Origin: Thiogranum sp.
GTDB lineage: Bacteria; Pseudomonadota; Gammaproteobacteria; DSM-19610
NCBI GenBank assembly: GCA_030148915.1
Contig: JASBSN010000009.1
Span: 1 to 64,000 of the forward strand
Direction of reading: 5' to 3'
DNA: 64,000 nt
Every line of letters starts with the position of its first letter. Position 1 is the first letter of the stretch. The position numbers were made by a program, and so were the translations under genes. Below the pieces are notes generated by a model that was not told where the DNA came from, made no database searches, and worked only from the letters and a program-made list of their open reading frames with translations. Below, one piece after another: positions 1 to 64,000 of the stretch.

Positions 1-83
1 GAGGTCCAGCCGTGGAGTCTCTCGATGGCTTAGGGTGCCGTTAGCGGCACATGCACCATCGAGAGACTCCACGGCTGGACCTC
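1..83 (+). repeat. Long palindromic element, copy A (CGATGG subtype)
   Basis: Two perfectly complementary 28-nt arms (1-28 and 56-83) flank a 27-nt core (29-55). The core starts with CTTAGG, forms an inner stem GTGCCG/CGGCAC (35-40 and 45-50) around the tetranucleotide TTAG, and ends with ATGCA. The predicted fold is a 28-bp outer stem, an asymmetric internal loop (CTTAGG opposite ATGCA), a 6-bp inner stem and a 4-nt loop. The arm next to the core reads CGATGG, as in copy D. The left arm begins at base 1, so it may extend outside the window. Similar cores with different arms occur at 197-281, 45106-45190 and 45247-45329. Family unknown to me. Confidence 0.9.
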
Positions 84-101
84 GGCCCGGAAGCACTGGC
101 G

Positions 102-143
102 TTGGAAGTACCGCCTTGGAAGTACTGCCTTGGAAGTACCGTA
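102..143 (+). repeat. Three tandem 14-bp units
   Basis: Three head-to-tail units related to TTGGAAGTACCGCC start at 102, 116 and 130; the second has T for C at one position and the third differs in its last bases. They lie between palindromic copies A and B. No gene is convincing in this interval. Confidence 0.8.
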
Positions 144-196
144 CTGGAACCGCTAAGGCAGTGTCGGCTTTCCGCCAGACTTGGGCCTTGGTGCAG

Positions 197-281
197 GCGG
201 GGTTTACCCGGTGCAAAGTTTTTGGCTTAGGGTGCCGCGAGCGGCACATGCACCAAAAACTTTGCACCGGGTAAACCCCGC
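197..281 (+). repeat. Long palindromic element, copy B (TTTTTGG subtype)
   Basis: Perfectly complementary 29-nt arms (197-225 and 253-281) enclose the 27-nt core (226-252), which again starts CTTAGG, has the inner stem GTGCCG/CGGCAC with tetranucleotide CGAG, and ends ATGCA. The core-proximal arm is GTTTTTGG, as in copy C. Arm sequence is otherwise unlike copy A, so only the core and the pairing are shared between the two subtypes. Confidence 0.92.
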
Positions 282-323
282 TTTGGGTGTGCTGAAGCGA
301 GGGGGTGTTTGGTTTATTTCCGC

Positions 324-340
324 GACGCCCTCCGGGCGTC
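324..340. other. Short GC hairpin upstream of the Nudix gene
   Basis: GACGCCC and GGGCGTC pair around a 3-nt loop. There is no T-run on either side, so it is not a convincing intrinsic terminator. It lies 75 bp before the Nudix start. No other feature is visible between copy B and base 414. Confidence 0.4.
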
Positions 341-414
341 GAGTAAGGGCTGCCATCAGTGGCGGAAGTCTGGAATGTGATAGCATCTGCGTTACCAATA
401 CGGCGGGAGAAAGC

Positions 415-969
415 GTGAAATTTTGCAGTTCCTGTGGCAGCGAAGTCAGCCTGCGCATCCCCGAGGGCGATAATCGCGAACGTTTTGTCTGCCTGAGTTG
501 CCAAACGATTCATTATCAGAACCCGAAAATCGTCGCCGGCAGTATTCCGGAGTGGGAGGGGCGTGTTCTGCTCTGTCGGCGCGCCATTGAACCGCGCTAC
601 GGGCTGTGGACGTTACCGGCCGGATTTATGGAAAATAACGAAACCACCGAGCAGGCGGCGATGCGCGAAACCTGGGAGGAAGCCGGCGCGCGGATTCAGA
701 TTACCAGCCTGTATGGCATCTTCAGCATTCCACACATCAGTCAGGTGTATATGCTGTATCGCGCCGACCTGCTGGAGGGAACCTACCAGGCCGGTGAGGA
801 AAGTCTGGAATGCGAATTGTTCGACGCCCGCACGCTGCCTTGGGAACAGCTCGCTTTCCCGGTCGTCAGGGAAACTCTGCAACGCTATTTTGCGCATCAG
901 GAAGAAAACAACGGCTTCCCCTTACAGCGCGGAGAAATCGCCGCGCATCCACGACGCGGGCCAGGCTGA
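415..969 (+). CDS. Nudix hydrolase with N-terminal zinc ribbon
   Basis: The 184-residue product has a zinc ribbon (C4, C7, C26, C29) followed by a Nudix fold. The Nudix box at about residues 70-92 matches GX5EX7REXXEEXGX, including RETWEEAG, which binds the divalent metal. Such enzymes hydrolyse nucleoside diphosphates linked to another moiety, for example NADH or ADP-ribose; the substrate cannot be read here. The GTG start at 415 is chosen because GGGAGAAA lies just upstream and the zinc ribbon begins directly after it; the frame is open further upstream but overlaps palindromic copy B. It is convergent with the PilZ gene. Confidence 0.9.
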
Positions 970-975
970 ACCGTG

Positions 976-1332
976 TCAGGCCACCGCCCGGTTGTTCAGC
1001 GCCCCAATCTCGCCGGCTGGTGTGACAAACAACCAATCCCGCAGTCGGCGCCGCTGGGCTACGCTGACGGCATCGAACATCAATCCCGCGCCGGTTCGGT
1101 CAAAGTGCGCCACTGCCGCCGGCAGGCGCATGCTCGGCACACCCGGGCGAGCGATTATTTCTACTTCGAGATACTCGTTTCGGCGCCAATCGCGCTCGGC
1201 GGTCTCGACAAACAATCCCCCCAGCCCCAGATTGCGGCACACGCCACTCTGCACAGGCAGGCCATGTTTATACAAAAGCAGCTGGAAACCCAGCGGTTTA
1301 CGAACACTGCATCGGTGTTCCATCGCACTCAC
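976..1332 (-). CDS. PilZ-domain protein, putative c-di-GMP receptor
   Basis: A 118-residue single-domain protein. RCSVR at residues 7-11 fits the RxxxR motif of PilZ domains and NLGLGG fits the second motif [D/N]xSxxG with Gly in place of Ser. PilZ domains bind cyclic di-GMP and change the activity of partners in motility, exopolysaccharide synthesis or transcription. No other domain is present, so it would act through an interaction partner. An alternative start is Met4. It faces the Nudix gene with a 6-bp gap. Confidence 0.85.
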   Translation of the reverse strand: MSAMEHRCSVRKPLGFQLLLYKHGLPVQSGVCRNLGLGGLFVETAERDWRRNEYLEVEIIARPGVPSMRLPAAVAHFDRTGAGLMFDAVSVAQRRRLRDWLFVTPAGEIGALNNRAVA

Positions 1333-1510
1333 TCCTTGGCGGTGCGTGACTGCACCGCTGGATATACCGGGAGGCTATATCGCCAAGGTATAAAAATACT
1401 TTAGTCGATATCGCCGCGGAAACGCTGAGCTGGATCAAACTTGTGTCGATTTACTCTCGCGCAACACGCTTACCTGTCCGTCTGCCGACCAATACGCCAA
1501 AGGAGACCGC

Positions 1511-2482
1511 ATGAGCTCACTGCAAAAAGGTGTTTTTCTCGATGTTGAAAGCATCCACCCAGAAGATCTCGATCTCAGCGGGTTGCGCACCTGTCTGCCC
1601 CAGTGGACCTTCCACGACACAACCTCCGCCGATGAACTGCCTGGGCGCCTGGCACACGCCCAGGTGGTGGTCACCAATAAAGTCTCCTTGAACGCCGAGC
1701 AGCTGCGCGCGGCGGAGCACCTGGAGCTGATCTGCCTGGCCGCCACCGGCGCTGACCGGATCGATGTAGCGAGCGCAGAGCAGCGCGGCGTCGTTGTCAG
1801 TAACGCCCGCGATTACGCTACGGCTTCGGTGGCCGAAGCCGTGTTCGCCATGCTGCTGACGCTGTTGCGCCAACTGGACAGCTACCGCCGCCAGGTCGCC
1901 GAGGGGCGCTGGTGCGAAAGTCCGCACTTCTGCCTCTTCGATGCGCCCATCGAGGAGCTCAACAACAAAGTACTGGGCATTATCGGCTTTGGTGTTCTCG
2001 GGCGCGCGGTGGCTCAGCGCGCCGAAGCGTTCGGCATGCGCGTGCTGGTCGCGCAACGTCTTTATGGCGCCACTGCCGAAGGCCGCGTGTCGCTGGAAGA
2101 ATTGCTGGCCACAGCGGACGTTATCAGCCTGCATTGTCCGTTATCGGCCGCCACCCGCAGGCTGATCGGCAGACGGGAGTTGCGGGCAATGAAACCTACC
2201 GCCCTGCTCATTAATACCGCGCGCGGCGGCGTTGTCGACGAACAGGCGCTGGCCACGGCCCTGGAACAAGGCTGGATCGCCGGGGCCGGCATTGATGTGC
2301 TCGGCGAGGAACCGCCACCGGCCGATAGCCCGCTGCTCAACTGCAGCTCACCGCGGCTGATCCTGACACCGCACGTCGCCTGGGCCAGTCGCAGCGCACG
2401 TCAGCGATTGGTGGACGAGATCGTCGCCAATATACGCGCCTTTCAGTGCGGCAAAGCGCGAAACCGCGTCTCGGTCGCGTGA
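1511..2482 (+). CDS. hprA: D-isomer-specific 2-hydroxyacid dehydrogenase, HprA-like
   Basis: The 323-residue protein has the split catalytic domain and central Rossmann domain of the D-2-hydroxyacid dehydrogenases. The nucleotide-binding glycines are in GIIGFGVLG at about residue 156. Catalytic Arg lies in NTARGG, Glu in LGEEP and His in LTPHVAWAS. Length and motifs are closest to hydroxypyruvate/glycerate dehydrogenase, which interconverts hydroxypyruvate and D-glycerate with NAD(P)H. Exact substrate specificity is inference. AGGAGACC lies just before the ATG. It is convergent with the RRM gene. Confidence 0.85.
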   Translation: MSSLQKGVFLDVESIHPEDLDLSGLRTCLPQWTFHDTTSADELPGRLAHAQVVVTNKVSLNAEQLRAAEHLELICLAATGADRIDVASAEQRGVVVSNARDYATASVAEAVFAMLLTLLRQLDSYRRQVAEGRWCESPHFCLFDAPIEELNNKVLGIIGFGVLGRAVAQRAEAFGMRVLVAQRLYGATAEGRVSLEELLATADVISLHCPLSAATRRLIGRRELRAMKPTALLINTARGGVVDEQALATALEQGWIAGAGIDVLGEEPPPADSPLLNCSSPRLILTPHVAWASRSARQRLVDEIVANIRAFQCGKARNRVSVA

Positions 2483-2489
2483 TCGCGTG

Positions 2490-2762
2490 TTAATGGCGCG
2501 GTCTGCGCATGCGCCAGACACCCCGCGGCTTGGCCAGATTCACTTTGAGATTGCGGCCTTCGAATTCCAGACCGTCTGTAGCGGTGATAGCTTCGTCGAC
2601 ACTATCGTCGTCCATTTCGACAAACGCGAAGCCCCGCGGTTGTCCGGTGTAGCGATCGCTGATCAACTTGACCGACACTACGTCCCCGTGACGGGCAAAC
2701 AACTCGCGCAATTGGTCGGGCGTGGTTTCGAAAGAGATATTGCCCACATAAATCGATTTCAT
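2490..2762 (-). CDS. RRM-domain RNA-binding protein
   Basis: The 90-residue product is a single RNA recognition motif. RNP2 is IYVGNI at residues 4-9 and RNP1 is RGFAFVEM at about 43-50, followed by a short basic tail. Small single-RRM proteins of this kind occur in cyanobacteria and many proteobacteria and bind single-stranded RNA; their targets here are unknown. The start is the internal ATG at 2762 because AGGAGG precedes it at good spacing; the longer frame to 2852 lacks a comparable site. Confidence 0.9.
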   Translation of the reverse strand: MKSIYVGNISFETTPDQLRELFARHGDVVSVKLISDRYTGQPRGFAFVEMDDDSVDEAITATDGLEFEGRNLKVNLAKPRGVWRMRRPRH

Positions 2763-2932
2763 TGTTATTACCAACCTCCTGGTCGGTGTTCGACACTGAA
2801 CAGACTCGTCCTCACGACCCAGACGGGAAAAAGTATAGACCAGGAATTTCAACAGTGAAGGAAAGCCGCCGAGGTCTGTTCAGCTCGGGCTGATCCCCGT
2901 TATACTAAAGCGCGACTTACGGAGTGGTGCCA

Positions 2933-3427
2933 ATGGAAAGTGGTTTTGACAGCAGTTGGACCTGGGCCGTCGGCCTGATCAGCTTTGTGCTCGGGCTGGC
3001 GATCGGCGCGGCAGTTGGGTTTGTCTCGCGCAAACGCGGCGGTCGCGTGCACGCGCTGGAACAGGAACTCTCCACGCTCAGGCAACAATTCGACGATTAC
3101 CGCCAGGAGGTTTCCCACCATTTCCGCACCACCTCCGAGCTGGTGCAGAAGATGTCGAACAGCTATCGCGAGGTCTATACGCATCTGGCCAGTGGTTCAG
3201 AGGCGCTATGTCAGACAAAGCTGGATACCCCGGGGCTGGAATTCGCCACTCCCCCTGCCCCGGATGCTGACCCGCCCGAACTCGCGCAACAACCGATCGA
3301 GCCACCGTCTTCCGAGGGCGAAGACGCCGAGGCGGCGGATCCGTCCGGCGACAGCTGCATCGGTGATGCGCCGCACGTGCCGGAACTCGATATTCACGAT
3401 CCACCGAATCCTGCCCGTAAGCCCTGA
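2933..3427 (+). CDS. zapG: ZapG/YhcB family (DUF1043) membrane protein
   Basis: The 164-residue product has one N-terminal membrane segment (about residues 8-30), then a heptad-rich coiled coil and an acidic, proline-rich disordered tail. This is the YhcB/ZapG layout; in E. coli the protein links cell division and envelope growth. GGAG at 2921-2924 supports the ATG at 2933 rather than the GTG at 2924. A TATACT hexamer at 2901-2906 may be the -10 element. Confidence 0.8.
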   Translation: MESGFDSSWTWAVGLISFVLGLAIGAAVGFVSRKRGGRVHALEQELSTLRQQFDDYRQEVSHHFRTTSELVQKMSNSYREVYTHLASGSEALCQTKLDTPGLEFATPPAPDADPPELAQQPIEPPSSEGEDAEAADPSGDSCIGDAPHVPELDIHDPPNPARKP

Positions 3428-3473
3428 GCGCCCGGCGTCAGCATCTTTTTATCCTTTATTTAGAGGATTCAGG

Positions 3474-3479
3474 TATAAT
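3474..3479 (+). promoter_or_regulatory. Putative -10 element of typA
   Basis: A consensus TATAAT lies 30 bp before the typA start. A matching -35 hexamer is not clear; the upstream tract is T-rich. The call rests on the hexamer and its position alone. Confidence 0.5.
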
Positions 3480-3508
3480 TCCCGCTCTTTTACCTGCGGG
3501 AATCCGTT

Positions 3509-5323
3509 GTGATCGAACGTCTGCGCAATATCGCCATAATCGCCCACGTTGACCATGGGAAAACCACCCTGGTCGACCAACTGCTGTCCCAGTCCGGCAC
3601 CCTCGGCCAACGCGGCGCGGCGCCCGAACGCATCATGGATTCCAATGACCTGGAACGCGAGCGCGGTATTACTATTTTGTCAAAAAATACCGCGATCAAG
3701 TGGCAGGACTACCGGATCAATATCGTCGACACCCCCGGGCACGCCGATTTCGGTGGCGAGGTCGAGCGCGTGCTGTCGATGGTCGATTCCGTACTGTTGC
3801 TGGTGGACGCCGTCGAAGGCCCCATGCCACAGACCCGCTTCGTCACCCAGAAGGCGCTGGCGCGCGGACTGCGTCCGATTGTCGTGATCAACAAAATCGA
3901 CCGCCCCGGCGCGCGCGCCCACTGGGTGCTGGACCAGACCTTTGAGCTCTTCGACCGCCTCGGCGCCACCGATGCGCAGCTCGATTTTCCGGTGGTTTAC
4001 GCCTCCGGGCTGCAAGGCTTCGCGAGCACGGATTTCGAGGCTCGCGAGGGCGACATGACGCCGCTGTTTGAGATGATTGTCGACAAGGCGCCGGCGCCAG
4101 AGGTCGATCTCGAGGGCAGCTTCCAGATGCAGGTCAGCTCACTCGACTACAACAGCTATGTCGGCGTGATCGGTATCGGACGCATCAGCCGCGGCCGGGT
4201 GAAAAGCAATTCCGCGGTCACTATCATCGATCGCCACGCCCGACAGCGCAACGGTCGCGTGTTGCAACTGTTCGACTTCTTCGGCCTCGAACGGGTGGAA
4301 ACCGCCGAAGCGCAGGCCGGCGATATTATCGCTTTTACCGGCATCGACGGACTGGGGATCTCAGATACCCTGTGTCAGCCAGGTAAAGTCGAAGCACTGC
4401 CGCCACTGAGCGTCGACGAGCCGACCGTGAGCATGACCTTCCAGGTCAACAACTCACCGTTCGCCGGCCGCGAGGGAAAATTTGTCACGACCCGCCAGAT
4501 CCGTGAACGCCTGGATCGCGAATTGGTGCATAACGTCGCTTTGCGCGTGTCCAATACCGACGATCCCGACAAGTTCAGAGTGTCCGGTCGCGGCGAACTG
4601 CACCTGTCCATATTGATTGAAAACATGCGCCGCGAGGGTTATGAACTGGGCGTCTCGCGCCCGGAAGTCATCTACCGCGAAGTCGACGGAGCGCTGCAGG
4701 AGCCCTTTGAACAGCTCACCGTGGACGTGGAAGACGTGCATCAGGGCGCGGTCATGGAGAAACTGGGAGAGCGCGGCGGCGACCTGCAGAACATGATCCC
4801 GGACGGTAACGGCCGCGTGCGCATGGACTTTCTCATTCCGTCGCGGGGTCTGATCGGTTTTCGCACCGAATTTCTCACCGCCACCCAAGGCAGCGGCTTA
4901 CTGTATAACGTATTCGACCACTATGCCCCGGTGCGCAAGGGCAGTTTCGGCAAACGCATCAACGGCGTGCTGATCGCCAACGGCGCCGGCAAGGCGCTCG
5001 GCTACGCGCTGTTCAATCTGCAAGACCGTGGCCGGCTGTTCATCGAACCGGGCCAGGCGGTTTATGAAGGGATGGTGATAGGCATCCACTCGCGCGGCAA
5101 CGACCTGGTGGTGAACCCCCTCAAAGCCAAGCAGCTGACCAATGTCCGCGCCGCGGGCACGGATGAGAACATTCTCCTGACGCCGCCCATTCGCATGTCT
5201 CTGGAACAGGCGCTGGAGTTTATCGACGATGACGAGCTGGTCGAAGTGACCCCCCAGAACATCAGATTGCGCAAGAAGCTGTTACTGGAACACGAACGTA
5301 AACGGGCCGCTCGCGCCAGCTAG
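3509..5323 (+). CDS. typA: Translational GTPase TypA/BipA
   Basis: The 604-residue protein has the full BipA architecture: a GTPase domain with AHVDHGKTT (G1, residues 12-20), [11 protein letters not shown] (G3) and NKIDRPGA (G4), then EF-Tu-like domain II, EF-G-like domains III and V and the BipA-specific C-terminal domain. It binds the 70S ribosome and supports large-subunit assembly, especially under cold or other stress. Translation starts at GTG, which directly precedes [17 protein letters not shown], the standard family N-terminus. Confidence 0.97.
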
Positions 5324-5468
5324 GCCTCTAGATAACGGCATAACGCAGAGCTCCCCTGCCAGCGCCGCCATCCGGCGCTGCAGGTCGCCGGCGCTTGCTG
5401 CCTCACGATTATGAGTACCGCTTCACGGTTGTCTGAGGCCGCCCGGGTGTAGTCTTGGTTACCCTAGA

Positions 5469-5990
5469 GTGGAAATTCAGACTGTGAGCCGCCGACGAAG
5501 CCATATCCCTGTAACGCTGATCGCGCTGATGTCAATCTGGTTGCCGACGGAGCGCGCCCACGGCGCCCCGCCCGCCGCGCCCGCGCCGGGCCATGACACT
5601 GTGGAATACGACCGGGTTAATGCGCGGGTACCGCGCGACGGAAACCGCATTGCGCCGGCGGCACTGGCGGCCGTGAAAATCGCCCTCCACAGGGCGAAGA
5701 AACAGGCCGCCGAGGCCCTCTGCCAGGGTAACTGGCTGCCCGCCGGCGAGTTGGTCGAACAACTCGGGCCGACAGCGCTCAAACCCGGTAGTGGCGAGGA
5801 CATCTGGGCTTATCAGTCGTTACGACGCGCCCAGCCGCTGGTCTGCGAGCGGGTTTCGCGGCGAGAATTCTTGCAGGAAATGAACCGCAATCTGCCCGCC
5901 TGGATCGCCATTACGCCAGCCGGTACGGCAAGCGCTCCTATCGACACCGCCAGCACTACGCCGGCGCCGCACCGCTTGGCGAAACGCTAG
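5469..5990 (+). CDS. Hypothetical secreted protein
   Basis: The 173-residue product has a likely signal peptide (basic VSRRRSH, hydrophobic segment, cleavage near AHG) and a proline/alanine-rich linker. It then has a short conserved-looking region containing two cysteines (LCQGNW and LVCERV) that could form a disulfide. I do not recognise the family. The start is a GTG; no strong ribosome site is visible, so the N-terminus is uncertain. Its TAG stop overlaps the stop of the convergent YihY gene in a shared CTAG. Confidence 0.6.
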   Translation: MEIQTVSRRRSHIPVTLIALMSIWLPTERAHGAPPAAPAPGHDTVEYDRVNARVPRDGNRIAPAALAAVKIALHRAKKQAAEALCQGNWLPAGELVEQLGPTALKPGSGEDIWAYQSLRRAQPLVCERVSRREFLQEMNRNLPAWIAITPAGTASAPIDTASTTPAPHRLAKR

Positions 5991-7315
5991 TCCTTTTCCA
6001 CCAGGTCGCGCAAGGTCAGCGCATCGAGCCGCTTTTCAACCGCCTCCTGCACCTGGTTCATAACCTCTTCCACTTTGAGCTCGTGCGGCAGAACCTTGAC
6101 CGTCAGCAGGCGGTGCTCATCCGCCTTGCGCACCACCCGGTAAAGTTCCACCAGGGTGATGGTGGCGACGTCCCGGCGCGGCAGGTAAGTCGGCGGCTCA
6201 TCGCCGGTCTCGGCGAGAAAACCCGCGTTCAGCAGGACGCGCAATACGTTGTGTATAGGCTGCATGGGCAGCCCCAGATGATGTACCAGCGACTGAGCAG
6301 TCAGCGGCTCGCGCTGGTGCAGGTGATGCTCGGCCACCATATACATAATCTGCAGCGCCAGGCGCTCGCGCAGGCGGTTACTCAATCTAAGCTGTATCGG
6401 GTAGCGGGTCAGATATTGCGGATATTGGACATAGAATGCCACCTGCGCACCGAGCAACAGCACCAGCCAGTTCAAATAGATCCAAATCAGCAGCAAAATG
6501 ACAATCGCAAACCCGGAATAGATGGCGGCATACTTGGAAGAGGTGACAATGAAGGCGGCAAACGCCCAGCCGCTTGACTGCCAAAGAACTCCGGCGACCA
6601 CGCCACCACTGATCGCGGCGGTGAGCTTTACCCGAGTGTTGGGCATAAACAGGTAGATGAAGGTGAAAGCGGCAATCACCAGGAGGTAGGGAACCAGTTT
6701 GCTCAAGGCCAGTACCAGCGCCCCCAGTGGTTCCGCACTGAGCAACTGCTGCACCAGCGCGTTGTTCATCGCCGTGGCGGTAACACCGAGCGCGGTGAAC
6801 ACCAGAACCGGTCCGATCAGGATCACGCTGAGATAACTGCTAAAGCGCTGCGCAAGACCGCGCAAACGCTCTACCTGCCATATATAATTAAATGAAGACT
6901 CGACTTTTTGTATAAGAGAAACAACAGTATAGAGAAGAAACAAAAGTCCGAGCGAGCCCAGCACACCCACTTTGATATTCTCGACAAAACCGATAATGCT
7001 GTTACTCAGTTCGATACCTTTGGGCCCCAACGGCGCAAGAAAACTCAGCAGCACCGGTTCGATCTGGTTGTGCACACCGAAGCCTTTAAGCACCGAAAAA
7101 CTCACCGCGAGCAACGGCACAATAGACAGCAAGGTGGTGTAGACCAAACTCATCGCGCGCAGATTGAGCTGACCGTTTAACAGCTGACGCAGCAATACCA
7201 CGACCAGTCGTACAGCAACAATCAACGCGCGCGGCCAACCGCGCAGGTTGCGCAAATCATCGCGCCACAGCCTCGCCGTGAGGTCTTCAATCCGTTGCAA
7301 AGCCTGATGAGTCAT
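5987..7315 (-). CDS. yihY: YihY/BrkB family inner-membrane protein
   Basis: An integral membrane protein of about 442 residues. Roughly the first 290 residues form the YihY (formerly ribonuclease BN) membrane domain with about six helices. The remaining ~150 residues are soluble and look like a winged-helix module followed by an acidic tail. Family function is unsettled; the old RNase BN assignment is not supported. ATG at 7315 is preferred for a nearby AGGT; another ATG lies at 7345. Confidence 0.88.
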   Translation of the reverse strand: MTHQALQRIEDLTARLWRDDLRNLRGWPRALIVAVRLVVVLLRQLLNGQLNLRAMSLVYTTLLSIVPLLAVSFSVLKGFGVHNQIEPVLLSFLAPLGPKGIELSNSIIGFVENIKVGVLGSLGLLFLLYTVVSLIQKVESSFNYIWQVERLRGLAQRFSSYLSVILIGPVLVFTALGVTATAMNNALVQQLLSAEPLGALVLALSKLVPYLLVIAAFTFIYLFMPNTRVKLTAAISGGVVAGVLWQSSGWAFAAFIVTSSKYAAIYSGFAIVILLLIWIYLNWLVLLLGAQVAFYVQYPQYLTRYPIQLRLSNRLRERLALQIMYMVAEHHLHQREPLTAQSLVHHLGLPMQPIHNVLRVLLNAGFLAETGDEPPTYLPRRDVATITLVELYRVVRKADEHRLLTVKVLPHELKVEEVMNQVQEAVEKRLDALTLRDLVEKD

Positions 7316-7345
7316 AACATCTTCAACCTGTAAAATGTTGCGCAT

Positions 7346-7720
7346 TTACAACGCGACGCCTGAAAAATCACGCGCTGCCGATTATTTTTCATTTTTTTTT
7401 AAAAAAAATTTTGGCCCGCAAAACCCCTTCCAAGCGCCACCCAAGCGGTTCGATCGTTCGCTGCCAAAGCGCCGCGCAAAAACGTCCGCTATCGACGAAA
7501 CCCTATTATTTACTTACCAGATGCGCATAGGCTGTTTTTTTCCTCGCACTTCCAAGCGCTTAAACTAACATCTCTGTACGCACCGAGTCTTTACTAGTTA
7601 CGCGCCAATCATAGTGCCAAACATTACCTAGGTGTTGTAATTTGTTCTTTTTTCATTAAAGTTTTAATTGCAAGCGCCGTAATGTTACGCGAACCATATA
7701 TCCTCAAGGAGGTTATCCTC
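7346..7720. other. AT-rich intergenic region before the H1-like gene
   Basis: This gap is much more AT-rich than its surroundings and holds a striking run of nine T, eight A and four T at 7392-7412. No coding frame is convincing. It probably contains the divergent promoters for yihY and the lysine-rich protein; the A-tract is likely to bend DNA. The ribosome site AAGGAGGT (7706-7713) ends the region. Confidence 0.5.
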
Positions 7721-8047
7721 ATGGCAGCACGCAAGAAGACCGTTAAACGCAAGGCCACCGCCAAGAAGAAGGCCGTGTCCAAAAGGAAGGTAGCCACCAA
7801 GAAAAAGGTAGCTACGAAGAAGAAAGCCGCGAAGAAACGTCCGGCCAAAAAGAAGGCCGCTAAAAAGAAGGTAGCCAAGAAAAAGGCCGCCAAGAAACGT
7901 CCGGCCAAAAAGAAGGCCGCTAAAAAGAAGGCAGCCAAGAAAAAGGCCGCCAAGAAACGTCCGGCCAAAAAGAAGGCCGCTAAAAAGAAAGTAGCCAAAC
8001 GGAAAGTCTCCAAGAAGCGTTCGACTAAGAAGAAAGCCAGACGCTAA
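7721..8047 (+). CDS. Histone H1-like lysine/alanine-rich repeat protein
   Basis: The 108-residue product is almost entirely Lys, Ala, Pro, Val and Arg, arranged as KKAAKKRPAKK-type repeats. The DNA carries a near-perfect 60-bp tandem repeat from about 7830 to 7990. Proteins of this composition resemble eukaryotic histone H1 C-terminal tails and AlgP of Pseudomonas, and are expected to bind DNA non-specifically. ATG at 7721 has a near-consensus AAGGAGGT site. A strong intrinsic terminator follows 14 bp after the stop. Repeat number is likely to vary between strains. Confidence 0.88.
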   Translation: MAARKKTVKRKATAKKKAVSKRKVATKKKVATKKKAAKKRPAKKKAAKKKVAKKKAAKKRPAKKKAAKKKAAKKKAAKKRPAKKKAAKKKVAKRKVSKKRSTKKKARR

Positions 8048-8061
8048 AAGGTGCTTCCCTC

Positions 8062-8091
8062 AAAAGGCCTGCTTATGCAGGCCTTTTTTTT
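8062..8091 (+). terminator. Rho-independent terminator of the H1-like gene
   Basis: AAAAGGCCTGC (8062-8072) and GCAGGCCTTTT (8077-8087) form an 11-bp stem with loop TTAT, followed by T to 8091. The A-run on the 5' side could let it work in both directions. Confidence 0.95.
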
Positions 8092-8343
8092 GCCCTTCCT
8101 ACACTATTTCGTTGTTTTTATTTATTTTATTCCACGCCGCGGGCGGCAGCACGCGAACGTTTTCCGGCCGGCCTGTGCCGCGACCCGGACATCACCGTGG
8201 GTAAGCGCAGCGGTACTGCTGAGGTGTCGCGAATCGATGTGACAGTTCGCTAACAGACTGACGAATCGAGATATTGTTAAAGAACAGAGGTTGACTGCCG
8301 ACACCCCGCGAGTAGAGCCAAGCCGCTGCGGGACGGATTGACG

Positions 8344-9549
8344 ATGGAAAACCTGGATAGCAAACCTCTCTTATTGGTCGTAGACGATTCACGTCTGATG
8401 CGGCTCGCCGCACGCAAGATTCTGAGAGATGACTTCGAGATTCTCGAAGCCGGCGACGGCGAACAGGCTTGGGACAGCCTGCAGGCCGAAGCCGGTATCC
8501 ACCTGGTCATGTCGGATCTCTCCATGCCCAATCTCGACGGTCTGGGTCTACTGAAACGCATTCGCGAATCGGAGCACGGCCGCATCAAGGATCTGCCGGT
8601 GATCATCGTCACCGGCGCCGAGGACGACGATGGCAGCCGCCAAACCGCTTTGTCGGCCGGCGCCAGCGACTTCATCACCAAACCGTTCGAGTCCGTGCAG
8701 CTGTTGGCCCGCACCAAGGCGCAGGCGAAACAGCAACACACCCAGCAGGCGCTGCTAAACAGCGAAGCCAGTAAGGCGCAACTGGAGCAGCATAACCAGA
8801 TCGACCTGCTCACCGGACTGGTCAACGCGCGGGGCTTCGACAACGCCGTCGAGGAAAGTCTTTCCTTCGCCCGACGTCATGACACCGAGCTCGCCCTGCT
8901 GATGCTCCACGTGGAAAAATACAAGACCCTATTTTTGCGTCACGGCAAACAAGTGGCCGAAAACCTGCTGCTGAGTCTGGCCCGCATGCTCGGCGAGGGG
9001 CGCCGGCGCGAGGATATCGTGGCGCGCCTGGACATCGACACCTTTGCAGTACTACTGCCCTCGGCAAGCGCCGAGGGGGCCCGGCGAATCGCCGCGCAGG
9101 TGCTCGGTAATCTGCATGCTCAGGGGTTCAGCGCCGAGTCGACTCCGCCGGTCAGTGTCACTATCGGTGTGTCCAAAGCGGCGATCACGTCGGCAACTAC
9201 CGCTGCGCAATTGTTGGCGGCGGCGCGAGAAAGCCTGCGTCCGAGCCAAGACCTGGTCGCCCCCGGCGCGCCACCGGCCACCCCGGCGCCAGCGGTCCGC
9301 GCGCCCATGCCGCCACCGGCCGAACCGCCTGTCGCCAGTGCCGTCGAACTCCAGCAGGCAGTACAAGCCCTGGCCGATAACCGCCAACCAGCCACCGACA
9401 GCGACGCTCTGGTACGCGCCATGCTGCCGTTGTTACACCGTTGGAATCAAACCCACGGCGGGTGCTGCAGCGCGCTGCTAGGGGAGCTCGAGCGCCGGCT
9501 AAGCGCCGGCAAAAGAGCCGTCAAGCCGATTCCGGTCGACGCCGGTTAA
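8344..9549 (+). CDS. Response regulator with degenerate GGDEF domain
   Basis: The ~401-residue protein has an N-terminal receiver domain (about residues 7-125) with the acidic pair in VVDDS, phosphoacceptor Asp in SDLSMP, and TKPF at the end. A GGDEF-like domain starts at DLLTGLVNARGF. The catalytic motif is replaced by LDIDTFAVLLP, so the expected GGDEF residues are missing and diguanylate cyclase activity is unlikely. The C-terminus is proline-rich with a short helical end. It may be a phosphorylation-controlled scaffold. ATG at 8344 follows GGGACGG; TTG at 8338 is an alternative. Confidence 0.85.
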   Translation: MENLDSKPLLLVVDDSRLMRLAARKILRDDFEILEAGDGEQAWDSLQAEAGIHLVMSDLSMPNLDGLGLLKRIRESEHGRIKDLPVIIVTGAEDDDGSRQTALSAGASDFITKPFESVQLLARTKAQAKQQHTQQALLNSEASKAQLEQHNQIDLLTGLVNARGFDNAVEESLSFARRHDTELALLMLHVEKYKTLFLRHGKQVAENLLLSLARMLGEGRRREDIVARLDIDTFAVLLPSASAEGARRIAAQVLGNLHAQGFSAESTPPVSVTIGVSKAAITSATTAAQLLAAARESLRPSQDLVAPGAPPATPAPAVRAPMPPPAEPPVASAVELQQAVQALADNRQPATDSDALVRAMLPLLHRWNQTHGGCCSALLGELERRLSAGKRAVKPIPVDAG

Positions 9550-10034
9550 GCCGGCCTGCGGTATCCCCGCGGCCTGATAGCCACCCGGCAGACAACCCGC
9601 GTGCAGCGTACCCCATCGCGACGGTAAAGCCCGTACTCGAATTCCGGGGTGCTGCGTTGCCGGCGCTGCAGATCGTGGCGTATCCGCTCTTTAACGCGTG
9701 GATCGAAGACGAAACGCAACTCCAGGTCCGTGTCGCCCGGATGCTCGAATTCGAGCGACAAAGAGCGGGTCCAGACACTGTACCCGGGGAACTGCTTGGC
9801 GCAAGCGATAGCCGCGATGGGATCGGCAATCGCGGCCTGATAGCCGCCGAACATGGTGTCGCCGAGATTGCGCGAAAACACGGTTAGCGGCAGACGCAGG
9901 CGCACCTGATTCCAGTGTTCCTCGAGCGCAATGACTTTCACCCCCATCATCCGGAACGGCGGGTACCACTCGATGCGCTTACGCGCCGGGAGAAAGCGCG
10001 CGCGGCGCAGAAATCTGAGAGCATTCAAGGCCAT
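9546..10034 (-). CDS. Hotdog-fold protein, DUF4442/YiiD C-terminal-like thioesterase
   Basis: The ~162-residue protein has the length and pattern of DUF4442 hotdog proteins: MMGVKVIALEEHW near the N-terminus, then a NLGDTMFGGYQAA segment matching the hotdog helix N-terminus. These are related to PaaI-type acyl-CoA thioesterases; substrate and activity are not established. The start is placed at 10034, where AGGCGG lies upstream; the frame is open to 10115. Its stop overlaps that of the convergent response regulator in TTAA. Confidence 0.7.
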   Translation of the reverse strand: MALNALRFLRRARFLPARKRIEWYPPFRMMGVKVIALEEHWNQVRLRLPLTVFSRNLGDTMFGGYQAAIADPIAAIACAKQFPGYSVWTRSLSLEFEHPGDTDLELRFVFDPRVKERIRHDLQRRQRSTPEFEYGLYRRDGVRCTRVVCRVAIRPRGYRRPA

Positions 10035-10130
10035 TGTAGATCGACCGCCTGGGTGTGAGGTAACATTGTAACGCGCCGGAGCAAGCCATTTGCAATCCCG
10101 GCCATCAAGTTGCACTCAGGGATACCCGCC

Positions 10131-10613
10131 ATGCCATCGTTTGACACCGTGTCCGAAGTCGATTTACAGGAAGTGATCAATGCCGTCGACCAAACCAACC
10201 GCGAACTCGGCACTCGCTATGATTTCAAGGGCTCGTGCGCGAAAGTCGAGCAGAGCGAACAAACGCTGACGGCCCGCGCCGACAGTGAATTTCAACTCGG
10301 CCAACTCAGAGATATCCTGCACACCAAACTGGCCAAGCGGGGCATCGATTTACGCTCCCTGCAAGCGGGAAAAATCGAACCAGGCAACAACCAGGTCCGT
10401 CAGACCCTGACCGTGCAGCAGGGGCTGTCCCAGGATCTGGCGCGAAAAATCGTCAAGCTTGTCAAGGACGCAAAACTTAAGGTGCAAGTGAGCATCCAGG
10501 GCGAAAAGGTGCGCGTGGTAGGCAAGAAGCGCGACGATCTGCAGGAAGTGATCGGTCTGTTGCGAAACGTCCAGCTTGATCTACCTCTGCAGTACATCAA
10601 TTTTCGCGATTAA
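10131..10613 (+). CDS. yajQ: YajQ family nucleotide-binding protein
   Basis: The 160-residue protein matches YajQ along its length: [15 protein letters not shown] at the start, RYDFKGS, and the terminal [10 protein letters not shown]. YajQ proteins form a tandem RNA-recognition-like fold; some bind cyclic di-GMP and alter transcription factor activity. The start is the ATG at 10131, the usual family N-terminus. Confidence 0.95.
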
Positions 10614-10736
10614 GTCAGTATTTTGGCGTCCCACGCCGACAATCGCGCGTATCTGCGGCTGCGCCATGCAAAATGCGGCCTAAACCGCTAGAATACGCGC
10701 CTCTGAAATCAGCCTGACCGGACCAAAGCTTTTATT

Positions 10737-11276
10737 ATGACCTCAGTACCTGCCTCGCAGCGGCACACACAAAAACAGTACTCTTACGAAGAGCTCCTGC
10801 AATGCGGCCACGGCGAGCTGTTCGGCCCGGGCAACGCGCGTCTGCCGCTGCCGCCGATGCTGATGCTCGACCGCATTGTGCATATCAGTGATACTGGCGG
10901 CACGCACGGCAAAGGGCAGATTATCGCCGAGCTCGATATCCGCCCGGATCTGTGGTTTTTCGATTGCCACTTCGAATCGGATCCCGTCATGCCGGGCTGT
11001 CTGGGACTTGACGCCATGTGGCAATTGATCGGCTTTCACCTCGGTTGGCTTGGCGGACCCGGGCGCGGACGCGCCCTGGGCGCCGGAGAGGTGAAGTTCA
11101 GCGGACAGGTGACGCCGGACAACAAGCTGGTGACCTACCGTATCGATCTGCGGCGCGTCATCCAGCGCAAACTGCACATGGGCATCGGTGATGCGATCAT
11201 GGAAACCGACGGCAGGGAAATTTATCACGCCAAGAGCCTGCGGGTGGGCCTGTTTACCTCAACTGAAGCATTTTAG
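10737..11276 (+). CDS. fabA: 3-hydroxydecanoyl-ACP dehydratase/isomerase FabA
   Basis: The 179-residue hotdog enzyme dehydrates 3-hydroxydecanoyl-ACP and isomerises the trans-2 product to cis-3, the branch point to unsaturated fatty acids. Catalytic His78 is in [13 protein letters not shown] and Asp92 in GLDAMWQ. Length is slightly above the E. coli protein because of an N-terminal extension. It lies 11 bp upstream of fabB, the standard FabA-FabB operon. Confidence 0.97.
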
Positions 11277-11287
11277 GATTGTATCGT

Positions 11288-12505
11288 ATGCGGCGCGTCG
11301 TCATCACCGGCCTGGGCATCACCTCCAGTATCGGCACCAACCAGCAGCAGGTTTTGGAATCCCTGCAGCAAGGCAGATCCGGTATTGTCTTTGCCCCTGA
11401 GTATAAAGAACTGGGATTCCGCAGCCATATTCACGGCGCCGTCGAACTCGATCTCGACAGCCTGATCGAGCGCAAGCTGCGGCGCTTCATGGGCGACAGC
11501 GCGGCCTACAACTACATTGCCATGCTGGAAGCCATCGCCGATGCCGGCCTCGAGGATGCGCAGATATCCCATCCGCGCACCGGTCTGATCGCCGGCTCCG
11601 GCGGCACCTCCACCGAGAACGTGACGCTGGCGGTCGACCTGCTGCGCCAGAAAGGCGCTAAAAAGGTGGGCCCGTTCATGGTCCCGCGGACTATGGGCAG
11701 CACCAACTCCGCCTGTCTGTCGACCGCGTTCAAGATCAAGGGCGTCAACTACTCCATCAGCTCCGCCTGCTCTACCAGCGCACACTGCATCGGCAACGCC
11801 TGTGAACTGATCCAGATGGGCAAACAAGACATCGTTTTCGCCGGCGGCGGCGAGGAGTTGCACTGGAGCCTGACGCTGCTGTTTGACGCCATGGGCGCCT
11901 TGTCTTCCAAATATAACGACGCCCCGCAAACCGCCTCCCGCGCCTACGACGCCACCCGCGACGGTTTTGTCATCGCCGGCGGCGGCGGCATGCTGGTGGT
12001 CGAGGAACTGGAGCACGCTCTGGCGCGCGGTGCAAACATCTACGCGGAACTGGTCGGCTACGGCGCCACTTCCGACGGCTACGATATGGTGCAGCCGTCC
12101 GGCGAGGGTGCCGTGCGCTGCATGCAGCAGGCCATGGCGGGGGTCGAGGGCGACATCGACTACATCAACGCCCACGGCACCAGCACCCCGGTCGGGGATC
12201 TGCGAGAACTGGAAGCCGTTCGCGAAGTCTTCGGCGAGCAGATTCCGCCGGTCAGTTCGACCAAATCGCTGACCGGTCACTCCCTGGGGGCGGCCGGTGT
12301 GCAGGAAGCGGTCTACTCGCTGCTGATGCTCAAGCACGACTTCATCTGCGCCTCGGCCAATATCCAGCAGCTCGACCCGGCCGCCGAGGGGTTTCCGGTT
12401 CAGCGGACACTAAAAGAGAACGCCGGTCTGCGTACGGTGATGTCCAACAGCTTCGGTTTCGGCGGCACCAACGCCACGCTGATCTTCCAGCGCTACCAAC
12501 CCTGA
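11288..12505 (+). CDS. fabB: Beta-ketoacyl-ACP synthase I FabB
   Basis: The 405-residue thiolase-fold enzyme elongates acyl-ACP and is needed for the unsaturated branch started by FabA. Cys161 (SSACSTS) is the acylated nucleophile; the decarboxylating histidines are in [11 protein letters not shown] and [13 protein letters not shown] at 11288 begins [16 protein letters not shown], the family N-terminus. An upstream in-frame TTG at 11279 is less likely. Confidence 0.97.
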
Positions 12506-12512
12506 GCCGACC

Positions 12513-15500
12513 TCAGCCGCCGAGTTCTCGCCACAGGCGATCCAACCGTTGCGCGGAGACTTTTTCCGCGGTGCCCAGCGATTGCGCAAACAGCGATACG
12601 CGCAGCTCCTCGATCAGCCAGCGCAAGCGAACCAACTGCCCACTGCTCGTGCCCCGCGCCAGCGCCTGGCTGTAGCGCTCCGAGTGCAGCGCGACCAATC
12701 GCGCCTGTTCCCGGTCCCGCGCCAGGTTGCTCCCGGCCTGTTCCAAGCGCCGTAGCGCCCCCTGCAGGTAGCGCGCAAGGTGCGGCAGCCAAGCCGACGG
12801 CGTGGCGCTGAGAAAACCCGCGTAGACCAACTGTTGCACCTGCGTCTGCACTTCGCCCGCTACCGCCAGCAACGCCGGCGCCAGCGGCTCTTTGAGCTTT
12901 CGCCTGACCTGTTGATAGGCCTGCAGCGCCTGATAGCTGTGCGCGCCAATGGCCACGGCATCACTGAGCAGTCGCCGACGCCCGCTTGCCAGCCGCCGCT
13001 GGAAGCTCTGCGCGTCGGTGATCGCCTGGTCGCCCTCGGGCAGAAAGGCGGCCTGCAGAGCGGCGCGCTCCAGGTCCGCCAACAACACCCCGGCGGCGCC
13101 GGTGGTGCTGAACCACAAGGTCTGCTTATCAAAATCCGCTACCGCCCGGCGAATGTCCCGCACGATAGGGCCCGAGTGCTTGCGAAACAGCGCCAACAGC
13201 CCGTCCCGATGCGCCGCCGCAGCCTCGCCGGGGCGGTCGAACAGGCACAGGTCGATACGCTGTTCACGCTGCGTCAAGGCCGGGTAGCCGCGCAGGCGTA
13301 CGCCCTCTTGCACAAATTCTATGTGCGCGGGCAACTCACCGAAATCCCAATCCTGCACATCGATACGTTCGTAGACGGCGGTCGATCGCCCGGCAAAGCC
13401 CTGCTGCGCCCGGTCGCCGAACTGTTGCTGTAAAGCCGCCAGGTCGCGGCCCTGCGCCAAGGCTCGCCCCTTGGCGTCGAGCACCTCGTACACCGCGTGC
13501 AGGTGCGCCGGCACCTGCTCTACTCGCCAGGCGCTCACCGGCACCTCGATGCCGCTGATGCGCTGCAGCTGCGCGGCGAGGAAATCACTCAGGCTGCCGC
13601 TCGCTTGCTCGGCGGCCTGGAGACAAGCTTCGGCAAAATCCGGGGCCGGGACAAAGTGACGTCGCAGCACCTTGGGCAGCGACTTGATCAGCGCCACACA
13701 CTTCGCCTTTCGCAGCCCCGGCACCAGCCAGTCGAAATCGGCCGGCTGCAGTTGGTTGAGTGCTACCAGCGGTACCTGTACACGCAACCCATCGCGCTCT
13801 TTGCCGGGTTCAAAGTGATAGCGCAGCGCCAACTGCAAACCGCGCACGGTCAGGCTATCCGGAAACTGTTCTGCATTAATAGCGGTGGCGTCGTGCTGCA
13901 TCACCACCTCGGGCTGCAAAAAGAGCAACTCCGGCTGTTGTTTGCCCGCTTGCTTCCACCAGCGCCGAAAACTGCTCAGATCGACGACCGCATCAATTAC
14001 CCGCTGATCGAAGAAATCATCCAGCTGCTGTTCATCGACAATCAGATCGCGCCGGCGCGACTTTGCTTCGAGATGCTGTAACTCGTCGAGCAGCGCGCGA
14101 TTGTGTTCGACAAAAGGCTCGCGCAGCTGCCACTCACCGTACACCAGAGCATGGCGAATAAACAGCTCGCGGGCTACCCGCGGGTCGATTTTTGCGTAGT
14201 CGACTTTACGCCGCTGCACCAGCGGCAGGCCATACAGGCTGAGGTTTTCAAAAGCCACCACCGCGGCGCGGCGCTTCTCCCAGTGCGGCTCGATATAACT
14301 GCGTTTCAGCAGATGCGCGGCCAACGGCTCCAGCCACTCGGGTTCTATCGCCGCGACGCTGCGCAAGTAACGCTTGCCGGTTTCAACCAGTTCGGCCGCG
14401 ACCAGCCAGCGCGGGCGTTTCTTACCCAACGCCGAACCGGGAAAAAGATTGAACTTCAGGTTTCGCGCGCCCAAATATTCGTCGGCGCCGGTGTGCATGG
14501 CTACATTGCCCAGCAAACCGCTGAGCAATGCCGTGTGAATGGCCTGATAGTCGGCCGCTTCGGCATTACCGGACAGCCCCAGGGCGTGCACCCGCGCCTG
14601 CAGCTGCCGGTGGATATCCAGCCATTCGCGCATGCGTAATGAGGAGATAAAATGCTCCCGACACCACTTGCGCAGCTTGTTCTGTGACAGGTGGCGGGAC
14701 TGCTCGGCGTAAGCCTTCCACAGCTTCAGGTAACTGCTAAAATCCGAGCGCGGATCGACAAACAGCGCATGCTTTTGGTCCGCCGCCTGCCGGTGCTCCA
14801 GCGGGCGATCGCGGGGATCGGACGACTCCAGCACCGAGACAATAATCAGCATCTCGCTGAGACAGCGGTTGTCGTGCGCGGCCAGCAGCATACGCGCCAG
14901 GCGGGGGTCGACCGGCAGTCGCGCAATGCGGCTGCCAAGCGGGGTCAGGCGGTTACGCGCGTCGACCGCGCCCAGTTCCTGCAACAATTTGTAGCCGTCG
15001 CGAATGAAGCGCGGGTCCGGCGGCTCGACAAACGGAAAGTCCTCAATGTCGCCCAGACCCTGATGGATCATCTGCAGGATAACCGCAGCCAGATTGGTGC
15101 GACGAATTTCAGCGGTGGTGAATTCATCGCGTGCCAGATAGTCCGCTTCGCTGTACAGACGGATGCAAATGCCGGCGGCGACCCGACCGCAACGGCCCGC
15201 GCGCTGATTGGCCGAGGCCTGGGAGACCGCTTCGATAGGCAATCGTTGCACCTTGGTACGGTAGTTGTAGCGGCTGATTCGCGCCGCTCCGGTATCGACC
15301 ACGTAGCGGATACCGGGTACTGTCAGGGACGTTTCAGCGACGTTAGTCGCCAGCACAATGCGTCGGCCGGCATGAGCCGCGAACACCTCGTTTTGCTGGG
15401 CCGCAGACAGACGCGCATAGAGCGGCAGAATACTGGTGTGCGGCGGATGGTGCTTGCGTAGCAGCTCGGCGCTTTCGCGTATCGCCCGTTCGCCGGGAAG

Positions 15501-16406
15501 AAATACCAGGATATCGCCGGGGCCCTCGGCGGCGAGCTCGTCAATTGCCGCCAGCAGCGGCTGGCCGCTGGCGCCTGCCGCTTGCTCTTCGTCCTCGGCC
15601 TGCACCGGCCGGTAGCGAATCTCCACCGGGTACGTACGCCCTGACACTTCAATCACCGGAGCCCCGTTGAAGTGCTTCGAAAAGCGCTGCGGATCGATGG
15701 TCGCGGAAGTTATAATCAGTTTCAGATCGGGCCGGCGCGGTAGCAGACGGTGCAGATAGCCCAGCAGAAAGTCAATGTTCAGGCTGCGCTCGTGCGCTTC
15801 ATCGATTATCAGGGTGTCGTATTCACGCAGTTCTGAATCTGACTGGATTTCGGCCAACAACATGCCGTCGGTGAGAACCTTCACGTAGGTGCTGTCGCGC
15901 ACCCGGTCCTGGAAGCGGATTTTGTAACCGACCTGCTCACCGAGGCGACCGTGCAACTCCTCGGCGATGCGCGCCGCCAGACTGCGCGCGGCCAGTCGTC
16001 GCGGTTGCGTGTGGGCGATCTTACCGCGGCTGCCGCGCCCCAACTGCAGGCACAGCTTGGGCAACTGGGTGGTTTTTCCCGAGCCGGTCTCGCCACACAC
16101 CACCACCACCTGGTGTGCATCCAGCGCCGCCAGAATGTCATCGCGGCGCGCCACTACCGGCAGCGCCAAGGGAAAATCCGGCACCGGTAGCCCCTCACGA
16201 CGCTGGGCAACATGGTGCGCCGAACTGTGCACCTCGCCTTGCAGGCGCCCCAGCGCCCGGTCGATGGGCTGACCGCGGGCACAACGCGCCTGCAACTTAT
16301 GTATCTGCCTGCGCAAAGCGGGAATATCCCGTGCCAGACAATCGTCCAGTGACTGTGTCAATTGCTGCAGCAGCCGCGCATCGACAGCGGTAGAGCCGTG
16401 TGTCAT
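12513..16406 (-). CDS. hrpA: ATP-dependent RNA helicase HrpA
   Basis: A DEAH-box helicase of 1297 residues, close to the ~1300 of E. coli HrpA. Walker A is GETGSGKTTQ near residue 100, Walker B is DEAH, and motif III SAT and motif VI QRAGRCGR are present. The long C-terminal part (HA2, OB-fold and DUF3418 region) is complete. HrpA has been linked to mRNA processing and to rescue of stalled ribosomes. ATG at 16406 is chosen over the TTG at 16433. Confidence 0.96.
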   Translation of the reverse strand: MTHGSTAVDARLLQQLTQSLDDCLARDIPALRRQIHKLQARCARGQPIDRALGRLQGEVHSSAHHVAQRREGLPVPDFPLALPVVARRDDILAALDAHQVVVVCGETGSGKTTQLPKLCLQLGRGSRGKIAHTQPRRLAARSLAARIAEELHGRLGEQVGYKIRFQDRVRDSTYVKVLTDGMLLAEIQSDSELREYDTLIIDEAHERSLNIDFLLGYLHRLLPRRPDLKLIITSATIDPQRFSKHFNGAPVIEVSGRTYPVEIRYRPVQAEDEEQAAGASGQPLLAAIDELAAEGPGDILVFLPGERAIRESAELLRKHHPPHTSILPLYARLSAAQQNEVFAAHAGRRIVLATNVAETSLTVPGIRYVVDTGAARISRYNYRTKVQRLPIEAVSQASANQRAGRCGRVAAGICIRLYSEADYLARDEFTTAEIRRTNLAAVILQMIHQGLGDIEDFPFVEPPDPRFIRDGYKLLQELGAVDARNRLTPLGSRIARLPVDPRLARMLLAAHDNRCLSEMLIIVSVLESSDPRDRPLEHRQAADQKHALFVDPRSDFSSYLKLWKAYAEQSRHLSQNKLRKWCREHFISSLRMREWLDIHRQLQARVHALGLSGNAEAADYQAIHTALLSGLLGNVAMHTGADEYLGARNLKFNLFPGSALGKKRPRWLVAAELVETGKRYLRSVAAIEPEWLEPLAAHLLKRSYIEPHWEKRRAAVVAFENLSLYGLPLVQRRKVDYAKIDPRVARELFIRHALVYGEWQLREPFVEHNRALLDELQHLEAKSRRRDLIVDEQQLDDFFDQRVIDAVVDLSSFRRWWKQAGKQQPELLFLQPEVVMQHDATAINAEQFPDSLTVRGLQLALRYHFEPGKERDGLRVQVPLVALNQLQPADFDWLVPGLRKAKCVALIKSLPKVLRRHFVPAPDFAEACLQAAEQASGSLSDFLAAQLQRISGIEVPVSAWRVEQVPAHLHAVYEVLDAKGRALAQGRDLAALQQQFGDRAQQGFAGRSTAVYERIDVQDWDFGELPAHIEFVQEGVRLRGYPALTQREQRIDLCLFDRPGEAAAAHRDGLLALFRKHSGPIVRDIRRAVADFDKQTLWFSTTGAAGVLLADLERAALQAAFLPEGDQAITDAQSFQRRLASGRRRLLSDAVAIGAHSYQALQAYQQVRRKLKEPLAPALLAVAGEVQTQVQQLVYAGFLSATPSAWLPHLARYLQGALRRLEQAGSNLARDREQARLVALHSERYSQALARGTSSGQLVRLRWLIEELRVSLFAQSLGTAEKVSAQRLDRLWRELGG

Positions 16407-16494
16407 GGTAAATTCGGTCGAACTCCGGCGCAAAGCGCTTATTCTACACCGCCATGGCTTGGCGGCGGGAACCAGCCAAGCTCTGTATAAGTCG

Positions 16495-16500
16495 TATAAT
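16495..16500 (+). promoter_or_regulatory. Putative -10 element before the DsrE gene
   Basis: Consensus TATAAT lies 42 bp before the DsrE start and downstream of the divergent hrpA start. No good -35 hexamer is seen at 16-18 bp, so an activator or a weak promoter is possible. Confidence 0.4.
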
Positions 16501-16542
16501 TACAACCACAGCCACAGAATATCACCTGACAGAGGACAACCG

Positions 16543-17019
16543 ATGAGCATAGAAATCCAACGCCGACGCCTCCTGCAATGGCTCGGCGCCACAAGCGGGC
16601 TGGCCCTGTTTACGCCCGGCGCCAAGGCCCAATCCGGAGACGTTGAACTGTTCGGTGAACCCGCCCACAAACTGGTCTACCAGTTCAACAAAGCCGACGT
16701 CGATTACATGGAGCACGTGCTGTTCTCCGTCGGCGCTCTGCTGCGCAAGTACTCAGACAATATCCACCTGGTGGTGACCGCGATCGGCCCCGGCCTGCAC
16801 ATCCTCGGCAAACAACCGGGTCGCCCGATCCCGAAGATCGTCCGCCAGCGCGTCTCCAGTCTGGCCGCCTACGGCGTCAGTTTTCACGCCTGCGGTAATA
16901 CCATGAAGGCGCTTGGCTGGGACAAATCCGACCTGCTGGAGTTCGCCGAAATCGTTGACATTGGTGCCGATGATCTGATGACGCTCCAGGAACAGGGTTA
17001 CAGCTATATCAGCTGGTAG
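16543..17019 (+). CDS. DsrE-family protein with twin-arginine signal
   Basis: A 158-residue precursor begins with RRRLLQWLG and a hydrophobic stretch ending near AKAQSG, a likely Tat signal. The mature part is a DsrE/DsrF-like fold with a single cysteine in SFHACGNTM, in the position used for persulfide carriage in this superfamily. The product is therefore probably periplasmic, unlike cytoplasmic DsrEFH/TusBCD. Two monoheme cytochrome c genes follow on the same strand, suggesting a periplasmic sulfur or electron-transfer role (inference). AGAGGA precedes the ATG. Confidence 0.82.
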   Translation: MSIEIQRRRLLQWLGATSGLALFTPGAKAQSGDVELFGEPAHKLVYQFNKADVDYMEHVLFSVGALLRKYSDNIHLVVTAIGPGLHILGKQPGRPIPKIVRQRVSSLAAYGVSFHACGNTMKALGWDKSDLLEFAEIVDIGADDLMTLQEQGYSYISW

Positions 17020-17026
17020 GCTCTGC

Positions 17027-17046
17027 TATAATAGCGCCCGTATAAT
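17027..17046 (+). promoter_or_regulatory. Two tandem TATAAT hexamers before the cytochrome pair
   Basis: TATAAT occurs at 17027-17032 and again at 17041-17046, each followed by a GCGC-containing segment. They sit between the DsrE stop and the first cytochrome start and could give the cytochromes their own promoter. No clear -35 was found. Confidence 0.35.
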
Positions 17047-17148
17047 GGCGCACGTCCGGCACAAGAAGACACTAAAGTGCTTGCCGGAAGCGTTGCAGAT
17101 GCTGTTCACGCGCAGCGACCGTACACACCAAAGACGAGAGTGAGGACT

Positions 17149-17472
17149 ATGAAAGTAAATTATATAGCTTGCCTGGCGCTGTTGGCCGCCGGCGGCCTGT
17201 CGGCGGGCGCTTGGGCCGCCGGGGACGCAGCCGCCGGCAAGACCAAAGCCTTTACCTGCATGGGCTGTCACGGCATTCCCGATTACAACAATGTCTATCC
17301 AACCTACCACGTGCCAAAGCTGGGCGGGCAGCACGCCGCCTATATTGTCACCGCCTTGCAGGAATACGCCAAAGCTCAGCGCAAACACGGCACCATGCAG
17401 GCCCAGGCAAGCACGCTCAGCGAACAGGACATGCAGGATATCGCCGCCTACTTCGAACAAGGTGGTAACTAG
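17149..17472 (+). CDS. Periplasmic monoheme cytochrome c
   Basis: A 107-residue precursor with a Sec signal (cleavage near AWAAGD) and one class I heme motif, CMGCH (residues 37-41). The probable sixth ligand Met is in the C-terminal half, in a region with TLSEQDMQDIAAYF typical of cytochrome c4/c5-like domains. GAGTGAGGA supports the ATG. It is separated by 20 bp from a paralogous cytochrome, so the two probably arose by duplication and act as electron carriers together. Confidence 0.92.
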   Translation: MKVNYIACLALLAAGGLSAGAWAAGDAAAGKTKAFTCMGCHGIPDYNNVYPTYHVPKLGGQHAAYIVTALQEYAKAQRKHGTMQAQASTLSEQDMQDIAAYFEQGGN

Positions 17473-17492
17473 GCATGAGAGAGAAACTCAAG

Positions 17493-17843
17493 ATGAAAAC
17501 ACTCAATAAATGGCTCATGCTGTCGGTGATTTCCGCATTCAGTCTGTCGGTGCAAGCCGCAGGCGACGCCAGCGCCGGCAAGAAGATCGCCGGTGAGACC
17601 TGTCAGGCCTGTCACGGTGCAGACGGCAACAGCAGTAATGCACAGTATCCTCGTCTCGCCGGGCAACACGCCGACTACCTGGTTCACGCCCTGCAGGCGT
17701 ACAAGAACGGCGCACGCAAAAACCCCATCATGTCCGGTTTCGCCGCCAGTCTGTCGGAACAAGACATAAAAAATGTCGCGGCCTGGTTTGCCACGCAACA
17801 GGGCCTCACCTCACCGGTGTTGCCCAATACCGTCGGACGCTGA
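17493..17843 (+). CDS. Periplasmic monoheme cytochrome c
   Basis: A 116-residue precursor with signal peptide (cleavage near VQAAGD) and heme motif CQACH (residues 37-41). It shares with its upstream neighbour the AGQHADYLVHALQAYKNG and SLSEQDIKNVAAW segments, the pattern of single-domain cytochrome c4-like proteins. The ATG at 17493 is favoured over 17475. A probable terminator lies 70 bp downstream. Confidence 0.92.
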   Translation: MKTLNKWLMLSVISAFSLSVQAAGDASAGKKIAGETCQACHGADGNSSNAQYPRLAGQHADYLVHALQAYKNGARKNPIMSGFAASLSEQDIKNVAAWFATQQGLTSPVLPNTVGR

Positions 17844-17912
17844 AGATCCGGCAGGGCAGTGCTTGTGGCCCTGGCTGGCGGCCAGGGTCACAAGTCCCCT
17901 TTCAGAGAGGGC

Positions 17913-17947
17913 AAAAGTGACAAAAACGCCTTTTCTTGTCACTTTTT
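17913..17947 (+). terminator. Probable intrinsic terminator after the cytochrome genes
   Basis: AAAAGTGACAA (17913-17923) pairs with TTGTCACTTTT (17936-17946) across a 12-nt loop, followed by T and a short pyrimidine run. A second GC-rich hairpin without a T-run lies upstream at about 17864-17892. Confidence 0.7.
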
Positions 17948-18005
17948 CCTTGACATTACCTAAAAGCCTGCGACACTTGAGCTAATCACCCAGCAGGGGA
18001 CGGGC

Positions 18006-18461
18006 GTGATACAAGCTTGGTTCACTCGCCAGCAGGCCAGCAAACTCACCGGGCTCAGCAGCCGTCAGCTCGATTATTGGCGCAAAACCGGCCTGATTCG
18101 CTCCCAGCGCACTACCCCTGGCGGTCACGCCCGCTACACCTTTGTCGACCTGGTGGTATTGCGTGCCGCCAGACGCCTGTTGGACGCGGGCCTCTCCTTG
18201 CAACGCATACGCAAGTGCCTGGACTCCCTTAGCCGTTTTCTCCCTGCCGCGGACCGTCCGCTGGCGGAATTGTCGCTGGTGGTCACCGGAGAGGTGGTGC
18301 TGGTTTTTCACGGCGACAGCGCCTTTGACGCGCTTACCGGCCAGGAATGGGTTTTTCCGATCGCCGAACTGGCCGCGGAAGTCGAAAACATGCAGCAGCA
18401 CCAACCGCAACAATGCGAGCTGTTTTCCACCGGCATGCACAAACGAGGAACCGTGACCTGA
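18006..18461 (+). CDS. MerR-family transcriptional regulator
   Basis: The 151-residue protein has an N-terminal MerR-type winged helix (residues 5-75): FTRQQASKLTGLSSRQLDYW, then GGHARYTFVDLVVLRAARRL. The C-terminal part is short, lacks the cysteine pattern of metal sensors and has only one Cys, so the signal is unknown. A TTGACA hexamer at 17950-17955 may belong to its promoter. GTG start follows AGGGGACGGG. The coupled gene cluster starts 150 bp downstream on the same strand. Confidence 0.85.
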   Translation: MIQAWFTRQQASKLTGLSSRQLDYWRKTGLIRSQRTTPGGHARYTFVDLVVLRAARRLLDAGLSLQRIRKCLDSLSRFLPAADRPLAELSLVVTGEVVLVFHGDSAFDALTGQEWVFPIAELAAEVENMQQHQPQQCELFSTGMHKRGTVT

Positions 18462-18609
18462 TTTAATCACCGCACTACAGGCGAGACGATGACGCGCGTT
18501 GGCCCGGCCGGTTTGCTGCCACCGACCTGAGCGCCCTTAACAGATGACCGACTGCCGCTTGAACAGCGGCACCCGTTTTCACCCCATAACGAGCCGCGAG
18601 GAAATGAGC

Positions 18610-18903
18610 ATGAGCCTGAGCCGCGAAAAAGCCCTCCGACAGATGGTGGTACTGACCTTCAACGACATCGACTGCAGCCGTCTGCAACTGGCGGGCGATT
18701 TCAACGACTGGATTCCGGATCAGGACGTCGAGACACGGAAACTCAACGGCCGCTGGCAGAAAGTATTTACCGCCGAGCCCGGCATCTATGAATATCGGCT
18801 GCTGATCGACGGCAAATGGCATGCCGACCCGACCAATCCCTGTGAAATACCCAACGACCTGGGCGGCATCAACTCGCTGTTACAAGTTCCGGTGCCCCTG
18901 TGA
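18610..18903 (+). CDS. Single-domain glycogen-binding (AMPK/CBM48-type) protein
   Basis: The ~97-residue product is essentially one carbohydrate-binding early-set domain. LAGDFNDWIPD, then GRWQKVF and PGIYEYRLLIDGKW with the following ADP match the AMP-kinase glycogen-binding and CBM48 signature; the conserved tryptophans are the sugar-stacking residues. No catalytic domain is attached. ATG at 18610 has better spacing to AGGA than the ATG at 18604. Its stop overlaps the start of the next gene (TGATG), indicating translational coupling. Confidence 0.82.
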   Translation: MSLSREKALRQMVVLTFNDIDCSRLQLAGDFNDWIPDQDVETRKLNGRWQKVFTAEPGIYEYRLLIDGKWHADPTNPCEIPNDLGGINSLLQVPVPL

Positions 18904-19583
18904 TGACCAGCCAGCTCAATCCAGCCTGGCAGCGGCGGCCGCTTCCCTCCGATCACCCGGCGAAACTCAGCCCTCCTCTCCCGAACAGCGCACCGCCCCC
19001 GGGACCGGCCGTTGATAGCCGCCGGGTGATTCCTTTTTTGCTCCACGACAGCAAACAGGAGTGGGTGATACGGGAACTCTGTGAGGTACTCACGCAGCGC
19101 CGACAGCACTGCCACTGGCAGTCCTTGGCGGCGGCGCAGAGGATAGACGTGCACAGCACGACGGCGGGGCACGCTAAAGCCTTGTGCCTGCTGGCGACCA
19201 CGGTGCCGGCGACCTTCAGCCGGCAGCGCTTTGACCACGTGGTGCTGCTGGTGCCCGCGAGTCTGGCCGGCGTGAAGGCGGCCTACCTCGATATCAAACA
19301 GTTGGCGGCGGCGCATCCGGTGGATATCGGCGTTGTCATGATCGGACCGCGCGACCAACACGCGGCCTGGCGCTACTTCCGCAAGCTGGCGGTGGGGGCG
19401 CTGCGTTTTCTGGACATACCGCTGTTGAATCTCGGCTTTTTGCCACAACAGGTGATTCAGGGCCAGAACCAGCCCGGGCCTCACCGGCAGAATTTTCTCA
19501 GCCGTATCTGCGAACGTCTGCTGCGCAGCGGCTTCTACAGCTATGTCAGCACGGTGGGCGACACGGGACGACAGGCACTATGA
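18903..19583 (+). CDS. Unknown protein, possibly a P-loop-less MinD/FlhG-like remnant
   Basis: A ~226-residue protein with a proline-rich N-terminal 45 residues, then an alpha/beta pattern (FDHVVLLVPASLAG, VDIGVVMIGPRDQHAAW, RFLDIPLLNLGFLP). The last segments resemble the C-terminal half of MinD/FlhG-like ATPases, but no Walker A motif is present; this similarity is a weak impression only. It overlaps both neighbours by a few bases, so the three genes are probably co-translated. Confidence 0.6.
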   Translation: MTSQLNPAWQRRPLPSDHPAKLSPPLPNSAPPPGPAVDSRRVIPFLLHDSKQEWVIRELCEVLTQRRQHCHWQSLAAAQRIDVHSTTAGHAKALCLLATTVPATFSRQRFDHVVLLVPASLAGVKAAYLDIKQLAAAHPVDIGVVMIGPRDQHAAWRYFRKLAVGALRFLDIPLLNLGFLPQQVIQGQNQPGPHRQNFLSRICERLLRSGFYSYVSTVGDTGRQAL

Positions 19584-20158
19584 ATCTTCATATACAGGCG
19601 GTGGATCACTGTGACAGCGAGCAATTGCGCGCCCTGCTGATCGACGCGGCCGATCAACTGGCCGGCGACGGCTGTCGTCTGCTCGAATCCAAACTGCCCT
19701 GGGATGGCCACCCTATTTTACTCGCCGATGCCGATGCGCGCCCGGTGCTGATCAGCTTTGACCTGCATGACAGTCAAGCCGCACTGGTGAGCGGCCTGCA
19801 TGCGAGCGATCAGTTGAGCGTGGCGCTGCCCTGGGTCAACCAGGTTTATCCCGCCCTGGACCAACAGCAGAAGAAACCGCGCCTGATGGTGATTACCGCC
19901 GAACCGCCTCCGGGTTACCAGGCGGTGTTGCGCGGCGACCAGATGCTGCGTCTGTTTACCGCCAAAGTATTGCGCGTCAACGAGAACATGGGGCTGCTCC
20001 TCGAAGCGCTGGATCGCGAGACGGTGGCAAACCCGGCTGACGCCATCGCCTCCGGACCCAGACCCCTGGCGCACGCCGTGGCGAGCCCGACGACAGTCGA
20101 CGAGACCAACGAAGCTCAGCTAAGCGAGCAAGAAGCCGCTTACTTTCAACAACTTTAG
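19580..20158 (+). CDS. Conserved hypothetical protein
   Basis: A 192-residue soluble alpha/beta protein. The segment RPVLISFDLHDSQAALVSGL followed by a tryptophan-containing helix and KKPRLMVITAEPPPG resembles the core of restriction-endonuclease-like folds, without a clear catalytic triad. The C-terminal 40 residues look disordered. ATGA overlap with the upstream gene shows coupling. Function unknown. Confidence 0.6.
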   Translation: MNLHIQAVDHCDSEQLRALLIDAADQLAGDGCRLLESKLPWDGHPILLADADARPVLISFDLHDSQAALVSGLHASDQLSVALPWVNQVYPALDQQQKKPRLMVITAEPPPGYQAVLRGDQMLRLFTAKVLRVNENMGLLLEALDRETVANPADAIASGPRPLAHAVASPTTVDETNEAQLSEQEAAYFQQL

Positions 20159-20294
20159 AAAAAGCCCCAGAAGCCGAGCGCCCACCCCTACGCGCCCGGG
20201 CGTTAGCCGCTAGCGGACCTGTGGGGCTCTTCGAGCAAGGCTGGCCCCCGAGCCGCCCCGCATGGGAAGCCGGCGTGGCCGCTCGAGCCTTGCT

Positions 20295-20396
20295 TTAAGT
20301 CGTGGTGGCGTACATAGACGCGACAAACGCAACCCAGAGGATCGATACGACAAATAGAGCGGCAATCCGGCGCTGAAACTGCTGAACTTGGGTCAT
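20295..20396 (-). CDS. 33-residue single-span membrane microprotein
   Basis: An ORF of 34 codons including stop. The product starts MTQVQQFQRR, followed by a hydrophobic span (about residues 11-30) and a short polar end. AAGGAGG sits 5 bp before the ATG, one of the strongest ribosome sites in the window, and TATAAT lies just upstream of that, so the leader would be very short. The basic N-terminus predicts N-in orientation. Downstream, AGCCTTGCT and AGCAAGGCT (about 20286 and 20236) can pair as a possible terminator. I recognise no family. Confidence 0.65.
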   Translation of the reverse strand: MTQVQQFQRRIAALFVVSILWVAFVASMYATTT

Positions 20397-20773
20397 CACT
20401 GCCTCCTTGTATTATATATTGACTAAATCCGGGCCAGAGTGTCGGGTATACCCGGACACTTTTCCGGCCGAACCCCACCAAAACCCAACAAATATCGTTC
20501 TAACCCAGGAAAAACGTCCATGCAAACAATGATTACGATCGAGGTCAATTTGTGTCTGGTTTTGGCGACATTGCGACTAAAAAATGTCCAAACCGGCTCC
20601 CACGGCTGACCGGCGCCCTACAGCCGGCCTATCCACCGCGCAGCAAGCCCGAGGCGGCATCCGCGGGATCGAGCACCCCTTGGTGAAGCCTGTCAACCGT
20701 CTCGGCACGCTCTTATCAGGAAAATTTCTGCCGGCTCGGCTACACTAGCGACAAACAGCCAGGAGCCTCGTCA
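20397..20773. other. Intergenic stretch with no firm gene
   Basis: It contains the microprotein promoter (TATAAT on the minus strand near 20410) and, on the plus strand, an ATG at 20520 opening a 29-codon frame with only a weak AGGAAA site. I see nothing else supportable. AGGAG at 20761-20765 belongs to the next gene. Confidence 0.4.
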
Positions 20774-21085
20774 ATGCCAAACCCGGAAGAAAACATGCCC
20801 AAGTGGGACGTCGCCCTGGCCTCGCTGGCCAGCGAGACATTCAGGCTAAAGGGCCAAGCATTGGACCTGGAGGACTTTCACCGGATGGCCAAGCAACACG
20901 CCATCCGCCTCGACGACATCATGGAAACCCTGTTTCGATTGGTCATCGACGGCCAATGGACCTACACCGACAGCAACGGCCAGCCGCAAACGCTCACGCA
21001 GGAGACGCTGGATAAACTGTACGTCAAGCGCCGGCTCTCCGAAGAGGATTTGAACGTTTTTGACGGTGGCTGGCGACCGGCCTAA
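20774..21085 (+). CDS. Conserved hypothetical small protein
   Basis: A 103-residue acidic soluble protein. The middle part, GQALDLEDFHRMAKQHAIRL, and the end (LDKLYVKRRLSEEDLNVFDG) are predicted helical. No signal peptide, membrane segment or catalytic motif is seen. AGGAG at good spacing supports the ATG at 20774. It appears to be a single-gene unit. Function unknown. Confidence 0.65.
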   Translation: MPNPEENMPKWDVALASLASETFRLKGQALDLEDFHRMAKQHAIRLDDIMETLFRLVIDGQWTYTDSNGQPQTLTQETLDKLYVKRRLSEEDLNVFDGGWRPA

Positions 21086-21189
21086 ACGCCAGCCGCGTCT
21101 GACGGCAAAAAAGTCCTCGATAGCCTCCCCCCCTCGCCGCGGTAACTCCCCAGCCGGCTTGGGCGACAGGTGAAGGCCCGGAGCCGCCC

Positions 21190-21828
21190 TCAGGCAAGCC
21201 CTGGAAACAGCCCCTTGAGACCGTTGGCGATAAATTCGACGGCAATCGCCGCCAGTATCAGCCCCATAATGCGCGTGAAAATATTGATCCCGGTGGCACT
21301 GATACGCCGAGCTATCCAGGGTGACAGGCGCAGCACCAGCCAAACCAGCAGGCTCAAGGCTGAAATCCCCAGAATGAGAACCATATAATGGCCGACGCCA
21401 GCGCCCTTGTGCGCCGATAATATCACCGTGCCAATAGCGCCCGGGCCGGCTAACAGCGGCATGGCCAACGGCACGATGGCGACCGACTCCTTCTCGATCG
21501 ATTCATCGGCTTCTTCGTCCGTCTGTCGGATCAGGCTGGTTTTGGCGTGCAACATGGCGATGGCCATCAACAAAATGAGAATACCGGCGCCGACCCTGAA
21601 CGAGTCAATGGTGATAGCGAAGAATTCCAATATCAGCTCACCGAAAAACAGCGTCACCAGCAAGATAACGCTTACGCCGAAAGCCACCATCTTGATCGTC
21701 TGGCGACGCTCACGGTCACTCTCATCAGCCGTCATGCTGATAAATAAAGGTATCACCCCCAGGGGATTTACGATTGCCAGGAGTCCGATAAATATTTTGA
21801 TGTATTCGGCATAATTCAGCATAGTCAC
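21190..21828 (-). CDS. MarC family (UPF0056) inner-membrane protein
   Basis: A 212-residue protein with six predicted membrane helices. It has the family hallmarks NPLGVIPLFISMT near the N-terminus and PLAMPLLAGPGAIGTVI in the second half, an internal repeat typical of MarC. The family belongs to a LysE-like transporter superfamily; its substrate is not established. Start is GTG at 21828 (AAGGGG upstream) or ATG at 21822. It follows the histidine kinase gene by 33 bp on the same strand. Confidence 0.92.
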   Translation of the reverse strand: MTMLNYAEYIKIFIGLLAIVNPLGVIPLFISMTADESDRERRQTIKMVAFGVSVILLVTLFFGELILEFFAITIDSFRVGAGILILLMAIAMLHAKTSLIRQTDEEADESIEKESVAIVPLAMPLLAGPGAIGTVILSAHKGAGVGHYMVLILGISALSLLVWLVLRLSPWIARRISATGINIFTRIMGLILAAIAVEFIANGLKGLFPGLA

Positions 21829-21861
21829 GCGGCGCCCCTTCCCTCATTACAGAGCGCTGCA

Positions 21862-23076
21862 TTAACCTCCATGCGCGCCGGCTTTTTCCTGCCGCGTCGG
21901 CAACGAGAACTTGATAGCCGCCCCCCCGTGAGAACTGTTCTCGGCCCATATTTTGCCGCGGTGAGCTTCCATGATACTGCGGCAGATCGCCAATCCCAGG
22001 CCGCTGCTCGCCTCACCATCAGTCGGGCGGGCCGACCCTTTAGTGAAGGGTTGGAATATTTGCGTCAATTCGCCTTCCGGGACGCCCGGCCCTTGATCGG
22101 CCACCTCCACCACGACTCCATCGTCGGAGTAAACGAGACGCACCTGCACTTGTGTGTCGGTGGGCGAAAACTTCAGTGCGTTGCTAAGCAGGTTGTCCAT
22201 AACCTGCTGTAACCGCGCCGCGTCGAAAGACACCATGGGAACATCTGTTTCGCTACTGAAAGCGATGTCGATGCGCTTGGCATTCGCCATGGGTCGAATC
22301 AGCTCAATGCGCCCGCACACCAGCTCATGCAGATTCCCCGGCTGCAGGTGCAAACCTGGCGGCCCCGGATTAAAACGCGAAACATCCAGGATATTGTTGA
22401 TCAGGCGCCCCATATCACGGGCCGTCTCGATCACTTTATGCAACGCCGATAACTCGTTTGGCCTCAGTCGCTCCTCGGCCTGGCGGGACAGCCCCGAGGC
22501 CAACAGCGTGATCACATGGAGAGGATTGCGTAGATCGTGCGCCGCCATATCCATAATGCGGTCCTTTTCGGCATCGAGCCTGCGCAGTTTAGCGTTCTGA
22601 CTGGCAAATTCACGCTGCAGCCGCGCGAAGTCATTGTACATGCGCATGAAGTCAGCGTAGATATCGGCTTCCTCTGCGACAGTGGAAGACTCGTCACAGA
22701 CACCGAGTATTTCGAGGCAGCCTGCGGAGCATTCGGGTCTGCTGACGGCCAGTTCGCGGCACAGCGTGCGTAACGCACTGGCGGAGTGTGCGGCTAAAAC
22801 CATCGTTTCGATGCCGTTCTCCAGGCCCCCGACACTCAACGCACGGGCCTTACCGGCAAGCGAAAAGCACAGCTCCCAGTCGACCGCGGCGCCACCTTTT
22901 TTCAACTGCGAGAGAAATTGCAGCCCCTTGCTCTGGCTTGACTCATCGAGAAAGCGAATAAACGGCACGTCACCATGGTGTACTTGCGCCAGGCCGAAAT
23001 CATCGCGCAGCCAATGCTGCAACGCACCCTCCCTGTCACAGATGAACGCCAGACCCTGAACCGCGGCGTCCTCCAC
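21862..23076 (-). CDS. Soluble sensor histidine kinase
   Basis: The ~404-residue protein has no membrane span. Its N-terminal ~200 residues look PAS-like, then a coiled segment leads to HisKA with the phosphorylated His in MAAHDLRNPLHV. The ATPase domain has the N box (DNLLSNALKFSP), G1 (VADQGPGVP) and G2 (SGLGLAIC). It is likely a cytoplasmic kinase. GTG at 23076 follows GAGGG and starts 2 bp after the stop of the B12-binding gene. No response regulator is adjacent. Confidence 0.88.
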   Translation of the reverse strand: MEDAAVQGLAFICDREGALQHWLRDDFGLAQVHHGDVPFIRFLDESSQSKGLQFLSQLKKGGAAVDWELCFSLAGKARALSVGGLENGIETMVLAAHSASALRTLCRELAVSRPECSAGCLEILGVCDESSTVAEEADIYADFMRMYNDFARLQREFASQNAKLRRLDAEKDRIMDMAAHDLRNPLHVITLLASGLSRQAEERLRPNELSALHKVIETARDMGRLINNILDVSRFNPGPPGLHLQPGNLHELVCGRIELIRPMANAKRIDIAFSSETDVPMVSFDAARLQQVMDNLLSNALKFSPTDTQVQVRLVYSDDGVVVEVADQGPGVPEGELTQIFQPFTKGSARPTDGEASSGLGLAICRSIMEAHRGKIWAENSSHGGAAIKFSLPTRQEKAGAHGG

Positions 23077-23078
23077 GC

Positions 23079-24152
23079 TCAACCCTCGACGAGCCGGTTG
23101 CACAATTCGATAGCGGCGCGTGCATCCGGCGCGGAGCCATCGGCGTTGACGCGCCGCCAGAGCTCTTTTTGAGCGTTGAACGGATAACCGCCGACGACGA
23201 TTTTTATCTGACCGAGCGTCGGTGCGCTGCGCACCTGGTGGATAATGTGGCGCGCGATCGGCAGGTGAGTGGCAAGGGTTACCGACAGGCATAAGACATC
23301 GGCATTGCTGCTGTCCAAGATATCCAGCAAGTCGTTGGTCGGCACATTGGCGCCGAGGAAGTGGCTGTCCCAGCCGGACATTTCAAAACAATCGGCCACC
23401 ATTCGCAATCCGATTTCATGCAGTTCATCGCCTACACAAGCGGCGACGACGGTATAACCGACGCGTTCGGCGCCAAATATATCCGCCGAAAACCGTCCCA
23501 TCAGCAATTGCACCACGGCGGTACAATAATGCTCTTGCGCGACCGTCAGGCGGTTCATTTGCCATAGCCGCCCGACCTCGCGCAGCAACGGCTGAAAGAC
23601 CTCCAGATAGAGATCGACCAGATCAGTGCCGTTTTTCATTGCGCGCTCGATCAGCTCAATGGCTTGAGCACGCTGACAGCTTAACAGCAGATCGAGTAAC
23701 TGCGCCGTCAACTCCGACCAGCTGTTCTGATCCCGCAGATAGGAGTCGGGCATATTCGGCAATGCCGCCACCCCATCCAGCACCTGACGCAGGTAATCGG
23801 CGCCGAGTTGCGCATCCTGACTCCCCTCGAGCTCCTCAAGTGTTTGGGCGAGAAACTCCAATTGGCGTACCAGGTCCTCGGTCGCTATCCCCAAACCGAA
23901 CAAAAGGCCCTTCAGCCATAGGGTATAATTTTGAAACAGCGTCGGGCTGCGTGCCGCCACCGCCTCGGCGAGGTATAAAATATGGTAGCACGCGTCCGCC
24001 TCGCACTTACCCCGGCCCGCTTCACCGAAGCGTATGTTGAGCCCGGGGAAGGCGGCAAATTGACGCTCAACAACCTTCGCTGCAATCTCGTTGCGCGCGT
24101 GAACAAAGTCACACTCGAAATAGCTATCCCGAACAGACTCAGGAGCAGACAT
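23079..24152 (-). CDS. Cobalamin-binding-domain sensor protein
   Basis: The ~357-residue protein has a helical N-terminal half and a C-terminal B12-binding domain. GDELHEIGLRMVADCFEMSG resembles the DxHxxG signature (Glu for Asp, the His being the cobalt ligand), and VVGGYPF supplies the lower loop. The middle helices resemble the B12-binding-2 cap that precedes this domain in methionine synthase and in light-sensing CarH proteins. There is no methyltransferase or DNA-binding domain, so it is probably a sensor or scaffold for the downstream kinase (inference). Its start overlaps the upstream ABM gene by 14 bp. Confidence 0.82.
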   Translation of the reverse strand: MSAPESVRDSYFECDFVHARNEIAAKVVERQFAAFPGLNIRFGEAGRGKCEADACYHILYLAEAVAARSPTLFQNYTLWLKGLLFGLGIATEDLVRQLEFLAQTLEELEGSQDAQLGADYLRQVLDGVAALPNMPDSYLRDQNSWSELTAQLLDLLLSCQRAQAIELIERAMKNGTDLVDLYLEVFQPLLREVGRLWQMNRLTVAQEHYCTAVVQLLMGRFSADIFGAERVGYTVVAACVGDELHEIGLRMVADCFEMSGWDSHFLGANVPTNDLLDILDSSNADVLCLSVTLATHLPIARHIIHQVRSAPTLGQIKIVVGGYPFNAQKELWRRVNADGSAPDARAAIELCNRLVEG

Positions 24153-24483
24153 GATGAAAGTAGCGCACCTGAGTGCGCCCGCGAACCAGCTTGAGGCCCT
24201 TGGGGATGCCGGCGTGAGAGTCGCCGTACTCGTGGCTGCGATGCCAGCGCCGATAGCTGCCTTCATCGCTCCAGTAGGTAATCAACCAGAACTCACTCGC
24301 ATCTTCGGCCGGTTGAATAACTTCCATGCGCCGAAATCCTTCGACGGCATCTACCATGTGCGGCCGCTGACAAAAGGCGGCAAGAACCTCTGACTCCATG
24401 CCATTGGCCATGGCAAAACGACTCAGCGCGACAAAGCCATGTGGCGCAAGTTGCGCCGACTCAGATAAGGAATCGATTTCCAT
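24139..24483 (-). CDS. Antibiotic biosynthesis monooxygenase (ABM) domain protein
   Basis: A 114-residue ferredoxin-like ABM-fold protein, the family of small heme-degrading or quinol monooxygenases (IsdG/YgiN type). Characteristic segments are FVALSRFAMANGMESEVLAAF and AEDASEFWLITYWSDEGSY with W and H residues in the second half. ATG at 24483 has AAGGTG upstream. It leads a three-gene unit with the cobalamin-binding protein and the kinase, which may point to sensing of tetrapyrroles (inference). Confidence 0.8.
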   Translation of the reverse strand: MEIDSLSESAQLAPHGFVALSRFAMANGMESEVLAAFCQRPHMVDAVEGFRRMEVIQPAEDASEFWLITYWSDEGSYRRWHRSHEYGDSHAGIPKGLKLVRGRTQVRYFHHVCS

Positions 24484-24717
24484 GCACACCTTAAAGAATT
24501 GCCTATTACATTTATAGTACTCGAAATCAGCCACTATAAAAATATCCGCCACCGTGGCGGCTTAGCCACTGGCGCCGATTCGAGCGGATTAACCGTCGGT
24601 TAATGATATCGATGGCGGGCGGCTACGTGCCGCGCAATCTGCGACGTGGCGCAGGGAAATGCTGCGTTGACGGCTATTTCCTACAAACCCGGGCGCGATG
24701 CCGCTGGATAGCCAGGG

Positions 24718-24764
24718 TATGGTAGCAAGGGGCGGATTCGAACCGCCGACCCCAGCATTATGAG
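24718..24764 (-). repeat. attL: duplicated 3' end of tRNA-Met
   Basis: 47 bp identical to 32446-32492, covering the CCA end, acceptor 3' strand, T-arm, variable loop and the anticodon region including CAT. Identity stops abruptly at 24765, so no complete tRNA can be made from this copy. Confidence 0.93.
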
Positions 24765-25127
24765 AGCACTGTTCGCTATTTAACATATTGTTTTTATTTA
24801 CTATATGTCTAGGCGACCGTTGCACAAGTGCGTAACAATGCTTAACCGTGCTGAACTGATTCCCGAAAAGCTCACGAAACCCACATTTTCTGGAATGTGC
24901 CCAAAAGTGCGGACTGCGCCACCAGAGGATCAGAATTTTCGCCAGTTAAAGATAGCAGACCACCTCTGAGTGCCGGACCCCTCTCCATCCACCATTACCG
25001 CTGAGGCGCTCTTGCAATCGCCTTGAGCCCCCCCAAGTCGCCCCGCTGGAGACTTGGGGTTCGGTGACAAAATTGCAGGCTCCACTGCCCGCCCTTCACA
25101 CCAGGGGTATTCCCAACTAGTCACGCC
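24765..25127. other. Non-coding left end of the island
   Basis: No convincing gene. A plus-strand frame at 24805-24969 (54 codons) has no clear ribosome site and no recognised family. This is where an integrase would normally sit beside the att site, and I see no integrase motif in any frame. A GC-rich stem, CCCAAGTC with GACTTGGG (about 25031-25061), may be a remnant terminator. Confidence 0.45.
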
Positions 25128-25424
25128 TCACCTACCGAGGTAGTCGCGGGTAATCTCCTCTCCGGGCGCAATATCCCTCAACGCACACACTTCCAAGGTG
25201 TCGTAGTACACTGCATTCGGGATATCGCTATGATTTATGAATCGCAGATCACAATGAACGTGAAATCCGTTTTTCTCATCCAGCCAAAGAACGTGCTCGC
25301 CATCCACAGTTGTGGAAACACCTTTGAGGATACCGATCAAGTCACCTGCGTAGATGTGGTCTTTAGCAAATAACCCCTTTCCGTGGATTGATCTGGCAGC
25401 GACGTAAATTAATGATTCTTTCAT
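25128..25424 (-). CDS. Minimal SET-domain protein
   Basis: A 98-residue protein consisting of little more than SET-domain core elements. GKGLFAKDHIYAGDLIG at the start, RFINHSDIPNA (the NHS motif that forms part of the cofactor-binding knot) and GEEITRDYL near the end match the family order. SET proteins transfer methyl groups from S-adenosylmethionine to lysine. The insert region is very short, so it may be a minimal or partly degenerate enzyme. AGGA precedes the ATG. Confidence 0.82.
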   Translation of the reverse strand: MKESLIYVAARSIHGKGLFAKDHIYAGDLIGILKGVSTTVDGEHVLWLDEKNGFHVHCDLRFINHSDIPNAVYYDTLEVCALRDIAPGEEITRDYLGR

Positions 25425-25508
25425 ATTCCTCGTCTAGCAACACAGTGGAACCAAGTCCTTAATTGTATTTTCTCTCTACGTATATCGCCACATCACCTTT
25501 TTATCTAA

Positions 25509-25805
25509 TTAAAGCTCAATGTAGGAAATATGTTTCGGACAACTGTCTCGCAGCATCAGTATCAGTTCTCTATCTGTGATGCGTTGAGCCTCGGTTCTCC
25601 CGTTACTCGGAAGAATAACTACTTCAACGTCGTCATGTTCAGGAGGACACAGGCATACCTCAGCCATAAAGTCCTCCGCAGAGATGAGAAGGCAATTAGC
25701 CTCCCCTCCTTCATTTGCCCATATAGCGGACGAATACTCGACCAACTCTTCTAGTTCAGACGCACTAAACGTATTCATAAATTGTTTGCAAAACATGATA
25801 TTCAT
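25509..25805 (-). CDS. Island hypothetical protein
   Basis: An acidic 98-residue protein (or 89 if it starts at the internal Met10). No signal peptide, membrane span or known motif is seen. Codon use is AT-rich like the rest of the island. No strong ribosome site is visible at either start. Function unknown. Confidence 0.5.
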   Translation of the reverse strand: MNIMFCKQFMNTFSASELEELVEYSSAIWANEGGEANCLLISAEDFMAEVCLCPPEHDDVEVVILPSNGRTEAQRITDRELILMLRDSCPKHISYIEL

Positions 25806-26030
25806 CTATACCCACTCTATTCCAATATCAAAGATTATTCGGGTCACTATTCGGATTGGGCGGATCTACGCCCAGGCACCTTTTGGTGACCAATGCATCA
25901 GATATAGGCTCTCTACTACAGTTCTCAGGGTTAAATTCTATATATCGACAACTTATATAGCTCTCTTTGTCCCATCGGGGCTAAAGCAGGCCTTTCTAGG
26001 GACGATAAGAGACTAAACGCCGAGCAAGAG

Positions 26031-27080
26031 ATGAGAATGGTTATGTCGCCCAATTTATTTTCTTACGCAACGAGTGAATTGTCGCAAGACGCCTTTATCT
26101 GCTGGTTACTCAAATGGGCCTCGCCAGAGTACAAAGACGTGAACAGCGAGTTGCATGCTTGTGGTACAGCTCTATTAACTGCGTTCTTCGCTAAGGACGG
26201 TCGAGCGACGCCGTTAATTGAATCCATAGAGATTAAGAAGCAATACGAGAATATTGACATTCTATGCGTTATAAATAATCGACTTCCTATCATAATCGAA
26301 GATAAGACAAATACGGGTGCACACTCGGGTCAGCTAGAGCGTTATTACAATCAGATTTGCTCTCGGAAGGAATTCAGCGAGTGCGATGTTGTTCGTATAT
26401 TTTTCAAAACGCATGATCAGAGCAACTATATAAAGGTCGAAGACGATGGCTATCGTGTCTTTACACGCACCGACTTCCTCGGAATATTAAACCAATACAC
26501 TCAGACGCATAGTGACATATATAATGACTTCAAAACCTACTTAAACGACTTGGAGACAAATGTACAAAGTTATCGAACAATGCCAAAAGAGAAATGGACA
26601 AAAAGTTCCTGGACTGGGTTCTACATGGCATTGAAAGAGATACTCGGTCAGAACGATACCGCATGTAATTGGAAATATATCCCGAATCAGACTGGCGGGT
26701 TTATGGGATTTTGGTGGAATTTTAATACGGCAAACGGCTTAACAAGCCACGTTCAGCTGGAAGGCAATGAAAACGTTAACAGGCTGGTCTTTAAGCTAAA
26801 GACTGCAACCCCACCGCCGAGGTCTCACTATGCAAGCTGGTCAAAAACGCTAATCAAACTCTCTTCCGAATTCGATCTGCACATTACTAAGCCTAAACGA
26901 CTAGGTTCTGGTCGATCAGTCACGGTTGCGCTATTAAATAAAGACTTTAGAGTATTTAACGAAGGCCTTCTGGATATGGACGCCACTGTCGCTGTGCTTG
27001 CCAAGGCGAAACGCATACTAGATAAAGCCAGAACCGCTTTAGAAGAAGCCGTTGACCAGCAGACAGTCGCCACTGCGTGA
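26031..27080 (+). CDS. PD-(D/E)XK nuclease-superfamily protein
   Basis: A 349-residue protein. The segment YENIDILCVINNRLPIIIEDK in the N-terminal third fits the PD-(D/E)XK core (Asp, then EDK after two strands), followed by the QLERYYNQI helix. This is the arrangement of PD-(D/E)XK nuclease family proteins often found on genomic islands. The C-terminal half (WWNFNTANG to the end) is of unknown fold. A defence role is plausible from family and location, but no partner gene is adjacent. An alternative start is ATG at 26043. Confidence 0.75.
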   Translation: MRMVMSPNLFSYATSELSQDAFICWLLKWASPEYKDVNSELHACGTALLTAFFAKDGRATPLIESIEIKKQYENIDILCVINNRLPIIIEDKTNTGAHSGQLERYYNQICSRKEFSECDVVRIFFKTHDQSNYIKVEDDGYRVFTRTDFLGILNQYTQTHSDIYNDFKTYLNDLETNVQSYRTMPKEKWTKSSWTGFYMALKEILGQNDTACNWKYIPNQTGGFMGFWWNFNTANGLTSHVQLEGNENVNRLVFKLKTATPPPRSHYASWSKTLIKLSSEFDLHITKPKRLGSGRSVTVALLNKDFRVFNEGLLDMDATVAVLAKAKRILDKARTALEEAVDQQTVATA

Positions 27081-27165
27081 TTGACCGCCATGCCTAAGCC
27101 CAAGGTAGGGCATGGACGCCCCAGCCTCATGCAACATGGCAAGGATCTGTTCTTCAACATAGCGC

Positions 27166-27510
27166 TTGCGCTTCATGTTGGAACCTTCCTGGGTCAGAAT
27201 TATAGGGAAATCCCACATCCCGCATGGCTCGGATTACGGGGGTACGGTCATCGATACTCCTGAGCGCAGACAGCCATACGGCAATCGTGCCAAGCAGACC
27301 CTGTCTGACCTCACATTTAAGAAGCCTGTAGCAGTTAAGTTCGTCGACATAGACCGTTACCAACGCATCGTCGGGCGCATCTATGTTGATAACCTGGATG
27401 TCAGTGCCGAGATGGTTCGGGTCGGTGCCGCTTGGGTGTACCGCAAATACGCAAAGGATCAGAGCCTCTATAAGCTAGAGGATGAGGCACACGATCTACA
27501 AGAATCTTAG
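27166..27510 (+). pseudogene. Truncated thermonuclease (SNase-like) fragment
   Basis: From about residue 29 the frame reads IDTPERRQPYGNRAKQ, then VDIDRYQRIVGRIYV and VRVGAAWVYRKYA, which is the middle and C-terminal part of a staphylococcal-nuclease domain, including Asp-Arg at DRY and the Glu of DTPE. The N-terminal strands with the first catalytic Asp/Arg are absent, replaced by unrelated residues, and the end lacks the usual GLW tail. It probably lost its ends by deletion. Confidence 0.65.
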
Positions 27511-27832
27511 GTGCGGTGTGGCACACGCGGGGCTCCCCACTCACAAGGCCCATTATAGCCGAGACGGTGCGAAGACCTTCTATCTGACATATCCCAAGAA
27601 CCCAGACGGCACATTGAATATGACCGTTCCGTCGTGCTCAATAGTGGCAAATCCCGTTCGCATGTTTGAAGGCGTAAAGCACCACTTCTCGGAGCTGTTA
27701 AAGAAACTCCGAGACGCCGAAGACCCAACACTGGTAAGCGCGTTTGATTGCAGTGTAAAACGCTTGTGGGGTGTCGGCGCTGGAAAAAACATTATCGCTA
27801 TGACCGAGGAAGATTTCCTTGGAAAAGCCTAG
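27482..27832 (+). pseudogene. HEPN-like C-terminal fragment
   Basis: The 116-residue frame starts inside the thermonuclease fragment and has no ribosome site. YKNLRCGVAHAGLP contains R and H separated by four residues, the Rx4-6H arrangement of HEPN RNases, in a helical context. The rest is unassigned. I read it as the tail of a larger gene whose front was lost at the junction near 27490. Similarity to HEPN is a motif impression only. Confidence 0.4.
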
Positions 27833-28014
27833 CCATTTGTAGGGCCATCAACATCGTTAGTTGCATGAAAACGGGCCACCTGCGGATTTAGAATACCCCC
27901 ACACCCCTTATAGCTTCAGTGAAAGCTGCCGCTACAGTGGCTGTAATCATCCGATTGCGCGGAACGGGCTGTGCGCCGGGAAAGTGTAGAGGGGGCACAG
28001 AATCGGGGTAGGCT

Positions 28015-28809
28015 ATGATGGGATGCGATCAAGACCAATTCGCCGTATTCGGAATAATTCTCGGCATTCTGGCGGCCTGCCTAGTTGGGGTATTTGCTCT
28101 TGGTGCAGCCCCCGATGTGTCATGGTTACACCTACTGCAAGCCGCTGGCCCGCTACTAATCGCTGTTGGTGCTGTTATAGCGTATATGAACTTCCGTCAT
28201 GCAGTTCAAAAGGCATTGGGAGACGAACTTGCTAGAAAGTCCAAAAGTTATCTTGATGAAGCAGTCGGCACCCTTGAGCGCGCCTTTGAGCTGTTAATGA
28301 GTGGCAAACACAGACCGCCGAATGACCGGTTAACATGGCTTTCTACGGCACGTACACTGCTAGCTTATGAAGAAATAAAGCACCTTGTATCGCAAGATGA
28401 CCACAAGGTTATACTTTCTGAGCGCGAAGAATATTGGAAAAAGAAATTCTTTGACATGCTACACCCAAAGATAACAGGTTTCGATGTGGACTATTTTCGA
28501 GGAAGTGTGCAGCATCAGATTAAGTCGGCACTAGCAGGCGGCGGCTCGGCACCGACCACTGTCAATATGCCCACGCCTCTGGACTACCATTCGGTGGCCG
28601 TTATTTACAGCTTCTGTAACTGGCCGAAAGGTCGGCCAGATCCAATAAAAAATGTGGATGTTGTGGCCAAATTCTTAGAAGACACGACGGTACTGTTTTC
28701 CAATCATGGAATGCGGCAGTGGCTAGAAGAGGATCACCCGAATATTTGGCGAGCGTATCAGGAAAGCGCTCCTACAGTTGCAGCAACTGTGTCGCGCCCA
28801 TCACGATAA
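28015..28809 (+). CDS. Island membrane protein of unknown function
   Basis: A 264-residue protein with two N-terminal membrane helices (about 10-30 and 38-57) followed by a ~200-residue cytosolic helical region rich in charged residues, including EREEYWKKKFFDMLHPK. The layout resembles small phage or island membrane sensors, but no motif is recognised. The start is the first of two adjacent ATGs. It stands alone between decayed genes and a convergent small gene. Confidence 0.6.
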   Translation: MMGCDQDQFAVFGIILGILAACLVGVFALGAAPDVSWLHLLQAAGPLLIAVGAVIAYMNFRHAVQKALGDELARKSKSYLDEAVGTLERAFELLMSGKHRPPNDRLTWLSTARTLLAYEEIKHLVSQDDHKVILSEREEYWKKKFFDMLHPKITGFDVDYFRGSVQHQIKSALAGGGSAPTTVNMPTPLDYHSVAVIYSFCNWPKGRPDPIKNVDVVAKFLEDTTVLFSNHGMRQWLEEDHPNIWRAYQESAPTVAATVSRPSR

Positions 28810-28819
28810 TATAATATGG

Positions 28820-29074
28820 TCAGGAGCCGTAAAGGCCGAACTCATTCCTATCGATATCGCCTTTAGCGGTATTAATAAGCTCGTCGATCGCGCTGCCTCC
28901 GCTATCGACGACCACTTTGTCCGATGCAACGAAATCTACGCCAACGCCGAATCTGTTCTTTGCGACATAAATCCTATATTCATTCGTTTCTTGCACTCGA
29001 TAAACAAGAATTTCGTAATTTTCACCGCGGGCAGAGTGATCAGCCTTTCTCACGAATGTCATGTGTACAAACAT
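28820..29074 (-). CDS. Small island protein, unknown
   Basis: An 84-residue protein, MFVHMTFVRK at the start, with alternating strands (ENYEILVYRVQETNEYRIYVAK) and a C-terminal helix. It has no membrane segment. AAGGAG 7 bp before the ATG at 29074 fixes the start. Function unknown. Confidence 0.6.
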   Translation of the reverse strand: MFVHMTFVRKADHSARGENYEILVYRVQETNEYRIYVAKNRFGVGVDFVASDKVVVDSGGSAIDELINTAKGDIDRNEFGLYGS

Positions 29075-29160
29075 AGCCAACTCCTTTTGCATTAGGCAGT
29101 ATACAGTGTGCTGCGCACTTTAGCGTGTACGAATTTCTGGGGAACAAGACCGCATTCCCG

Positions 29161-30399
29161 TTACTCTCCCGCTACTTGGACGTATAAGGGGCGGATCGAA
29201 ACAGAGGTGTATTGAATCGGCTGCAAAGGAATCCCGAACTGTCGGCGCTCATTAACATTCATTGCGGGCCACTGCATTTTGTCCTGGCGAACCACAGCCT
29301 GACCTCTCCAATACTCGACTACGATAGTGGCCTGTTTGATCTCGTCGCTGGCCGCATTGGCGGCCGTTCCGAATAGGCCCTGCCCGCCGCCTTGCGCCGG
29401 AGCGATTTTCAGTCCCTGAAACAACAGACGGCGCGCGGCTTGTTGTTGCTGCTTTTGTTGTTTCATTTGGCGCTTGGCTTGCTCATTCTTTGCGTCTAGG
29501 ACTTCCGAGTAGGTGTTTGCTGCCGTTTCAAGGAGCGCGACGAATCCGCCGCCTTCGCCTGCCGCAGGACCTTGGATTTCTTTGTAGGCAAAAACCTCAT
29601 TGCCCTTCAGTAGCTCATCGTGCTGGGGGTTCATTGCTCCCGGTGTGTAGTATTGTTCGGCCAAGCCCGCATAGGACTCTAGGTTGTGCGCACGATCGTC
29701 AGGCAACGGATGGTCGTACAGCATATTTCCTGTATAGCTTCCCGATGCACTATTTAACCGTTTCCAAATGGCAATGCCTGCTTTTGGATCATAACCCGCC
29801 AACGCCGAATAGATAACGGAATACCGGTCGGCTTCGTCCTCCTGATTGGTCGTAAAAGCCGCTTCGTAGCCATCCTTGCGAAGGCTCTTGGATGCCAGCC
29901 CCGTTATCATTAACTTGCCTTGGCCTTCGGTGGCATGACGCGCTGCCACATGTGCGATTTCGTGGGCCAGCACAGCCGCCAGTTCGTCGTCCGTTTGTAC
30001 GCCGATATTCGGGTTAAACAGTCCTGAAAACACAAAGACCTTGCCACCACCGATAGTGAAGGCTTGAAACTGGTCAATATCCAACACATGCACTTCCCAC
30101 GGGAGCTGTTGGCGGTGGGCGACTTGCACGAGCCGGTTAAATACCCGCAAAACCTGTTCGTAGTGCTCGCCGTCAACTGCTATTTCCTTCTGCTTGGCAT
30201 CGGCCAGTATTTGCTGGGTTGCGGCTTCGGCTCTGTTAATTTCCTCCTGCTCTGATACAAGGGAAATCTGGCGCTGCCCTGTTACCGGGTCTGCTGAGCT
30301 AACCGAATCGCTGACAGCCATCATGCCTTTGTCTACGGTGGCGCAGGCAGATAAGGCGGCTACTAGTACAACGGTTATCAGTATTTTTAAGCGGTACAT
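29161..30399 (-). CDS. M48-family metallopeptidase lipoprotein
   Basis: A 412-residue protein with a lipoprotein signal (LSAC near residue 19) and an M48 zinc protease domain. HEIAH in VLAHEIAHVAARH supplies the two His ligands and the catalytic Glu; DEADRYSVIYSALAGYDP holds the third ligand. This resembles LoiP/YcaL, periplasmic outer-membrane-anchored proteases. Residues after about 290 are an extra region with a Gln-rich helix and a beta domain. It is unusual to find such a gene on an island; it neighbours another secreted protein. Confidence 0.88.
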   Translation of the reverse strand: MYRLKILITVVLVAALSACATVDKGMMAVSDSVSSADPVTGQRQISLVSEQEEINRAEAATQQILADAKQKEIAVDGEHYEQVLRVFNRLVQVAHRQQLPWEVHVLDIDQFQAFTIGGGKVFVFSGLFNPNIGVQTDDELAAVLAHEIAHVAARHATEGQGKLMITGLASKSLRKDGYEAAFTTNQEDEADRYSVIYSALAGYDPKAGIAIWKRLNSASGSYTGNMLYDHPLPDDRAHNLESYAGLAEQYYTPGAMNPQHDELLKGNEVFAYKEIQGPAAGEGGGFVALLETAANTYSEVLDAKNEQAKRQMKQQKQQQQAARRLLFQGLKIAPAQGGGQGLFGTAANAASDEIKQATIVVEYWRGQAVVRQDKMQWPAMNVNERRQFGIPLQPIQYTSVSIRPLYVQVAGE

Positions 30400-30459
30400 C
30401 GGGGAATCCCTATTAGCAGCTTGTGTACCCGAACAATGCTCAGCATCGGCACGGTATGC

Positions 30460-31293
30460 TTATTCCTTGTTCTCGCCCTTAGTGTTCTGGAATAGCTGCA
30501 CCAGCCCTTTGAGTTTTTCTCCATTCAGGACAACAACCTTGAGATCGAGCTGGCCTTGATTATTGCGCCGGTCAGAGTCATTGATAATGAATTCAAGCCT
30601 GCCACTGGCGTCTATTTGGCCGCGTTTGTTTTCGTCCAAGGGGTAGCCGTCTGATTTGGCCGAACCGCGGACACGGTATAGAAGGGCACCAAGCGGGGCA
30701 TTCTTATTAACGTTGTATATATTTGAAGACTGGCAGATATAGCCTTTCCAGTCTGCTAAACCATAGGCGTTGGAAACCGTCCAACCGCCGTTAGCATTCA
30801 CCCAAATGATATCGCCCGGGCTCACCGTAATCCCGGAGTTAGCCCACCCCTCGTTCGCATACACGGTAAACTGCTGTTCGGTCGCGGTCTCAGCAAACGC
30901 GGCTAGTGAAGACGCCAGCTCCTTGGCCTTGGTGACGTTATCGGGGGCTGAATCGGCTTCTATTTTGTCGGCCACGCCTTTAACGCTGCGCAGGCTGGAC
31001 TTGTTCTTGGTGAGGAATGTCTGCACCTCAGTCGAGGCCTTCTCAAGTGACTCCGCTTTCTCACTAACGGTGGCGGCTGCGGATTTTATCTTCGCAACGT
31101 CTGGCTCCACAGTTAGGGCCTGCCCAACCAATGCGGCCGAGCTGACTGCGTTTAACATAAAGGCGGTAGAGGTTTCCTCGAAGTTGTGCATCAACTGTAT
31201 GAATTCCGGATACGGGGGCTCGTTTGCCCTCGCCGGAGACGCCCCAAGAAACGTGATTGCAACGAGCGCGAAAATGACATTCCTGAACTTCAT
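30460..31293 (-). CDS. Secreted protein with helical domain and LecA-like beta domain
   Basis: A 277-residue precursor with a Sec signal peptide (cleavage near ARANEP). Residues ~25-140 are helical. The C-terminal ~130 residues resemble the PA-I galactophilic lectin (LecA) fold: VSPGDIIWVNANGGWTVS, then PLGALLYRVRG and LEFIINDSDRRNNQGQLDL, in the same order as LecA. Carbohydrate binding is inference. AGGAGG just before the ATG is a strong ribosome site. It lies upstream of the M48 gene on the same strand, 60 bp apart. Confidence 0.72.
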   Translation of the reverse strand: MKFRNVIFALVAITFLGASPARANEPPYPEFIQLMHNFEETSTAFMLNAVSSAALVGQALTVEPDVAKIKSAAATVSEKAESLEKASTEVQTFLTKNKSSLRSVKGVADKIEADSAPDNVTKAKELASSLAAFAETATEQQFTVYANEGWANSGITVSPGDIIWVNANGGWTVSNAYGLADWKGYICQSSNIYNVNKNAPLGALLYRVRGSAKSDGYPLDENKRGQIDASGRLEFIINDSDRRNNQGQLDLKVVVLNGEKLKGLVQLFQNTKGENKE

Positions 31294-31510
31294 GAAACCT
31301 CCTGGTAAAAAAGCGTCCTTCGGTCAATGCAGGCTATTTGCTGGAACGATGCTGCGCGGGAGCCGCGTGATGGTTGGCATGTCAGATATGCGCTCCACCC
31401 CTGAGCATCCTCGACGGGCATCCTTGCATTGCCGCTGTTCACTCCATTGTCAAAAAACTCAACCCTATCGTCGGCGGGTCCGGCCGGTGGCAAACCGGCC
31501 GGGAAGACCC

Positions 31511-31984
31511 CTACCCAGACAAGTCCGTAAGAGGAGGGGCAGAGCCATAATCAGCCTTTTCCTGCCTGATGTGCTCCAAAATTGCCTTAATCTCCCCAGA
31601 CTTATCCGCCATGAGGTCACTATCGGCACGTTTGGCCCGTTCCTCAGCCTGATCCATGTATTCCTTTAAAGTCCGGGCAGCCGCCACCCGGGCGGAGCCG
31701 GATGAATCATTCCTTGCCACATCAATCAGGGTACCCAGAACCAGCTCCTTGGCCTCCACTATGTCCCGAATGATCGCATGCCCCGCCTGCTCCTTGGCCT
31801 GGGCCAGCAGGTCCTCAAGGTGGCCCCGGAACGCGGGCAGCTTCCGCCAGTTGTGGATGGTCATACGGGTAACCCCGCATGCCGTCGCAATATCGGTCAC
31901 GGGAGTTCCCAGAGCCAGCAGACTGGCCGCCTTCATCTGGGTTTCAGAGAGGCCCGGAGTGGGTAAATTTTGTGCAGTCGCCAT
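31511..31984 (-). CDS. Phage-type helix-turn-helix protein behind an SOS box
   Basis: A 157-residue protein with an N-terminal HTH (TDIATACGVTRMTIHNWRKL) of the type found in phage terminase small subunits and other phage DNA-binding proteins, then a long helical region. The gene is preceded by a LexA-type box at 32031-32046 that abuts a -10-like TATAAT, so expression is probably induced by DNA damage. This makes it a candidate regulator of island induction (inference). Confidence 0.7.
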   Translation of the reverse strand: MATAQNLPTPGLSETQMKAASLLALGTPVTDIATACGVTRMTIHNWRKLPAFRGHLEDLLAQAKEQAGHAIIRDIVEAKELVLGTLIDVARNDSSGSARVAAARTLKEYMDQAEERAKRADSDLMADKSGEIKAILEHIRQEKADYGSAPPLTDLSG

Positions 31985-32030
31985 AATTCGCCTTTACATC
32001 GTCTTTACGTGCGTTGACGTTATTATACCA

Positions 32031-32046
32031 CTGTATGGGTATACAG
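32031..32046 (-). promoter_or_regulatory. LexA (SOS) box on the island
   Basis: CTGTATGGGTATACAG fits CTGT-N8-ACAG. Read on the minus strand it is TACTG followed by TATACCCATACAG, close to the gammaproteobacterial consensus, and a TATAAT lies directly downstream (plus-strand ATTATA at about 32022-32027). It sits 47 bp before the HTH gene start. The host lexA gene in this window has its own box at 63063-63078. Confidence 0.8.
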
Positions 32047-32131
32047 TACTGCAAGACCCGCATTTCTGCAAGGCCGGGCCCCACCAGATCAGCGCCGCAC
32101 ACGCCCACCACCAGCCCGGACCTGTCGAGGA

Positions 32132-32341
32132 CTAGGCCGACTCCCTGTCCTGGATCAGTTCTTCCCGCAGGATGGTGACATCGGCAGGGGCCGCAATACC
32201 GACCCTGACTTGGTTACCTTTCACGCCTAGCACAGTGACAGTGATAGGCTCCCTAGCGGACGTAGCCAACTGAGCGCAACCGTGGGCAGGAGGGTTGTCG
32301 ATCTGGATAGATTCGCCTGGACGGCGGGTGAGTATGAGCAT
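32132..32341 (-). CDS. csrA: CsrA/RsmA paralogue carried by the island
   Basis: The 69-residue product starts [11 protein letters not shown] and ends with the core [17 protein letters not shown] and the ILREEL segment whose Arg contacts RNA in CsrA. Compared with E. coli CsrA there is an extra segment of about 16 residues between strands 1 and 2 ([16 protein letters not shown]). GGAGG 6 bp before the ATG at 32341 fixes the start. CsrA binds GGA motifs in mRNA leaders. Mobile-element CsrA paralogues are known; this one may control island or host transcripts. Confidence 0.88.
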
Positions 32342-32445
32342 GCCAGCCTCCGTGCTGATATTGTGGAGCACATGCGGAGCACAGAGCCCCGCCGCGATCC
32401 TGTACCCCAATCCTTGGAATATTTTCTTATTGTTTATTAGCAAGT

Positions 32446-32492
32446 TATGGTAGCAAGGGGCGGATTCGAACCGCCGACCCCAGCATTATGAG
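32446..32492 (-). repeat. attR: 3' part of the intact tRNA-Met
   Basis: Identical over 47 bp to 24718-24764. It forms the 3' part of the functional tRNA gene, so the element restored the tRNA on integration. Confidence 0.93.
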
Positions 32493-32524
32493 TGCTGTGC
32501 TCTAACCAACTGAGCTACCTTGCC
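32448..32524 (-). tRNA. tRNA-Met (CAT, elongator type)
   Basis: 77 nt with CCA encoded. The acceptor GGCAAGG pairs with CCTTGCT (first pair G-T wobble); the D-arm contains AGCTCAGTTGGTTAGAGC, the anticodon loop is CTCATAA, and the T-arm holds GGTTCGAATCC. The body resembles elongator tRNA-Met of E. coli rather than initiator tRNA or tRNA-Ile(CAT). It is the integration site of the adjoining island. Confidence 0.93.
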
Positions 32525-32599
32525 ATGGAGGGTAGTACGGGCGGCCGGGGCCGCCGTAAAGAGGGCGAAATTGTAGGGACTCCGTTGCCTCCTGTCCAG

Positions 32600-33691
32600 T
32601 TAGACGTTGAAGCGAAAGTGCATGACGTCGCCGTCGCGCACAACGTAGTCCTTGCCTTCCAGGCGCAGTTTGCCCGCCTCTTTGGCGCCCTGCTCGCCGT
32701 TACAGGCGATAAAATCCTCGTACGAGGTCACTTCGGCGCGGATAAAGCCTTTTTCGAAATCGGTGTGAATCACCCCGGCGGCCTGCGGCGCGGTGGCGCC
32801 TACCGGAACCGTCCAGGCGCGGACTTCCTTGACACCCGCGGTAAAATAGGTCTGCAGGCCCAACAGGCGATAGCCGGCGCGGATCACACGGTTCAGGCCG
32901 GGTTCGTCCAAGCCCAGCTCATCGAGAAAAGCACGCTGCTCGTCCTCATCCAGCTCCACGAGCTCGGCTTCGATGGCCGCGCATACGGCGACCACTTCGG
33001 CCGCCTCGCTCAACGCCAGATCGCGCACTGCATCCAGACGCGGATTGCTGTCAAAACCGTCCTCGGCGACATTGGCGATATACAGCGTCGGTTTAACCGT
33101 CAGCAGGTGCAGATCGTACAAGCGGGCGAGCCGGTCGGCATCCAGCCCCAGAGACCGTACTGGCTGCCCCTGGTCCAGGCAGGCCTTGACGGTTTCCAGG
33201 ACGCCCAGTCGGGCTTTGGCGTCTTTATCTCCGCTCTTGGCGAGCTTGGCGCTGCGCAGCAGACTTTTTTCGACCGTTTCTAGATCGGCGAGCGCCAACT
33301 CGGTGTTGATAGTGTCGATGTCTGACAGGGGATCGACCTTGCCATCCACGTGCACCACGTTTTCGTCCTCAAAACAGCGCACCACATGCACAATCGCGTC
33401 GGTCTCACGGATGTTGGCCAGAAACTTGTTGCCGAGCCCCTCGCCTTTCGAAGCCCCGGCCACCAGCCCGGCGATGTCGACGAACTCCATGGTCGTGGGC
33501 ATCACCCGTTGCGGCCGGACCAGTTCGGCCAGCCGGTCCTGACGGGGATCCGGCACCGGTACCACCCCTACATTGGGATCGATAGTACAGAAGGGGTAGT
33601 TTTCCGCCTGTATACCGGCCCGGGTAAGGGCATTGAACAAGGTCGATTTGCCCACATTGGGCAGGCCGACTATTCCACATTTGAATCCCAT
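32600..33691 (-). CDS. ychF: Redox-regulated ATPase YchF
   Basis: The 363-residue protein starts [19 protein letters not shown] (P-loop) and ends with the TGS-like domain ([15 protein letters not shown]), full length for YchF/Ola1. It is an Obg-family protein that prefers ATP, binds ribosomes and is linked to oxidative stress. It follows pth with an 11-bp gap, the common pth-ychF pair. Confidence 0.97.
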
Positions 33692-33701
33692 AAGGCCGCT
33701 T

Positions 33702-34283
33702 CTATTTGTTCTGGCTGTGCAACTGGTGCATGGCCTTGTCCAGGTGTCCGGCGATGACCAGGGGCATGACCTCGAGGGCGCTGTCCATGGCGGCCTCGAT
33801 TAGGCGCCGATCTTCTTTGCCGGGTTGTTTGAGCACATAATCAACCACTTGCCGCCTATCGCCGGGGTGGTCGATGCCGATGCGCAGGCGGTGGAAATCC
33901 TTGCTGCCCAGGTGATTGACCAGGTCGCGCAGACCGTTGTGACCACCGTGGCCACCGCCGCTTTTCAACCGTACGGTACCTGCCGGCAGGTCCAATTCAT
34001 CGTGCACCACCAGGATCTCTTCGACCGGGATGCGGAAAAACTGCATCAGGGCGCGCACCGCCTGACCGCTACGATTCATGTAGGTCAGCGGCTTTTGCAA
34101 GCGATATTCCCGCCCCTCCAACCGGCACCGAGCCACCTCGCTGTGAAAACGCGTCTCGAGACGAAATGTCTGCCCGCCTTGGCGCGCCAGTTCATCCACA
34201 AACCAAAACCCGGCATTATGCCGGGTCAGTTGGTACTCGGCGCCGGGATTACCCAGGCCGACAATCAGCTGAATGGCCGGCAC
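33702..34283 (-). CDS. pth: Peptidyl-tRNA hydrolase
   Basis: A 193-residue enzyme releasing tRNA from prematurely dissociated peptidyl-tRNA. [19 protein letters not shown] carries Asn and the catalytic His; PLTYMNRSG and HDELDLPAG contain the conserved Asn and Asp. It lies between rplY and ychF on one strand with gaps of about 11 bp, an operon. Confidence 0.97.
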
Positions 34284-34294
34284 CGGGCGGGCGA

Positions 34295-34939
34295 TCAGCT
34301 TTCGCCTTCGGCGGCCTCGCCACCTTCGTCGACTTCTTCGCTCTCCTCATCTTCGGCAACGCCGCGGCGCGCATGGATCGACACCACCGGTAGGTCGTGG
34401 CCTTCGCCGCGCCCGAGCTCGACCAGGCTGCCGCTCTCGGGCAGCTTCAGCTCGGTCAGGTGCACCGAATCGCCGACATCCAGCGCGGAGATGTCCACCT
34501 CGATAAATTCCGGCAGGTGCCGCGGCAGCACTTCCAGTTCGACCTCCATCAGCTCGTGGTTCACCATCCCGCCACCGGTCTTCACGCCGGGTGCGATATC
34601 GGCGCCGACAAAGTGCAACGGCACGTGGACCCGGATCGGCTGATTCTCGTTAACGCGTTGAAAGTCCATGTGCATGATCTGCGGCTTGGACGGATGACGC
34701 TGCATGTCGCGCAGCACCGCCTTGGTGGCCTTGCCGTCGATCTGCACACTAAGAATATGCGCATAGAAGGCCTCATGTTCGAGACGCTTGAGCAGTTCGC
34801 TGTGGCGCAGCGAAATCGACTTCGGATCTTCATCGCCGCCATAGATGATGGCGGGTACTTTACCGTCACGACGCAGGCGGCGGCTCGCACCTTTCCCCAG
34901 GTCTGAGCGTGACTCGGCTTCGAGTTCAAAAATAGACAT
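34295..34939 (-). CDS. rplY: 50S ribosomal protein L25/CTC
   Basis: A 214-residue long-form L25 (CTC type): residues 1-95 form the 5S rRNA-binding L25 domain ([20 protein letters not shown]), followed by the TL5-like beta domain and an acidic Glu-rich tail. GGAG upstream supports ATG 34939. It lies between prs and pth as in many gammaproteobacteria. Confidence 0.96.
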
Positions 34940-34992
34940 CACTTGTCTCCGTTTCAGTTAAAAGGCTCCCCCGCGACCAGGAGAGACCCGAG

Positions 34993-35967
34993 TCAGTCCA
35001 TAAACATGGAACTGACGGATTCTTCATTGCTGATGCGGCGGATCGCCTCCGCCAGCATCTCGGCGACACTCAACTGGCGGATGCGCGGACAAGCCAGTGC
35101 GTCCGCCCGCAGCGGGATGGTATCGGTCACCACCAACTCATCGAGCTCCGAATCGCGTATATTCTTGATCGCTTTGCCCGAGAGCACCGCGTGGGTGCAA
35201 TACGCCAGAACGCTTCGAGCACCGTGCTCCTTAAGCGCCTTGGCGGCCTGACACAGGGTACCGGCGGTATCCACCAGGTCGTCGACCAGCACACAGCTGC
35301 GGTTTTCCACTTCGCCGATAATATGCATGACCTTGGCGACATTGGCCTTCGGGCGGCGCTTGTCGATGATCGCAAGCTCCGCATCGTCGAGTCGCTTGGC
35401 CATGGCCCGCGCTCTGACCACACCGCCGACATCCGGCGAAACCACCATCAGGTTCGGATACTTTTGCCGCCATACGTCGCCCAGCAGAATCGGCGAGGCG
35501 TACACATTGTCCACCGGCACGTCGAAAAAACCCTGAATCTGCTCCGAGTGCAGATCCACCGTCAGCACCCGGCTGGCACCGACGTCACCGATCATTTTTG
35601 CCACCACCTTGGCGGTGATCGGCACCCGTGCCGAGCGCGGCCGGCGATCCTGGCGCGCATAACCAAAATACGGAATGACCGTGGTCACCCGGGCAGCCGA
35701 AGCGCGCTTCAGCGCGTCCACCATGACCAGCAACTCCATCAGATTGTTGTTGGTCGGCGCACAGGTCGGTTGCACCACAAAGACGTCGCGACCGCGCACG
35801 TTCTCCATGATCTCGACCATAATTTCGCCGTCGCTGAACTCACTGACGACGGCCTTGCCCAGAGTGAGACGCAGATGGTTGGCAATAGACTGCGCCAACT
35901 GGGGATTGGCATTGCCCGAAAACACCATCAGGCGGTTATCTGCATCTGATGAGGGCATGCCTCTCAT
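34993..35967 (-). CDS. prs: Ribose-phosphate pyrophosphokinase
   Basis: The enzyme makes PRPP from ribose 5-phosphate and ATP for nucleotide, His and Trp synthesis. [41 protein letters not shown] and the PRPP loop [11 protein letters not shown] are all present; length about 324. ATG candidates are 35967 and 35958; neither has a perfect ribosome site. tRNA-Gln lies just upstream and is probably part of the same transcript. Confidence 0.96.
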
Positions 35968-36013
35968 AATCCTACTGTCCGGGTTATATATCATCACTAT
36001 TCAGAAAATGTAT

Positions 36014-36087
36014 GGCTGGGGCGGCAGGATTCGAACCTGCGCATGCTGATACCAAAAACCAGTGCCTTACCGCTTGGCTACGCCCCA
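36014..36087 (-). tRNA. tRNA-Gln (TTG)
   Basis: 74 nt with CCA encoded. The acceptor TGGGGCG pairs with CGCCCCA; anticodon stem-loop CTGGTTTTTGGTATCAG gives anticodon TTG; the T-arm contains GGTTCGAATCC. It sits between ispE and prs, a position conserved in many gammaproteobacteria. Confidence 0.95.
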
Positions 36088-36091
36088 ACAT

Positions 36092-36973
36092 TCATGCGCT
36101 TCGTCGCGCGGCGCATTTCTCCAGTAGGGGAGAACGATTTCGCCCGCGCGCCACGAAGCCTCTCCAGGGCGCCGGCAATTGCCCCAGCAGTTCTTGCGCC
36201 TGGGCGCGATCCGCGCAGCGGGCAAACACACAGCCGCCACTGCCTGTCATTCGGGCAGGCTGGTATTTGGACAACCAATTCAGTGCTTTACCTACTTCCG
36301 GATACCGCCGCAGAACCACCGGCTCAAGGTGGTTCACTCCCGCGCCCGAGAGAAAGTCGGGTATTCTGAGGCTGGGGCCGTTGCGTGTCAATGTGGGGTC
36401 GGAGAATACCTCGGCGGTCGATACCTTTACCCGCGGGTCGATCACCAGGTACCAGGGCTCGGCGAGCGCCGGCAGCGGCGTGAGCTGCTCTCCCACCCCC
36501 TCCGCCCAGGCGGCCAACCCGTGCACGAAAACCGGTACATCAGCGCCCAGACCGAGCCCCAGTTCCGCCAGTTCCTGTGCGGTGAGCCCCAGCCCCCAGA
36601 GCTCATTGAGCGCCACCAGCGTAGTGGCCGCATCCGAGCTGCCGCCACCCAGGCCACCCCCCGCCGGCAGACATTTTTCCACCCGGATGCGCACCCCCGG
36701 GCAAGCGCCGGCCCCCTCGCACAAGCGTCTGGCGGCACGCTCAATCAGATCTTCGCCGGGCGCAATGGCGGCCAACCCTCCGCGCAGCGCGATCCCCGCG
36801 CCTGGCGCGCTGCTAAACCACAGTCGGTCGCCGACATCGAGAAACTGGAAGACCGTCTGCAGCTCATGGTAGCCGTCCGCCCGCCGTCCGGTAATGTGCA
36901 GGAACAGATTGAGTTTGGCGGGGGCGGGCCAGGCCTGCTCGTCGGGCGCAAAACCTCTCAGGGCAGCTGCCAC
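36092..36973 (-). CDS. ispE: 4-diphosphocytidyl-2-C-methyl-D-erythritol kinase
   Basis: A GHMP kinase of 293 residues in the MEP isoprenoid pathway. The N-terminal APAKLNLFLHITGRRADGYH is the CDP-ME binding signature and PAGGGLGGGSSDAATTL is the ATP-binding GHMP motif. GTG start at 36973 overlaps the end of lolB by 16 bp, indicating coupling. Confidence 0.96.
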   Translation of the reverse strand: MAAALRGFAPDEQAWPAPAKLNLFLHITGRRADGYHELQTVFQFLDVGDRLWFSSAPGAGIALRGGLAAIAPGEDLIERAARRLCEGAGACPGVRIRVEKCLPAGGGLGGGSSDAATTLVALNELWGLGLTAQELAELGLGLGADVPVFVHGLAAWAEGVGEQLTPLPALAEPWYLVIDPRVKVSTAEVFSDPTLTRNGPSLRIPDFLSGAGVNHLEPVVLRRYPEVGKALNWLSKYQPARMTGSGGCVFARCADRAQAQELLGQLPAPWRGFVARGRNRSPLLEKCAARRSA

Positions 36974-37596
36974 GTATCCACCACTACCTTAACCTGCAAG
37001 GTATCGCGCAGCAGCTGCAGGCGCTCGGGCAGTTGGCGCTCAGCGACGGTACGGTAACGGCGGTAAGTGATCTGCCAGCCATCCTGCTGCAGGGATTGCA
37101 GCAGACCCTCGGCGTCCCAGTCGAGCACCGCGGGCCGGTCGCCTACCGGCACGCCGCGCAACCAGTCCTGCAATCCACGCACCGGCAGCCGCCAGCCGGT
37201 TTGCTCCAACAGTAGCTGATCGACACTGCGCGCAAACACCGGCGGCTGGTCGGCACGGCGCAACCACACGCCTTGTTCGTCGCCGCGCAGTTCGACGGCG
37301 CCCTGACCGAACGGCCCGCGCAGACGCAACCGGTAACGCGCGCCCCGCTGCTGCCAGTCGAATGCGGCATGCCAGCCGTCCTCGCTGTCACGAATGGCGA
37401 CCCGGCCCTGGACCTGCCAGTCGCGCAGCGAGGCGACGCGTTCGCGGTGCGCTTCCCAGACCGCCTCAGGCGCCGGGGTCGGTAGGGGTGGGCGGCTGGC
37501 GCAGGCGGTGAGCAGGAGCACCGCAAAGCTCAGCAGCAGGCGGCTGCCGGCGGTGGGGACAGTGACAGACTGAGGCCTCGCGCCGGGTACGCTCAC
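36958..37596 (-). CDS. lolB: Outer-membrane lipoprotein receptor LolB
   Basis: A 212-residue lipoprotein precursor: lipobox LLTACAS near residue 30, then RDWQVQGRVAIR, PFGQGAVELRGDE and the typical C-terminal basic region. LolB accepts lipoproteins from LolA and inserts them in the outer membrane. GTG at 37596 is 1 bp after the upstream TPR gene stop. The order TPR-lolB-ispE-prs is standard. Confidence 0.93.
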   Translation of the reverse strand: MSVPGARPQSVTVPTAGSRLLLSFAVLLLTACASRPPLPTPAPEAVWEAHRERVASLRDWQVQGRVAIRDSEDGWHAAFDWQQRGARYRLRLRGPFGQGAVELRGDEQGVWLRRADQPPVFARSVDQLLLEQTGWRLPVRGLQDWLRGVPVGDRPAVLDWDAEGLLQSLQQDGWQITYRRYRTVAERQLPERLQLLRDTLQVKVVVDTWQLP

Positions 37597-37597
37597 G

Positions 37598-39376
37598 TCA
37601 GCGCTGGTAGCGACGCACGGTCTCTTCCAGGACGCGATCGCCCGGCGTGGCCTTCCGCGCGGCCTTCCACAGGGCCTTGGCCTGATCACGATCGCCCATC
37701 GCCCACATGACTTCGCCGAGATGCGCGGCGATTTCGCTGTCTTTAGTTTTATCGTAAGCTTTTTGCAGATAGTCGCGCGCTTCCGGCAGTCGATTCAGGC
37801 GATACAGCACCCAACCCATACTGTCGAGGACCGCCGGATCGTCGGGTGTCTGCGCCAGCGCGCGCTGCACGTAGCCCAGCGCCTCCTGGTAGCGGTCGGT
37901 GCGATCGGCCAGGGTGTACCCCAGAGCGTTCAGGGCACGCACATTGTCCGGCTCGATTTTCAACACCTTACGGAAGTCTTTTTCCGCCTGATCCAACCGA
38001 TTCAGGCGCTCGGCTACCAGGGCTCGCGCATAGAGTATTTCGACGTCATCCGGTTTGTTTTCGAGGTAACCGCTGTAGAGCTGGAAAGCCTGTTCGTTCC
38101 AGTCGATCTGCGAGAGTATTTCACCTTCCACCAAATACATGCGCTGGGTTTCACCCGGATGCGTCAGGCGCACCCGGCGCAGGCGCTCGCGCGCGGCATC
38201 AACTTCGCCAGCCTGCGCATCGATCCGCGCCATGCGGATCTGCACCTCGAGCCAGCGATCGCCGTCCTCAATCTTACGGTACCACTGCATGGCGCGTTTA
38301 GGATGTTTCTGTTCCTCGGCAATCGCCCCCAGATAGTAATACGCCTGCTGCACCTGGTATTCCATCTCCACCAGGTGTTCGAACCGCTTTTGCGCTTCAC
38401 CCAGATCGCCGGCCTCCAGCGACAGCAGCGCCAGGGAATACACCACCTGGCCGTTATCCGGCTGCTCCTTGAGCAGTTTGCGGTACTCGGCGCGCGCCTT
38501 ATCGAAGTCATCCAAATCCACCAGCAGACGCGCATAAGCCAAGCGCAGCTCAGTGTCCCGCGGGTGATTTTTGAGCGCCGTTTCCAGACCACTGCGGGCC
38601 AGCTCTCGCCGCCCCTGCTTGAGATTGATCTGCGCCTGTAGAATCAACGCCTGCACCCAGCCCGGTCTGAGCGCCAGGGTGCGCTCGATTTCCTGGTCCG
38701 CCAGCGTCCATTGCTGTGCGTGCACGGCAAGGCGGGAATAGGCGAAATGCGCCTCGGCGTCCTCGGGTCTGAGCGCCACCAACTCGGCCATCACCTGTAG
38801 CGAACGCGCGCTATCGGGTTCGCGCGCCAACAATCCGAGCAGGGCCTGATAGGGGTCGACGCCCTCCTCGGCGTGCTGCAACAGATACTGAAACTGCTCT
38901 AGCGCCTCTTCCTGATGTTGGGTGCGTAATGCCAGCACGGCCAGCGACTGGCGCGCCTCGAGGCTTTCGGGCGCCAGCGTCACCCAGCGCCGCGCCGCTT
39001 CCAGCGCCAGCGCCGGCTGCTTGGCGAACACGGAGATTTTCAGCGCCCGTTCGGCGATGCGCGGATCCTCACTGCGCCGGGCCGCATCCAGGTAACTGGC
39101 TCCGGAAATATCCAGGCGCCCGCGCTGCCCGGCGATCTCGCCGAGCAGCACATCATAGAGCACCGGGGCGGTCAGCGTTTCACCGGCGGCGGGCTGTTTG
39201 AGCGCCCCCTCGGCGGTCTGCGCCACGGGTGCCTCGGCCCGTGGCTGCGGTGCTGTGGCGGGCTCGCCGGAGGGGGGTTGTCGGGACGGCAGCTGCAGGC
39301 AGGCGGTTAACCAGACACTGCCGAAAGCCAGCAGGAAAGCGCGCCAAAGCGGTATTTTATATGTAAAACCAATCAT
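37598..39376 (-). CDS. TPR-repeat lipoprotein
   Basis: About 592 residues. MIGFTYKIPLWRAFLL begins a lipoprotein signal with WLTAC, then a Pro-rich linker and about a dozen tetratricopeptide repeats through the end (for example DNVRALNALGYTLADRTDRY and PAVLDSMGWVLYRLNRLPEA). It matches the large TPR protein encoded between hemA and lolB in many gammaproteobacteria; a scaffold role in envelope biogenesis is likely. ATG at 39376 is chosen for the signal peptide; the frame opens at 39424. Confidence 0.9.
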   Translation of the reverse strand: MIGFTYKIPLWRAFLLAFGSVWLTACLQLPSRQPPSGEPATAPQPRAEAPVAQTAEGALKQPAAGETLTAPVLYDVLLGEIAGQRGRLDISGASYLDAARRSEDPRIAERALKISVFAKQPALALEAARRWVTLAPESLEARQSLAVLALRTQHQEEALEQFQYLLQHAEEGVDPYQALLGLLAREPDSARSLQVMAELVALRPEDAEAHFAYSRLAVHAQQWTLADQEIERTLALRPGWVQALILQAQINLKQGRRELARSGLETALKNHPRDTELRLAYARLLVDLDDFDKARAEYRKLLKEQPDNGQVVYSLALLSLEAGDLGEAQKRFEHLVEMEYQVQQAYYYLGAIAEEQKHPKRAMQWYRKIEDGDRWLEVQIRMARIDAQAGEVDAARERLRRVRLTHPGETQRMYLVEGEILSQIDWNEQAFQLYSGYLENKPDDVEILYARALVAERLNRLDQAEKDFRKVLKIEPDNVRALNALGYTLADRTDRYQEALGYVQRALAQTPDDPAVLDSMGWVLYRLNRLPEARDYLQKAYDKTKDSEIAAHLGEVMWAMGDRDQAKALWKAARKATPGDRVLEETVRRYQR

Positions 39377-39516
39377 CTTGTTGAAAATAGGGTTTCCGCC
39401 AATAAAGTCAGCACTATACGGCAAAGCAAGCTTAAGCTACAGCAACCGGAAGGGTTGCTTGTATTCGCCCCGTGCATGGCTCAGAATTTCCAGTTTGTGC
39501 CAACCGTCGTGCTTCC

Positions 39517-40773
39517 ATGTCGCTGATCGCGTTCGGGATCAATCACCGTACCGCCCCCGTGGAGCTCCGTGAGCAAGTTGCCATCACGGGCGAGCGGATA
39601 ACGGCCGCCCTGCGCGAGCTCGCCGCCTTGCCGAGCGTGACCGAAGCGGCGATTCTGTCCACCTGCAACCGCACCGAGCTGTACTGCGGGCTGCAGGACG
39701 ATCAGGTGGAAGCGTTGTGTGAATGGCTGGCGCACTTTCATGCCCTTGATCCGGCGCAAATCCGTCCTCATCTGTACAGCTTTCCCAATGCCGATGCGGT
39801 GCGCCATCTGTTGCGCGTTGCCGGCGGATTGGATTCCATGATCCTCGGCGAACCGCAGATCCTCGGCCAGATGAAACAGGCCTACCAGAATGCCAGCGAT
39901 GCCGGTACCTTGGACGCCGCGCTGGAACGTTTGTTCCAGCATACGTTCGCGGTGGCCAAACAGATCCGCACCGACACGGCCATCGGCGAAAGCCCGGTAT
40001 CGATCGCTTTCGCCGCCGTCAGCCTGGCCAGACAGATTTTCAGCAACTTCGAACAACATACCGCCTTGCTGATCGGCGCCGGCGACACCATCGAGCTCAC
40101 CGCACGTCACTTGCACGACCAACATCTCGGGCGTCTGATCATCGCCAACCGCACACCGGAACACGCCCACCAACTGGCCGCGCAGTTCAACGGCTACGGC
40201 ATCAGCCTCGCTGAAATCCCCGCGCACCTGGCCGAAGCGGACATTATCATCACGGCCACCGGCAGCCGGACGCCGATTCTCACCGGCGCGATGATGAAAC
40301 CGGCACTCAAGCTGCGCAAGCACCGCCCGGTGTTCATGGTTGATATCGCCGTGCCGCGCGACATCGAGCCCGCGGTGGCGACATTCGAGGATGTTTACCT
40401 TTATACCGTCGACGATCTCCAGGAAGTCATTCATGAGAACCTCCAGTCGCGCCAGGAAGCAGCCCGCCAGGCCGAGGAGATCATCGATGTGCAGGTAGAG
40501 CGCTTTATGGCCTGGCTGCGCGCCCAGGACGCGGTGTCGAGCATTCGCAGCTTTCGCCGACACGCCGAGCAGCAGCGCGATGAAGTCCTGGCCCGCGCCC
40601 AGCAGATGCTCGCCAACGGCCGTGACCCGGCGGAGGTCACGGCGTATCTGGCACAGACCTTGACCAACAAGCTGTGCCACATTCCCAGCGTGCAGATCCG
40701 GCAAGCGGCGGAAACCGGCGACGCCGCACTCTTGCAGGCGGCGCTGCGTCTCTACAACCTGTCCAAGCCCTGA
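39517..40773 (+). CDS. hemA: Glutamyl-tRNA reductase
   Basis: The 418-residue enzyme reduces glutamyl-tRNA(Glu) to glutamate-1-semialdehyde, the first step of C5 tetrapyrrole synthesis. [19 protein letters not shown] is the family N-terminus; Cys50 ([10 protein letters not shown]) is the thioester-forming residue; [16 protein letters not shown] is the NADPH site. It is divergent from the TPR-lolB operon and 1 bp from prfA. Confidence 0.97.
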
Positions 40774-40774
40774 C

Positions 40775-41869
40775 GTGAACCCTTCCCTGCAACACAAACT
40801 CGAGTCGATCGTCGAGCGCGCCGAGGAGGTCAGCGCACTGCTGTCCGATGCCACGGTCATCGCCGACAGCGAGCGCTTCCGCGACCTGTCGGTCGAATAT
40901 TCTCAGCTCGCTCCGGTGGTCGGTTGTTTCGAAGCCTTGCGCCACGCACGCGAAGACGAACAGGCCGCGCGCGAGCTGCTCAAAGACCCCGATGCCGAAC
41001 TGCGTGAACTGGCCGGCGACGAGCTGCGCCAGGCGTTGGCGCGGCGCGAAGCGCTGGAGATGGAGCTGCAGACTCATTTGCTGCCGCGCGATCCGAACGA
41101 CAATAAAAACGTCTATTTGGAAATCCGCGCCGGTACCGGCGGCGATGAGGCGGCGCTGTTCGCCGGTGATCTGTTGCGCATGTATACGCGCTACGCCGAA
41201 CTGCAGCGTTGGCAGGTGGAAATACTCAGCGAAAGCGCGGGCGAACACGGCGGTTACAAGGAGATCATTGCACGCATCAGCGGCCAGAATGTCTACGCCC
41301 GGCTGAAATTCGAATCCGGCGCGCACCGTGTGCAGCGCGTACCGGAGACCGAATCGCAGGGCCGCATCCACACCTCCGCGGCCACCGTCGCCGTGCTCCC
41401 CGAAGCCGAAGAGCAGGCAGCGATCAGCATCAGCCCCGCCGATCTCAAAGTCGACACCTACCGCGCCTCGGGAGCCGGCGGCCAGCACATCAACAAAACC
41501 GATTCGGCGGTGCGCATCACCCATCTGCCCACCGGGATTATTGTCGAGTGCCAGGACGAACGCTCGCAACACAAAAATCGCGCCCGTGCCCTGTCACTGC
41601 TGGCCGCCCGCATGCAAGCTGCCGAAGACGAGAAACGCCACAGCGAAGAGTCCGAAACACGCCGCAACCTGGTCGGCAGCGGCGACCGCTCGGAGCGCAT
41701 CCGCACCTACAACTTTCCCCAGGGCCGGGTCACCGACCACCGCATTAACCTGACGCTCTATAAGCTCGATGAAATCATGCAGGGCGCCATGGACGCGGTG
41801 ATCGAACCGCTGCTCAGCGAAGACCAGGCAGACCGGTTGGCGAGTCTCAGCGCCGCGGCGCAGGGTTGA
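40775..41869 (+). CDS. prfA: Peptide chain release factor 1
   Basis: A 364-residue RF1. [14 protein letters not shown] contains the GGQ motif that triggers peptide release, and the codon-recognition PxT is PET in [12 protein letters not shown] (PAT in E. coli). GTG start 1 bp after hemA stop; the hemA-prfA-prmC order is standard. PrmC, encoded next, methylates the Gln of GGQ. Confidence 0.97.
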
Positions 41870-41885
41870 TCGGCACCGCTGGGCC

Positions 41886-42725
41886 ATGACGACGATTGCC
41901 GAGGCGCTGCAGCAGGCCGTGCAACGACTCAAGGGTCACGACAACGCCCGTCTCGACGCGGAAGTCCTGCTCATGCACGTGCTCGGCAAACCGCGCAGCC
42001 ACTTGCACGCCTGGCCGGAGCGTCCGTTGACCGCGGCCCAACAGCGTCGCCTCGATCGTCTCTTGCAACGACGAGCGGCGGGCGAGCCCGTCGCCTACCT
42101 CACCGGAGAGCGCGAATTCTGGTCGCTGTCGCTGCAGGTCAACAGCGAGACGCTGATTCCGCGCCCCGATACCGAAATCCTGGTCGAGTTAGTCTTATCG
42201 GTACTGCCTGGCGAGGCGTCCTTGCAGATCGCCGATCTCGGCACCGGCAGCGGCGCCATCGCCCTGGCCCTGAGTCACGACAGACCGCGCTGGCGGCTCT
42301 ATGCGCTGGACCGATCGGCGGCTTGTACGCACCTGGCACAGCGCAATGCGCAGCGCCTGGGGTTACCGGGCGCGGTGTTTCTGGTCGGCCACTGGAGTGC
42401 TGCTTTCGCCGGTGCCTCGCTGGACGCGATTGTCTCCAACCCGCCTTACGTCGCCAGCACCGATCCCCACCTGCGCCGCGGCGATGTGCGCTTCGAACCG
42501 CTGCGGGCGCTGGCCTCGGGCGACGATGGCCTGGATGACATCCGAGAGCTCGTCGAAGACGCCACCCGGGTGCTCAAACCGGGCGCGCCCCTGTTTCTGG
42601 AACATGCCCCGGAACAGACCGAAAAAATACATAATCTATTAACTAATAAAAACTTTACAGAGATCTCCACGGTACTTGATCTGGCCGGCAGAGCGCGCGC
42701 AACATGGGCCCGCCGACCCTTGTGA
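41886..42725 (+). CDS. prmC: Release factor glutamine methyltransferase
   Basis: The 279-residue SAM-dependent enzyme modifies the GGQ glutamine of RF1/RF2. LIPRPDTEILVE, DLGTGSGAIALAL and the catalytic NPPY are present. The last ~25 codons are noticeably AT-rich compared with the rest. It follows prfA by 16 bp. Confidence 0.96.
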   Translation: MTTIAEALQQAVQRLKGHDNARLDAEVLLMHVLGKPRSHLHAWPERPLTAAQQRRLDRLLQRRAAGEPVAYLTGEREFWSLSLQVNSETLIPRPDTEILVELVLSVLPGEASLQIADLGTGSGAIALALSHDRPRWRLYALDRSAACTHLAQRNAQRLGLPGAVFLVGHWSAAFAGASLDAIVSNPPYVASTDPHLRRGDVRFEPLRALASGDDGLDDIRELVEDATRVLKPGAPLFLEHAPEQTEKIHNLLTNKNFTEISTVLDLAGRARATWARRPL

Positions 42726-42822
42726 CGCCTTTCTCGCCTTAGTCCCGCGGATGCTATAGGCTTTAAACCTGCCGCTTTTTCACCCCGGTATCCGTAACGC
42801 ACCGGGAAATCGGATTCCACCC

Positions 42823-43620
42823 ATGAACGACCAGCAACTGCTACGTTACAGCCGCCAGATCATGCTGGCGGAGGTAGGCTACGAGGGACAACAGCAACTG
42901 CTCGCCTCCCGCGTGGCGATCATTGGCGCCGGCGGCCTGGGATCGCCGGCGGCCATGTACCTGGCTGCCGCCGGTGTCGGTCACCTGACGATTGTCGATC
43001 ACGATGTCGTCGAACTGTCGAATCTGCAACGCCAGATCCTGCACGACAGCGCCGCGCTCGGTAAAGCGAAAGTCGACTCCGCCCGGGAGCGTCTGCACGC
43101 GCTCAACCCGGAGGTCGAGGTCATTGCCCTGCACAGGCGCAGCGATGCACGGCAGTTACAGGCGCTGGCCACCGAAGTCGACGTGGTGATAGACGCCAGC
43201 GATAATTTCGCCACCCGGTTTGCCGTCAACGCCGCCTGCGTGGACGCCGCCACGCCCCTGGTCTCGGGCGCGGCCATACGCATGGAAGGGCAGTTGTCGG
43301 TGTTCGTTCCAGCACAGGCCGACAGCCCCTGCTACCGCTGTTTATATCGCGAAGGCGAAGAACCCGACCAGACCTGTACGGACAACGGCGTATTGGCGCC
43401 CGTAGTGGGCGTCATCGGTAGTCTGCAGGCGCTGGAAACACTCAAACTGCTCACCGGAATCGGCGCAACACTCTGCGGCCGGTTGCTGCTGTTCGACGGT
43501 CTGCACCAGGAGTTTCGCCGCGTACGCCTACGCAAAGACCCGCAATGCCCGGTCTGCTCCAGCGGCCGCGCCGCGCGCGCCGCCGCAACGGGTTCAGGCG
43601 CTGAGCAGACCCAGGGTTAG
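42823..43620 (+). CDS. moeB: MoeB/ThiF-type E1-like adenylyltransferase
   Basis: The 265-residue protein has GAGGLGSPAAMYLAAAGVG for ATP binding, the catalytic-region Cys in DQTCTDNGVL, and zinc ligands CYRC and CPVC. It adenylates the C-terminal glycine of a small beta-grasp protein such as MoaD or ThiS. There is no rhodanese domain. The next gene is a JAMM peptidase, the partner type that trims or deconjugates such proteins; no beta-grasp gene is nearby. Confidence 0.93.
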   Translation: MNDQQLLRYSRQIMLAEVGYEGQQQLLASRVAIIGAGGLGSPAAMYLAAAGVGHLTIVDHDVVELSNLQRQILHDSAALGKAKVDSARERLHALNPEVEVIALHRRSDARQLQALATEVDVVIDASDNFATRFAVNAACVDAATPLVSGAAIRMEGQLSVFVPAQADSPCYRCLYREGEEPDQTCTDNGVLAPVVGVIGSLQALETLKLLTGIGATLCGRLLLFDGLHQEFRRVRLRKDPQCPVCSSGRAARAAATGSGAEQTQG

Positions 43621-43628
43621 CATAGGCG

Positions 43629-44033
43629 ATGGAGGAAGTCGTGCTGCCCCGTCTCCTGGTCGACCAGATACTGCATCATGTCCGGTCCTCGCCGGAGCTC
43701 GAGGTCTGCGGGCTGATCGCGGCCAGCAACGGACATCCGGTACGCGTCATTCCGATCACCAACGTGTCGCCCCGGCCGCAACAGCGGTTCACCATGGATC
43801 CGGCCGCTCAGATCGACGCCCAGCGGCGCATGCGCGAACAGGGCGAGTCGCTGTTCGGCATTTATCATTCCCACCCGCACAGCCCCGCCGAACCCTCGGC
43901 CACCGATCTGGAACAGGCGGGCTACCCTGAAGCTCTGTACCTTATCGTGTCACTGGACACCCCCGGGGCGGTGGAGATGCGGGGTTTTCGGCTGCGCGGG
44001 CCTACGGCAGTGCGGGTTCACCTGAAGATATAG
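43629..44033 (+). CDS. JAMM/M67-family metallopeptidase
   Basis: A 134-residue MPN-domain protein. EVCGLIA gives the catalytic Glu; IYHSHPHSPAEPSATDLEQA matches HxHPx8SxxD with the two His and Asp zinc ligands. Bacterial relatives such as Mec cleave peptides off thiocarboxylate carrier proteins like CysO. The 8-bp gap to moeB suggests they act together. Confidence 0.9.
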   Translation: MEEVVLPRLLVDQILHHVRSSPELEVCGLIAASNGHPVRVIPITNVSPRPQQRFTMDPAAQIDAQRRMREQGESLFGIYHSHPHSPAEPSATDLEQAGYPEALYLIVSLDTPGAVEMRGFRLRGPTAVRVHLKI

Positions 44034-44040
44034 GCGGCCC

Positions 44041-44922
44041 TCAATGCCGCGTCGGGGGCACTTCGGGCTGATCGGCCGCGGCGAACAGGCGCTCGATATC
44101 GACCGCGTCATAGACGTACTCCTGCCGGCAGAACTCGCAGTTCACGCTCACCCGACCCTGCTCCTCCAGAATATCGCGTACCTCGTCGTAGCCCAGACCG
44201 CGCAGCATGGTCTCGATACGCTCCGGCGCGCACGAACAGCGGAAACTCAGCGGCTCAGGCTCGAACAGGCGCACATCCTCCTCGTGAAACAACCGGTGCA
44301 ACAACTCGCGTGCCGTCAACTGCAACAGCTCCTCACCGGTCAGGGTATCGCCCAGGAGCACTTCGCGGTTCCACTGTTCGTCCTCTGGCGCTGCGCCGGG
44401 CAGCCGCTGCAACAACATTCCGCCGGCGCGCTGCGCATCGGCCGCCAGCCACAGCCGCGTCTGCAACTGTTCCGACCTGCGAAAGTAGTCCTCTAGCGTC
44501 GCCGCCAGCGTATCGCGCTCGACCAATACCAGCCCCTGGTAACGCTCGCGGCCCTCGCCCGGGTCAATCGTCATGCTCAGCCGCGCCTGCGCGCCCACCT
44601 GAGCGCCCAGCGGACCGTCGGCCACCTCGCCTTTCCAGTGAGCCAAACCGCGCAGCGTGCCTTGCGCGGTGGCATCCACCAACAGCAGACTCACCGGCCC
44701 GTCGCCCCGTACCTGTAGCTGTAAGGAGCCGTCGATTTTGATCGTCGCCGACAACAACGCGACGGCGGCCAGCGCCTCGCCGAGTAGATCGCGCACCGCT
44801 GGCGGATAGGCCTGGCGCTCAAGCACCGCGCGCCAACTGGCATCCAGATGCACCAGTTCGCCGCGCACATCGGTATGCTCGAAAATAAAACGGTGGAGAC
44901 AATCGGAATCGCGTAATGACAT
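44041..44922 (-). CDS. hslO: Redox-regulated chaperone Hsp33
   Basis: A 293-residue holdase activated by oxidation. The C-terminal redox switch has CSC and CEFC zinc-binding cysteines (FRCSCAPER and VNCEFCRQ). The N-terminal substrate-binding domain is intact. It is convergent with the JAMM gene with only 7 bp between stops. Palindromic copies C and D lie upstream of its start. Confidence 0.96.
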   Translation of the reverse strand: MSLRDSDCLHRFIFEHTDVRGELVHLDASWRAVLERQAYPPAVRDLLGEALAAVALLSATIKIDGSLQLQVRGDGPVSLLLVDATAQGTLRGLAHWKGEVADGPLGAQVGAQARLSMTIDPGEGRERYQGLVLVERDTLAATLEDYFRRSEQLQTRLWLAADAQRAGGMLLQRLPGAAPEDEQWNREVLLGDTLTGEELLQLTARELLHRLFHEEDVRLFEPEPLSFRCSCAPERIETMLRGLGYDEVRDILEEQGRVSVNCEFCRQEYVYDAVDIERLFAAADQPEVPPTRH

Positions 44923-44965
44923 AGGTCAAGCAGTATCAGATGTCCTGCAACGGCGTGCAATGCCT

Positions 44966-45041
44966 GCGCGCGTGAAGCGGTACAACCAGATGCCCTTACC
45001 GATCCCCTGAATCCGCACAATCCGCGCGCGCGAAGCGGTAC
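44966..45041 (+). repeat. Direct repeat near hslO
   Basis: An 18-bp unit, GCGCGYGAAGCGGTAC extended at its 5' end, occurs at 44966-44983 and 45024-45041 with one mismatch. It lies in the gene-free stretch between hslO and palindromic copy C. Its role is unknown. Apart from these repeats I see no gene in 44923-45411. Confidence 0.7.
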
Positions 45042-45105
45042 TGCGGGCGCGGTGTGGCCTCTGCAGAAAGTAAACTGACGCCTGTAACTACCATGCACGC
45101 TTAAA

Positions 45106-45190
45106 GCGGGTGTCAACCGGTTCCGGGTTTTTGGTGCATGCGCCGCCTGCGGTGCCCTAAGCCAAAAACCCGGATCCGGTTGACACCCGC
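45106..45190 (-). repeat. Long palindromic element, copy C (TTTTTGG subtype, inverted)
   Basis: 29-nt arms (45106-45134, 45162-45190) complementary except for one mismatch (arm position 16) flank a 27-nt core in reverse orientation (45135-45161). On the minus strand the core starts CTTAGG and ends ATGCA. The inner stem differs from the others: one base pair is swapped (T-A to C-G) and one is an A-C mismatch on the minus strand, a G-T wobble on the plus strand. Arms share 21 of 29 positions with copy B. Confidence 0.9.
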
Positions 45191-45246
45191 CTGCGCCGAG
45201 GCTGAGACCTAGTAACAGCCCTGATACTTCCGCTGGCTTCAAGTCC

Positions 45247-45329
45247 GAGCTTCAGCCGGGCGGCCCTTCGATGGCTTAGGGTGCCGCCAGCGGCACATGC
45301 ACCATCGAAGGGCCGCCCGGCTGAAGCTC
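45247..45329 (+). repeat. Long palindromic element, copy D (CGATGG subtype)
   Basis: Perfect 28-nt arms (45247-45274, 45302-45329) with the standard core (45275-45301; inner loop CCAG). Arms match copy A at 20 of 28 positions, and each of the eight differences is matched by the complementary change in the other arm. Confidence 0.92.
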
Positions 45330-45411
45330 TAGGCTTGATGGTTGCTGAGGCAAATATTGCCTAACAGAGCCTCTGATTATCCACGGAACGCGGTGGATGC
45401 CGAGACAAGCT

Positions 45412-46848
45412 CTACTCCAGCAGCAACCGCTTGAGAATTTTGTTCACTTCTCCCGGGTTGGCCTTACCCTGTGTCACTTTCATCACTTGGCCGACAAAAA
45501 AGCCCAGCAGTTTTTCCTGACCGCCTTTGTATTGCTCGACCTGCCCCGGATTGGCGGCCAGCACATCCCGCACGCTTTGTTCGATCGCGCCGCTGTCGGT
45601 GATTTGCTTCAAGCCTTTGCGCTCGATAATGGTGTCGGCATCCCCTTCGCCGGCCCATATCGCTTCGAATACCTGCTTGGCGATCTTGCCCGAGATGGTT
45701 CCGTCGCTGATACGCCGCAACAGGCCGCCCAGCAGCGCCGGGCTGACCGGACTGGCGGTGATTTCACGCCCTTCCTTGTTGAGCCGCCCGGCCAGCTCGC
45801 CCATCACCCAGTTGGCCGACAATTTGCCCTCGCCGCCGGCGTTTTCGACGGTCTGCTCAAAAAAATCCGCCAATTCACGGCTGGCGGTGAGCACGCCGGC
45901 GTCATAGCGTGACAGGCCGTAGTCGTGGCTGAAGCGGTCGCGGCGCGCGTCCGGCAACTCCGGCAAGGTTGCCGCCACGGCATCGATAAACGCCGCGTCG
46001 AGTTCCAGTGGCAACAGGTCGGGATCGGGGAAATAGCGGTAGTCGTTGGCCTCCTCCTTGCTGCGCATGGGGCGGGTTTCCTGTCTGTCGGCATCATACA
46101 GGCGGGTCTCCTGCACCACCGTAGCGCCGCCTTCGAGCAGTTCGATCTGGCGCTCGACTTCAAAATTGATGGCACGCTCGACGAAGCGGAAGGAATTGAT
46201 GTTCTTGATTTCAGCGCGCGTGCCGTAGGCCTCCTGGCCGACCGGGCGCACCGACACATTGGCGTCGCAGCGGAAGGAACCTTCCTGCATGTTGCCATCG
46301 CAAATTTCCAGGTAGCGCACCAGTGTGTGGATTTTTTTCATATAGGCGACCGCCTCGCCGGCCGAGCGCAGATCCGGCTCCGAGACGATTTCCAGCAGCG
46401 GCGTGCCGGCGCGGTTGAGATCGATACCGGTTTCGCCATGAAAATCCTCGTGCAGCGATTTGCCGGCATCTTCCTCGAGGTGCGCGCGGGTGATCCCGAT
46501 GCGTTTGCTGGTACCGTCCTCTAGATCGATATCCAGATGGCCGCTTTGCACCACGGGCAGCTCGAACTGGCTGATCTGGTAACCCTTCGGCAGATCCGGG
46601 TAAAAATAATTCTTGCGCGCGAACACCGAACGCCGCGCCACCGTCGAGTGCGTGGCCAGACCGAACTTGGCGGCCATGCGCACCACCTCGGCGTTCAATA
46701 CCGGCAAGACCCCGGGCAGGCCCAGATCGACGGCACAAGCCTGCGTATTGGGCGGCGCGCCGTAAGCGGTCGAGGCACCCGAAAAAATTTTGCTCCGGGT
46801 GGCCAGCTGGGCATGTATTTCCAGCCCGATGACGGTTTCCCATGCCAT
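45412..46848 (-). CDS. gatB: Asp/Glu-tRNA(Asn/Gln) amidotransferase subunit B
   Basis: About 478 residues: [15 protein letters not shown] at the start, the GatB catalytic domain and C-terminal YqeY-like tail. GatCAB converts Glu-tRNA(Gln) and/or Asp-tRNA(Asn) to the amides. It follows gatA by 24 bp. ATG 46848 is preferred over the TTG at 46854. Confidence 0.97.
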
Positions 46849-46872
46849 AATCAACGCTCTCCGATCATAAGC

Positions 46873-48333
46873 TCAGACGGCCTCGAAGCCCACCGGCAGC
46901 TGCCGGTGCCAATCGCTGACCTGCTGATAGCGGTGGGCTACATTCAGCAGGCGGCCTTCGTCGAAATAGTTGCCGATCAATTGCATCCCCACCGGCAGAT
47001 TCCCGACAAAACCGGCCGGCACGGACATGCCGGGCAAGCCGGCGAGATTGACCGCGATGGTGTAAATATCCGACAGGTACATGGTCACAGGATCATCGGC
47101 CTTTTCACCCAGGCGGAACGCCGGCGCCGGCGCCGTCGGGCTGAGGATCACATCCACTTCACTGAAGGCCCGGACGAAATCATCGCGGATCAGGCGCCGC
47201 ACCTGCTGCGCCTTGAGGTAGTAGGCGTCGTAGTAGCCCGCCGAGAGCGCATAAGTACCAATCAGGATCCGGCGTTTGACCTCGGCGCCGAAACCTTCAC
47301 CGCGTGAGCGCACGTACAGGTCTTCCAGATCGCGAGGGTTGTCGCAGCGATAGCCGAAACGTACGCCGTCCATGCGCGACAGGTTGGACGAGCACTCAGC
47401 CGGGGCGACGACATAATACGCCGGTACCGACAATGCGGCGTTGGGCAGGCTGATATCTTTGACCTCAGCACCGAGATGGGTCAGTGACTGCACGGCGGCG
47501 GCCACCGCGTCGGCCACACCGGTGTCCAGCCCGGCGCCGAAATACTCTTTCGGCAGGCCGATTTTCAGCCCGCGGAGATCCTCTTCGAGCGCCGCGCTGT
47601 AATCTTCCAACGGACGATCAATACTGGTCGAATCGCGCGGGTCATAGCCGGCCATGGCCTGCAGCAACCGGGCGGCGTCGGCTGCGCTGGCGGCAAAAGC
47701 GCCCGCCTGATCCAGACTCGAGGCAAAGGCGATCATGCCGTAGCGCGACACCCGGCCATAGGTCGGTTTGATGCCGGTAACACCGCACAAGGCCGCTGGC
47801 TGACGGATCGAACCGCCGGTGTCGGTACCGGTGGCCAGCGGCGCCAGCCGTGCCGCCACCGCCGCCGCCGAACCGCCCGAAGAACCGCCGGGGACTCGTT
47901 CGCGGTCCCAGGGATTTCGCACCGGCCCGTAGAAGCTGGTCTCGTTGGAAGACCCCATGGCGAATTCATCCATATTGGTCTTGCCCAACATGACGGCGCC
48001 CGCGTCCTTGAGTTTCTGCGTCACCGTGGCGTCATAAGGCGCAATGAAATTATCCAGCATGCGCGAACCGCAGCTGGTGCGCACGCCCTCCGTGCAGAAA
48101 ATGTCTTTGTGCAGGTAGGGAATACCGGTCAGTGGGGTGACCTCGCCGGTCTTGAAGCGTTGATCGGCGGCGCGCGCCGCGGCCAGCGCACTGTCGCGCG
48201 TCAGCGTGACCAGGCTGTTGAGTTGACCGTCATAGCGCTCAACGCGCGCGAGGAAACACTCGGTCAGTTCCTCACAGCTGAACTCGCCGCTGCGCAGTCC
48301 GGCGGAAAGTTCGGAAATAGTCTTCTGGAACAT
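46873..48333 (-). CDS. gatA: Asp/Glu-tRNA(Asn/Gln) amidotransferase subunit A
   Basis: The 486-residue amidase-signature subunit releases ammonia from glutamine. Catalytic Lys is in IPYLHKDIF, and the Ser-cisSer pair is in [10 protein letters not shown] and [11 protein letters not shown]. Its substrate channel is shared with GatB. Gene order gatC-gatA-gatB on one strand. Confidence 0.97.
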
Positions 48334-48344
48334 AGGGTATCCGT

Positions 48345-48632
48345 CTATTCAATGACTTTGGGCACCAGATATAGCCCGGCCTCGACGCGTGGCGCGATGG
48401 CCTGGAACTGCTCACGGCGGTCGGTTTCGGTCACCTCGTCGGGGCGCAGCCGCTGGCTGGCATCGAGCGGATGCGCCATAGGCGCCACGCCGCTGGTGTC
48501 GACGCTGTCCAGCTGCTCGACAAACGACAGAATAGCGGACAGATTACGCGCGTAATTGTCGTGCTCGGTTTCCTCGACACCCAGACGCGCCAAGTGGGCG
48601 ATACGCCCGACGGCTTCTTTATCCACAGACAT
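48345..48632 (-). CDS. gatC: Asp/Glu-tRNA(Asn/Gln) amidotransferase subunit C
   Basis: A 95-residue subunit that wraps GatA and Gat[15 protein letters not shown] and [16 protein letters not shown] are the family motifs. It is the first gene of gatCAB and divergent from mreB. Confidence 0.95.
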
Positions 48633-48679
48633 GCGCTGATCCTGAAAGTTGTGTGCTGCGACGAAAAGCCGAAAGGTAG

Positions 48680-49858
<1,179 letters not shown>

Positions 49859-49946
49859 GCCGGGCACACCAGCGGAGAACCGCGGCGCATAAACAGAGTC
49901 GCAGGAAGCAGCGGCGACTATTGTCCAGCCGAGCAAGAGGCGCACT

Positions 49947-50846
49947 ATCAAACAGATTTTTACAGCCGGCCCACCCCTGTTTGCACGCCTGCTGGTTCTG
50001 GCTTCTCTGTCCCTTGTCCTGATGACGGTGGATCACCGCCAGCACCATCTCGACAGTGTCCGGGCGACACTCTCGGTGGCCGTTTACCCGCTGCAGTGGC
50101 TGGTGAACCTGCCCGGCTCGACCAGCCAGTGGTTTCGCGAAGCGTTGTCGACACGCCGCGACCTGCAGGAGCAAAACGCCAGCCTGCGCACGCAGAGGCT
50201 GGTACTCAGTACCCAGCTACAGAAACTCGAATCACTGGAAGCCGAGAATATGCGCCTGCGCGCGCTGCTGGATTCCTCTTTTCAGGTCGGCAAGCGCCCC
50301 ATGCTGATCGCCGAGCTGCTGTCAGTGGACATGGATCCCTACCGGCATCAGGTGGAAATCAATAAAGGCAGCCTAGAGCACTTATACGAAGGTCAGCCGC
50401 TGCTCGACAGCCAGGGCATTATGGGGCAGCTGATTCACGTCGGGCCGTTCTCGGCCACCGCCATGCTGATCACCGATCCCAGCCACGCCATTCCCGTACA
50501 GATCAACCGTACCGGCTTGCGCACTATCGCCCTCGGTACCGGCAGCATCGACCGGCTCGATCTGCCGCACATCCCCACCAACGCCGATGTACGCGTCGGC
50601 GACCTGCTGGTCAGCTCAGGACTGGGCGGGCGCTTCCCGCCCGGCTACCCGGTGGCCGAAGTGGTTTCCGTGGAACAGGATCCCGGCAACACCTTCTCCA
50701 AAGTCGAGGCACGCCCGCGCGCCAACCTCGATCGCAGCCGCGAAGTATTACTGGTGTGGCCGCCCGATATGTTGCCTCCGACGCCCCCCACAGCCTCGAG
50801 TGGCGCTGCGGAATCCGGCCAGCCGCGAGACCCCCCCGCGCCATGA
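49947..50846 (+). CDS. mreC: MreC, apparent non-canonical AUC start
   Basis: MreC is a membrane-anchored periplasmic coiled-coil protein that couples MreB to wall enzymes. The first AUG in frame, 50022, would remove the membrane helix. Between the in-frame TAA at 49890 and 50022 there is no ATG, GTG or TTG. The codon ATC at 49947 lies 6 bp after AGAGG and would give (M)KQIFTAGPPLFARLL, which matches known MreC N-termini and adds the missing transmembrane segment. ATT at 49920 is an alternative. From there the frame is intact to PRDPPAP at the end. Confidence 0.8.
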   Translation: MKQIFTAGPPLFARLLVLASLSLVLMTVDHRQHHLDSVRATLSVAVYPLQWLVNLPGSTSQWFREALSTRRDLQEQNASLRTQRLVLSTQLQKLESLEAENMRLRALLDSSFQVGKRPMLIAELLSVDMDPYRHQVEINKGSLEHLYEGQPLLDSQGIMGQLIHVGPFSATAMLITDPSHAIPVQINRTGLRTIALGTGSIDRLDLPHIPTNADVRVGDLLVSSGLGGRFPPGYPVAEVVSVEQDPGNTFSKVEARPRANLDRSREVLLVWPPDMLPPTPPTASSGAAESGQPRDPPAP

Positions 50847-51331
50847 ATCTCTATCGGCATCACGGCGGCATTTATATCCTGCTGAGCTTTGCCGCGGCCA
50901 TGCTGCTGACCATTGTGCCGCTGCCGGACAGCCTGCGCACGCTGCGACCGGACTGGGTCACGCTGACACTGATATTCTGGTGCCTGGTGCTGCCCGATCG
51001 CGTCAGCGTCGGTTCCGGTTTTATCGTCGGCCTGTTACTGGATACGCTGAGCGGCACACTGCTCGGGGAACACGCATTGTCTCTCAGCCTGATCGCTTAC
51101 TTGTGTGTCCGTCTGCACCAGCGCATCCGCGTCTACCCGATGTGGCAACAAGCGCTCACCGTAATGGTATTTCTAACCTTGCATCAATTGCTGACGCTGT
51201 GGATCGACAGCGTCATTGGCCGCCCGCTGCCCTCGCTCGGCTACTGGCTGCCGTCGCTGATCGGCGCCCTGTTGTGGCCGCTTATTTATCAACTGCTCAC
51301 CTCGCTGCGCGTCAATTTTTCGGTTCAGTGA
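50843..51331 (+). CDS. mreD: Rod-shape membrane protein MreD
   Basis: A 162-residue protein with five or so membrane helices, typical of MreD (WCLVLPDRVSVGSGFIVGL, GEHALSLSLIAYL). The ATG overlaps the mreC stop (ATGA). Confidence 0.93.
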   Translation: MNLYRHHGGIYILLSFAAAMLLTIVPLPDSLRTLRPDWVTLTLIFWCLVLPDRVSVGSGFIVGLLLDTLSGTLLGEHALSLSLIAYLCVRLHQRIRVYPMWQQALTVMVFLTLHQLLTLWIDSVIGRPLPSLGYWLPSLIGALLWPLIYQLLTSLRVNFSVQ

Positions 51332-51340
51332 GGCATCGCG

Positions 51341-53188
51341 TTGCGCGTCACGATCAAGGATTACCTGTTTGAAAGCCGCCTGTTCATGCAGCGCTCGGTA
51401 CAGGCGCTGGTGTTCGCCGCCTTATTGATCGCCGTGCTGGTCGGCCGGCTGGTCTATCTGCAGGTGGTGGCGCACGAACACTTCATCACCCTGTCGGACG
51501 ACAACCGTATAAAGATCCTCCCGCTGCCGCCCAACCGCGGCCTGATCTTCGACCGCAACGGCATCATTCTCGCCGACAATCTGCCGTCCTACCGCCTGGA
51601 GATCACCCCGGAACAGATACACGACATGCCGGCCACGCTCGATGGCCTGGCGCAACTGATAGACATCCGCGATATCGACCGCAAGCGCTTCGACAAGCTG
51701 CGCGCGCGGACACCGTCGTTCAAGCCCGTACCCCTGCGCTTTCATCTCAGCGACGAGGAAGTGGCGCGTTTTGCCACCGACCGCCACCGCTTTCCGGGCG
51801 TGGATATTGTCGCCGGCCTGTCGCGCCACTATCCGCACGGCTCGCTGGCCGCACACGCCCTGGGATATGTCGGACGCATCGATGAGCGTGACCTGCAGCG
51901 CATCGATGCCTCCAACTACAGCGGCACGACCCACATCGGCAAGGTGGGCGTAGAGAAAACCTACGAACAGACGCTGCACGGCAGCGTCGGTTACCGGCAG
52001 GTGGAAACCAACGCTGAAGGCCGGGTGTTGCGCACACTGGTACGCAGCCCACCCGTCCCGGGAGAAAATCTTTATCTGACCCTGGATGCGGAGCTTCAAC
52101 ACATTGCCGAACAGGCTTTCGGTACCCACAGCGGCGCCGCTGTCGCCATTAACCCGGAGACCGGGGGTATACTGGCGTTTGTCAGCCAACCGGCCTACGA
52201 CCCGAACCTGTTCGTCAACGGCATCGACACTGAGACTTACCAAGCGTTACGCGACGACGATGACCAGCCGCTGTTCAACCGCGCTCTGCGCGGCCAGTAC
52301 CCGCCGGGCTCGACGATCAAGCCGTTCGTTGGCCTGGGTGGATTGGAACAGGGCATTACCACCGAGCACTCGCACACCTATTGCCCGGGTTTTTACCAAC
52401 TGCCGGGCAAAGACCGTCGTTACCGAGACTGGAAACGCAGCGGTCACGGCACAGTGGAACTGAACAGCGCTATCGCCCAGTCCTGCGACGTATATTTTTA
52501 CGATCTGGCGCTGTCGATGGGGATCGATCGCCTGCACAGCTACCTGTCACAGTTTGGCTTCGGTACGCGCAGCGGCATCGACATCAGCGGCGAGTTGCCC
52601 GGGTTAATGCCTTCGCGGGAATGGAAGCGGGCGAGCCGCAATCAGCCGTGGTTTCCGGGCGAAACCCTGATCACCGGCATCGGTCAGGGCTTTATGCTCA
52701 CCACCCCGGTGCAACTGGCCAGCGCCACCGCCACTTTGTCCAAATATGGGCGGCGCATGACACCGCATATTGTTGCCTCGACCCAGAAAAGCGATGAATC
52801 GTCACTGACACCGGTGGCGAACGACCCCATGCTGTATATTCCCATTGAGCAGCGCGAACACTGGCATGCGGTCATCGAAGCCATGCACGAGGTCGTCCAG
52901 GGCAAGCACGGCACCGCCCGCAAAGCCGGCAAGGGTGCACCCTATCAATTCGCCGGGAAAACCGGCACTGCGCAGGTGTTCGGGCTCAAAGAGGAAGAGA
53001 AATACGACGCCGCCAAGCTGGAGGAAAGATTGCGCGACCACTCGCTGTTTATTGCTTTTGCGCCCCTCGAGACGCCGAAAATCGCCGTCGCGGTCGTGGT
53101 CGAAAACGGCGGCAGCGGCAGCGCCGTAGCCGCACCGATCGCGCGTACCATTCTCGATGCTTATCTGAAAATGCCGGAAACACCGTGA
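51341..53188 (+). CDS. mrdA: Penicillin-binding protein 2
   Basis: The 615-residue class B PBP is the transpeptidase for cell elongation. It has one N-terminal membrane span, the pedestal domain, SxxK in PPGSTIKPF, SxN-like SCD in AQSCDVYFY and KTG in FAGKTGTAQV. The TTG start has GAGG 7 bp upstream. It overlaps rodA by 4 bp. Confidence 0.96.
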   Translation: MRVTIKDYLFESRLFMQRSVQALVFAALLIAVLVGRLVYLQVVAHEHFITLSDDNRIKILPLPPNRGLIFDRNGIILADNLPSYRLEITPEQIHDMPATLDGLAQLIDIRDIDRKRFDKLRARTPSFKPVPLRFHLSDEEVARFATDRHRFPGVDIVAGLSRHYPHGSLAAHALGYVGRIDERDLQRIDASNYSGTTHIGKVGVEKTYEQTLHGSVGYRQVETNAEGRVLRTLVRSPPVPGENLYLTLDAELQHIAEQAFGTHSGAAVAINPETGGILAFVSQPAYDPNLFVNGIDTETYQALRDDDDQPLFNRALRGQYPPGSTIKPFVGLGGLEQGITTEHSHTYCPGFYQLPGKDRRYRDWKRSGHGTVELNSAIAQSCDVYFYDLALSMGIDRLHSYLSQFGFGTRSGIDISGELPGLMPSREWKRASRNQPWFPGETLITGIGQGFMLTTPVQLASATATLSKYGRRMTPHIVASTQKSDESSLTPVANDPMLYIPIEQREHWHAVIEAMHEVVQGKHGTARKAGKGAPYQFAGKTGTAQVFGLKEEEKYDAAKLEERLRDHSLFIAFAPLETPKIAVAVVVENGGSGSAVAAPIARTILDAYLKMPETP

Positions 53189-54309
53189 CCCCGTATCTCG
53201 ACAGCCACCGTGAGGACGCCAGCCGGCGCGACTGGCAGCATATTTTACACCTCGACGCCATGCTGCTGTTCAGCCTGGTGGCCCTGTCGACGCTGGGGCT
53301 GTTCGTCCTCTACAGTTCGGCCGGTGGCGACGACCAGTTGGTGATACGCCAGTGCGTTCGTCTGGGCATCGCCTTCAGCGCTATGGCGCTGGTCGCCCGG
53401 TTGCGCACCCAGTGGCTGGCGCGCTGGACGCCCTGGCTGTACGGTAGCGGGCTGTTGCTGCTGGCCGCGGTGCTGGCGTTCGGGGATATCGGCAAGGGCG
53501 CGCAACGCTGGCTCGATCTGGGGTTTGTACGCTTTCAGCCCTCGGAGATGATGAAACTCGCGGTGCCGATGATGGTCGCCTGGTATCTCGCCGACAAACG
53601 CCTGCCGCCCTCGCCGGGACGTTTTTTAATCGCCGCTGCTTTGATTGTCGCCCCGGTGCTGCTGATCGCCAAGCAGCCGGATCTGGGCACCTCGCTGCTG
53701 ATCGCCTCGTCCGGTTTTTTTGTGCTGTTTCTGGCCGGGCTGTCGTGGAAACTGCTGGGCGGCCTGTCGCTGCTGGTCGGCGCCGGCGCACCGGTGTTGT
53801 GGCATTTCATGCACGACTACCAGCGCCAGCGCGTCATTACCTTCCTCGACCCGGAACAGGACCCTCTCGGTGCCGGTTACCATATTATTCAATCGAAAAT
53901 CGCCATCGGCTCGGGCGGCCTGTTCGGCAAGGGCTGGCTGAACGGTACTCAGGCGCACCTGGAGTTCCTGCCGGAGCGCTCCACCGACTTCATCTTTGCC
54001 GTTTTGGGCGAAGAATTCGGGCTCCTGGGGATTATTGTGTTGCTGGTAATCTACAGTATCGTCATTGTTCGCTGTATTTACATCGCCACCCAGGCGCAGG
54101 ATACCTACAGCCGCCTGCTCGGCGGCAGTCTGGCGATGACATTTTTTATCTATATCATTGTCAACACAGGCATGGTGACCGGCCTGCTGCCGGTCGTGGG
54201 GCTGCCCCTGCCGCTGGTCAGTTACGGCGGCACATCGATGGTGACGCTGATGGCCGGTTTCGGTATCCTCATGTCTATCCATACACACAGGAAATTACTG
54301 CCTACCTGA
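53185..54309 (+). CDS. rodA: SEDS peptidoglycan polymerase RodA
   Basis: A 374-residue ten-span SEDS protein that polymerises lipid II with PBP2. KQPDLGTSLLIASSGFFVLF contains the catalytic-region Asp and PLPLVSYGGTSM is the SEDS signature. GTG start overlaps mrdA stop (GTGA). Confidence 0.96.
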   Translation: MTPYLDSHREDASRRDWQHILHLDAMLLFSLVALSTLGLFVLYSSAGGDDQLVIRQCVRLGIAFSAMALVARLRTQWLARWTPWLYGSGLLLLAAVLAFGDIGKGAQRWLDLGFVRFQPSEMMKLAVPMMVAWYLADKRLPPSPGRFLIAAALIVAPVLLIAKQPDLGTSLLIASSGFFVLFLAGLSWKLLGGLSLLVGAGAPVLWHFMHDYQRQRVITFLDPEQDPLGAGYHIIQSKIAIGSGGLFGKGWLNGTQAHLEFLPERSTDFIFAVLGEEFGLLGIIVLLVIYSIVIVRCIYIATQAQDTYSRLLGGSLAMTFFIYIIVNTGMVTGLLPVVGLPLPLVSYGGTSMVTLMAGFGILMSIHTHRKLLPT

Positions 54310-54322
54310 ATAGGGAAATCCG

Positions 54323-55333
54323 GTGTCAAAAAAACGCATGACAATAACGTGGTTCGGCCTGATAGCGAGTCTGTTGCTCGCCACCCCGGGGTGTGCCGGC
54401 GACTTCCAGGGCAATACCGAGGTTCAGTCGTTCATCAATGAGATGGTCAAACGCCATCAGTTTCCGCGCGAACAATTGGTGGATCTGTTTGCGCACGCCC
54501 GTAAGCGTGACGATATTCTCGAGGCGATCGCGCGCCCGGCGGAAAAAACCAAACCCTGGTACGAATACCGCAAAATCTTTCTCACCCCTCAGCGCATCAG
54601 CGGGGGGGTCGAGTTCTGGAAAGCAAACGCCGCCATCCTGGAGCGCGCTGCCAGCCATTTCGACATGGATCCGGCGATTATCGTCGCCATCATCGGGGTG
54701 GAGACGCGCTACGGCAAGCACACCGGCTCCTATCGGGTTATCGATGCCCTCTCGACGCTGGCCTTCGCCTATCCGCCGCGCAGCAAGTTTTTCCGCTCCG
54801 AACTGGAACAGTTCCTCATCCTCACCCGTGAAGAAGACGTCGATGTCGATGAGGTGAAGGGCTCTTACGCCGGCGCCATGGGTTATGGACAGTTCATTCC
54901 CTCCAGTTACCGCAGCTATGCGGTCGATTTCAGCGGCGACGGCAAGCGCAATCTGTGGAACGACCTCGAGGACATCATTGGCAGCGTAGCCAACTATTTC
55001 CACCAGCACGGTTGGACGACCAACCAGGCGATCGGCGCACGGGTTTCCTCGCCCGGCAAGCCGCCGAGCGAGTTCCCGATTTCGGATAATCTCAAACCCG
55101 CCGATCTTACCGCCGGCGATTTCGCCGCCAAAGGGGTGCTCAGTACGCCCAAACTGCCGGCCTCCCAGCCGGTGGCGCTGCTCGAACTGGAACAGCCGCA
55201 AGGCCCGGAATACTGGCTGATCGGTAATAACTTTTATGTCATTACCCGCTACAATCGCAGCCCGCTGTATGCTATGGCGGTATTTCAGTTGAGCGAGGCC
55301 ATTCGCGATGCCTATCAGCAAAGCGGGCACTGA
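54323..55333 (+). CDS. mltB: Membrane-bound lytic murein transglycosylase B
   Basis: 336 residues, with a signal peptide and possible lipobox (TPGC) and the MltB domain. The catalytic Glu is in IIGVETRYGKHTGSYR; GAMGYGQFIPSSYR follows. It cleaves glycan strands to 1,6-anhydromuropeptides. GTG start has AGGGAAA just upstream. The end overlaps rlpA by 26 bp. Confidence 0.94.
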   Translation: MSKKRMTITWFGLIASLLLATPGCAGDFQGNTEVQSFINEMVKRHQFPREQLVDLFAHARKRDDILEAIARPAEKTKPWYEYRKIFLTPQRISGGVEFWKANAAILERAASHFDMDPAIIVAIIGVETRYGKHTGSYRVIDALSTLAFAYPPRSKFFRSELEQFLILTREEDVDVDEVKGSYAGAMGYGQFIPSSYRSYAVDFSGDGKRNLWNDLEDIIGSVANYFHQHGWTTNQAIGARVSSPGKPPSEFPISDNLKPADLTAGDFAAKGVLSTPKLPASQPVALLELEQPQGPEYWLIGNNFYVITRYNRSPLYAMAVFQLSEAIRDAYQQSGH

Positions 55334-56183
55334 GAACGCTCTATGGCTGCTGGCGGCCGGCCTGGCGCTGCTGGCGGCAGGTTGCGCCAGCCAGAAGCCC
55401 GCCACCAGCCGCTACTCTCAGTCTCACGACAGCGGGCCGAGACAGCTGATCGATGTCACTCAGATTAAAGACGCGGTGCCGCGCGATGAACCGCCGAGCC
55501 CCTATGGCAATCCGCCATCCTACGTGGTCCTTGGCACGCGCTATCGGACCATCGCCAGCAGCAGCGGCTACCGCGAGCGCGGTATCGCCTCCTGGTACGG
55601 CAGCAAATTTCACGGCCACCGCACTTCCAACGGCGATATCTACGACATGTACGGCATGTCGGCGGCCCACAAAAGCTTGCCGCTGCCGACTTATGCGCGT
55701 GTCACCAACCTGCAAAACGGCAAGGCGGTGGTAGTGCGAATCAACGACCGTGGGCCGTTTCACGAAAACCGCCTGATTGACCTGTCCTATGCCGCCGCCG
55801 CCAAGTTGGGCATATTGGGTAAGGGCACCGGCCTGGTCGAAGTGACCGCACTCACAGCGCCCGGCGACGATCCGCCGCCGAACCCAGCGCGGATCGCGCC
55901 CAGCTTGCCAAAAGTCGCCTCGACGACGTCGTCCGCCGCGCAATCCCCCTCACTATATCTGCAGTTGGGTGCGTTCTCGAGCCGTGACAACGCTGAACGC
56001 CTGCAGTCGAAACTGAGCCGTCTCGACCTCCCCGCCGCCCTTCATATCACCAGCGGTACAGCCAATGATCAGCCTGTTTACCGGGTGCGTATAGGCCCCC
56101 TGGATACCGTTGAAAGCGCCGACCGTCTGACCCACCGGCTGGCCGCCCACGGCTTCAGCGGCCCGCATGTGGTCGTCGATTAG
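55308..56183 (+). CDS. rlpA: RlpA septal lytic transglycosylase-like lipoprotein
   Basis: 291 residues: lipobox LLAAGC, double-psi beta-barrel domain (ERGIASWYGSKFHGHRTSNG, VRINDRGPFHENRLIDLS) and C-terminal SPOR domain (LYLQLGAFSSRDNAERL) that binds denuded glycan at septa. In Pseudomonas RlpA cleaves naked glycan strands. It lies directly after mltB. Confidence 0.95.
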   Translation: MPISKAGTENALWLLAAGLALLAAGCASQKPATSRYSQSHDSGPRQLIDVTQIKDAVPRDEPPSPYGNPPSYVVLGTRYRTIASSSGYRERGIASWYGSKFHGHRTSNGDIYDMYGMSAAHKSLPLPTYARVTNLQNGKAVVVRINDRGPFHENRLIDLSYAAAAKLGILGKGTGLVEVTALTAPGDDPPPNPARIAPSLPKVASTTSSAAQSPSLYLQLGAFSSRDNAERLQSKLSRLDLPAALHITSGTANDQPVYRVRIGPLDTVESADRLTHRLAAHGFSGPHVVVD

Positions 56184-56305
56184 GCGCTAGTCCCGCCGCC
56201 AGGAACCGGCCTTGTGGCTATGCCGGAGTCCGTTGTCGAACGCGGATTGAAAAAGCCGCCGCGAGCGCCGACAATAGCCGCTTCACTCCGTACACAGTAA
56301 GCCTC

Positions 56306-57451
56306 ATGCAGACACTCCGACAGCTATTCATCCTCTTCACGTTTCTCGGGTTTTTTATCCAAAATGCGGCGCTCGCCGCAACCCCGATCCCCAAACCGCC
56401 GGCGGTTGGCGCCAAGGGTTATCTGGTGGAGGATTTCAACAGCGCTCAGGCTATCGCCGAGAAAAACGCCGACCAGCAGCTGGAACCCGCCAGTATCACC
56501 AAACTGATGTCGGCCTATGTGGTGTTCCGGGAGATTCGCGACGGGTCACTGTCGCTGTCGGACAAGGTGCGTATCAGCGAAAAAGCCTGGCGCACGCCGG
56601 GCTCACGGATGTTTGTCGAAGTCGACACCCAGGTCAGTGTCGCCGATCTCATCAAGGGCATGATTATTCAGTCCGGCAACGATGCCACCGTGGCGTTGGC
56701 CGAGCAGGTCGCCGGCAGCGAAGACAGCTTCGCCGCGTTGATGAATCAGCACGCCCAGCGACTCGGTATGAAACACAGCCATTTCGTCAACAGCACCGGT
56801 CTGCCGGATAAAGAGCACTACACTACGGCGCACGATATCGCCATCATTGCCCGTGCCCTGATCAACGAATTCCCGGAATACTACCGCTGGTACTCGGAGA
56901 AAAAGTACACCTATAACAAAATCACCCAGTACAACCGCAACAAACTCCTGTGGCGGGACGAGTCGGTGGATGGGCTTAAAACCGGTCACACCGACTCGGC
57001 AGGCTACTGCCTGGTGACCTCTGCCGAGCGCGATGGCATGCGCCTGATCAGCGTGGTGCTGGGCACCAAGAGTGAAGAGGCTCGCGCCGATGCCAGTCAG
57101 ACCCTGCTGAACTACGGGTTTCGCTTCTTCGAAACCCATAAGCTGTACGACGCGGGCACCAAGTTAACCAGTACGCGAGTGTGGAAAGGCGCCGTCGACA
57201 ATGTCGAACTGGGACTGGCCAAGACCTTGTATGTCACGATCCCACGGGGAGAGTATAAAAATCTCGACGCCAGTATGCAGTTGAACCACCAGATCATCGC
57301 CCCGGTCGCCGACGGACAGGCGCTGGGCGAAGTGGTGGTGCGTCTGGGCGAACAGACTGTTGCCGACAAACAACTGGTCGCACTGCAGCCGATCGCCGAG
57401 GGCAGCTTCTGGCAGCGCATTACCGACGAAGCGCTGTTGTATTTCGAATAA
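56306..57451 (+). CDS. dacA: D-alanyl-D-alanine carboxypeptidase (PBP5/6 family)
   Basis: A 381-residue precursor with signal peptide. Active-site SITK starts at Ser63, SGN is in QSGNDATVALAEQ and KTG in GLKTGHTDSAG; a C-terminal domain with amphipathic anchor helix (FWQRITDEALLYF) tethers it to the membrane. It removes terminal D-Ala from pentapeptides. It is followed 1 bp later by the D-amino-acid transaminase gene. Confidence 0.95.
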   Translation: MQTLRQLFILFTFLGFFIQNAALAATPIPKPPAVGAKGYLVEDFNSAQAIAEKNADQQLEPASITKLMSAYVVFREIRDGSLSLSDKVRISEKAWRTPGSRMFVEVDTQVSVADLIKGMIIQSGNDATVALAEQVAGSEDSFAALMNQHAQRLGMKHSHFVNSTGLPDKEHYTTAHDIAIIARALINEFPEYYRWYSEKKYTYNKITQYNRNKLLWRDESVDGLKTGHTDSAGYCLVTSAERDGMRLISVVLGTKSEEARADASQTLLNYGFRFFETHKLYDAGTKLTSTRVWKGAVDNVELGLAKTLYVTIPRGEYKNLDASMQLNHQIIAPVADGQALGEVVVRLGEQTVADKQLVALQPIAEGSFWQRITDEALLYFE

Positions 57452-57452
57452 C

Positions 57453-58331
57453 GTGTCCTGGGTCTACCTGAACGGCGCCTTCCTGCCCCAGGAACAAGCC
57501 TGCGTCCCGGTTACAGACCGCGGTTTTCTCTTCGGTGACGGCGTCTATGAAGTGATTCCGGCCTATGGCGGGCGCTTATTTCGCTGGCCCCATCATCTGC
57601 AGCGCTTGCAAAACAGCCTCGACGGTATTCGCCTGGCGAACCCATTGAGTAGCGCCGCATGGCTTGAGATTCTCGAACAACTGCTGCTGCGCAACCGCGA
57701 GAGCGCCGGCGCGGATAACGATCAGGCGGTATACCTGCAAGTCACACGCGGCAGTGCCGCCAGACGCGACCATTGTTTTCCCGAAAACACCGTACCCACT
57801 GTCTATGCCCTCAGCAATCCCATCCCGGCGCCAGATCCGGCGCTGGCCCGCGAAGGTATCGCGGCCGTGACATTGGAGGACAACCGCTGGGCGCGCTGTG
57901 ACATCAAAGCGATCACGCTGCTCGCCAACGTTCTGCTGCGCCAGCAGGCAGTGGACAGCGGGGCATCCGAAGCGATTCTGAGCCGCGGCGGCAAAGTGAT
58001 CGAAGGAACCTCGAGCAACATTTTTGTGGTCCGCGACAGGCTGCTCAGTACGCCACCGAAAAGCGCGCACATGCTTCCCGGCATTACCCGAGACCTGGTG
58101 CTGGAGCTGGCGGCACAGCACCAGATCGACTGTGCACAAACCGATATCGAAGTGGCGTCGCTCGAGCACGCCGAGGAAATCTGGATTACCAGTTCGACGC
58201 GTGAAATCGTACCGGTGACGCGCTTGAACCAACGCGCGGTCGGCGACGGCACGCCGGGGCCGCTGTGGGAACGCATGAGTGGGCTGTATCGTGACTATAA
58301 AGCCGCGGTGCGGGCCGGTCGCGCGCAATAG
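57453..58331 (+). CDS. dat: D-amino acid aminotransferase (class IV PLP enzyme)
   Basis: A 292-residue fold-type IV transaminase. VTDRGFLFGDGVYEVIPAYGG near the N-terminus and the PLP Lys in CDIKAITLLANVL with EGTSSNIFVV downstream match D-alanine transaminases, which interconvert D-Ala and D-Glu. Branched-chain or other class IV specificity cannot be excluded. GTG start begins just after the dacA stop; no clear ribosome site, so coupling is likely. Confidence 0.88.
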   Translation: MSWVYLNGAFLPQEQACVPVTDRGFLFGDGVYEVIPAYGGRLFRWPHHLQRLQNSLDGIRLANPLSSAAWLEILEQLLLRNRESAGADNDQAVYLQVTRGSAARRDHCFPENTVPTVYALSNPIPAPDPALAREGIAAVTLEDNRWARCDIKAITLLANVLLRQQAVDSGASEAILSRGGKVIEGTSSNIFVVRDRLLSTPPKSAHMLPGITRDLVLELAAQHQIDCAQTDIEVASLEHAEEIWITSSTREIVPVTRLNQRAVGDGTPGPLWERMSGLYRDYKAAVRAGRAQ

Positions 58332-58474
58332 CCGCTCAGTACGTGATGCGCCGCATCCGGGAAACGCATCGCGCCATCGGCACTTTGCGCGAGCAGGCCG
58401 AGGCGCTGGCAAATAACAGCGCCAAACCGCACCGACCTGCCAGCCCAATCAGGGTATCACGGCAAAATGACCTT

Positions 58475-58813
58475 CTAGAGCGTGATCACCTGATCCGGCG
58501 GGTTACCGGCGAGTGCGCCGTAGAGATTGGGAAAGCAGCCGACGCTCGCTCCGTCGACCAGTTTGTCGGTGATGTCGCGCTCATCGCAACACTGGTCGCA
58601 GCCCATCAATAGAATATTTTTTTCTTTTGCCACCCGCGCCAACCGTTCGCCGATCGGGTTGCCTTGGAGCAGAACATAGCAATTGTCTTCAAAGAAAAAC
58701 ATCCCCACCACGTCGACACCGTGGGCGTCGTTTTCAAGCTGCGGCAGAATCATCTTGCCTAATTTGTAAGAGACCGTATGGCCCTGAGTGGAAAAAATAT
58801 AGGCGATTTTCAT
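58475..58813 (-). CDS. DsrE-family protein with CxxCC motif
   Basis: A 112-residue DsrE-fold protein. MKIAYIFSTQGHTVSYKL is the fold start; MGCDQCCDERD holds the expected active-site cysteine region with three cysteines. It resembles the SaoD-type DsrE relatives. Cytoplasmic persulfide transfer is plausible. AAGGAGGT 4 bp before the ATG is a strong ribosome site. Confidence 0.82.
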   Translation of the reverse strand: MKIAYIFSTQGHTVSYKLGKMILPQLENDAHGVDVVGMFFFEDNCYVLLQGNPIGERLARVAKEKNILLMGCDQCCDERDITDKLVDGASVGCFPNLYGALAGNPPDQVITL

Positions 58814-58900
58814 GACTACCTCCTTATCCGGCGCCGATAATAACCCAATGGCGGTACTCGCAACCAGCGCACGAGCGGGAGCAGCTGCAACCGGAAACCT

Positions 58901-60067
58901 TCACTCCCTGTTTGACTGTCGCTGGCAGCGGCACCAGGTGCAGTCACAGCCCGCGTGAAGTTCCAGCACAGACGGGTAATGGCGCGAGAGGTATAAGTCG
59001 TACCAGAGCTGTTTCCAACGGCGCGGCGCGTAGGCACGGCGCATTCGCTTCCGGATATCCGCCTCAGCGGGATAGCGCATTAACAGCTTCCGGTAACCGG
59101 CATCGCCCAAGCGACCGTAAAACCAGCGGTTGCACGCGGCGCTCTTGTGATAGCCGCGCAATCGGCGTCGGTAAAAGGCCGTATAGGCGCCGGGCGAACG
59201 CTCCGCCAAGGCCCGGCCTGCAGCGGCACCTGAGAGCAGCGCCGAACGGATGCCAAAACCAAACAGGGGGTCCTGGATTCCAGCCGCTTCACCGGCATAC
59301 AGAATGCCGCCTTTCGATAGCGCCTTCGGCAGGCCGAAATTACCGCTACCACCGAAGCGCCGGGGCGCGTCCAGACGAATGCCGACTCTGTCGGAGAAAA
59401 ACTCGACACAGCGCTGGAGATACACGCGTTCCCGGTGAAAATCCCGGAACAGACAAGTCGCAAGCGTGGCGCGGCCGCCACTGATCAGTAGGTAAGCGTA
59501 ACCGCCCGGCGCGAGCTGGTCCGATATCGCGGCATAGGCCGCGTCCGCCCGGTCAGTGCCAAATAAATAACCGACCGCGACGGCATCGGCACGATGTGGA
59601 CCAGCGGTCACAACCCCGCCCTGTGGCAGGCGAGCAACGCTTTCATTAAAGCGAATTTCAACCCCGGCGACCAGCGCTTGCTGTTTTAGGCACTGGTCCA
59701 ATGTACCGCTGTCGGGTCCGCGGCGCAGCAGGTAGAACAGCGGCTCGGTTGAGCGCACGCGCCGCTCGCCACCTCCAGGACCAAAGCAGACCACTTCGCT
59801 GAATGGCGTAACTTCAAAATCCGTCTTCACGCCAAGTTGGTGGAGTTCCTGCAACACATCGGTTTCCGTAGTCCAATTCTCCAGCCCCTGGAAATCACCG
59901 TGAAAACGGTGACCTACATCACTTTTGCGCTCGTAGACGCGGGCCCGTGCCCCGGCTTTTACCACCGCCAGCGCAGCGCTCAGGCCAGCCGGTCCGGCAC
60001 CCGAAATTTCGATCACAGCGCTGTGCGTGCGGTTCGTTTTCAATCGCCCCCTATCCAGCACCCTCAC
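58901..60067 (-). CDS. FAD-dependent oxidoreductase, geranylgeranyl-reductase-like
   Basis: The 388-residue protein has the FAD-binding GAGPAGLSAALAV near residue 24 and the second FAD motif around GGILYAGEAAGIQDPLFGFG. This is the layout of the geranylgeranyl reductase / aromatic hydroxylase-like family. The C-terminus ends with CDCTWCRC, a cysteine cluster that could bind metal or an iron-sulfur cluster. The start is uncertain (GTG 60067 or TTG 60043). It follows petA by 15 bp, and the partner is unknown. Confidence 0.78.
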   Translation of the reverse strand: MRVLDRGRLKTNRTHSAVIEISGAGPAGLSAALAVVKAGARARVYERKSDVGHRFHGDFQGLENWTTETDVLQELHQLGVKTDFEVTPFSEVVCFGPGGGERRVRSTEPLFYLLRRGPDSGTLDQCLKQQALVAGVEIRFNESVARLPQGGVVTAGPHRADAVAVGYLFGTDRADAAYAAISDQLAPGGYAYLLISGGRATLATCLFRDFHRERVYLQRCVEFFSDRVGIRLDAPRRFGGSGNFGLPKALSKGGILYAGEAAGIQDPLFGFGIRSALLSGAAAGRALAERSPGAYTAFYRRRLRGYHKSAACNRWFYGRLGDAGYRKLLMRYPAEADIRKRMRRAYAPRRWKQLWYDLYLSRHYPSVLELHAGCDCTWCRCQRQSNRE

Positions 60068-60082
60068 AAGCGGGTACGCAGT

Positions 60083-60714
60083 TCACGATTTTCCAGGCTG
60101 ATCACCGTCCACCCCGACCTCGATCAAGGTGTTAGACAGGTAGTGGTAAGGAGGCACGACCAGATTGCTTGGTGCCGGCACATTTTTGAACACCCGGCCG
60201 GCGAAATCGAATCGCGAGCCGTGACAGGGGCAGAAGTAACCACCCGGCCAGTCAGGCCCGAGATCCGCGGCCGCCACCTCCGGGCGGAACAGGGGCACAC
60301 ACCCCAGGTGAGTACAGATACCGATGACGACGAAATAGTCGGGACGCCGGGAACGCAGCGCATTGCGGGCATAGGCGGGTTGTTGCGTTGCCACCGACGA
60401 GTCAGGGTCTAACAGACGCCGGCGCAGCCCGTCACTTTGTAACGTTTGCAGCATGTTCTCGCTGCGGTACAGCACCCACACCGGCTTGCCGCGCCACGCC
60501 ACCGCTATCTGCTGACCGGGCTGCAATTTACTGATATCGACCTTGACCGGTGCCCCGGCCGCCCGAGCGCGCTCGCTCGGCAGCCAGGACTCAATAAAAG
60601 GCACGCTGAGAATAGCGAGTCCCGCCGCGCCGACCACGGTGGTAGTCGCAATCAACAAGCGCCGGCGCGTAGGTTCACCGCAGAGTCATCTACTGTCTGC
60701 TCGGCCTGTTTCAT
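60083..60714 (-). pseudogene. petA: Rieske iron-sulfur protein PetA with apparent frameshift
   Basis: The main frame (60083-60658) has the Rieske motifs CTHLGC and CPCHGS and the N-terminal membrane anchor of cytochrome bc1 Rieske proteins. An ATG at 60714 starts MKQAEQTVDDSAVNLR but ends at a TGA near 60655. One missing base in the GC-rich tract at about 60661-60670 would join NLR to RRLLIATTTVVGAAG, restoring a twin-arginine signal. The shift may be real, a sequencing error, or the gene may start at TTG 60658. petB and petC do not follow. Confidence 0.8.
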
Positions 60715-61134
60715 ATCGGTACCTATAGGTGCTTACACGCTGTAATCATAAAGATAAGTGCGGCGCAGCGGCGTACAGGGTTGGTCGAGAATTTCGAAAT
60801 CAGCGTGCTTCATGGCAGAACTGACATCGCTGATACGAGCGAGTTCACCGACAGAGGAAACATATTGAATAATAAAACGCGGGAGTGGCGTCGCGGAGCG
60901 AATCAGGCGCGCCGTGACTCCAAGCCTGGACAGCCGCGAACATGCGCAGCGCCTCACCCTTGACCCGGCAGATAACAGGCGTTACTTCAATGAAAAAATT
61001 ATAGCAAGCGAGGCTCTGGCCCTGCATTGATACAAATCAACTACTCTGCTTTTTTTGTATCCCACCGTCGCTATATTGGGCCGACACCCGCCCTATGCAG
61101 GCGGGTCACCGGCCTCGTGTTTTAGGCGCCTTGG
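60715..61134. other. Leader region upstream of petA
   Basis: Apart from the FNR-type promoter at 60998-61040 I see no firm gene. Minus-strand frames of 26-74 codons exist, one with a GTGAGG site before ATG near 60944, but none is recognisable. CCCGCC with GGCGGG (about 61088-61106) forms a hairpin without a T-run, possibly ending the 61135-61503 transcript. Confidence 0.4.
60998..61040 (-). promoter_or_regulatory. FNR/ANR-type class II promoter
   Basis: TTGATACAAATCAA at 61027-61040 is a perfect match to TTGAT-N4-ATCAA. On the minus strand a TATAAT (60998-61003) lies 23 bp downstream, which places the site near -41.5, the geometry of FNR class II activation. The nearest downstream gene is petA at 60714. 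Oxygen-responsive control of petA and the FAD oxidoreductase is inference. Confidence 0.78.
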
Positions 61135-61503
61135 TTAATACACATAGGACCAGTCATAGGACGGCGCAATATGAGTTTCAACCAGCATTTCCGTCAGGTG
61201 GCCCATCACACGTACGTTTTTGCTGAGCTCTTCCGGTGTCAGGGGGCGGCCCTGGTCGGCCGCTTTGACGTTGGCGTCGTTGAGGTGCTGAAGGATTTCC
61301 GCCATCAGCTTGAGATGTTGGTCACGGGCCTTGGCAGCCTGTTCACGGGTGGCAGTATTATTACGCGATTCCTTGAATGCTGTTTCGCACTGCTGCAGTT
61401 TCTGCTCCAGCGGATAATCTGCCGCCAAAACGGTGTGACTGGCCAACGCAAACAACCCGGGAATCAGGCAAGCGAATACAAATGATGACAGCTTGTTTTT
61501 CAT
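61135..61503 (-). CDS. Hypothetical periplasmic helical protein
   Basis: A 122-residue precursor with a Sec signal peptide (cleavage near VLAADY) and a helical mature part resembling small four-helix proteins, with a single Cys (QCETAF) and no heme motif. The C-terminal Tyr/Trp-rich PSYDWSYVY is notable. GAGGAGAAAG before the ATG. Function unknown. Confidence 0.65.
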   Translation of the reverse strand: MKNKLSSFVFACLIPGLFALASHTVLAADYPLEQKLQQCETAFKESRNNTATREQAAKARDQHLKLMAEILQHLNDANVKAADQGRPLTPEELSKNVRVMGHLTEMLVETHIAPSYDWSYVY

Positions 61504-61709
61504 CGAACTTTCTCCTCGTGAAAAGTTATTATGGCCACGCAGGGACCAGACCGGGGCAGCTTTCTTTCGTGCTATTCTTTAAATCTAGAGACATTGCGCC
61601 TTGAAAATATTCCCTTTTACAGAGAAATATTTTTCAAGCCAGCACAACAATCGCTGCTATTCCTCTCTGATTATAATATACAGGGAGATTCCCACAGCCT
61701 GCAGGGCGG

Positions 61710-62423
61710 TTACAACCGTGTGTTCGCCATGTGCTGAGCTAAATTTACTGCCCGTCGAGACAGGCGGGCGCCCCCTGGCGCCGTTACGCCTTGCACAGAG
61801 GGCAACCGCGCAGTATCCAGACCCACCACTGTTGCGCCCGATTGACCGCCGCCAGGCTTGAGAACAGAGACGGCGAGGTTATTGTCGAGGAGGTGAGTGC
61901 CAAGTCGCACACGCAAGACCGTGGACGACGGTTTTCGCTTCACGCCTGGCTGACGAAACAAAAATCCCAGCGCATCGCCAGCCTCAGCCGCTCGTTGCAG
62001 ACGGCACAGGACGGCGGCGTCATCGACCATCGGCCAGGCCAGCACGGCGGCGCAGTTTCCCAGGCGCAGGCTTTCCTCGACCACCGCCAAGCCATCCTGC
62101 TGCGCCGAAGGGTAAACCAACAACAGCCGCGACAGATCGACACCGGCGGCGGCCAGCGCCGGCGCATCAAGTCTTTGCGGGGGCGCCACCCAGCAGATCC
62201 AGCGCGCGCCCCGACTGAGCCGCGCCAGCGTCGGTAACAACAGGCGCAGACTGCCTGCACCGCGCCGGGAGAGCAGAATTTCACTCACACTGCCGCGCGG
62301 CCAACCACCACCCGGCAGCAGTTCATCGAGCTCGCCGTAGCCGGTCGACAGCGTCGCGGCAGACCCGGCAGGGTGGCCGGCCCGCCCGACGAGCGTGGGT
62401 GCTACGAGCGGACCGGTATTCAC
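61710..62423 (-). CDS. imuA: ImuA-like RecA/SulA superfamily protein
   Basis: The 237-residue protein resembles ImuA of the lexA-imuA-imuB-dnaE2 mutagenesis cassette: [20 protein letters not shown] and [20 protein letters not shown] in the RecA-like order, without a normal Walker A. The start overlaps the end of lexA (4 bp), so it belongs to the SOS unit. imuB and dnaE2 do not follow within this window; a SulA-type role is possible. Confidence 0.85.
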
Positions 62424-63031
62424 AACGCCTGGTTACGCAAAATACCGACACCCAGCCCTTCTATCGCCAGATCGCGCTCGCGCAGATCCACCCGAATGGG
62501 CTCGAAGTCTTCGTTTTCCGGTAACAGGTAGACGATAGAACCGCGGCGGCGGAAACGCTTGACGGTAACTTCATCATCCAGGCGGGCAACCACGATCTGG
62601 CCGTTCTGCGCGGTGCGCGTACGGTGCACGGCGAGCAGATCGCCATCCATGATGCCGATATCTTTCATGCTCATACCGCTCACCCGCAAGAGATAATGGG
62701 CGCGCGGATGAAACAGGGCCGGATCGACCGGATAGTGGTCTTCGACGTGCTCCACCGCCAGTACCGGTTCGCCGGCGGCGACCCGCCCGACCACCGGGAT
62801 GCCCTCCGGTTCGCTATCTTCAACCAGCACCCGGATGCCCCGTGAAGAGCCCTGCAGCAGCTCGATGAACCCCTTGCGCTCGAGCGCGCGCAGGTGCTCC
62901 TCGGCGGCATTGGGGGAACGGAAACCGAACGCCGCGGCGATTTCCATGCGCGTCGGCGGATAGCCTTCGTCGTGAAGGTATTCCTGTATCAGCGCGAGGA
63001 TTTCGCCCTGGCGCGGAGTCAGATCATCCAT
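62420..63031 (-). CDS. lexA: SOS repressor LexA
   Basis: A 203-residue repressor: N-terminal winged HTH ([21 protein letters not shown]), cleavage site Ala86-Gly87 (RVAAGEPV), catalytic Ser121 in SGMSMKD and Lys158. It represses SOS genes until RecA-stimulated self-cleavage. Own LexA box lies 32 bp upstream. Confidence 0.97.
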
Positions 63032-63062
63032 TGCGTCACCTGCTGGTTATTTATCCAGTATA

Positions 63063-63078
63063 CTGTGAGTATATACAG
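63063..63078 (-). promoter_or_regulatory. LexA box of lexA-imuA
   Basis: CTGTGAGTATATACAG fits CTGT-N8-ACAG. A partly overlapping CAGTATACTG at 63056-63065 may be a second half-conserved site. Autoregulation is expected. Confidence 0.9.
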
Positions 63079-63105
63079 GCTTTCTGCGGATGCAAGTAAA
63101 ACAGA

Positions 63106-63552
63106 TTATGTCTTTACCCCGTGAGCCTTCTCCCAGTCGTCCAAGTCTTTCAAGGTCAACTCAACCATCAGGTCCGGATTATTTGTCAGCAGTTCTTTTT
63201 TCTCCGGCGGTATGTCGACAATATCGCCCAGATGTTTTTCCGACCAGCGCGCGATATCGATCAGAAGATAAACCAGATCCTTGCCTCTGGCGGTCAGGTA
63301 ATAGAGTTTTCTTCTACCGCTCTCAGGGTGAGGAATGGAGGCAACCAGTTTCGCGGCTTCGAGTTTTTTCAAACGATCGGAAAGTATATTGCTGGAGATC
63401 CCCTCCTCTGAGCTCAGCATATCCTTATACTCGTGGCGATCCAGAAAGATTAAATCGCGAACAATAAGTAACGACCAGTGATCCCCAATGAGATCCAGCG
63501 CACAGGCCAACGGGCAGCCTGAGCGGTGCTTGTGGGCATTTTTTTTAACCAT
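63106..63552 (-). CDS. HxlR-family transcriptional regulator
   Basis: A 148-residue winged-helix protein with the HxlR pattern: CPLACALDLIGDHWSLLIVRDL, LSDRLKKLEAAKLV and YYLTARGKDL. Cys13 (SGCPLA) is conserved and often redox- or aldehyde-sensing. It is divergent from a membrane-protein gene across an operator-like dyad. Confidence 0.9.
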   Translation of the reverse strand: MVKKNAHKHRSGCPLACALDLIGDHWSLLIVRDLIFLDRHEYKDMLSSEEGISSNILSDRLKKLEAAKLVASIPHPESGRRKLYYLTARGKDLVYLLIDIARWSEKHLGDIVDIPPEKKELLTNNPDLMVELTLKDLDDWEKAHGVKT

Positions 63553-63554
63553 AG

Positions 63555-63608
63555 AATACTTGCATTATGCAATCAGTTGAACTACTATAATTCCATTATG
63601 CAAGTATT
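63555..63608. promoter_or_regulatory. Divergent promoter with dyad operator
   Basis: AATACTTGCAT (63555-63565) and ATGCAAGTATT (63598-63608) form an 11-bp inverted repeat; TTGCATTATGCAA at 63560-63572 is itself palindromic. A TATAAT at 63586-63591 lies between them for the rightward gene. Probably bound by the HxlR regulator. Confidence 0.7.
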
Positions 63609-63622
63609 GCGGAGGGCAGTAA

Positions 63623-64000
63623 ATGCTTAATTATCCGGAGGATATACGCTCCATGAAGCGGTTTGCACTAGCAACTCTGTCCTACTTTGTTATCACCCTG
63701 CTTTGGGCCTATCCATGGCACATTATTTGGTTTCACGAACGCTACGCTGAACTAGGGGCGATCACCCGCGCCGAGCCCATTGTGCCGCTGGGCATGGTCG
63801 CGATCATCATCCAGGGCGTAGTGATCGCCTATCTTTACCCCTTTTACTATCGCGGCGGCAACCCGGTGCTTGCGGGGATTAAATTCAGTCTGATTATTGG
63901 TCTGATGGTATATACGGTCATGGGTTTTGCCACTGCGGCGAAAATCCACATCGAGCCTGTTTCAAGTTTTCTGGCTTACCACACCGTTTTTCAACTCATT
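63623..64000 (+). CDS. Multi-span membrane protein, partial at window end
   Basis: An open frame runs to the window edge. GGAGGG before ATG 63623 and a second GGAGG before ATG 63653 both support starts. The product has at least three hydrophobic spans (LATLSYFVITLLWAYPWHII, VPLGMVAIIIQGVVIAYLYP, AGIKFSLIIGLMVYTVMGFA). Family not recognised; it is the likely target of the divergent HxlR regulator. Confidence 0.7.
   Translation, partial: MLNYPEDIRSMKRFALATLSYFVITLLWAYPWHIIWFHERYAELGAITRAEPIVPLGMVAIIIQGVVIAYLYPFYYRGGNPVLAGIKFSLIIGLMVYTVMGFATAAKIHIEPVSSFLAYHTVFQLI

Follow-up and report, generated by a model that had tools for sequence, protein, structure and literature searches.

In staphylococcal islands, a terS-type gene is already known to be controlled by host LexA. 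In Staphylococcus aureus, SaPI operon I places the island-borne terS under LexA (PMC11442139), and the gene contents of this operon have been set out (PMC12409344). The Gram-negative PICI studied in detail in PMC6092414 is cued by its helper phage instead: in this island, EcCICFT073, alpA requires the helper phage but is independent of SOS, and terS is absent. In the temperate phage GIL01, host LexA is reported to act on the promoters of the element (PMC4551915), and the SOS-controlled integron integrase is reported as another mobile-element gene under LexA (PMC3375312). In the open-licence literature searched, no LexA-controlled terminase small subunit was listed for an island of a Gram-negative host.

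The locus analyzed here lies in a stretch of 64,000 nucleotides (the window) on a 75.6-kb contig of a 3.2-Mb draft genome that is 99% complete. By YchF, its relatives with names are metagenome genomes of Thiohalobacter and Thiogranum (83-84% identity), and the host is therefore a gammaproteobacterium near these genera, whose names mark them as sulfur oxidizers. The locus resembles SaPI operon I in that an island gene of the terminase-small-subunit type is predicted to be under direct control of host LexA. It differs in the host and in the type of LexA box, it apparently consists of one gene and lacks capsid-size and phage-interference genes, its island has no integrase or replication genes, and its TerS identity is weak. 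A sister element elsewhere in the genome shares with Gram-negative PICIs such as EcCICFT073 an integrase, AlpA and a replication gene within 13.5 kb bounded by tRNA sequence, but it carries a large terminase, and no core gene was seen in the window island. GIL01 is a complete phage with its early genes under LexA, whereas a single gene of a decayed island would be controlled here. The integron integrase is a recombinase, whereas the protein considered here is TerS-like. This genome also has a strong LexA box (29.4 bits) just upstream of an integron-integrase-like gene (L025 506-525, G000:C77). The features of the locus are collected in Table 1.

Table 1. Features of the tRNA-Met island and of the host lexA locus, in window coordinates.
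Feature	Position	Strand	Evidence
tRNA-Met (CAT), integration target	32448..32524	-	ARAGORN
Attachment repeat, tRNA end	32441..32502		direct repeat, 90% over 62 nt
csrA-like gene, extra internal stretch	32132..32341	-	Pfam CsrA 2e-18; below NCBIfam csrA cut-offs
Candidate LexA-type operator, 20-mer around CTGTATGGGTATACAG	32029..32048		exact match; 19.15 bits, genus LexA matrix without this site
Extended -10 TGG-TATAAT of HTH promoter	32022..32030	-	read directly from sequence
HTH gene, 157 aa, terminase-small-subunit / phBC6A51-like	31511..31984	-	PHROG 1.8e-9, Pfam HTH_23, fold 2ao9
GC-rich hairpin, 9 nt past HTH stop	31480..31502	-	folded; DNA match to sister element starts at 31480
Cargo: predicted secreted protein, without family match	30460..31293	-	family searches
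Cargo: M48 peptidase	29161..30399	-	Pfam 3.4e-21
Cargo: SNase-domain protein	27166..27510	+	Pfam 2.3e-19
Cargo: PDDEXK nuclease, similar to PADLOC PDC-S26 models	26031..27080	+	Pfam PDDEXK_4 8.1e-8; PADLOC 8.2e-12
Cargo: SET-domain protein	25128..25424	-	Pfam 1.5e-12
Distal attachment repeat, copy of tRNA-Met 3' part	24713..24774		direct repeat
Host LexA	62420..63031	-	Pfam LexA_DNA_bind 8.1e-26, Peptidase_S24 2.2e-34
lexA promoter boxes	63041..63080		main 63061-63080, 21.6 bits; second 63041-63060, 17.8 bits

A near-consensus LexA box at the promoter of the HTH gene, and the host LexA with a box of its own in the same window, had been proposed in a first-pass annotation, and both are present. 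The window search located CTGTATGGGTATACAG at 32031-32046 as an exact CTGT-N8-ACAG match. The box is directly adjoined by TGG-TATAAT, and on the minus strand the HTH start codon (ATG) follows about 47 bp downstream of the box. The operator is therefore read as placed on the promoter, as in a gene of the LexA (SOS) regulon. The promoter has no good -35 hexamer and was not reported by the consensus promoter scan; binding of LexA just upstream of an extended -10 is one of its usual modes of repression. The LexA of Table 1 is the only convincing one in the genome. A second candidate, on contig C47, was rejected because its sequence reads as a LuxR-type HTH protein. The gene at 61710-62423, which overlaps lexA at its end, resembles RecA weakly and is also found next to lexA in other genomes, at least G004, G003 and G013; it is possibly a SulA/ImuA-like member of a lexA operon.

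CTGT-N8-ACAG occurs at two sites in the window, the second (63063-63078) before lexA. The loose pattern is weak evidence because 0.59 sites are expected per window, two were reached in 12 of 100 shuffles and the genome holds 33 sites against 22 for a backwards control. It also matches lux-type sites, for example before a luxI-like gene. A matrix of SOS promoters of the genus was therefore built as a stronger test. The matrix has 20 positions, and the HTH site was left out. Training used only lexA and recA boxes with the exact CTGT-N8-ACAG (nine distinct lexA and four distinct recA sequences), together with a single site from each of three further SOS-type promoters in the host, and five lexA promoters without the exact box were dropped. 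With the host included, the exact box was found in all 13 readable recA promoters of the genus (2 of 15 loci had no gene start) and in 10 of 15 lexA promoters (1 of 16 loci had no gene start). Left-out sites scored between 17.2 and 29.9 bits in a leave-one-group-out analysis. The HTH box ranks second in the window after the main lexA box, and its score compares with 22.4 bits for an imuA-like box, 17.8 bits for the second lexA box and 15.4 bits for a luxI-type decoy. On the genus matrix the gene thus carries the host motif of the LexA (SOS) regulon. The matrix score, the promoter position, the intact LexA and the LexA-like boxes of the sister element together indicate that the HTH gene is likely under direct LexA control, and LexA very probably binds the box.

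The window island spans 7.7 kb between duplicated tRNA-Met 3' ends, so that attachment repeats of the PICI kind bound both this island and the 13.5-kb element at tRNA-Arg. From the tRNA outward, the order is csrA-like, HTH, secreted protein, M48 peptidase, SNase, PDDEXK and SET, with some further, unassigned frames, and much of the region has a G+C content below its surroundings. Integrase, replication, AlpA-like, capsid and large terminase genes were not seen among the island frames read and tested; the PICI core genes (integrase, AlpA or similar, replication) are missing here and all present in the sister element. The island is best read as a decayed satellite- or prophage-like element, and PICI status is not claimed. 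The pairing of ychF with tRNA-Met was found in 10 of 10 genus genomes for which the flank was fetched. In the closest relative by YchF (G004, 91%), the 8-kb island behind this tRNA-Met is a different one, encoding a tyrosine integrase and a DUF927 protein; next come a second tRNA-Met copy and the same flanking genes as in the window (L159, G004:C22), which makes the site an integration hotspot. No HK97-type capsid or portal family was matched in the genome, and thus no resident helper was found.

The analogy with prophage induction had also been drawn in the first-pass annotation. It survives as far as LexA control, by sequence, is concerned, but the island has no integrase, replication or capsid gene, and the boxed gene looks TerS-like and not like a phage repressor or antirepressor. 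Damage would therefore induce one gene and not an excision program, and the appropriate analogy for a TerS-like gene of a decayed island under LexA is SaPI operon I, not CI-type prophage induction.

A serious rival, and a distinct possibility, is that the box is functional on a relic: LexA would bind, and the gene would have no present role as the island is immobile. The absence of an integrase, replication gene or large terminase among the island genes and the already broken csrA of the sister element are consistent with a relic, whereas the HTH frame, its promoter and the csrA-like frame are all intact in the window island, and purifying selection between the HTH paralogues argues for a function, though one that may predate the decay. 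A relic is compatible with the explanation we prefer, a LexA-repressed TerS-like gene of a decayed integrated element, and for this reason our confidence in one overlaps with our confidence in the other.

A host genome search with the HTH protein returned one paralogue, 57% identical, on contig C45 (L021, C45:14001-34000). The paralogue belongs to the sister element, which follows a tRNA-Arg and a csrA-like gene broken by a stop; repeats of the tRNA-Arg end, spaced 13.5 kb, mark its borders. This element encodes a tyrosine integrase, AlpA, a replication-initiator-like protein, a large terminase and the csrA-HTH pair. Its large terminase shares up to 34.8% identity with large terminases annotated in phages, across at least 80% of the protein, and no structural gene was found among the frames tested. 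A PD-Lambda-5_A-type defense gene and an adjoining Dam-type methyltransferase also lie within the tRNA-Arg element (L021 6386-8700, G000:C45). Searches for HTH orthologues covered 95 genomes including the host, 369 genomes of the class, genome contigs (using a two-sequence alignment), viral contigs, phages and plasmids. Only the in-genome paralogue was close, and the other matches were weak HTH matches. No close relatives of the sister element were found by its large terminase or its replication protein.

The two best LexA-matrix sites of the 20-kb L021 stretch both fall within the sister element. The first (22.8 bits) falls within the opening codons of the replication gene, right behind a strong ribosome site. 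The second (19.4 bits) has one damaged half-site and overlaps a TATAAT; 34 bp downstream of it is a 120-aa frame, which is followed by the HNH-type and large-terminase genes. When the element was simulated 600 times, no simulation contained two sites at 19.4 bits. The promoter of the sister HTH gene has no LexA box (best score 5.3 bits in the 300 bp upstream), and the link between LexA and the HTH gene is therefore not conserved between the two copies. By matrix score, both elements carry LexA-like boxes, on different genes. The view that the HTH promoter is the only accessory promoter with such a site thus applies to the window and does not extend to the genome, where the sister island has two LexA-like boxes.

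Homologues of csrA are known from phages, plasmids and integrative elements (PMC7366521), and the csrA-like gene here likewise sits on an integrative element. It differs from the known mobile-element genes in its position directly behind the target tRNA, its extra internal stretch and its pairing with an HTH gene. Thirteen of 30 csrA-like matches in other species were inspected; four of these loci, in three genomes, have a tRNA directly in front, and neither the HTH gene (0/13) nor an exact box beside csrA (0/13) was found at any of them. A csrA-like gene stands directly behind a tRNA at 32132-32524 of the window and at L251 5247-5559, L245 1201-1692, L228 1504-2021 and L235 1504-2076. The tRNAs ahead of csrA-like genes in the genus are Met, Arg, Glu and Pro, and the island copies have the extra internal stretch. 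These tRNA-adjacent genes may be regulators that the elements carry, with expression coming from the side of the tRNA.

Three PHROG terminase-small-subunit families match the window HTH protein (best 1.8e-9), and five match the paralogue. In Pfam, only HTH families rise above the cut-off, one of them of transposase type, and the TerS-like Terminase_5 stays below it. A two-sequence profile of the HTH protein and its paralogue finds the phage protein 2ao9, phBC6A51, at 0.034. The single-sequence structure model is all-helical, with an N-terminal HTH followed by a helical part; its mean pLDDT is 68.6, with confidence limited to the HTH part. The top PDB matches of the model are 2ao9 chains (E 0.027), which makes phBC6A51 the nearest solved fold, and no match in the PDB search reaches E 0.001. 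TerS-annotated viral proteins rank lower in the viral library, with weak E-values. Between the paralogues, dN is 0.16 and dS 2.0 in the C-terminal helical half, and dN is 0.77 and dS 1.6 in the HTH half, with dS values near saturation. On these estimates the C-terminal half is under strong purifying selection. A conserved C-terminal half and a divergent HTH half fit a protein in which the DNA target differs and the ring or partner surface is kept, as in TerS. Synteny does not point to TerS: in Stenotrophomonas phage Summit and Vibrio phage PG28, which have related large terminases, the genes beside the terminase show no detectable similarity to the HTH protein. A large terminase next to the HTH gene was not seen in the window island, and that of the sister element is about 4 kb from the HTH gene, on the other strand and at the opposite element end. 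Overall, the HTH gene looks more like one for a terminase small subunit than like a generic regulator, a phage repressor or an antirepressor. A packaging role for the protein is about evenly balanced.

It is rather unlikely that LexA control is real and the HTH protein serves as a transcription or excision regulator of the element, not in packaging. Such a regulator would account for the recognition of only the HTH part by Pfam, for additional DNA-binding matches in PHROG with weak excisionase-type matches for the paralogue, and for the distance between the sister HTH gene and the large terminase at the other end, but the best PHROG matches are terminase small subunits, the sister element already has AlpA, and a C-terminal helical half more conserved than the HTH half is unusual for a regulator that keeps its operator.

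The specificity of the matrix was assessed by simulation and in 31 genus sequences. At the score of the HTH box, 0.0067 sites are expected per 64 kb (150 simulated windows), and when the island's own composition was simulated, at least one such site occurred in 3 of 600. Sites of at least 16 bits were present in seven of the 31 sequences, several of their SOS sites having been in the training set: the window, the sister element, four SOS-type promoters and one xseA-like frame. The host genes of the scanned sites are ones we take to be imuA, intI, luxI, xseA and PA0069, and SulA-like, phage-integrase and radical-SAM domains were found for three of them. The box within the xseA-like frame scores 28.8 bits (L023 2058-2077, G000:C57), and a gene for an M23 peptidase lies about 210 bp downstream of it. 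Lux-type-looking CTGT-N8-ACAG sites are found at L028 1617-1636 and near L027 1403, one of them before a luxI-like gene, and such sites are a trap for consensus LexA scans of this genome. A chance palindrome or a lux-type box at the HTH promoter is very improbable: the loose pattern does match lux-type boxes, one of which accompanies the luxI-like gene, and does occur 33 times against 22 in the control, but the arms CTGTAT/ATACAG are LexA-like, the luxI-type site scores well below the HTH box, sites of at least 16 bits are confined to those seven sequences, mostly SOS-type promoters and the two elements, and the lux-type box was rejected on score and arm sequence and the chance box on the simulated nulls.

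The proposed mechanism starts with LexA at 32029-32048, where it would cover the region just upstream of the extended -10 and block RNA polymerase. Following DNA damage, RecA filaments would trigger LexA self-cleavage, and the HTH gene would be transcribed as a short, probably single-gene message. The hairpin past the HTH stop possibly ends this message; a similar sequence follows the sister HTH gene, and no T-run comes directly after the hairpin, so termination here is a prediction from the fold. The encoded protein probably binds DNA and forms rings, as a member of the terminase-small-subunit / phBC6A51 type. It may originally have marked the DNA of the element for packaging in the same SOS episode that induces prophages, like terS of SaPI operon I. 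The element would have integrated at tRNA-Met and decayed, and would now persist with its accessory cargo.

We therefore regard a LexA-repressed TerS-like gene of a decayed integrated element as the best explanation and hold it at even confidence. The box, its position, the LexA, the attachment repeats, and the csrA-HTH pair and LexA-like boxes of the sister element can be read from the DNA. LexA binding, induction, the oligomeric state, packaging and past mobility are the parts that we infer.

A broader view is that the genus hosts tRNA-integrated, csrA-marked, defense-carrying phage satellites whose packaging and replication genes answer to host LexA directly, a separately evolved Gram-negative counterpart of SaPI operon I whose members place the box on different genes. 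This view is speculative and, at present, doubtful. For the gene itself, LexA control of a TerS-like gene on a tRNA island of a gammaproteobacterium would imply that such elements have tapped the host damage signal more than once, and it would reveal which gene a decaying element retains under a damage switch.

Follow-up and report, generated by a model that had tools for sequence, protein, structure and literature searches.

The window, the whole 64,000-nucleotide stretch analysed here, lies on contig C25 in a gammaproteobacterial genome of 3.2 Mb (G000), and its four long hairpins, A to D, belong to a family of dispersed intergenic hairpins whose arms vary from copy to copy and are still paired. 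We lean toward reading them as REP/REPIN-like elements in which template switching homogenises the arms of a hairpin that is itself under constraint, an explanation to which we give somewhat better than even credence. The preliminary description had offered selection on base pairing or the rewriting of one arm from the other. Rewriting is favoured by two-sided transversions, mirrored indels and inverted cores, while the retention of an orthologous hairpin and the conservation of the core point to constraint as well, and probably both act.

A pattern search found 59 core copies in G000, and the number rises to about 66 hairpins, all between genes, once variants are included; copies were gathered with pattern and covariance-model searches, so that some decayed ones may be missed. 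The unit is about 85 bases long (79-85 nt), with arms of 26-29 bp around a structured core of 21-27 nt. The core is conserved, whereas the arms and flanks vary among copies. It reads TGCAT-GYGC…GCRC-CCTAAG: TGCAT and CCTAAG face each other in an asymmetric internal loop, and the inner stem GYGC…GCRC caps this loop. Two arm types occur, T2 (CCAAAAACC…CCCGC, 28-29 nt) and T1 (CCATCGAGG…CCTC, 26-28 nt). Adjacent hairpins are one T1 and one T2, the distance between their cores being about 130-160 bp in most cases, with the single exception of a double-T2 array at C17:338-635 whose second T2 is partly decayed. The inner-flank consensus in the better kept copies is CTGCACCGAAGCC after T2 and ACTTCCGGTGGCTTCGGTCCGAGG before T1. 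The proposal of two lineages thus holds for the arm types and not for the family, as T1 and T2 have one core in common and are partners in one composite. They also have the inner-flank sequence ACCGAAGCC in common, and homology between their arms is weak by alignment (168 of 2000 shuffles were equally good).

All four window hairpins have a 27-nt core, and their folding z-scores lie between -9 and -16 (Table 1). The core of copy A is inverted relative to the usual composite order. Read directly, the arms are identical between A and D at 20 of 28 positions and between B and C at 21 of 29; in each comparison eight differences are mirrored in the opposite arm, as first described. Copy C has one mismatch within itself, a T.T at arm position 14 counted from the core. 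In an Rfam search of the window only tRNAs scored above the gathering threshold. The hairpins matched microRNA models below threshold, as any long hairpin would, and an Rfam or microRNA identity was rejected. A search of the window for CGTC-type REPs found none.

Table 1. Positions of the hairpins and composite in the window, and loci of the related subfamily in the congener G011
Feature	Position or loci	Strand	Details
Copy A, T1 hairpin	1-83	-	28-bp perfect arms, core 29-55, contig start
Copy B, T2 hairpin	197-281	-	29-bp perfect arms, core 226-252; composite partner of A
Copy C, T2 hairpin	45106-45190	+	29-bp arms 45106-45134 / 45162-45190, core 45135-45161 (+)
C-D spacer	45191-45246	.	degenerate inner flanks
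Copy D, T1 hairpin	45247-45329	-	28-bp perfect arms 45247-45274 / 45302-45329, core 45275-45301 (-)
Composite C+D	45103-45329	+	T2 then T1, cores face each other; gatB-hslO intergenic gap
G011 subfamily	L266, L271, L275, L283, L285, L287, L289, L330-L334

Across the genome the pairing of the arms is far above chance, as the preliminary description had claimed from four copies. Within the 30 T2 copies the arms are paired at 96.7% over 28 positions, against 69.5% (maximum 73.6%) in 500 arm swaps; within the 22 T1 copies the value is 96.5% over 27 positions, against 68.0% (maximum 73.4%), again in 500 swaps. An alignment of 32 sequences has standard pairs in 98.1% of cells, compared with 66.6% after shuffling and 36-45% with slid partners, and 306 of its cells have changed on both sides, compared with 85 when shuffled. 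Far from many copies having freely mismatched arms, only about 3 of 66 look decayed (C7:16508, C17:635 and C135:199), and this is so while flanks and spacers have strongly diverged between copies.

The kind of change bears on how pairing is kept. In 19 disjoint nearest-copy contrasts, two-sided Watson-Crick changes outnumber one-sided ones by 70 to 14. The two-sided changes comprise 33 transitions and 37 transversions, which does not differ from the 198:180 seen in coding DNA (p=0.44), taken here as a fair neutral yardstick. A stepwise route through G.U should favour transitions, so a share of one half for transversions argues against it. Among arm pairs G.U is scarce, at about 1.5%. In at least three hairpins a one-base indel in one arm has its mirror image in the other (C14:9598, C17:56893/C97:22721 and L371 of G011). 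Cores are inverted between unchanged flanks in three T2 copies (C14:9598, C58:29730, C75:36408) and two T1 copies (C51:79026, C97:22587), with a sixth, probable case at C25:29. At C51:93650 the arms are perfectly matched over 39 bp. Taken together, the transversion share, mirrored indels, core inversions and stem extension favour copying from arm to arm. Residual mismatches on the core strand are more often G.T than A.C, both in the arms (25:8) and in the inner stem (15:4). This excess suggests that the hairpin functions as RNA or as a single strand, or that mutation is biased by transcription. Mismatches of other kinds account for 36 of the 69 in the arms, the share expected from mutation alone.

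Related hairpins occur in 6 of 16 congeneric species. The covariance model finds the family in G000, G001, G004 and G014, and more distant members are present in G005, G008 and G011. No member was found in 274 sampled genomes of the class outside the genus, under stricter filters by which weak members could be missed, nor did an exact-core scan of named species genomes, a collection that may omit near relatives, give a match. Plasmids, phages and viral contigs gave none either, and a phage, plasmid or viral origin was rejected on these grounds. The G011 subfamily comprises some ten hairpins, almost all of them with perfect arms, which measure 28-32 bp; they are of the form TTTTTGCGCC…GGCGCAAAAA around a related core, and exhibit mirrored substitutions and one mirrored indel.

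Evidence for coupling in place comes from one orthologous hairpin, a T2 copy between gltD and hemE that is common to G004 and G014 and absent from the other congeners examined. The two versions differ by four substitutions per arm, two of them transversions, and all four are mirrored. The upstream flanks are 56% identical (shuffled 46 ± 6%) and the downstream flanks 42% (shuffled 43%), and hemE differs by 11%. The mirrored changes within such diverged flanks indicate that pairing was maintained after insertion and that the hairpin outlasts its surroundings, although part of its retention may be owed to a recent re-insertion at this site. Downstream of alkA, G000 and G001 both carry hairpins with very different arms, each paired, and these may be related by common descent or come from separate insertions. 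The gatB-hslO gap, which holds composite C+D in G000, is short and element-free in congeners, with boundaries blurred where intergenic flanks do not align, and the composite was therefore probably gained in the G000 lineage.

The hairpins lie in 27 convergent, 18 tandem and 3 divergent gaps, and thus divergent promoters are avoided. T2 is sense to the gene before it 29 times out of 33 (29:4). Where two genes converge, one is faced by T2 and its neighbour by T1. Genes were called for these counts from open frames and codon GC, and paired copies are non-independent. The placement would suit a 3'-end RNA element, a role that has been proposed for REPs, and any such function of our elements is putative. 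An intrinsic terminator was rejected by inspection, as the stem has no following U-run and the T-stem-A order in G011 is the opposite of that of a terminator. The near-fixed arm length, the conserved core and retention while flanks diverge argue for constraint on the hairpin.

In the explanation that we favour, the family would be a genus-restricted set of dispersed intergenic hairpins, with T2, T1 and a short spacer as the full composite, mostly at gene 3' ends. Replication would repeatedly switch template from one arm to the other, a process known as quasipalindrome correction. One such event would suffice to erase a mutation from an arm or to copy it to the opposite arm, and events of this kind would sometimes invert the core as well. 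Constraint would probably come from a role as a 3'-end RNA element or a protein target. Homogenised arms, indels included, without transition bias, and spacer inversion between intact arms (5 clear flips and 1 probable) were both found, as template switching predicts. These comparisons have one genome per species, and the proposed switching events are deduced from their collective traces. Against this explanation stands the bias of G.T over A.C on the core strand, where plain, strand-blind arm copying predicts none. The same bias speaks for a rival in which selection alone would be at work, with the hairpin acting as RNA and the arms changing by ordinary two-step compensatory substitutions. 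The hairpin could then serve as a 3'-UTR stabiliser, a factor-dependent terminator or a protein-binding site with the internal loop UGCAU/CCUAAG. The sense orientation of T2, the avoidance of divergent promoters, the conserved core and the shared gltD-hemE hairpin that outlasts its flanks are also consistent with it. However, transversions are as frequent among two-sided changes as in coding DNA, the mutation-like share of arm mismatches other than G.T and A.C indicates that these are not purged, G.U pairs are scarce, and mirrored indels and core flips need separate steps that copying does not. We therefore consider selection alone unlikely, at roughly one chance in four.

Pairing could also have been set only at mobilisation, the elements being REPIN-like and non-autonomous and their matched arms reflecting active master copies and not maintenance in place. 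The many copies in one species, the empty orthologous site and the composite layout would suit this, and G000 does have a RAYT-like gene, a 246-aa Y1 transposase-like protein at L064 (G000:C100:9269-9595) that matches REP_Tyr_transpos weakly (67.1 bits, cut-off 80). Yet no family hairpin lies in the 3.3-kb locus around it (within 1.5 kb), and this RAYT/Y1 transposase is at most a candidate partner. An autonomous transposon with hairpin ends was rejected, there being no close gene-enclosing pair in the copy list. The orthologous hairpin in G004 and G014 is still paired after four changes in each arm since divergence, and copies with strongly diverged flanks and spacers are nonetheless paired, which makes coupling at mobilisation only a rather improbable account. 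Finally, fold-back assembly might have made or perfected the inverted repeats: several contigs end in or near a hairpin, and C37 (119-nt arms) and C26 start with long perfect fold-backs. Most copies, however, lie mid-contig between distinct unique flanks, their arms vary from copy to copy, and the same architecture recurs in separately assembled congeners, and we regard an assembly origin of the family as highly implausible.

Among known systems, REPINs (PMC3116915), which are REP doublets that fold into hairpins, are likewise scattered outside genes and consist of two small palindromic units in inverted orientation around a variable middle. A REPIN conserves its two outer REPs around a variable spacer, whereas here it is the central core that is conserved, one unit by itself forms a hairpin of 83-85 nt, and a linked RAYT was not found. 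The GTAG and CGTC super-families of REPs (PMC3733652) are also intergenic palindromes, form heterodimers with 20-100 bp spacers, prefer tandem and convergent gaps and have G.T pairs in their stems. Our elements agree with REPs in placement, being tandem or convergent and arranged as T1/T2 pairs where REPs often form inverted dimers, but not in size: REP stems measure 5-13 bp (GTAG) or 8-9 bp (CGTC), with loops of at most 20 bp in units of 20-40 bp, compared with 26-29 bp stems, structured 21-27-nt cores and 79-85-nt units. No unpaired GTAG or CGTC tag is present at any arm foot, all of which were inspected (T2, AAAG/CGGG…CCCGC/CTGCACC; T1, CAGAG/G…CCTC/GGACC). Compared by description only, the MITE-like enterobacterial repeats RU-1, RU-2 and RU-3 (PMC2759123) are also small, mobile and intergenic (103-168 bp), and their published summary mentions no composite of two hairpins around a common core. 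Arm homogenisation, spacer inversion and stem insertion and extension through fold-back copying are published signatures of template switching in quasipalindromes (PMC8794818, PMC8604942). Template switching is a mutational mechanism rather than a kind of element, and those descriptions concern rRNA, microRNA and yeast genes, whereas we propose it for a single bacterial repeat present in dozens of copies. In REP dimers and REPINs, compensatory changes of the stem were already on record. The elements are best called a new variant within the REP-like repertoire, evolving by a known mutational mechanism on an unusual scale.

Template switching has been proposed to explain how long perfect stems survive mutation, chiefly on the basis of work on rRNA, microRNA and yeast. 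A bacterial family that is dispersed in dozens of long-armed copies and includes an orthologous pair offers a natural test of stepwise compensation against arm copying. Covariation, usually taken as proof of selected RNA structure, can come from a mutational process, and the family widens the REP-like repertoire toward much longer stems around a conserved core. More tentatively, and with a little less than even confidence, we suggest that these long 3'-end hairpins form a class not described before, in which stems stay perfect mainly through template switching and less through selection on each pair, the mutational process serving at dozens of loci as copy-editor for a functional structure.

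Several related or neighbouring sequences were also seen. Six non-hairpin chimeras run from a T2 arm through the core to a T1 arm, two in G000 (L022, C7:3516; L122, C118:10400) and four in G001 (L068, L074, L076, L078). Most have a shorter core, TGCATGCGCTCGCGCCCTAAG, and composite outer flanks on both sides; from their sequence they look as if composites had been deleted between the two cores, or alternatively they may be an older form. L117 (G000:C51:87711) has a short core, a T1 right arm and, on its left, a CGTC-type REP-like palindrome, ATTCCGGCCTGCGCCGGAATGACGG, as if two repeats had fused. Single distant members at L267 (G005:C244) and L268 (G008:C1:2045836) have the core GCGCC…CGAAG, which suggests further subfamilies within the genus. 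The fold-backs around a hairpin at two contig starts, C37:1-265 (L007, 119 nt) and C26:1-163 (L116, >45 nt), are likely assembly artefacts; C37 and C25 (1-83) begin with the same hairpin and so are probably neighbours. In G008, G010 and G015 the gap downstream of gatB (L221, L222, L226) carries short CGTCAT(G/T)CCGGC…GCCGG palindromes that look like CGTC-type REPs. The window itself has an unrelated short inverted repeat at 63555-63608, with 19-nt arms, a 16-nt loop and AT-rich TGCATTATGCA-like sequence.
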